Shown here piece by piece: positions 1 through 21,212 of a DNA stretch of 21,212 bases (within the stretch, counting starts at the first letter, position 1; each line of letters begins with the position of its first letter). The notes under the pieces were generated by a model. It was not told the origin of the DNA and searched no databases. It saw only the letters and a program-made list of their open reading frames with translations. The stretch comes from a virus. The stretch covers positions 1 through 21,212 of IMG/VR virus record IMGVR_UViG_3300019924_000031; one strand, written 5' to 3'. A program made the position numbers and the translations under genes.

Positions 1-1791
1 CATTTCCATGAGTGGCTTATCCCACTCCGGCGCGTGCTGTAAGTCGCGGTCACTCACACCACCCAGGCACCGCCTACTCGGGTTTCCCGAACCACCACCA
101 AGCGCCGCGTTCTCGCGCGCACTCTCAAGTTCGTCTTGCTTGTCGTCCGCCCACGCAATCCCCTCATCGCCACCCCACGCTTTCCACGCCATCCACCCAC
201 AATCCGCGCGCCCCTCCTCACCCTGCTCCTTGTCGTCCTCGAACCGCTCGAACGCCGACATACTCTCAAGTTGACTCTGTGAAATGGGGTCGCCACTCAC
301 GAGGTTGTTCGCCACCGCCCACCCCGTGCTCGTCAAGCAATCGTTCGGGTTCCCGGTGTCTTCGCGCGCGTCAAGCGCCATCTGTGCGTTCTCGCGTGCG
401 GCCTCCGGGTAATCGTCCATCGGCACGTCCTCCACGTCCTGCATCGTGCGGTCGTCGCCGTCACTGAACATCCCACCGAACGGGCCTTCCTCCACGGGGT
501 CGCCCGCCTCCGACTTCTCAATATCCGCCGGACTCCGGTACGCCTCCCCAATGTCGTCATCCTCCGGCTCCGGCAAGTCAAGCTTCCTTCTGGCTTCGTT
601 GTTCGTCATGTAGTCACCAACACTATTGATGAGGTCCGCCACCTCCCCAATGTCCTCCAAGGGGTCGCCAATATCCAGCGTGACTGTCGCCGTATGATCG
701 AACGGGCTATAGTCACGTATAACCGGGCGCATCACACGCTCGACGAATTGCACGCCAAAACTCCGCTGGTTCGCCTTGATAGCGAGCTTCAACAGACTAA
801 ACCGGAGTTCGGCGGGCTTCCCGCTCCCGAGTCCATCCGCACCAACGTTCCCCGCTTCCAGGGGTAGGCCAAGCGCGGTTGTGAGGTTCCGCATATCCAT
901 CTCATGCACGGCCCCGAAGTCAAACGACTCCGCTTCAAGACTCTCTACGTCCACGTCCTGCCCGGTGAAATACGCGGTGTTCGCGTCCGTCGTCCGCGGA
1001 TCAAAGATAGTTCTGACGCGGCGTAGGTCGTCATCCCTGACGGGCGCACCGTCCTCCTTCCCGACCTTAACGTGTCTTTGGGGGAACCCGTGCAGTTCGA
1101 TAGCCTGATTGATTGCTTCCTCGTTCTGTTTGAACGCTTGGATTTCCTCGCGGTTCCGCAAGACTTCGCTAATCCCGGTTTCGTCCCGCGCGTTACTCTT
1201 GTTCACAACGATATGCCACAGGTCGTCCGCGCTCAGGGTTTGCTCGCGGTGGCCGCCACCCCGGCTCTTGGTGCGCTGGTTCCACGCGACGACTTCCCCT
1301 TGCTCGTCCGTTTGCGGCATCAACGTGTGCGGTTCCGCCGGCAACGCACGCTTGAAGTCACCCGTCACCGTCTCCTGTAGCTCCCCGACCGCGTACGGAT
1401 ACCAGAGCGCGTCCGCGCCCAAGTCAAGCACGAGCAAATCCAGCTTGGGGAACGCCACTTGTTCAAGCCACTCTTGCAGCGTGAGTTCGTCGCCGTCCAC
1501 GATCTCCGTGGTTTCGTCGTTCTCCTCAACGTGCACTTCCGCGCCCTCCCCGAAATTCAGGAGGGTTTTGTACTCCATGAGTTGCGCGACTTGCCCACCC
1601 GAGTCTCGAATGTCCTTGATGTCCCGTAGGTCGTCCCAGGAGAGTTCTTGCCCGCCGAACGTGTGGCGGTTCCCGCCGCCCGTGCTGTCGACGTTCGTTT
1701 GGGGTTCTCGTTGGAGTGCTTTGCGGCGTTGGCGCACTACCTCGGTTGCGTACCCGGCGAGGTTACGAAAGAATCCCGCGTCCTCTGTCAT
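1..1791 (-). CDS. Portal protein, C-terminus cut by window edge
   Basis: Portal proteins form the dodecameric ring at one capsid vertex through which DNA is packaged and the tail attached. The frame is open from the ATG at 1791 to the left edge, giving 597 residues with no stop. Residues about 1-440 look like a portal core: an N-terminal acidic segment, a central alpha/beta part with LWHIVVNKSNARDETGISEV, and a clip/stem-like helical part with GLGSGKPAELRFSLLKLAIK. After an acidic linker, residues about 450-560 form a second module (DYPEAARENAQMALDAREDT, then CLTSTGWAVANNLVSGDPIS, then CGWMAWKAWGGDEGIAW). I recognise this as a conserved segment seen in phage head/portal proteins. The position two small operons after the terminase genes agrees with this call. 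No good Shine-Dalgarno precedes the ATG; a TTTAAC box lies about 40 bases upstream. Portal identity is by pattern recognition only. Confidence 0.8.
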   Translation of the reverse strand, partial: MTEDAGFFRNLAGYATEVVRQRRKALQREPQTNVDSTGGGNRHTFGGQELSWDDLRDIKDIRDSGGQVAQLMEYKTLLNFGEGAEVHVEENDETTEIVDGDELTLQEWLEQVAFPKLDLLVLDLGADALWYPYAVGELQETVTGDFKRALPAEPHTLMPQTDEQGEVVAWNQRTKSRGGGHREQTLSADDLWHIVVNKSNARDETGISEVLRNREEIQAFKQNEEAINQAIELHGFPQRHVKVGKEDGAPVRDDDLRRVRTIFDPRTTDANTAYFTGQDVDVESLEAESFDFGAVHEMDMRNLTTALGLPLEAGNVGADGLGSGKPAELRFSLLKLAIKANQRSFGVQFVERVMRPVIRDYSPFDHTATVTLDIGDPLEDIGEVADLINSVGDYMTNNEARRKLDLPEPEDDDIGEAYRSPADIEKSEAGDPVEEGPFGGMFSDGDDRTMQDVEDVPMDDYPEAARENAQMALDAREDTGNPNDCLTSTGWAVANNLVSGDPISQSQLESMSAFERFEDDKEQGEEGRADCGWMAWKAWGGDEGIAWADDKQDELESARENAALGGGSGNPSRRCLGGVSDRDLQHAPEWDKPLMEM

Positions 1792-1841
1792 ACCCGTGGT
1801 TTATACGGCGAGTGTCTAAGGGTTTGGGTTAAACGTGCGTA

Positions 1842-1943
1842 TCACGCGGGTAGCACCCCGCTTCCCACTGCCGCCAACCACCCACACACCGCAAGGAACG
1901 CCGCGGTCCATACTGCGAGCATTGCTTGCTCCCACCGCGTCAT
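1842..1943 (-). CDS. Small single-pass membrane protein (33 aa)
   Basis: The ATG at 1943 overlaps the upstream stop as ATGA, the junction type used throughout this cluster. The 33-residue product starts MTRWEQAMLAVWTAAFLAVC and continues GWLAAVGSGVLPA. Residues about 8-31 form one uncharged hydrophobic stretch long enough to span a membrane, with the only charges at the N-terminus. It lies directly before the portal gene and after the packaging genes. The position and size would fit a holin-like or virion membrane peptide, but nothing in the sequence proves a function. It is below usual gene-calling length; the coupled start and clean transmembrane profile are the support. Confidence 0.6.
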   Translation of the reverse strand: MTRWEQAMLAVWTAAFLAVCGWLAAVGSGVLPA

Positions 1944-2146
1944 TCGTTCCCCACCTCAAGCGGGTTCTCACAATGCACCCACGCATCCTTGTCCACGTCA
2001 CTCTCTACGAGAAACACGCCCGTGGTGCCGTCCGTCGTCATCACATCCAACTCGGGCCTGTGCCGCTGCGGCGCGGGTACGTGATCGTGCACAAGGTCAA
2101 TGTCGAGCGCGGCGTACTCGCGCACGTTATGCTTGAGGTCAGTCAC
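1940..2146 (-). CDS. Hypothetical acidic protein (68 aa)
   Basis: The likely start is the GTG at 2146, which forms an 8-base GTGACTGA overlap with the upstream stop. The same arrangement is used at 9847. The upstream in-frame ATG at 2230 would overlap the previous gene by about 90 bases and would add an unrelated basic stretch. The product is MTDLKHNVREYAALDIDLVH followed by a beta-rich part containing LDVMTTDGTTGVFLVESDVD. I do not recognise a family. It is the last soluble protein before the small membrane peptide and the portal, and the stop overlaps the next ATG. Confidence 0.65.
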   Translation of the reverse strand: MTDLKHNVREYAALDIDLVHDHVPAPQRHRPELDVMTTDGTTGVFLVESDVDKDAWVHCENPLEVGNE

Positions 2147-2405
2147 TTGCACCACCACTGCGTTCCTCCCCGATTTCCTTGAGTTTGTTCGCCAGGTACG
2201 GCCCGCTCGCGCGCTTTGACGCCTCCACACCCAAACACACCTTGCACGGCCGGCGGAACGTCAACACACTATGCGTGACGGGCACCGTCCTAACGCCGTC
2301 CGCGTTGGCGAACTGCTGGCACTCCCGGTTGAAGTGATACGCGGTTCCTCGTTGGTTGTCGGATACGTGCACGACGCGCTTGCCCTCACTGTTGCGGTCA
2401 GTCAT
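2139..2405 (-). CDS. Ada-like zinc-binding mini-protein, copy 2 (88 aa)
   Basis: This small protein has a YH, C, C-x2-C zinc-site pattern: His24, Cys29, Cys54 and Cys57, spaced H-x4-C-x24-C-x2-C. The PCKVC near the second pair resembles the PC-x-x-C of Ada-type metal-binding modules that bind DNA or protein. It is a paralogue of the 2586-2810 product, which has exactly the same ligand spacing and the same V-x-V-S, TV-x-VT and C-x-GV landmarks. The ATG at 2405 overlaps the previous stop (ATGA). The C-terminal 30 residues are charged and unlike the paralogue. A role in DNA or protein binding is inferred from the fold only. Confidence 0.75.
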   Translation of the reverse strand: MTDRNSEGKRVVHVSDNQRGTAYHFNRECQQFANADGVRTVPVTHSVLTFRRPCKVCLGVEASKRASGPYLANKLKEIGEERSGGASD

Positions 2406-2593
2406 TGTTCTTTCTCCACGATGATACTGCCATCATGCGGTCGACGTAGGCGGTGCATCGTGCGGTTCGTCGTCGGCACGAACTCGCGGTCGCACGTCCC
2501 GCACTCCACGAGCGTGTCGCTTCGCTGTACGAGCCACCCACCGCACTGACTGTTCGGGCATTCGTCCGCATCCCACGTATCTCGATCAGTCAT
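2402..2593 (-). CDS. Zinc-ribbon mini-protein (63 aa)
   Basis: The start chosen is the ATG at 2593, which makes an 8-base ATGACTGA overlap with the upstream stop; the longer ORF start at 2656 would sit well inside the upstream gene. The protein has a four-cysteine zinc ribbon: Cys12 and Cys17 (CPNSQC) with Cys31 and Cys34 (CGTC), followed by a basic segment TTNRTMHRLRRPHDG and an acidic end. Small rubredoxin-knuckle proteins of this kind are common in haloarchaeal viruses and usually have no assigned role. It lies between the two Ada-like paralogues, so the three form a zinc-protein cassette. Confidence 0.75.
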   Translation of the reverse strand: MTDRDTWDADECPNSQCGGWLVQRSDTLVECGTCDREFVPTTNRTMHRLRRPHDGSIIVEKEQ

Positions 2594-2810
2594 TGTTTTT
2601 CTCCTTGAGCATGGTCGCGTAATTCTTCCCCTCGCGGCCGCCCGTGGGAGTAACACCCATACAGGCTTTACACGGCGACAGGTCGTTAAGCACGGGGTTA
2701 GTCACACTCACGGTGCGCGTGCTGTTCGCTCTCGCTAGGCGCCGGCAGTCCTCCTGCAAGTGGTACGTGCTGCGGTTGTACGTCCCACTCACGAACACAC
2801 TACGCGTCAT
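2586..2810 (-). CDS. Ada-like zinc-binding mini-protein, copy 1 (74 aa)
   Basis: The product contains STYHLQEDC and SPCKACMGV, giving putative ligands His17, Cys22, Cys47 and Cys50 with spacing H-x4-C-x24-C-x2-C. This matches the 2139-2405 protein exactly, so the two are tandem paralogues separated by one zinc-ribbon gene. The pattern resembles the small metal-binding module of Ada and of many phage accessory proteins. The ATG at 2810 overlaps the upstream stop (ATGA). The C-terminus is short and basic (GREGKNYATMLKEKNND). The function is unknown. Confidence 0.75.
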   Translation of the reverse strand: MTRSVFVSGTYNRSTYHLQEDCRRLARANSTRTVSVTNPVLNDLSPCKACMGVTPTGGREGKNYATMLKEKNND

Positions 2811-3181
2811 CGTCCACCCATGTCTTCAAGCTGCCGTTCAATACTTCCGGTGCGTTCTTCGGCCGTCGACGCCGCCCGCTCAATCGTCGCCAACTGTTCC
2901 GCGATACCCGCAAGTTGCGCGTCCACTCCCGCGCTTACGCCATACTCGTCAAGTTCGTCCGCGAGCGCATCGGCAAGCACCTCGGGATTGAGTGATTTGC
3001 CGGTGACGCGCTCCGCGAGTTCGTCGGCGAGACGTGACACGTCCACACTCTCACCCTCGGCGTCGCCTTCGGGCCGGACGACTTGCTCGCCCCACGTCCG
3101 ACCCGCTTGTTCTTTCTGCGCCTTTGCTTCGTCGTATGCTTCGGGTGGCACCCGGAGCGTATGCCAGTTGTCGTTGGTCAT
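2807..3181 (-). CDS. Coiled-coil protein with RHH-like N-terminus (124 aa)
   Basis: The N-terminus (NWHTLRVPPEAYDEAKAQKE) reads as a beta strand followed by a helix, as in ribbon-helix-helix or CopG-like proteins. The second half (about residues 75-120) is an amphipathic helix rich in A, E and Q (QLAGIAEQLATIERAASTAE) that would form a coiled coil. The middle is acidic, with an alanine/leucine helix around residues 48-75. It follows the 3227-3400 gene after a 45-base gap holding a hairpin, and its stop overlaps the next ATG. It could be a DNA-binding oligomer or a head-assembly accessory protein; I cannot choose between these. Confidence 0.7.
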   Translation of the reverse strand: MTNDNWHTLRVPPEAYDEAKAQKEQAGRTWGEQVVRPEGDAEGESVDVSRLADELAERVTGKSLNPEVLADALADELDEYGVSAGVDAQLAGIAEQLATIERAASTAEERTGSIERQLEDMGGR

Positions 3182-3189
3182 ACCGCAGG

Positions 3190-3226
3190 CCCACTGTCGC
3201 CGGTGAGACGATACGCCGCGAGTGGG
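3190..3226 (-). terminator. Intergenic hairpin after the 3227-3400 gene
   Basis: Between the stop at 3227 and the ATG at 3181, CCCACT (3190-3195) pairs with AGTGGG (3221-3226). The stem extends inward by three more G-C pairs after a 2-base bulge. No T-run follows, so this may be a processing or attenuation hairpin rather than a true terminator. Confidence 0.3.
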
Positions 3227-3400
3227 TTAGATGCCGGGAGTCGTGTTTTCGGTCGTTTCCAGCGTTTCAAAGCAATCGGGGCACCGCTTGATTTGCGTGC
3301 CGTTGACGCGAACGTAATCAGGCGTCGCTCCCGTGCCGTGGATGGTCGTGGTCATGTCGTCTTCGGTCGGCCATTCGCAGTTGGGGCAATCTTCTGCCAT
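3227..3400 (-). CDS. Zinc-finger mini-protein under an operator-flanked promoter (57 aa)
   Basis: The ATG at 3400 is preferred over an upstream in-frame ATG at 3427, because the latter lies inside the promoter core and would add MGLWLQCCS encoded by operator DNA. The protein has two CxxC knuckles, Cys5/Cys8 (CPNC) and Cys40/Cys43 (CPDC), around a short beta-rich middle (DYVRVNGTQIKRCPDC). It is the first gene after its own promoter, with perfect palindromes on both sides, so it is probably transcribed independently of the terminase operon and tightly regulated. A DNA-binding autoregulator is possible but not shown. Confidence 0.75.
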   Translation of the reverse strand: MAEDCPNCEWPTEDDMTTTIHGTGATPDYVRVNGTQIKRCPDCFETLETTENTTPGI

Positions 3401-3416
3401 GCTACAACATTGTAGC
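3401..3416. promoter_or_regulatory. Palindromic operator O1
   Basis: GCTACAACATTGTAGC has perfect 7-base arms (GCTACAA/TTGTAGC) around a CA centre. It abuts the ATG of the 3227-3400 gene and would cover the predicted transcription start. A bound repressor would therefore block initiation. Confidence 0.6.
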
Positions 3417-3419
3417 CAT

Positions 3420-3433
3420 AACCCCATAAGTGT
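3420..3433 (-). promoter_or_regulatory. Promoter core P1 (shared 14-mer)
   Basis: Read on the minus strand this is ACACTTATGGGGTT, with the TTAT about 26-28 bases before the ATG at 3400, as expected for a leaderless haloarchaeal transcript. The identical 14 bases recur at 17093-17106, also exactly 20 bases before a start codon. That supports a real and co-regulated promoter. Confidence 0.6.
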
Positions 3434-3458
3434 TTCTATTACACATTGCTACAAGCCA

Positions 3459-3472
3459 CTACAATATTGTAG
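3459..3472. promoter_or_regulatory. Palindromic operator O2
   Basis: CTACAATATTGTAG is a perfect 14-base palindrome with the same CTACAA/TTGTAG arms as O1, 58 bases away centre to centre, immediately after the stop of the 3473-3757 gene. A half-site, GCTACAA, lies between them at 3448-3454. Together they bracket promoter P1, an arrangement suited to cooperative binding or looping. Confidence 0.6.
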
Positions 3473-3757
3473 CTACTGTGGTGGGTCACGCCCATACAAA
3501 TCCAGACCATACGACTCATCACTCACCTCACGCACGTAGTTAGAACCACACTCGCCACAATGCCACGCCGGACTCTCCCCCTGGTCGAACGCCGCCCGCG
3601 CAGGGTCAAACACCGTGGTTTCCTCGCACGCCACACCACACTCCGGGCACACGTAGCGCTCGCGTTGCACCCCAAGAAACGACGTGAACGCCCGTGCAGC
3701 ACTCTCACCCGCCCCAATCAGCACATCCGCACTAAGCCCCTCGCCGTCGTCACTCAT
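3473..3757 (-). CDS. Zinc-ribbon protein with LDLYGRD tail (94 aa)
   Basis: The start is the ATG at 3757, which overlaps the TerL stop as ATGA and has a strong GGAGG Shine-Dalgarno five bases upstream. The in-frame ATG at 3769 has no such site. Residues 8-33 form an alanine-rich helix, followed by a zinc ribbon with Cys37/Cys40 (CPEC) and Cys67/Cys70 (CGEC). The C-terminus reads YGLDLYGRDPPQ. The peptide GLDLYGRD also occurs near the C-terminus of TerL, encoded immediately upstream. Coupling to terL and the shared tail suggest a packaging-associated accessory that uses the same partner as the terminase; this is inference. Confidence 0.8.
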   Translation of the reverse strand: MSDDGEGLSADVLIGAGESAARAFTSFLGVQRERYVCPECGVACEETTVFDPARAAFDQGESPAWHCGECGSNYVREVSDESYGLDLYGRDPPQ

Positions 3758-5151
3758 CGTTGCCTCCAATTACTCCCCCGCTCCACTTCATCTTGACTAC
3801 TACCCTCGGTATCACGCCCGTACAAGTCAAGGCCCTCCCCGCCGAGCGTTTGCCCGATACTCATACCACGCAACCCAATCTCCACCGCATCAAGCATATC
3901 ATCGTGAGTTCCATCCGGGAACGCAATCCACTCCTGCACAAGTTGATTCCACCGCTCGTCAAGCCCCTCGCCGGGGTCACGCTGGAAGTTTACGAGCCTG
4001 ATTGTGTCGTTCTCGAATGGCACGCTAAGCTGAATCAGGCGGTCCTCCTTCTTCAAACTCTGGTCGACGCCATGCACCGGCAGGCCCGCGTCCTTCGCCG
4101 CCTGCAGGAAGTATTCTTGCGCGTGAACTGCCTCCACCTTAATACGGGGCTTTGGCACACCACTCACGACTTCCCGCAGCCACTCCACGCCCTGACTTAG
4201 ACTCAGGCCGCGCTTTCTGGCTACGTCCACGACGAACGCCTCCCCATGCCGGCGGTGGTGCGCGATAATGGAAGCGGCGAAATAGTCCGTGTCGTTCGCC
4301 TCCGCCCGCGCCGCGTCCGCCTCAATCCCCAGGTCTACACCAACGTGGAACGTCAGTTCCGTACTGTCGAGCACGTCATTACTCACGGGCGTGAGCATAT
4401 CCCTGGTAAGTATCCCCGACCCGATCTCCACGAACTCGCCTTGGACTTCTTGCGCCCGAATCTGCTCGGGCATATCCTGCTCCATCGCGTCCTTGTAGTC
4501 CTCTGGCGTGTTCGGGTTCGCACGCGTCGGCACACCCACAATAGCCAAGCGATCCTCACTCTCGTAGATGGATGCTTCACCGAACGCGCGCTTACTCACA
4601 CCCTCGCTTTGTACGTAGAACTCGTATGTGTCATCCTTGCCTTTGGGCGTTGTCGTCTCGTAGAGATTCCGGTACTCACCAGTGCGTAACCGTTGACTAA
4701 GAATCTCCTTCGCACGCTCCGGCACGGCCGTTCGTTCGTCAATCCACCCCCACGCAAGATTCAGGCCTCGTAGCCGCTCAATGGTTTTCTCGTTATCCGC
4801 ACTCAAGATGAGCGCGCGCGATCCGTTCGGACTATGTAATCCTGGTTCGTCTGAGTAACTACTGTTGTAACTCCACTTGTCGAGCAAGCCGAGGTCGCGC
4901 ATTTCGGGGATGATGACGTTCACGACCATCTGGCGCGTTGGAGCGACGATGGCACCCATTTCGCCCGTATTCCACCGCTCCATGTTGAGGAACGTCCGTA
5001 TGATGCCGGCGTAGGTTTTGCCAGCGCCAACGCCCGAGACGAACCCGAGGTATCGTTTGTCGCCCCGGAGGAAGGCGTCCTGGTATTTGGTGGGTGTGAA
5101 CTCGGCCAGTATCCCGTCGTCGTTACTGTTCGGGCCAGCTGTTTTTGACAT
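3754..5151 (-). CDS. terL: Terminase large subunit (465 aa)
   Basis: This is the ATPase/nuclease motor that pumps DNA into the procapsid through the portal and cuts the concatemer. Visible motifs are Walker A SGVGAGKT (residues 39-46), an adenine-binding-type Q (TKYQDAF), Walker B ending in WIDE (about 132-139), and a coupling-like ETTTPKG (165-171). The RNase H-like nuclease contributes GVDLG (Asp273) and HDDMLDAV (Asp417/418). The length is normal for the family. The ATG at 5151 has GAGGT eight bases upstream and is preferred to the GTG at 5157. It overlaps terS by 29 bases. The C-terminal tail carries GLDLYGRD (440-447), repeated in the next protein. Confidence 0.95.
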   Translation of the reverse strand: MSKTAGPNSNDDGILAEFTPTKYQDAFLRGDKRYLGFVSGVGAGKTYAGIIRTFLNMERWNTGEMGAIVAPTRQMVVNVIIPEMRDLGLLDKWSYNSSYSDEPGLHSPNGSRALILSADNEKTIERLRGLNLAWGWIDERTAVPERAKEILSQRLRTGEYRNLYETTTPKGKDDTYEFYVQSEGVSKRAFGEASIYESEDRLAIVGVPTRANPNTPEDYKDAMEQDMPEQIRAQEVQGEFVEIGSGILTRDMLTPVSNDVLDSTELTFHVGVDLGIEADAARAEANDTDYFAASIIAHHRRHGEAFVVDVARKRGLSLSQGVEWLREVVSGVPKPRIKVEAVHAQEYFLQAAKDAGLPVHGVDQSLKKEDRLIQLSVPFENDTIRLVNFQRDPGEGLDERWNQLVQEWIAFPDGTHDDMLDAVEIGLRGMSIGQTLGGEGLDLYGRDTEGSSQDEVERGSNWRQR

Positions 5152-5623
5152 TCTCACTAACCTCCAACTTCACGGTGTCCGCCTCAACGCCCGTGTCCGT
5201 TTCACCCCAACTGTCCGGGTACCGCTGCTTCATAAGCGACGCGATAAAGCGGTGGTCGCCGTTCTCCTTCGCCATCTGCAACGCCAACGACAGGTAGAAG
5301 TCCTCTCCCTCGCCACGCGCACGCCTAATCCTGTCGTTAAAATCAGCGTACACGCCTTCGTCTTGGTCCTCGCCTTTCTCAATCCATGAGTAAACGGCGT
5401 TCCGGGAGACGCCGGCTTTCCTGGCGGCGATTGTCATGGACTTTCCGGCTTCGATTGCTTGCGCGATTTTCTCTTGGCGCTCCATACTGAGCTTGGTGGG
5501 GCGGCCATTGTCGGGCGTATCCCGGTCGTCGTTATGCCACGGGCAACTACCGCCGGGACTGAATTGGCATGGGTCGCCTGAAGTGGTGTCCGTACTCCCG
5601 CACACGTCGGCGTCGTCACTCAT
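5123..5623 (-). CDS. terS: Terminase small subunit with N-terminal zinc knuckle (166 aa)
   Basis: Small terminases recognise viral DNA and regulate the large subunit. Residues about 40-75 (GRPTKLSMERQEKIAQAIEA followed by GVSRNAVYSWIEKG) form a homeodomain-like helix-turn-helix typical of phage TerS. The next 60 residues (DFNDRIRRARGEGEDFYLSL) give the helical oligomerisation part, and RYPDSWGE matches the usual end of this family. The N-terminus carries Cys8, Cys19, Cys27 and His30 in the pattern C-x10-C-x7-C-x2-H, a short zinc knuckle seen in other haloarchaeal proteins. The start at 5623 makes an ATGAGTGA overlap with the upstream gene. terL follows directly. Confidence 0.88.
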   Translation of the reverse strand: MSDDADVCGSTDTTSGDPCQFSPGGSCPWHNDDRDTPDNGRPTKLSMERQEKIAQAIEAGKSMTIAARKAGVSRNAVYSWIEKGEDQDEGVYADFNDRIRRARGEGEDFYLSLALQMAKENGDHRFIASLMKQRYPDSWGETDTGVEADTVKLEVSENVKNSWPEQ

Positions 5624-5774
5624 TTTGCAGCACCTCGCTTTCAATGAAGTTTGCCGCGTCCCAGTACGCGCCGCTTGCCTCCCCGTTCCCCGCTTCGCTA
5701 TTGGATTCTTCCAGTTCCCGAAAAACTTCTATCGCTTTCTCGACGCGCTCTTCAAGCGTTTCGCAGTCGTCCAT
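5616..5774 (-). CDS. Hypothetical acidic helical protein (52 aa)
   Basis: The ATG at 5774 is the first after a 43-base gap and is followed by MDDCETLEERVEKAIEVFRE, an amphipathic acidic helix. A second helix (GAYWDAANFIESEVL) follows. The longer ORF start at 5870 would overlap the methyltransferase gene and encode unlikely basic sequence. It is the first gene of the packaging operon and is coupled to terS through an 8-base overlap. It might be a terminase accessory, but there is no recognisable domain. Confidence 0.7.
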   Translation of the reverse strand: MDDCETLEERVEKAIEVFRELEESNSEAGNGEASGAYWDAANFIESEVLQNE

Positions 5775-5792
5775 GGGCGTGGGTTCGCGTTC

Positions 5793-5804
5793 TAATAACG
5801 TAAA
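5793..5804 (-). promoter_or_regulatory. Possible promoter of the packaging operon
   Basis: On the minus strand TTTACGTTATTA spans -30 to -19 from the ATG at 5774. It is the only AT-rich stretch in the 43-base gap and is correctly placed for a TATA box of a leaderless message. Confidence 0.35.
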
Positions 5805-5817
5805 CCTACGGGACGCA

Positions 5818-7038
5818 CTACGTCCACTCCTCCATACCCGCTTGGTTGTCGTCGGCGTCACGCACCACACTCGGATCGTCGGGCGTGAGTCCGCAGCGGA
5901 CGCGCGCGACGTCCGCCCATTGTGCTTGTTTCTCTATGCCGATGAACTCGCGGTGTTTGTTCTTTGCCGCTTTGGACGTCGTCCCACTGCCGGCGAACGG
6001 GTCAAGTACGATTTGATCTTTCGCGGTGGCGAGTGTTACTAGCCACTCCATGAGGTCGGTGGGTTTGACTGTTGGGTGCGCGTTCTCTATCTTCCCGTCT
6101 AAGGTGCGTTCGGCGCGGGATGCTTTGGACGTGTAGAAGTACCGGGAGACACCGCCCTTGTCCCCGAGTCCGCCAGTATTGGGGCCATGAGAAGCCTTCC
6201 ACTCGTGTCTATCGTCTTTGTGACCGTTTTTAGCCGCGGCCACGCCGCCCGTGCTTACGGTGTCTTCGGTGGCGTCGTCTAAGTTGGCGGCGGCGGTCTC
6301 GTCAAACACGACGTTTGACGGATACCGGCCCTCAACAGCACCATGACCACCACTTGCTTGAGAATACACGTCGTTATCGCCAGGTGGTTCGTTCTCGCGT
6401 TCTTCTGAACCCACTCGACACTCCCCAATATTCAACGCGCCCGTCCCCCACTCCCGAACGTTCCCCGCCACCGTATCCTCCCCCAGTGGCTTCCGGGCGA
6501 CGACGACGAACTCGGTGGCGGGCTTGAGGGTGGTTTTCCATCCGTCCCATTGTTTGGCGGCGTCCGTCGCGGGTTCGGTGTATTCGTATGTTGTCGTATC
6601 CTCGTGGTCGTTCCGGTACTCCCCGCCCCGTATGTCGTCCGCTTCGCGTTCGGCTATCACTTCACGCTCGGCGTTGGCCTGTTTATCAATAGCCTTCGAG
6701 ACGTCCAACGCCTTCGGAAACCCACTCCCGTAATGCCACGTAATCGTATCCCGAACCTCAAACCCCGCATCCTCCACACCACTAAACAACCTGTGGTGCG
6801 TGCGATTGCCGGAGAACGCGAGTAGGTGTCCGCCCGGTCGAAGGACGCGCTTCGCTTTCCGCGCCCATTCCTCGCACCACTCTTGGTACTCCTTTGGCTC
6901 AAAGTCGTCCCAATCCCGCCCCATGAACGCAAGTCCATACGGCGGATCGGTGACTATGGCGTGAACGCTGTTCTCGATTAATTCGTCAAGTTTTTCTAAT
7001 GCGTCGCCGGTATGAATCACGTTCGTTTCTACATTCAT
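5818..7038 (-). CDS. DNA N4-cytosine/N6-adenine methyltransferase, beta class (406 aa)
   Basis: This enzyme transfers a methyl group from S-adenosylmethionine to an exocyclic amine of a DNA base. Motif IV DPPY (31-34) comes first and motif I, LDPFAGSGTT (345-354), lies near the C-terminus, the circularly permuted beta-class order. HPTVKP (321-326) precedes motif I as usual. The central 110-300 region would hold the target-recognition part. The ATG at 7038 lies two bases after the upstream stop. The gene is in a row with a GIY-YIG-like nuclease and two more methyltransferase-like genes. Haloviruses use such enzymes to evade host restriction; the target site cannot be read from the sequence. 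Confidence 0.92.
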   Translation of the reverse strand: MNVETNVIHTGDALEKLDELIENSVHAIVTDPPYGLAFMGRDWDDFEPKEYQEWCEEWARKAKRVLRPGGHLLAFSGNRTHHRLFSGVEDAGFEVRDTITWHYGSGFPKALDVSKAIDKQANAEREVIAEREADDIRGGEYRNDHEDTTTYEYTEPATDAAKQWDGWKTTLKPATEFVVVARKPLGEDTVAGNVREWGTGALNIGECRVGSEERENEPPGDNDVYSQASGGHGAVEGRYPSNVVFDETAAANLDDATEDTVSTGGVAAAKNGHKDDRHEWKASHGPNTGGLGDKGGVSRYFYTSKASRAERTLDGKIENAHPTVKPTDLMEWLVTLATAKDQIVLDPFAGSGTTSKAAKNKHREFIGIEKQAQWADVARVRCGLTPDDPSVVRDADDNQAGMEEWT

Positions 7039-7040
7039 TA

Positions 7041-7445
7041 TTAAATCACTTCTCCGTCACACCACACGACGAACCCCCTATCACTCAACTCCAGTGCCTT
7101 CCGGTACTCTGTCTCAAACGCGTTCTCACTCGGCCACACACCCAACAACTCCACCGGACTGAACAACGACAAGAACAATGATTGCCGGACGTCGCCTTCG
7201 GTGTGGTCTTGCAGCCTATCGTAGACGCATCCTGACGCGCCGACGTAGCATACGGCGTCCGCGGTGAGGCGTTCTATCACGTCGTCGTCGGGCATGGCGT
7301 CCACTCTCCCACGGAACCCACGTGCTATGCTCTCGGCGTCGTCGGGCGTCTCGACGCGCAACGCGTACGTGCCGGGTTGCTGAGAGTCTGCGAGTTTGCC
7401 GCGCCGGTCGAGGATTTCGTGCACTCTGGTTGGCGTCAACGTCAT
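7041..7445 (-). CDS. GIY-YIG-like nuclease domain protein (134 aa)
   Basis: The core resembles the GIY-YIG fold: a TYAL strand (Tyr27) for the first motif, then CYVGAS (Tyr67) for the second, followed by YDRLQDHTEGD with the catalytic-type Arg77 and His81, and a helix ENAFETEYRKALEL supplying Glu (111 or 113). In this fold, found in UvrC, restriction enzymes and homing nucleases, these residues cut DNA. The first motif is degenerate and separated by an acidic insertion of about 30 residues, so activity is uncertain. The start overlaps the upstream stop (ATGA). Its place between two methyltransferase genes suggests a link to DNA modification. Confidence 0.65.
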   Translation of the reverse strand: MTLTPTRVHEILDRRGKLADSQQPGTYALRVETPDDAESIARGFRGRVDAMPDDDVIERLTADAVCYVGASGCVYDRLQDHTEGDVRQSLFLSLFSPVELLGVWPSENAFETEYRKALELSDRGFVVWCDGEVI

Positions 7446-8044
7446 AGGAGTGGCCTCACGAGATAGTTGATGTACGCTCGCGGGATTGCACTGCGCTTCA
7501 ACGGGCGACTAGGCCACTCGTGCGTATATCCCTTCACGGACTTCCACAACTCAACAGACCCCTGCCACCCACCCGTCCGGTGGTGCTTCTCGAACGCGCC
7601 CGATGGCCGCCCGAGTTGTGTCTGTCGTGGCGGGTCCGGCACGTGGTACGACGTTTCAAACGCGCGCTCATAATGCAACGGTAGCCCGAACATCCCACCA
7701 TTCAGCACAACAGGATCGTTGAGTGGGGCGTCGGGGACGTTCTCTATTATCCACTCCTCACAGTACGACCGCGCTAACTCTCGCGCCACCGGAATCAAGT
7801 TTTCGTGGTCGTTGGTGGTGCCGTTCATGCGCGCTCCAGGCGTCCACTGCTGGCACGGTGGATGGAATACGCCAAGGTCAAACGCCCGGTCAAACGATAC
7901 CTCGCGGGCGTCTGCCTCTATGAGCGTGTCCGTGTACGGATTCGGCGTTGGGTCAATGCCGACGCGCGTCACGTCGCCGTACGCGCTTAGTGCTTCACAC
8001 TCGACGCCCGTATCCGCGAACACGTGGAGTATACTCATACTCAT
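7442..8044 (-). CDS. Compact C5-cytosine methyltransferase-like protein (200 aa)
   Basis: The sequence has the two signature motifs of C5-cytosine methyltransferases: HPPCQQW (61-67) with the catalytic-type Cys64, and ENVP (101-104). It also has MFGLPLHYERAFE as in the motif VIII region. The SAM-binding motif I (ILHVFADTGVECEAL) is degenerate compared with DLFSGAGG. At 200 residues it lacks a normal target-recognition domain, so it belongs to the short phage-type family whose specificity is unclear. The ATG at 8044 makes an ATGA overlap; the longer ORF start at 8122 lies inside the upstream gene. Confidence 0.75.
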   Translation of the reverse strand: MSMSILHVFADTGVECEALSAYGDVTRVGIDPTPNPYTDTLIEADAREVSFDRAFDLGVFHPPCQQWTPGARMNGTTNDHENLIPVARELARSYCEEWIIENVPDAPLNDPVVLNGGMFGLPLHYERAFETSYHVPDPPRQTQLGRPSGAFEKHHRTGGWQGSVELWKSVKGYTHEWPSRPLKRSAIPRAYINYLVRPLL

Positions 8045-8265
8045 GGGTCTAAGTCCTCGCTTTCTAACAGTATCCGAAGCTCCGCGAACTCGCGCTTCAA
8101 ATCCTCGTACTCGTTCGTACACGCTTCTACATGATCGCGCAAGTCCGCGAGCGTCTCGCCGGCTGTATCCAGTTCGGAAACGTGGACGAAGTGGCGGTCG
8201 TGGTATTCACTCCACGTAAGACCACTCGCTTTTTTCTCCTCTCTATAGTCGTCCTTCCAACTCAT
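8041..8265 (-). CDS. Hypothetical coiled-coil protein (74 aa)
   Basis: The ATG at 8265 overlaps the upstream stop (ATGA) and gives MSWKDDYREEKKASGLTWSE. Residues about 33-70 form an acidic amphipathic helix (ETLADLRDHVEACTNEYEDL). The first half contains SGLTWSEYHDRHF, a short motif reminiscent of small phage proteins that begin with a W-rich helix. It sits between two methyltransferase-like genes and is coupled to both. No function can be assigned; it may be a subunit or oligomerisation partner. Confidence 0.65.
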   Translation of the reverse strand: MSWKDDYREEKKASGLTWSEYHDRHFVHVSELDTAGETLADLRDHVEACTNEYEDLKREFAELRILLESEDLDP

Positions 8266-8726
8266 ACCCATTCGCCCCACGTTGACTGATTCGGATACCG
8301 TCGATAGATTGTGATTTGACTAATCATGCGAAACGCTCCATCCGCACGACGATACCGCCCGACAACCTCGCATTGGTCACTATGTGGTTCCCATGTGGCG
8401 TTATAGATTATGAGTCCGTTGGGTTTGGTGACGCGAACGCACTCAAAGAACTGCTTCCAACGGTCGAAGTAGTTGAGTGATTTCCACGGTGGATCGGAGA
8501 TTACGGCGTCAAACGTGCAGTCCGCGAAATCCAAATTCATCATGTCGCCCTCAAGGATTTCCTTGGACTGTGGTTCTGCGTCAACTAATACATCGCCGAT
8601 ACGGCACGCACCACACGGGACGTTAAGGACTTTGCCGTCGGGGAGTTGATCGCGGACGAATCGCTGTACATCGTCGGGCCAATTCCACGCGTCAGTATAT
8701 TCGTGAACCGCGGGAATATCACTCAT
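8262..8726 (-). CDS. SAM-dependent methyltransferase, DPPW type (154 aa)
   Basis: A Rossmann-like motif I (KVLNVPCGACRIGDVL, about residues 32-47) is followed by an acidic strand end (ILEGDMMNLDF) and then DPPW (88-91) in VISDPPWKSL. This is the alpha/gamma-type order for enzymes methylating an exocyclic amine, most often adenine N6. The protein is short, with no obvious target-recognition domain. The ATG at 8726 makes an ATGA overlap, so the ORF start at 8759 is rejected. It is the third methyltransferase-like gene in 3 kb. The substrate could be DNA or RNA; DNA is more likely from context. Confidence 0.75.
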   Translation of the reverse strand: MSDIPAVHEYTDAWNWPDDVQRFVRDQLPDGKVLNVPCGACRIGDVLVDAEPQSKEILEGDMMNLDFADCTFDAVISDPPWKSLNYFDRWKQFFECVRVTKPNGLIIYNATWEPHSDQCEVVGRYRRADGAFRMISQITIYRRYPNQSTWGEWV

Positions 8727-8845
8727 GGTCCTGCCTCTACGCTCTCGACGCCGTCGCACGGCAAGTGTCGGCGGTACACTTTGATTTCGTCACCACAGTA
8801 CGGGCACGTTTTCGTTTCAAGCTCGCCGTGCTGTTTCTTACTCAT
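8723..8845 (-). CDS. CCHC zinc mini-protein (40 aa)
   Basis: This short gene encodes a 40-residue product with putative ligands Cys14, Cys17, His27 and Cys30 (TCPYCGDEIKVYRRHLPC), a single compact zinc finger. The ATG at 8845 overlaps the TAA of the upstream gene by one base (TAATG), and its own stop overlaps the next ATG (ATGA), so both junctions are coupled. There is no room for another domain. Function is unknown. Confidence 0.7.
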   Translation of the reverse strand: MSKKQHGELETKTCPYCGDEIKVYRRHLPCDGVESVEAGP

Positions 8846-9234
8846 TAGAATGCCTCCTTGTACACGCTGCGCGGGTGGTTCTCCTCGCAGTACTTGCACG
8901 TCATCATGCCTTCGGGTGCGTCATCCCGCCCCGAAGGGATGTGTCGCTTACACCCGCACGGAAGCGTGCTCATCTTATCGTAGTACGCCTTGACGCGCGC
9001 CTTCCCGTCGTCCGTCCACTTGTACACATCCCACGACGTACCGTTTTCGCGCTCCCGACGAACTACACGCAGTAGGCCGGCGTCCACGTACACGGGGAGT
9101 TTCTGGTTTCGCCCGCCGGGCACTTCTTGCATTCTGAACTCACCTTCCATGTCGAGCAGGGACACCAGGTCGCTAATGTTCACTTCCACGATCCGGTGCG
9201 CGCTCCGCACTGCGTTCGCGTCCGCTCGCGCCAT
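8845..9234 (-). CDS. Winged-helix protein with C-terminal zinc ribbon (129 aa)
   Basis: Residues about 12-88 look like a winged helix: helix SDLVSLLDMEGEF, then KLPVYVDAGLLRVVRRER as recognition helix and wing, then WDVYKWTDDGKARVKAYYDK. The C-terminus is a zinc ribbon with Cys93, Cys95, Cys113 and Cys116 (CGC and CKYC). The combination suggests a DNA-binding transcription regulator. The ATG at 9234 follows the upstream TAG directly (TAGATG). The next gene starts within the stop codon. Confidence 0.75.
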   Translation of the reverse strand: MARADANAVRSAHRIVEVNISDLVSLLDMEGEFRMQEVPGGRNQKLPVYVDAGLLRVVRRERENGTSWDVYKWTDDGKARVKAYYDKMSTLPCGCKRHIPSGRDDAPEGMMTCKYCEENHPRSVYKEAF

Positions 9235-9354
9235 CTATAGCACCTCCGGGTGGTATTCTTGTAGGTGGTCGCGCTTCTCGCTCCCATCCTTGCACGGGTA
9301 GCGGCACACCGGGCACACTGGTTTGAACAATACGGATTTCGTGTTACTCGCCAT
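9235..9354 (-). CDS. C2H2 zinc-finger mini-protein (39 aa)
   Basis: The 39-residue product contains CPVCRYPCKDGSEKRDHLQE followed by YH, giving Cys14, Cys17, His30 and His35: a classical C-x2-C-x12-H-x4-H finger. The ATG at 9354 overlaps the end of the upstream gene by 11 bases and the stop touches the next ATG. Single C2H2 proteins of about 40-60 residues are frequent in haloarchaea and their viruses and are thought to bind DNA or protein partners. Too short for routine gene callers. Confidence 0.75.
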   Translation of the reverse strand: MASNTKSVLFKPVCPVCRYPCKDGSEKRDHLQEYHPEVL

Positions 9355-9847
9355 CGTCCACCTCCAGGCACTCGATGCTACGAGCGATGACCCAGTCGGT
9401 CAGATCGCCCTTGTCGACGCCAGCCGGGCAGAGCCATCGAACGGTCGTCCCCTGTCCCGTTGCGCGCGTGTAAGGCCTCGGTTCGCCGTGCTTGATTGAG
9501 AAGGACTCTCCGCTCTCCAGATCTGACTCCGTGTGAAGATGCGGCGAGTGCTCGCAGAGGTGCGACCACCGCATCCGGTACTCCGTGCCGTTCCCGCGCA
9601 GCCACAGGACGTGGTACGGGTAGTCCGACCCGCCGATAACTCCCGTGTGCCGGTCCTCCTCGAATCGCGTGACGGTTAGCGGGCGCGAGCGGTCGTTGAT
9701 GATAACCTCGTCGCCCGTTTCGAGGGCTTCGGCGACCGAACAGACAAACTCGGGTTCCACGATGGGGAACCCAGAGAAGGACGTCTTCCAGTCGGGTTCA
9801 TCGAGGTCGAACGCGTCCGCGACGGGTACGCTGTCGGTATCAGTCAC
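9344..9847 (-). CDS. Hypothetical protein (167 aa)
   Basis: The GTG at 9847 forms an 8-base GTGACTGA overlap with the upstream stop, the same junction as at 2146. The upstream ATG at 9925 would add basic sequence encoded within the previous gene. The product is acidic and beta-rich: ALETGDEVIINDRSRPLTVT followed by DYPYHVLWLRGNGTEYRMRW read like small barrel strands. The C-terminal half has VRWLCPAGVDKGDLTDWVIA. No catalytic motif or known family is visible. Confidence 0.7.
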   Translation of the reverse strand: MTDTDSVPVADAFDLDEPDWKTSFSGFPIVEPEFVCSVAEALETGDEVIINDRSRPLTVTRFEEDRHTGVIGGSDYPYHVLWLRGNGTEYRMRWSHLCEHSPHLHTESDLESGESFSIKHGEPRPYTRATGQGTTVRWLCPAGVDKGDLTDWVIARSIECLEVDDGE

Positions 9848-10232
9848 GGTTCTGCACCTCCAGACTGCGTTTGAACGCTTGCACGTTCGCGTCAATCCGC
9901 TCCCGCTTCGTTTCGATTTCCTCATTCACACCACTCACCCATTCCTGTAGCTCCTCGCGGGAGTTGATGATGAAGTAGCCGTCCGCGCAGTCACCTATCG
10001 CCGGCCCACTCGGGTCGTCACGCAAGTCCGCGATTAGGTCCCGCACGGTCGTTGGTTTGAGTGGGACGTGCCCTGCGAGCGCGGGGCCGCTTAGTGCGTT
10101 GTCTCTGCCTACTGCGTGCTCGCGGAGTGCGAACCGCACGACCGTGCGTGAATCCTCAATTTGCTCCATATCGCTGTCGCTGTATTCGGCGGCGCGTTCG
10201 CGTTCGAGTTTGTCTTTCATGGTTTTTGGCAT
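9840..10232 (-). CDS. Winged-helix DNA-binding protein with helical tail (130 aa)
   Basis: Residues about 25-90 look like a winged helix: TVVRFALREHAV, then ALAGHVPLKPTTVRDLIADL as the helix-turn-helix, then AIGDCADGYFIINSREELQE as the wing. Residues 92-125 (NEEIETKRERIDANVQAFKR) form a charged helix likely to dimerise. This architecture is widespread in haloviral regulatory proteins. TGAGGT lies just upstream of the ATG at 10232, a usable Shine-Dalgarno. It follows the RHH gene after 13 bases and lies downstream of the MCM helicase, so it may act in replication or early transcription. Confidence 0.75.
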   Translation of the reverse strand: MPKTMKDKLERERAAEYSDSDMEQIEDSRTVVRFALREHAVGRDNALSGPALAGHVPLKPTTVRDLIADLRDDPSGPAIGDCADGYFIINSREELQEWVSGVNEEIETKRERIDANVQAFKRSLEVQNRD

Positions 10233-10245
10233 GGTTTACCTCACG

Positions 10246-10374
10246 TTAGTCCGATTGCTCTACGTCGTATTCTTCTCGCAGTAGTCGCTCAACGGTCGCG
10301 CTTTGGTTGTCCTCTTGCTCAAGGGCTTGCACTACGTCGTCGCTTAGTGACAGGGTTTTCTGGCGTTTCACCAT
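10246..10374 (-). CDS. Ribbon-helix-helix repressor-like protein (42 aa)
   Basis: The 42-residue product begins MVKRQKTLSLSDDVVQALEQ and ends RLLREEYDVEQSD. This is a minimal CopG/Arc-type ribbon-helix-helix: a basic strand (KRQKTLSLS), helix A (DDVVQALEQED), a turn (NQSAT) and helix B (VERLLREEYDV). Such proteins dimerise and insert the strand into palindromic operators. The start codon lies inside the left arm of a concentric 40-base palindrome (10371-10410), which strongly suggests autorepression. A TTAAGTAAG element about 28 bases upstream would serve as a TATA box for a leaderless message. Confidence 0.82.
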   Translation of the reverse strand: MVKRQKTLSLSDDVVQALEQEDNQSATVERLLREEYDVEQSD

Positions 10375-10410
10375 ACCACCCTATTAGTACGTACTTACTT
10401 AATGGTATGG
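10371..10410. promoter_or_regulatory. Concentric palindromic operator at RHH gene start
   Basis: The outer arms CCATACCA (10371-10378) and TGGTATGG (10403-10410) and the inner perfect palindrome AGTACGTACT (10386-10395) share the same centre, 10390.5. The element covers the start codon and the likely TATA box (TTAAGT on the minus strand) of the 42-aa RHH gene. Two nested dyads are what one would expect for two RHH dimers or for two regulators. Confidence 0.6.
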
Positions 10411-10419
10411 GTTGCGTGC

Positions 10420-10566
10420 CTATACCCTACGGTACGCCCCCGTCCGCGGCTCCATCACACGCCCCGCCTGCGCCAACGCCTCCAACTCCGACTCCACCAC
10501 CGACTCACTCACACCCGTAATCGACGCCACCTCCGCCGGCGTCCGCGCCTCATCACACGCCTCCAA
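10420..10566 (-). CDS. Out-of-frame winged helix, probable displaced C-terminus of MCM
   Basis: The frame +1 to mcm encodes RILEACDEARTPAEVASITG then VSESVVESELEALAQAGRVM, ending TGAYRRV and a TAG stop. This is a convincing winged helix (helix, TPAEVASITG turn, recognition helix, wing) of the kind found at the C-terminus of archaeal MCM. It begins where the MCM frame ends (stop at 10553) and overlaps it by 14 bases. No ATG or GTG starts it; a TTG at 10566 is the earliest candidate, with GGAGG three bases before it. Possibilities are a frameshift mutation or sequence error, programmed frameshifting, or a coupled separate peptide. The first seems most likely. Confidence 0.55.
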   Translation of the reverse strand: MEACDEARTPAEVASITGVSESVVESELEALAQAGRVMEPRTGAYRRV

Positions 10567-12214
10567 GATCCTCCGCGTACCACTCCTCCAACTCCTCGAA
10601 CTGCTCGTACCTGAGGATGGGGAACACGTTTTCTTTCGCGTGCTTAATCCACGCCCGCCCCACCTCCACCGGCACCGGCCGCTCCAACTGATCGAACTCC
10701 TCGCGCTCCCCGTACTGGGCTTCCTGCGCTTCCGTGTACGCCCGCCCGTACGTTTCCGCGACTTTCGAGTCCTGTTCCTTGTCCGCTTCGTCAAACATCG
10801 TCACAATGCCGTCAAAGCGCGAGAGTAGCGTCTCATCAATCCCCATCTGTTGACTCACACTCTGATTCGGGTCAAACCGTCCCTCAATTGGATTGCCGAG
10901 TGCCATGAGTCCCGTCTTGCTTTCGTACGTCGCGCTCTTTCCAGCCTTCTCCACGTCGACGACTTGCTCGCCCTCCAACGCGTCGTTCATATCCGTCAGT
11001 TCCTCCGGGCCTTTGTCAATCTCGTCAAGAATCAAGTGCCCGCCGTTCGCACGCACCAATAAGCCGGGCGTGATCGTCCACTGGCCCTCCCCAAAGTCGT
11101 CCTTGGTCGCGGCCGCCGTCAACCCCACACCACTCGATAACGCGGTCGTGCTCTTACTAATGCAGTTCGGGCTAAACGCCTGAATGTCCTGCTTGAACGT
11201 CGACTTCCCCATCCCGAAGTCCGTAATCATGAGGAAATGCAAGTCCCCACGGTACGTCGGCCCGCTCGGAATATTGATGGGTGGCGCACCAAACAGGTAC
11301 GCCACCGCGAACTCCATAGCCGCATCCCACGACGGCGTAGTGTGCAAGTTCGGCGCAAGTGACTCCGCGATTAAATCCACGGCGTCGTCCCGATCCGCAA
11401 GCGCCTCGAACTCCTCGCGGTGCGCGGCCACGTCCACGGCGTCGTTATCCTTCTCGTACTCGATACTGTTCACCTCCAGCACGTTCGTGAACAAGAGTTC
11501 GTTATCCCCGTCCTTCTGCACGCGACGCACAAACCCGTTCACGGTCACTTTCTCGCCCGCCCGCCCGAGAATACCGTGGTCGCCACCGTAATCAATCAGG
11601 TCGTTCATGACGTACCCGACGAGCTTCCCGCTCTCACTGTCGCCCGCGTTCGGCGGGCTTTGGATGCGGACTTTCGTGTAGTCACTCCACTCGCCCTGGT
11701 CTTCTACCACGTCCATCGTCGCGCGTTTCTCGCACGACCCGCATTGGTCGGGCTGTCGAAGTTCGCCTTTCGCCGGATCTTGCGGATACGGATTGTACCC
11801 GCCACAACTCCGACACCGGAACACGACTTCCTCGGCAACGTCGTCGGGAGTGGTGACACGCTCCAAGGTGCCAGTAACACCGACGAATTTGCCGGCGTGG
11901 TCTTTCCGTATCTCGCCCGGCGTGTACGTGTACGTCTCTTCAACGTTGTGGACGCGTACACTGCATTTGCTCAGGTCAACGTCTACGGGCAGGTCTATCT
12001 TCCCGAGTGCGGCCTCTGCACCCTTCAAGACGTCGCGTGGCGATTCCATAAAGTCGTCCGCAAGCGCCGGGTCGTAACTAACCACGTCGGCGTAGTCAAT
12101 CCACAACGACCGTTTGTCGTGTGGGTAGCCTTGCGCCAGCTCGCCGAGTTGGTCGCGTTCGTACTGCTCTATCACGTCCATGAACGGGTCAACGTAGTGT
12201 TGTGAGTCTACCAT
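10553..12214 (-). CDS. mcm: MCM replicative helicase (553 aa)
   Basis: This is the hexameric 3'-5' helicase that unwinds the replication fork. Residues about 1-250 are the N-terminal OB-fold domain with a zinc site at Cys134, Cys137, Cys158 and Cys161. The AAA+ core has a diverged Walker A, TDFGMGKST (331-339, normally GDPGxGKS), Walker B LILDEID (394-400), sensor 1 Asn441 in ALGNP, and an arginine finger LLSRFD (Arg466). The frame stops after EEWYAEDLGGV, before the usual C-terminal winged helix, which is found intact in the +1 frame. Upstream is a duplicated TATA-rich 12-mer. A virus-encoded MCM implies partial independence from the host helicase. Confidence 0.92.
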   Translation of the reverse strand: MVDSQHYVDPFMDVIEQYERDQLGELAQGYPHDKRSLWIDYADVVSYDPALADDFMESPRDVLKGAEAALGKIDLPVDVDLSKCSVRVHNVEETYTYTPGEIRKDHAGKFVGVTGTLERVTTPDDVAEEVVFRCRSCGGYNPYPQDPAKGELRQPDQCGSCEKRATMDVVEDQGEWSDYTKVRIQSPPNAGDSESGKLVGYVMNDLIDYGGDHGILGRAGEKVTVNGFVRRVQKDGDNELLFTNVLEVNSIEYEKDNDAVDVAAHREEFEALADRDDAVDLIAESLAPNLHTTPSWDAAMEFAVAYLFGAPPINIPSGPTYRGDLHFLMITDFGMGKSTFKQDIQAFSPNCISKSTTALSSGVGLTAAATKDDFGEGQWTITPGLLVRANGGHLILDEIDKGPEELTDMNDALEGEQVVDVEKAGKSATYESKTGLMALGNPIEGRFDPNQSVSQQMGIDETLLSRFDGIVTMFDEADKEQDSKVAETYGRAYTEAQEAQYGEREEFDQLERPVPVEVGRAWIKHAKENVFPILRYEQFEELEEWYAEDLGGV

Positions 12215-12242
12215 TGTTGTGTTGTAGTGTGTAGTAGTGAAG

Positions 12243-12273
12243 TCTATATCTATATCGTCTTTCTATATCTATA
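12243..12273 (-). promoter_or_regulatory. Twin TATA-rich 12-mers upstream of mcm
   Basis: TCTATATCTATA occurs at 12243-12254 and again at 12262-12273, 19 bases apart, between the stop of the coiled-coil gene and the mcm start. On the minus strand the proximal copy (TATAGATATAGA) is 29-40 bases before the ATG at 12214, right for a TATA box with a short leader. The distal copy could be a second TATA box, an activator site or an iteron. Confidence 0.55.
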
Positions 12274-12783
12274 CTATCGTGGTACGTGGTGCCCGGCACC
12301 CTGCTGGAACCGCGACGGGTCAAGCTCCGGGTTCCGACTCTTCAAATCCTCAATCACGTCCTCCTCGTCGCACTCCCCGAGTTTCGCGGCTTTCTGCACC
12401 ATCGCGTGCCCTTGAAAGACGTTCATGCCGTCCTCGTGCATTTGGTCCTCTATCGACTGAAGGTAGCCGTCGTACTTGCCCTCAACATCGTCTATCTTCT
12501 CTAACTCCGCCTCGGCGCGTTCAATCTTCACGTCTAACTGCGCGATTTCGTCGTCAAGATTGTTGCGTTCGCTTATCTTGTCGCGTTTCTTGTCCCGGAG
12601 TTCTTGCAAGTGGTCGCGGACTTTCTCGCGTTGACTCACCTTCTCACCGTGCGCCACCCGCGCAAGCTCCTCGCGGACGAGTCGAGTTAGGCCGCCGTGC
12701 TCTAACTTTTCCTTGGCGAGTTCTTTCGTCCGCTTCGGGACTTTCACGTTCACCTGGGATTGTTCGGCGTCGTCGTCACTCAT
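12274..12783 (-). CDS. RHH-like protein with long coiled coil (169 aa)
   Basis: Residues 10-45 (VNVKVPKRTKELAKEKLEHG then GLTRLVREELARVAHGE) match a ribbon-helix-helix: strand, helix, turn, helix. Residues about 47-117 are highly charged with a heptad pattern (EKVRDHLQELRDKKRDKISE, then IAQLDVKIERAEAELEKIDD), a long coiled coil. A small C-terminal helical region contains CDEEDVIEDLKSR. Proteins of this layout are common on haloarchaeal plasmids and viruses and are presumed DNA-binding; partition or transcription roles are both possible. The start makes an 8-base ATGAGTGA overlap, and the stop is followed at once by the duplicated 12-mers before mcm. Confidence 0.78.
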   Translation of the reverse strand: MSDDDAEQSQVNVKVPKRTKELAKEKLEHGGLTRLVREELARVAHGEKVSQREKVRDHLQELRDKKRDKISERNNLDDEIAQLDVKIERAEAELEKIDDVEGKYDGYLQSIEDQMHEDGMNVFQGHAMVQKAAKLGECDEEDVIEDLKSRNPELDPSRFQQGAGHHVPR

Positions 12784-12988
12784 CGTTATGGGTTCTAATG
12801 TGTTCCTCGTTCACTTGCACGGCGTAATGCCGGTCGCAATGCGCGCAGTGATAGCGAACCCACGACTCATGATAGTCGTCCACTCGCCCGTCAAAATCTC
12901 GGAGTGTGTCTATCGTGGAAAACTCGCGGATTCTACTGACGGCACTTGCGCGCTCGCACGTTGGACAAACCGTGGTTAGTTCGCTCAT
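12776..12988 (-). CDS. Zinc-finger mini-protein (70 aa)
   Basis: Two CxxC pairs, Cys8/Cys11 (CPTC) and Cys48/Cys51 (CAHC), flank an acidic helical insert. Nearby histidines (His40, His47, His54) could add ligands. The C-terminal YAVQVNEEHIRTHNDE resembles the tail of C2H2-like domains. The ATG at 12988 overlaps the previous stop (ATGA), and the stop overlaps the RHH/coiled-coil gene by 8 bases. Function is unknown; it is one of three adjacent zinc proteins around the Mom-like gene. Confidence 0.72.
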   Translation of the reverse strand: MSELTTVCPTCERASAVSRIREFSTIDTLRDFDGRVDDYHESWVRYHCAHCDRHYAVQVNEEHIRTHNDE

Positions 12989-13131
12989 TTGTCTACCTCC
13001 GCGCGAAACTTCACTCGCTCATACTCCCCGTCGCACTCACTTGACAAGCACGGCGAACCATAGAGCGCGGACTGCCATATCTCGTAGCACTCACTACATA
13101 CCGCTAATTCAATGGTTAGTTCTTCACTCAT
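12985..13131 (-). CDS. Zinc mini-protein (48 aa)
   Basis: The ATG at 13131 makes an ATGAGTGA overlap with the end of the Mom-like gene, so the longer ORF from 13185 is rejected. The product has Cys12/Cys15 (CSEC) and Cys28/Cys33, with ligand spacing C-x2-C-x12-C-x4-C, and beta strands MSEELTIELAV and EYERVKFRAEV on either side. It is likely a single zinc finger with no other domain. Coupled on both sides. Confidence 0.7.
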   Translation of the reverse strand: MSEELTIELAVCSECYEIWQSALYGSPCLSSECDGEYERVKFRAEVDK

Positions 13132-13984
13132 TAGTATCCCCTCGCGTTTCAAGACTGAACGCGTCCGCGTCACCGTCCGGCGCAAAGTGACTCATACGCT
13201 GGCCGTGACTAAACGTCCCCAGCTCAACCTGCTCCTGTTGCGCCTGATAGTTCTCCTCGTGACTACTATTGTACGCAAGTTCTTCCGCGTCAAACGGTGG
13301 CTTCCCGCACTTCACCCATCCGTCCGCGGTGCGTTGCTTCCACGCTAAATCCTCGCGCTTCGGGTACTCCCCGCGCACTAGGTCCGGTTCTGCGTCGTTC
13401 ATTAGTTCCTCGCGCCGGTCGTCGTCGCAAAGGAAGTAAATGTATTTGAGTTGCATCCCGCGATAGTGCGACCACCCAAGGTCTTGCATCTCACTCCAAG
13501 AGGGGCGGCCACCGATGCGGTTCGTCTGGCGTGGGTGGACTTTCTCGCCGTCACTCGTCAAGTACGTGTCCGTCCATATCCGACCGGCGTACCAGAAGTT
13601 GCTCGCTTGGTAGATGGTGCCGGGTTTTCCGAGCATCCCGTCCGCCCACGTGAACAACACGTCAAAGTCGTAGTTTCGCTTAACGTGTTTGATGCACTTG
13701 CTAATGAAGTGCGATTCGGTATTCTTCGGGAGTTCTTCCACGGCGCACAGTCGACCTATTGCGCGGTAATCCTCAGTTCCGAGTGACGGAAACACGTTCT
13801 GAATCGTGTGTCGCGGGCGGACGCCCCACCCGAGACTCATGACGGCACCGAGTTCGCCGTCTATGTATCCGCCAAGGAAAAAGTCGTTTAACTGCGGGAG
13901 GTACTTCATGTAATGGTATTCAAGGATGAACCGCTCCGCGCGCGACTCGTCTATCTCCTTGATTTCCATGTGCTCGAAGCTCAT
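13124..13984 (-). CDS. Mom-like GNAT-fold DNA modification protein (286 aa)
   Basis: The first 150 residues match the Mom family pattern: FILEYHYMKYLP, a GGYIDGELGAVMSLGWG sheet, then IGRLCAVEELPKNTESHFIS, then LFTWADGMLGKPGTIYQASN followed by FWYAG. Next come VHPR and LKYIYFL. In phage Mu, Mom acts through a GNAT fold on adenine in DNA to give a methylcarbamoyl-type modification that blocks many restriction enzymes. By analogy this protein would modify viral DNA. The ATG at 13984 overlaps the stop of a 49-residue zinc protein (ATGA), so the upstream start at 14041 is unlikely. The C-terminal 50 residues are acidic and glutamine-rich. The exact chemistry cannot be read from sequence. Confidence 0.75.
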   Translation of the reverse strand: MSFEHMEIKEIDESRAERFILEYHYMKYLPQLNDFFLGGYIDGELGAVMSLGWGVRPRHTIQNVFPSLGTEDYRAIGRLCAVEELPKNTESHFISKCIKHVKRNYDFDVLFTWADGMLGKPGTIYQASNFWYAGRIWTDTYLTSDGEKVHPRQTNRIGGRPSWSEMQDLGWSHYRGMQLKYIYFLCDDDRREELMNDAEPDLVRGEYPKREDLAWKQRTADGWVKCGKPPFDAEELAYNSSHEENYQAQQEQVELGTFSHGQRMSHFAPDGDADAFSLETRGDTNE

Positions 13985-14130
13985 GCTTCCCACCCACTGG
14001 GTATCTTCCGAGCGACGCGAATCGCTCGCGTCTCCGGGCAATCACACCCGAGCGCGAGCGATCCGTCTTTGCGTCGCCGTAACTCTACGAGTCGGCCGCA
14101 GGTGTCGCATTCTACAGTTGGCTTGGTCAT
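13981..14130 (-). CDS. Zinc mini-protein upstream of the Mom-like gene (49 aa)
   Basis: The 49-residue product starts MTKPTVECDTCGRLVELRRR and has Cys8/Cys11 (CDTC) and Cys29/Cys31 (CDC). A basic stretch of arginines and lysines lies between the pairs and another in the tail (RAIRVARK). It could bind nucleic acid. The stop overlaps the Mom-like start (ATGA), so the two proteins are made together. In phage Mu, mom is co-expressed with com, which encodes a small zinc protein that activates mom translation; a comparable partner here is an attractive but untested idea. A hairpin (GGTTGT/ACAACC) lies immediately before its ATG. Confidence 0.72.
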   Translation of the reverse strand: MTKPTVECDTCGRLVELRRRKDGSLALGCDCPETRAIRVARKIPSGWEA

Positions 14131-14267
14131 GGTTGTGTGGCGCGAGACAACCGTGGGGCGAAAGACCTAACACCACCGGGCGCGAAGGACAATACACCTG
14201 CCAGGGTGTCGAGGGTCCTTCTCCCTCGGCGTTCTCGCGTTACTAGACACGTCTATCGCCCGGCCTA
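14131..14267. ncRNA. Structured gene-free gap, candidate RNA element
   Basis: This 137-base gap has no convincing gene. Stems on the plus strand: CCGGGCG (14176-14182) with CGCCCGG (14257-14263) closes the whole element; GAAGGAC (14184-14190) pairs with GTCCTTC (14215-14221); ACACC (14194-14198) pairs with GGTGT (14205-14209); CGAGGG (14210-14215) pairs with CCCTCG (14223-14228). The second and fourth stems interleave, so they form either a pseudoknot or two alternative folds. TAGAC/GTCTA is at 14244-14255 and GGTTGT/ACAACC at 14131-14152. It is not a tRNA: there is no T-loop or anticodon arm of standard form. The active strand is unknown; it may be part of the minus-strand message ahead of the zinc and Mom-like genes. 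Confidence 0.45.
14170..14186. repeat. 17-base repeat, copy A
   Basis: ACACCACCGGGCGCGAA at 14170-14186 is identical to 16225-16241. This copy contains the left strand of the closing stem of the structured element. The flanks are unrelated. Confidence 0.6.
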
Positions 14268-14819
14268 TTAAGCGTTGCCACCGTCCGCGACAACCGGCGG
14301 CAACACACCATACCCATCCCCATCCTCTTGGCGCGCCGTCAAATGCGCGAGCGGGTCACTCACCGACGCTTCCGTATGACAGTACACGTCAACCGTCCCA
14401 TCGTCGTTATCAAATAGGTAGCACTCGACTTGGTGGCCGTCGTCCATCGTCCAGAGTACGTGTGCGTCCGTGAGTGGGTCGCCACGGTCGCCCGGCCGTC
14501 GCTTCAAGGAGTTCAGCAAGTGTAGGCTTCCACCCGCGTCACGCAAGCTCTGTGCCGTCTCACGCACGCCACCTTGGACGGTCGCCACGTACTCCCCATC
14601 ATCACGCCCACCCTTATCCGAAACGAGTAGAACGACGTTGCCAAGGCGCGTGCGATCCAAGAGCGGGAAGACGCCGCGCTTCAACCGATGCAGCATCCGG
14701 TACTCACTCCACGATAGTTCGGTTTGATACGCGCGAGCGAGTCGGAGCGTGGCCGCTAACAGCACGACAAGCTCGGGGTTGTCTTGCAGTAACTCGACGG
14801 CACTCGGAAGTGCACTCAT
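14268..14819 (-). CDS. Hypothetical protein (183 aa)
   Basis: The ATG at 14819 follows a T-rich terminator-like stretch. The N-terminus (MSALPSAVELLQDNPELVVL followed by LAATLRLARAYQTELSWSEY) is helical and could include a winged-helix-like segment; the rest is beta-rich (GNVVLLVSDKGG, EYVATVQGG, HVLWTMDDGHQVECYLFDND). No catalytic motif or family is recognised. It is the last gene before the structured gap at 14131-14267. The upper-operon position next to the annealing protein suggests an early gene. Confidence 0.7.
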   Translation of the reverse strand: MSALPSAVELLQDNPELVVLLAATLRLARAYQTELSWSEYRMLHRLKRGVFPLLDRTRLGNVVLLVSDKGGRDDGEYVATVQGGVRETAQSLRDAGGSLHLLNSLKRRPGDRGDPLTDAHVLWTMDDGHQVECYLFDNDDGTVDVYCHTEASVSDPLAHLTARQEDGDGYGVLPPVVADGGNA

Positions 14820-14838
14820 GCGTTTGCGTACGCGACCG

Positions 14839-14848
14839 AAAAAGAAAA
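14839..14848 (-). terminator. T-rich transcription stop after the wHTH gene
   Basis: On the minus strand TTTTCTTTTT begins about 8 bases after the stop at 14857, inside the 37-base gap. Archaeal RNA polymerase terminates on such U-rich runs without a hairpin. It may also act as a weak TATA region for the next gene. Confidence 0.4.
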
Positions 14849-14856
14849 CCGTGGGG

Positions 14857-15165
14857 TTACTCGAACAACCGGAAGGTGCCGCGCGCTACACGCAAGCACT
14901 CACGGCCGTCCGCCGTGAGTTCGTACGCACTTAGGCCGGGTTCCAGTTGCTCTTTCGCAACCAGCCCGTGATCGGTGAGTGCCGCGAGCGCGGCGTACGT
15001 CGTCCGATTACTCGGACTGTCACCGCCGCGGATGCGTTCAACTTCCCGCTGCACGTCTTGGCCGTTCGGCAGGCCGTCCGCGGCATTGGTGATGGTTGCG
15101 ACCGCCAGTAGGTGGTCGCGTTGACTGCGCGTCAGTGCGTGGTAGCCCACAACGCCGTCAGTCAT
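14857..15165 (-). CDS. Winged-helix DNA-binding protein, PadR/MarR-like (102 aa)
   Basis: The protein is essentially one winged helix: LTRSQRDHLLAVATITNAAD (helix 1), GQDVQREVERIRG (helix 2), SNRTTYAALAALTDHGLVAK (recognition helix and turn), then SAYELTADGRECLRVA (wing and final helix). This is the PadR/MarR style in which the wing ends with YELT-x-x-G. The ATG at 15165 overlaps the stop of the annealing-protein gene. It is probably a transcription regulator of the early genes. Confidence 0.78.
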   Translation of the reverse strand: MTDGVVGYHALTRSQRDHLLAVATITNAADGLPNGQDVQREVERIRGGDSPSNRTTYAALAALTDHGLVAKEQLEPGLSAYELTADGRECLRVARGTFRLFE

Positions 15166-15842
15166 AGTTCGTTCTTCAGCTCCTCCACGGCGATGAGTCC
15201 AACGCCCGTTGCGCCAGCGAGCGCGCGCTTGCGTGCTCGCGTCGTCGCCAACTCCAACAGGAGCGTCGGGTCGTCGCCGCGGTCAACGTGCGCGCTCCCG
15301 TGGTTCACGTACTCGCGGCCGTCGTCGTCCACCACGGTCGCCTCCACTCGACAGTACGTGTGGTCGGTGTCCTCCGGGCCGACGTGCACGGTCTTCTCGG
15401 GCGCACTAATCCCGAACTTACGGCCGAGCGCGGCGTACCCACGGCGGTTAATTGTGGGCGTGCCGTCAATCTCGTCCACAAAGTCGCCGGGCATCCACGC
15501 GAACGGATCGTCCGTAAGGTTCGGGTCGTCCGGCAAGTCACTCACACTCGCGTCCGGCACGCCTTGCCGCTCGGGCGTGGTGTCTACGGGTTCGGGCGTC
15601 GCTTCCACCGCGTCACCACTCCCATCCGCCCGCGTATCCTCGTCGTCGTCGTCCTTGGGGTCGTCGCCGTGGTATTGCCACTCTGCGCTCTCGTCGGGCG
15701 GATGCAGCGTTACGTCCGCGCCAAGGTCCGCGAGTTCCTCTAGTTGGTCTTCGGCACTGGCGCGCGTACTGAACGCGCGTACGTTGTGGTTCTCGTCGTC
15801 CGTTACCGTCCATTCGTCGTGGCCTTCAGGCGTGTTACTCAT
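15162..15842 (-). CDS. Putative single-strand annealing protein (226 aa)
   Basis: The N-terminal 60 residues form a small domain, followed by a very acidic linker (about 60-110, including DDPKDDDDEDTRADG). Residues 112-226 resemble viral recombinases of the ERF/Rad52-like kind: AWMPGDFVDEIDGTPTINRR, RKFGISA, a beta sheet with YCRVEATVVDDDGREYVNHG, then the helix LATTRARKRALAGATGVGLI. Such A-T-x-A-R-x-RAL helices end the core of many annealing proteins, which pair complementary single strands during recombination-dependent replication. The assignment rests on this pattern and on the position among early genes; it may be another DNA-binding protein. Confidence 0.6.
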   Translation of the reverse strand: MSNTPEGHDEWTVTDDENHNVRAFSTRASAEDQLEELADLGADVTLHPPDESAEWQYHGDDPKDDDDEDTRADGSGDAVEATPEPVDTTPERQGVPDASVSDLPDDPNLTDDPFAWMPGDFVDEIDGTPTINRRGYAALGRKFGISAPEKTVHVGPEDTDHTYCRVEATVVDDDGREYVNHGSAHVDRGDDPTLLLELATTRARKRALAGATGVGLIAVEELKNEL

Positions 15843-15982
15843 TGCTGGCAGTCCTCACAGAATGCGAGTAGTTCAGTGCCTTCGTGCGTCGGCACACTCT
15901 GCGTGTAGGCGTCACTAGGGCGTACGTCGCCGCCGCACCCCTCGCAACTCCACCATCCGGGATCGGGCTGCGCGTCACTCAT
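15839..15982 (-). CDS. Zinc-ribbon mini-protein (47 aa)
   Basis: The start at 15982 makes an ATGAGTGA overlap with the upstream stop, and the longer ORF from 16036 is rejected. The product has Cys13/Cys16 (CEGC) and Cys42/Cys45 (CEDC), the usual two-knuckle zinc ribbon, with a double tryptophan before the first pair (PGWWSCEGCGGDV). Its stop overlaps the start of the annealing-protein gene (ATGA), so it may act with it. Function is not known. Confidence 0.72.
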   Translation of the reverse strand: MSDAQPDPGWWSCEGCGGDVRPSDAYTQSVPTHEGTELLAFCEDCQQ

Positions 15983-16196
15983 CGGCACCCACCGACCGGG
16001 CGCGCTCAAACACGCCCCGATCCTCAAGCTCCGCAAGCACCATATCTAAGTTGTGTGCCGCCTCCTCCGGCGTTTCACCGCGTGCCTTGAGCTTGTGTTT
16101 CTCTTGGTCGCGCGTCCCGGTGCCTCGCGTTACGTCCATGCTGAGGCGAATCTTGTCGACGGATTCGTTCAGGTTCTTCGTTGTGTCGTCGTTCAT
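15975..16196 (-). CDS. Hypothetical small protein (73 aa)
   Basis: The product reads MNDDTTKNLNESVDKIRLSM, then DVTRGTGTRDQEKHKLKARG and ETPEEAAHNLDMVLAELEDR. Two or three beta strands with the RGTGTRDQ turn are followed by one helix, a small alpha/beta fold. I have the impression that short haloarchaeal proteins with a GTGTRDQ signature form a family, but I cannot assign a function. The ATG at 16196 follows a 61-base gap that carries the 17-base repeat. Confidence 0.7.
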   Translation of the reverse strand: MNDDTTKNLNESVDKIRLSMDVTRGTGTRDQEKHKLKARGETPEEAAHNLDMVLAELEDRGVFERARSVGADE

Positions 16197-16257
16197 AGTT
16201 GGCTATGGCAGTACGATGCCAGCGACACCACCGGGCGCGAATTGCACGCGCCTGAGT
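16197..16257. other. Short gap with hairpins and the 17-base repeat
   Basis: The gap has GGCGCG (16234-16239) pairing with CGCGCC across a 7-base loop, and TGGCA pairing with TGCCA at 16206-16221. The 17-base block at 16225-16241 is identical to 14170-14186. A 14-codon reading frame (GTG at 16247, stop at 16203) is open but too short to assert. Confidence 0.4.
16225..16241. repeat. 17-base repeat, copy B
   Basis: ACACCACCGGGCGCGAA is identical to copy A at 14170-14186. Here it contributes the left arm of a GC-rich hairpin. Confidence 0.6.
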
Positions 16258-16383
16258 CTACGCGGTGGTAACGGCCGTCACACGCGCGCCCTCTCGACTG
16301 TGCCGTTCCGCGTCGTCGGCGTCGGTGGTTTGGAACGTGATCCCTTGGGCTTGCACGCGGTACGTCGTCGTCGTCGCCGTCAT
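16258..16383 (-). CDS. Hypothetical mini-protein (41 aa)
   Basis: The ATG at 16383 overlaps the stop of the previous gene (ATGA) and opens a 41-residue frame: MTATTTTYRVQAQGITFQTT, then an acidic DADDAERH and REGARVTAVTTA. The pattern of strand, strand, helix and strand is typical of small phage proteins with a beta-beta-alpha fold (a value followed by T-D-A-D-D-A, like many small haloarchaeal proteins). No homologue is recognised. Support is the coupled start and the composition. Confidence 0.6.
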   Translation of the reverse strand: MTATTTTYRVQAQGITFQTTDADDAERHSREGARVTAVTTA

Positions 16384-16661
16384 GCGTCGCCCTCCTCGTC
16401 GCGCTCCAAGTCAATGCACACGCCACCGCCGAACACGCCCACCATCACGACGTGCCAGCCATCCGGGATCGTGAACGCTTCGCGCTTGTGGTCGTCCTCC
16501 ATCCACACCGACACGGTACTAATGTTGTAGTCGATGCGTTCGACGGCGGGGTGCGCGCGGTCGAGTCGTGCGGCAAGCCGGCGGGCGTGCTGCGGGATTT
16601 TGTGGTCGCGGTGCTCGTGCGTTTTGACGCGGTGGCCGTTGATGGTCGTGTAGTCGCTCAT
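16380..16661 (-). CDS. Hypothetical protein (93 aa)
   Basis: The ATG at 16661 overlaps the upstream stop (ATGA), so the longer ORF from 16802 is rejected. The N-terminal half is rich in histidine and arginine (GHRVKTHEHRDHKIPQHARR); the C-terminal half alternates beta strands (RIDYNISTVSVWMEDD, GWHVVMVGVFGGGVCIDLER) and ends acidic. The clustered histidines could bind metal, but no conserved active site is evident. It belongs to the early cluster of tiny genes. Confidence 0.68.
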   Translation of the reverse strand: MSDYTTINGHRVKTHEHRDHKIPQHARRLAARLDRAHPAVERIDYNISTVSVWMEDDHKREAFTIPDGWHVVMVGVFGGGVCIDLERDEEGDA

Positions 16662-16846
16662 GCGTCTGCCTCCGCGTCCACGATCCGCGCGGTCTGTGCG
16701 AGATTCAGGTCGTACACGGCCATGCCAACGCGCCCGTCGTGGTAGTCGGGGAAGGGGATGGCTTGCATGGCGGCGCGCTTGATGGTCGGGCGGAGTATCC
16801 AACGGCCGTTACTGTCGTCGGTCGTGGTGGGGAGCGTGTCTTGCAT
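16658..16846 (-). CDS. Hypothetical small protein (62 aa)
   Basis: The ATG at 16846 comes two bases after the upstream TAA (TAACAATG). The product is MQDTLPTTTDDSNGRWILRP, a basic segment TIKRAAMQAI, then FPDYHDGRVGMAVYDLNLAQ. Compact alpha/beta with no recognisable motif. It is coupled to the next gene by ATGA. Function is unknown. Confidence 0.65.
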   Translation of the reverse strand: MQDTLPTTTDDSNGRWILRPTIKRAAMQAIPFPDYHDGRVGMAVYDLNLAQTARIVDAEADA

Positions 16847-16848
16847 TG

Positions 16849-17073
16849 TTAGAACTCCGTGAGAGTCTTGAAGGTCGCAATCAGTTCGTCGCTTGCGTCA
16901 ACGTGCTCAAGCGCGTAACCCTCCGAAAGCATCTTCTCCGTGAACGCTGACGGAACGGTATTCGTGGCGAACACAACTGCGTAGCCGTGGTCGTGCTTGT
17001 GTACTTCGTCAACGGTGACGAGACGGTTGATTTCTGCGGCGAGTTCGTCGTCGGTGGTCTGTTGCGCTTCCAT
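16849..17073 (-). CDS. First gene of the early cluster, hypothetical (74 aa)
   Basis: The start is the ATG at 17073, because a promoter core identical to that of the 3227-3400 gene lies exactly 20 bases upstream (17093-17106). The in-frame ATG at 17112 would be upstream of the predicted transcript. The product starts MEAQQTTDDELAAEINRLVT and continues with strands VHKHDHGYAVVFATNT, then a helix SAFTEKMLSEGYALEHVD and DELIATFKTLTEF. It is an alpha/beta mini-protein with no recognised family. It is divergent from a RelE-like gene, but does not look like a known antitoxin. Confidence 0.7.
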   Translation of the reverse strand: MEAQQTTDDELAAEINRLVTVDEVHKHDHGYAVVFATNTVPSAFTEKMLSEGYALEHVDASDELIATFKTLTEF

Positions 17074-17092
17074 ACTTACACCATTGAGAGCC

Positions 17093-17106
17093 AACCCCAT
17101 AAGTGT
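17093..17106 (-). promoter_or_regulatory. Promoter core P2 (shared 14-mer)
   Basis: The 14 bases AACCCCATAAGTGT are identical to 3420-3433. Read on the minus strand (ACACTTATGGGGTT) the TTAT sits at about -26 from the ATG at 17073. The 20-base spacing to the ATG is the same as at P1. Confidence 0.6.
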
Positions 17107-17158
17107 ATTCATTTCTTACAACCAATGCTATCAATGGGTGCGGGCGGCTAACACACCC

Positions 17159-17165
17159 ATTAAAA
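17159..17165 (+). promoter_or_regulatory. TATA box for the RelE-like gene
   Basis: ATTAAAA is centred 27 bases before the GTG at 17189, the spacing expected for a leaderless haloarchaeal transcript. It is the only AT-rich stretch near this start. Confidence 0.5.
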
Positions 17166-17188
17166 CCAATCGCGCCCAACACACAGTC

Positions 17189-17491
17189 GTGACGAACTAC
17201 AAACTCACCCTGCACCCGACCGCGAACCGCGAACTCCAAGCACTCCAAGACCACCAACGCGACCGCCTCACCGAAACCCTCCAAGCCGTCGCCGAACATA
17301 GGAGTCCCACCCAACACGAGAAAAGCAAGCAACTTGAGGGGCAGCGGGGCGTGTTCCGCGTCAGGGTCGGGGACGTGCGGGCCGTGCTCAGTCTTCAAAA
17401 ACCTGAACTCAGAGTTCTTAAGGTCGGCACGCGTGGGAGCGTGTACGACGGGATTGACGACGAAATCGAAAGTCGGCGCGCCTCAGCTTAG
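17189..17491 (+). CDS. RelE-family toxin-like protein (100 aa)
   Basis: This is the only plus-strand gene in the window. RelE-family toxins cut mRNA on the ribosome. The sequence follows the family pattern: YKLTLHPTANRELQAL (first strand and helix), a second helix RDRLTETLQAV, then KQLEGQRGVFRVRVGDVRAV and VLKVGTRGSVYDGI, matching L-x-G, RVRVGDYR and the final R-x-x-VY. The GTG at 17189 is chosen because a TATA box lies 27 bases upstream; the longer ORF from 16997 runs through a gene on the other strand. No antitoxin gene precedes or follows it on its strand. It meets the Tat-protein gene tail to tail with a 4-base overlap. Confidence 0.85.
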   Translation: MTNYKLTLHPTANRELQALQDHQRDRLTETLQAVAEHRSPTQHEKSKQLEGQRGVFRVRVGDVRAVLSLQKPELRVLKVGTRGSVYDGIDDEIESRRASA

Positions 17492-18051
17492 TCGGACTCG
17501 AACACCACCTCGCCACTCCCACCCACTTGCGCGTCAACCGTCAGTTCTTCGTCCTTGACGGTGACGGTGAACGCGTCCGTTTCCGTGGCTTCCGCCACCA
17601 CCTCACCATCACGCACCACGTACAACCGGAGTTCCGCAATCACGTTCGTAGAAAGTTCGCCGTCCGTCGGCTGGAAGTTCTCCGCGCTGTACGTATCCGT
17701 GTTCAAAAGCGACCCCTGCAATTGCTGTTCGCCCGTCAACTCCTTTTTTGATAAGTCGTCCTTGGTGTGGCGTGCGAGCATTTCCAGGTTGTCGGGACTC
17801 GCGCCCGCGTGCAACTCCAACTCCACACTGTGAATCGGCGCGTTCGACTCAAACCCGTACTGTGCGTCCACGGCAAGCCGCACGTCCTGCAACTCGGTGT
17901 CCGCGAGCACGGTTTCCGCGTCCGGTATCGTGAACGATCCGGTGACGGTGGCCGTAGTCTTATCACTCACGATTGCGATACTGCCGGTTGTGGCGGCGGC
18001 GAATGCCCCGGTTCCAATGAGGATTCGTCGCCGCGATAATCGGTCGCGCAT
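17488..18051 (-). CDS. Tat-exported beta-sandwich protein (187 aa)
   Basis: The N-terminus MRDRLSRRRILIGTGAFAAA has the twin-arginine motif SRRRIL followed by a hydrophobic stretch, as in haloarchaeal Tat substrates. No lipobox cysteine follows, so it is probably soluble or anchored by the signal. The mature part alternates strands and polar loops (LADTELQDVRLAVDAQYGFE, VELELHAGA, VIAELRLYVVRDGEVVAEAT, DAFTVTVKDEELTVDAQVGG) as in an immunoglobulin-like sandwich. AGGAGG two bases before the ATG is the strongest Shine-Dalgarno in the window. It follows the tail fibre gene, so a virion-surface or receptor role is plausible. Confidence 0.75.
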   Translation of the reverse strand: MRDRLSRRRILIGTGAFAAATTGSIAIVSDKTTATVTGSFTIPDAETVLADTELQDVRLAVDAQYGFESNAPIHSVELELHAGASPDNLEMLARHTKDDLSKKELTGEQQLQGSLLNTDTYSAENFQPTDGELSTNVIAELRLYVVRDGEVVAEATETDAFTVTVKDEELTVDAQVGGSGEVVFESD

Positions 18052-18103
18052 TGCCTCCTAACCCACGCACGGCAGGCACTTGAGGGTACGCGATACGCGG
18101 AGT

Positions 18104-18114
18104 GAAAGTAAAAG
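18104..18114 (-). promoter_or_regulatory. T-rich stretch after the fibre gene
   Basis: On the minus strand CTTTTACTTTC follows the fibre stop by 3 bases. It could terminate fibre transcription, or be a TATA box (TTTTAC) for the Tat gene with a leader of about 30 bases, which would fit that gene's strong Shine-Dalgarno. Confidence 0.35.
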
Positions 18115-18117
18115 TAG

Positions 18118-21100
18118 TTAGTTGTCGCCCGTGAACGTGGTTGTCTCGCTACTTGACAACCGCTGTCCCGCAAGCACCTCAAAGTCAGCAAGCAAATGCC
18201 GTGTCAACAACGCACCATCACTTTTCAACCCGGCTTCCCGAACGGTTTCACCCGTAATCACGCCCGGCTCAATCACCCCACGCGACAGCGTTGTACCAAT
18301 ACCGTCAGACACAACCGCTTGCGGGTTCGCCGTAAGCTCCCAAAAGCCGGTCGATTGCCCAAGAAACCCCGTCTGGGGCGTGGCAGTGGTCCGCGATCCA
18401 TACCGCGAAAACGAAATGTTCGTATCAACACCCGCTTCCGGGCTGGAGAACGTCACACTACCGGACTGACTGTTGTTCACACGCACAAACGATTGCCCGT
18501 CGTTTGACAACTCAACGTACCAATTGTTACTTGTGTCACTAACCGACGTGTCAAACGCAGCCTCCGTAACATCACGCCGCGTCTCGGCAGTTGTTAATGC
18601 CTGCACGAATGAATCCGGGTGCGTCTCCGGGCCGTCCAGATATTCCTCGCCAGCGGGAATCGTATTATCGAAATTATACGAAAACCGGGAATCATACACA
18701 CAAATCACGTCCACCTCATACCGTAGCGGATTCGTCGCATCAGCTGCAACTTCAATCGTCAACTCGTATTTCTCGCCCGCGCGCAGTGTCTCGCCAGTAT
18801 ACCCATCAAACCCACTACTGTAACGGCCACCGTCGGAGAAATCACTCCAACTAAAGTCCTTCTGACTGCCCGTAACCGAATCCAACTGCTCGCCATTGAA
18901 AAACCAATCAATGCCGTCCGTGCTATCATTTGAATTACGGAGCGCGTCCCGCACCGCGATCCCAACGTTCTCCGGTGCTATGTCGTAGTCAAAACTAACC
19001 GGATACGTGTAACTCGCCGGTGAATCCTCCATCTTCGCCGTAATATTGTCCGAAGCATCCTCTAACGGGAACGTCGGCGGATTACCCTCCGCATTCTCAC
19101 CCTCGCGTGTAACTGCCGATTGCTGCAACGATAACACCCCATTATCGTCAATCTCAAGCGGTTGGTCGGACAGGTCACTTGGTACAATATTCTGCCACTG
19201 CGCTTCTGTTTCGGCGCGTTGCAGTAGGATTTCATCAAACCCACGCGTCACGAGCTCATTCCCGAGTGCCGTATCCCCCTCACTTACCGCGGTATCGCTC
19301 GATCCGTACGCGTACTGGTTCGGAATCGCGGGCGTGTTATCCGCAAGCACGTCCCGAACCGCCTCCTGCCCCGTCGACGTGAGCACGCCACGGGATACGC
19401 TCGCGTCGTTACTCACGTCCAACGTCACCACCACATCACCCGCCAAGTCCACCGCAGTGTCAAACACCGCACGCGCAACCAGCGTCCCATCCGCCGCACG
19501 CAACCCCACCTCCTCCACACCCGATTCATTCACGGTCGCCGTGTACTCCACGCTCGTCGCCGTCGGAAGTGCTTCGGTTGCACTCGCCGTTGCCGTCACA
19601 CTCCGCAAACTCGTGTTCGACCGCGACAGCCCACCCCCATCACTCCCAACCACAACCTCCGTAATGTCCGGCGGACTATCACCCGTCCACGCATCCCTTA
19701 CGGCATTCCGCCCACTGTTCACGAACCGAACACCATCCGCGTTCATCTCGTTCACGTCAACCGTTTCCACGGTACCCGCGTTCGCAAGCGTCCCCGCGTT
19801 CTCCACCGTCGTCGACGAAAGCGTCTCCCCACTCGCCACGGAAAGCGTCTCCCCACTCGCCACTGTCAACACATCCGAGTTCGTCACGGTCACCGTCACA
19901 CTTGGGCTTACCACGCCGGTTGCGTTCGTCGTCGTGATCCTGTTCTTGGGCGCGTCCCGGTTCGCGCCCTCCATTTCCTGGCGCTGCACCGAGTCGTTGA
20001 GTTCCGCGAGAATGTCGTCCACGTCCCCGCGCTTCTCCACGATAGTCAAGATTGTTTCGTCCACACCCCAACGGTACTCCGTCGACGCGATCACGAACTC
20101 CTCATCGATGCCGCGCGGGTCTATCGTCACGTCAATCGTATCCCCAGGCTCCGCATCAAACAGTCCGTACGTGGTGACGGTCCCCGACAGGGTGGCGTTC
20201 TTGAACGACAGGTATTTGCGCCCGATGTCCTCGGCGTCGTTAATATCCGTGATGAGTGGGCGATTCAACTCTGCGCGCTGCGTGCCCGGCGACGGCAAAT
20301 CAAGCGAGTCCTGTAGGTCAAGTTTGTCCGTGCCGTCGTCCACAATCACGGATTCCTCGCCGCCGTCAAACCAAACCTCAACCTCATTAATCGCTTCTTT
20401 CCCCAACTCCGGTATATCATACCGGAACCACTGCGTGTTGTCAATCCCACGGTCAATGTGCGTCGCTTCAAGCGGGCGAAAGAAGAACTCTAAGTCATCG
20501 TCAACGCCGAAGTCCTCATTATTGGATTTAAACGACAAGTCCCGCAGCACCGTCTCCACGTTCTCGCCCTGATAGCCACGCGTCAATTCTTGATCGTCAC
20601 CCACCGCCACATTAGCGGCGTTATACGTCACGGGCGTGTCTGTCTGAATGATGTCCGCGAGTGCTTCCGTGATCGTGTTCCCCGTTTGGTCGTTTGTAAC
20701 GGTGTTTCTACGGAGGAATTGGTCGAAACTGTAGGCTTCCACTTCCAGCACGTCCGCGCCCTCCTGCTCGGACTCGCGCCGCTCCACAACGTACCCCGTG
20801 AATAAGTCACGGGTGCCGCCCGTGGTCTCCACGGTGCCCGCGTTCTCATACGTGCCCGCATTCAGCACCGTGGTGTACGTGTCCGTGGTGCCCGAGTCAG
20901 TCGTCACGGTGTCGCCGCTCTGGATAGTGAGCGTTTGACTGTCCGGGTCTACACTCACGTCAACACGCGTCCCGCGCTCAAACGCATCAAACTTCTCGCC
21001 GCCCCTATCGTCCATCTTGATGACAACGAAATTACCGAATGGGTTGCGGGTGATGGTGAGTGGCGCTACATCAAACACGGATTGTTCAAGCACCGAGTCG

Positions 21101-21126
21101 TCACGGATTACGGTGAACTCTGGCAT
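18118..21126 (-). CDS. Tail hub/fibre protein (1002 aa)
   Basis: The protein combines a baseplate-hub-like N-terminus with fibre modules for host recognition. Residues 1-390 resemble tail hub proteins: YVVERRESEQEGADVLEVEA, the helix EDIGRKYLSFKNA near 300, then PGDTIDVTIDPRGIDEEFVI near 325. A spacer with ASGETLSVASGETLSS and NAGTLANAGTVET lies at about 420-460. Two tail-fibre modules follow (NSGRNAVRDAW near 467, TSTGQEAVRDVLADN near 583), each of the phage type with a short helix, a GSSDT-like turn and a V-x-x-GL-x-x-x-DG strand. A beta-rich domain (about 700-940) and a final EAGLKSDGALLTRH module end it. The ATG at 21126 is preferred to an in-frame TTG at 21132; there is no Shine-Dalgarno, but a TTTTAC box lies at about -30. 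Confidence 0.82.
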   Translation of the reverse strand: MPEFTVIRDDSVLEQSVFDVAPLTITRNPFGNFVVIKMDDRGGEKFDAFERGTRVDVSVDPDSQTLTIQSGDTVTTDSGTTDTYTTVLNAGTYENAGTVETTGGTRDLFTGYVVERRESEQEGADVLEVEAYSFDQFLRRNTVTNDQTGNTITEALADIIQTDTPVTYNAANVAVGDDQELTRGYQGENVETVLRDLSFKSNNEDFGVDDDLEFFFRPLEATHIDRGIDNTQWFRYDIPELGKEAINEVEVWFDGGEESVIVDDGTDKLDLQDSLDLPSPGTQRAELNRPLITDINDAEDIGRKYLSFKNATLSGTVTTYGLFDAEPGDTIDVTIDPRGIDEEFVIASTEYRWGVDETILTIVEKRGDVDDILAELNDSVQRQEMEGANRDAPKNRITTTNATGVVSPSVTVTVTNSDVLTVASGETLSVASGETLSSTTVENAGTLANAGTVETVDVNEMNADGVRFVNSGRNAVRDAWTGDSPPDITEVVVGSDGGGLSRSNTSLRSVTATASATEALPTATSVEYTATVNESGVEEVGLRAADGTLVARAVFDTAVDLAGDVVVTLDVSNDASVSRGVLTSTGQEAVRDVLADNTPAIPNQYAYGSSDTAVSEGDTALGNELVTRGFDEILLQRAETEAQWQNIVPSDLSDQPLEIDDNGVLSLQQSAVTREGENAEGNPPTFPLEDASDNITAKMEDSPASYTYPVSFDYDIAPENVGIAVRDALRNSNDSTDGIDWFFNGEQLDSVTGSQKDFSWSDFSDGGRYSSGFDGYTGETLRAGEKYELTIEVAADATNPLRYEVDVICVYDSRFSYNFDNTIPAGEEYLDGPETHPDSFVQALTTAETRRDVTEAAFDTSVSDTSNNWYVELSNDGQSFVRVNNSQSGSVTFSSPEAGVDTNISFSRYGSRTTATPQTGFLGQSTGFWELTANPQAVVSDGIGTTLSRGVIEPGVITGETVREAGLKSDGALLTRHLLADFEVLAGQRLSSSETTTFTGDN
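19817..19864. repeat. 24-base tandem duplication in the fibre gene
   Basis: Two adjacent 24-base units (19817-19840 and 19841-19864) differ only in the last base. On the minus strand they encode two copies of an 8-residue unit (SGETLSVA). The length is a multiple of three, so copy-number change would keep the frame and alter fibre length. Confidence 0.75.
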
Positions 21127-21212
21127 ACCCAACGGTTAGGGTGCGTGGTGGGTAAAACAGTGGGTTAGTTACATACCCAACTTGGATGTATTGGGTGGTA
21201 TGTGAGCGTCAG
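21127..21212. promoter_or_regulatory. Upstream region of the fibre gene
   Basis: A minus-strand TATA-like GTTTTAC lies at 21152-21158, about 27-32 bases before the ATG. The 10-mer CATACCCAAC occurs at 21124-21133 and 21172-21181. CATACCCAA (21172-21180) can pair with TTGGGTGGTATG (about 21190-21201) with a 3-base bulge. Minus-strand frames here end in TAA at 21165-21167 and at 21169-21171; one probably closes a preceding tail gene, but too little is left to say which. Confidence 0.35.

Follow-up and report, generated by a model that had tools for sequence, protein, structure and literature searches.

A Mom-Family Gene behind a Conserved Putative Zinc-Ribbon Gene in the Replication Operon of a Haloarchaeal Tailed Virus

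Introduction

Mom belongs to the small number of enzymes that counter restriction by attaching a bulky group to adenine, the enzyme of phage Mu placing a carbamoylmethyl group on N6 of adenine. The stretch of DNA analyzed here, a single virus record of 21,212 bases that we refer to as the window, contains a candidate mom gene directly behind a gene for a small protein with four cysteines. This order is reminiscent of Mu, where Mom shields the phage DNA from restriction and the Com protein activates translation of mom and binds a hairpin that adjoins a structure taking in the mom start codon, the control site being located within com, upstream of mom (PMC6483171). The initial annotation had taken the two genes for an archaeal Mom/Com-like pair that hypermodifies viral DNA. 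The question raised by the locus is whether the small gene is indeed a com, by descent or by function, or whether a Mom-family gene has come to lie behind a small gene of another kind.

Results and Discussion

Source Virus and Gene Layout

We assign the window to a haloarchaeal tailed virus because stretches of its DNA match HRTV-4 and HRTV-29 and because its MCM-like replicative helicase (10553–12214; Pfam MCM, E = 3.9e-43) belongs to the haloviral family PHROG 10371 (E = 6.7e-130), which is common to the window, HATV-3, HSTV-1 and HFTV1. The likely genes of the window are carried by its minus strand, on which all window genes, hairpins and the non-coding gap described below are located. The helicase anchors a syntenic block. 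Directly before it, the ORF table lists a 169-aa coiled-coil protein (12274–12783) that we infer, from position and sequence style, to be the positional counterpart of HATV-3 gp66, HSTV-1 gene 44 and HFTV1 gp55. Two further entries of this table separate the coiled-coil gene from mom, a 70-aa ORF with a CxxC...CxxC pattern (12776–12988) and a 48-aa Cys-containing ORF that follows mom (12985–13131); searches of phage records found no relative of either. Located directly after mom, these two small Cys-rich ORFs (12776–13131) are perhaps cargo that arrived with Mom. A further DNA-modification gene of this virus encodes an N6/N4 DNA methyltransferase (5818–7038; Pfam N6_N4_Mtase, E = 6.3e-39). In our gene list, curated by hand from the ORF table, overlaps occur in 17 of 32 adjacent gene pairs and a CxxC motif in 8 of 14 small genes, so that neither a 4-nt overlap nor a small Cys-rich neighbor of mom is remarkable here.

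The Protein Encoded at 13124–13984 Belongs to the Mom Family

The 286-aa protein encoded at 13124–13984 is a putative DNA adenine modification enzyme of the Mom family with a predicted GNAT fold. Its frame is open upstream as far as a TTG at 14041, which would allow 305 aa; the alignment with homologues begins near the ATG at 13984. The Mom/GNAT landmarks that had been read from the sequence, PKNTESHFIS, TWADG, GTIYQASNFWYAG and VHPR, are all present in the translation, and the protein matches the Pfam Mom profile PF25680 with E = 3.3e-39 (135 bits versus a cut-off of 27.1; profile positions 2–193 of 202) and PHROG 1384 with E = 1.1e-33. Its best sequence match in the PDB is Mu Mom (8bv8, E = 2.9e-10). 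The same entry headed the Foldseek matches of an AlphaFold model built on 32 sequences from the window and IMG/VR (pLDDT 83, pTM 0.77), with 8bv8 B and A at E = 1.4e-14 and 7e-14 and ordinary acetyltransferases trailing at 1e-5 and weaker. As the best solved match of the model is Mu Mom, the fold comparison proposed in the initial annotation came out in favor of a GNAT-like fold, and the objection that the protein might fold otherwise fails.

The title of entry 8bv8 describes an S124A mutant devoid of activity. The mutant Ala faces S91 of the window protein in the sequence alignment, and S91 aligns with Mu S114 in the 231-aa numbering, in which R78, D115, Y125, H24 and Y25 correspond to Mu R101, D139, Y149, H48 and Y49; the full Mom signature is intact. 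Judged by sequence and predicted fold, 13124–13984 thus encodes a true member of the Mom family. The likeness to Mu Mom (AAF01131; PDB 8bv8) comprises family, GNAT fold and the Ser/Arg/Asp/Tyr/His positions, and also the location of the gene after a small Cys-rich gene overlapping its start. The two differ in that identity is only ~25% (11-sequence alignment), in a C-terminal extension of ~60 residues, and in genomic context, as the window gene resides in a replication operon, that of Mu at the late end of the genome, and the window is devoid of a Com homologue.

A GNAT protein might of course serve another purpose, as a protein or small-molecule acyltransferase, or persist as an inactive remnant. 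The fold is that of the GNAT superfamily at large, the activity of the window protein is deduced from sequence and model, and gp19 of HRTV-4 illustrates that Mom-like GNATs of related viruses need not retain the YQASN signature. Yet sequence and structure match Mom specifically, ahead of all other GNATs, and no part of the signature has been lost in the window protein; we thus consider a role other than DNA modification very improbable.

The 49-aa Protein Is a Conserved Resident of the Pre-MCM Region

The gene preceding mom (13981–14130) encodes a 49-aa putative zinc-ribbon protein with a CxxC...CxC pattern (CDTC and CDC), identified as a conserved pre-MCM gene of related haloviruses by ORF, homologue, alignment and model analyses. 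C8, C11, C29 and C31 are invariant in all five sequences. As noted initially, its stop codon overlaps the mom start, the TGA sharing 4 nt with the mom ATG (ATGA). Full-length homologues of 51–64% identity were found in HATV-3 (gp63), HFTV1 (gp53), HSTV-1 (an unannotated ORF at 25615–25764) and IMG/VR contig L014, and no relatives were found among genome contigs. Foldseek analysis of the model (pLDDT 66) retrieved nothing significant, the best match being a zinc ribbon of an RNA polymerase III subunit (E = 0.47).

The homologues are always found upstream of the same MCM helicase, while the intervening genes vary. In HATV-3 and L014 these are HNH and other genes, in HSTV-1 the coiled-coil gene only, in HFTV1 a 56-aa ORF plus the coiled-coil gene, and in the window Mom and the two small Cys-rich ORFs, then the coiled-coil gene. 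HATV-3 gp63, HFTV1 gp53 and the HSTV-1 ORF, with identities of 51–63%, share full length and location with the window protein, but are followed by an HNH endonuclease gene, the 56-aa ORF and the coiled-coil gene, respectively, instead of mom, and the stop/start overlap occurs with these other next genes as well. Mom was searched for in the records of the four homologues (HATV-3, HSTV-1, HFTV1, L014) and found in none of them. Likewise, no counterpart of the 49-aa gene was found beside the Mom or Mom-like gene of HGTV-1 or HRTV-4, and a search of 32 records with the 49-aa model gave a good match in the window alone. The co-occurrence of the two genes in other haloviruses, which the Mom/Com interpretation had led one to expect, was thus not observed. 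Searches by Mom, 49-aa, MCM or GC-rich FTWADG patterns found no virus besides the window that holds both genes, so that the co-occurrence statistics rest on the four homologues. As the latter precede varied genes, share the MCM helicase and come without Mom, we conclude that the slot occupied by Mom is variable and the resident gene in front of it conserved.

Com itself has been sought in this protein. With a small four-Cys protein just upstream of mom and overlapping frames, position, size and Cys pattern do resemble Mu Com (PF10122), as they would if the protein were a diverged Com and the locus a true Mom/Com pair by descent. But the second CxxC is replaced by CxC, the overlap is 4 nt versus ~50 nt in Mu, and homologues exist in viruses without Mom. 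The Com profile PF10122 gave no match up to E = 10 with the 49-aa protein or its four homologues, the Mu Com control scoring 2.7e-9, and no match anywhere in the window record; the pairwise score of the 49-aa protein versus Mu Com was equalled by 202 of 1000 shuffles with the Cys residues fixed. Mom relatives outside Mu also do without Com, whose cut-off was passed in a single one of 31 Mom-bearing records, that of Mu itself. On these grounds, the 49-aa protein was rejected as a Com homologue; descent from Com is largely refuted already, and we regard it as exceedingly unlikely. Of the Mom/Com-like pair originally suggested, the Mom-family GNAT enzyme has stood up to the Pfam, PHROG and 8bv8 comparisons, whereas its partner, lacking any Com match and having four out of four homologues in Mom-less records, has not. 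The 49-aa protein is probably a general small protein of these viruses, associated with replication or expression, and not a dedicated Com.

Mom as Probable Cargo of the Replication Operon

The Mom-less homologues of the 49-aa gene, their varying next genes and the presence of Com in 1 of 31 Mom records lead us to view Mom as the cargo and the zinc gene as the resident. We therefore favor, as the probable explanation of the locus, that a Mom-family adenine modifier was acquired as cargo at a variable position within the replication operon, behind a resident gene that is not com. This explanation, developed on a single contig, draws on family membership, fold, the conserved key Ser, synteny and the 49-aa homologues without Mom. 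Enzymatic activity, modification of virion DNA and its target, the anti-restriction role and translational coupling would be its consequences. The acquired gene would have slotted between the resident 49-aa gene and the coiled-coil/MCM genes, to be expressed with the replication operon and translated by coupling to the 49-aa gene through the ATGA overlap. Its product would most likely attach a bulky group to adenines of the viral DNA, during or after replication and alongside the N6/N4 methyltransferase of the virus, and this modification would block host restriction enzymes.

Hairpins Preceding the mom Start

Simple cargo insertion leaves one feature unexplained that would fit dedicated control, namely a GC-rich hairpin of ~20 bp inside the 49-aa gene (14018–14065) that ends 33 nt before the mom ATG; in Mu, the Com site is located 13 nt before mom. 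The initial annotation does not mention this hairpin. Neither strand of the window contains a more stable 48-nt hairpin (−34.1 kcal/mol versus −28.6 kcal/mol for the next), and its value is attained in 1 of 24 shuffled whole windows. The 120-nt stretch including the hairpin, a region chosen post hoc in a single sequence, gave a z of −4.8, with none of 200 shuffles folding as well. Synonymous codon resampling yielded equally well folding recodings in 10 of 500 cases for the last 80 nt and in 53 of 500 for the whole 49-aa gene, so that the hairpin remains unusual, but less so. It is missing from the four Mom-less homologues (z −1.2 to +1.4). In addition, in silico folding predicted a small hairpin, GAAGC-ATGA-GCTTC (13976–13989), whose loop contains the mom start codon. 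The mom start region of Mu, subjected to the same stability test, gave a z of about −0.06; stability is therefore no hallmark of Com control.

These structures invite the idea of a Com analogue, in which an unrelated 49-aa zinc protein would bind the 14018–14065 hairpin, open the mom start and activate translation. Gene order, overlap and the small four-Cys protein are as in Mu com/mom, where Com binds a hairpin beside the mom-start structure (PMC6483171). The strongest local hairpin of the window is found where such a site would matter, upstream of a mom ATG itself enclosed in a hairpin loop, rarely matched by shuffles or by recodings of the last 80 nt and missing where Mom is missing. However, the protein is conserved in viruses without Mom, stable hairpins do arise in genomes as GC-rich as those of haloarchaea, 1 of the 24 shuffled windows equals the hairpin, and the Mu region itself does not stand out. 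Moreover, the hairpin is part of a translated frame and known from one sequence only. We judge control of this kind unlikely, but keep it as a live minority hypothesis because of the exceptional hairpin that the 49-aa gene carries shortly before the start of mom. If the hairpin controls Mom, the restraint of a toxic modification enzyme by gated translation would have evolved convergently. As an evolutionary scenario, which we deem quite unlikely, the resident zinc-ribbon protein might have been co-opted as a Com analogue: once Mom had been inserted downstream, the hairpin would have evolved in the 3' half of the zinc gene, and the protein, or its translation, would gate Mom synthesis through it. 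Were this true, com/mom control would have arisen in archaea by convergent evolution.

The Structured Gap Upstream of the 49-aa Gene

The initial annotation had further considered a structured gap just upstream as a possible control element of the pair. The gap is real (14131–14267; z −2.6, 3 of 200 shuffles), but it is located upstream of the 49-aa gene and not between this gene and mom, and constitutes a putative leader of the former. Mom-less HATV-3 (z −3.9) and HSTV-1 (z −1.9) have gaps at the same place, HFTV1 has none there. As the HATV-3 gap is the stronger one and yet comes without Mom, we assign the gap to the 49-aa gene and rejected it as a mom-specific element. It gave no match in Rfam and no DNA relative in phages; a TTAATA at 14266–14271 could be an archaeal TATA box, and the gap has the appearance of a leader or an origin element belonging to the pre-MCM operon.

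A hairpin-rich leader upstream of the 49-aa gene is common to HSTV-1 and L014 (L010:4840–5003 and L014:5225–5393; identity in ~69% of aligned columns), although these haloviruses differ in GC content, and represents a candidate conserved RNA or origin element; beyond those two, a search of viral contigs gave only a low-GC (~32%) bacterial hairpin. In L014 (5355–6008), the first ~11 codons of an HNH-type ORF behind this HSTV-1-like leader are almost the same as those that open the 49-aa gene of HATV-3, and a full 49-aa copy follows at 5992. The arrangement suggests that a homing endonuclease gene has inserted itself into the 49-aa gene.

Relatives and Origin of the Window Mom

The nearest relatives of the window Mom are phage proteins of non-halophilic origin, with 50% identity in one AT-rich phage. 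In our tree, it clusters with 34 bacterial/marine phage Moms, apart from the HGTV-1 Mom, although long branches leave the deep part unsure. Mom in haloviruses is already known from HGTV-1, whose gene 215 (HGTV1_215) carries a Mom-like annotation in NC_021328. The two proteins have in common the family and a haloarchaeal tailed virus as carrier, but HGTV1_215 is 28% identical to the window Mom and belongs to a distant branch, and the gene upstream of it encodes a Cys-free 60-aa protein, with no homologue of the 49-aa protein. With the caution that long branches demand, the tree suggests separate origins, and the window would thus provide the second, phylogenetically separate Mom of a haloarchaeal tailed virus. 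With a second halovirus Mom at hand in which all signature residues are present, bulky adenine modification may serve against archaeal restriction as well.

Some related loci deserve mention. HRTV-4 gp19 (L012:456–998, minus strand), annotated as hypothetical, is a diverged Mom/GNAT-like protein that exceeds the Pfam cut-off with 32.6 bits and is devoid of the YQASN motif; it is flanked by a 132-aa gene and terminase genes, and the window has its N6/N4 methyltransferase at that place. On contig L110 (4297–4905, minus strand), a Mom-family protein that possibly belongs to a marine archaeal virus is encoded next to a family B DNA polymerase-like gene and in the vicinity of an MCM-like AAA protein. 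Finally, a 2Fe-2S ferredoxin gene is found upstream of mom in 23 of the 80 nearest IMG/VR Mom loci, or 7 of 32 without near-duplicates (L047, L052, L055, L056, L061, L063, L065, L066, L070, L072, L075–L078, L080, L081, L083, L094 and others), mostly abutting or overlapping the mom start, with the Pfam Fer2 assignment taken from one tested. A full-text literature search found no report of a ferredoxin–Mom association. The ferredoxin-linked Moms are confined to one part of the Mom tree, and the ferredoxin may donate electrons for Mom chemistry.
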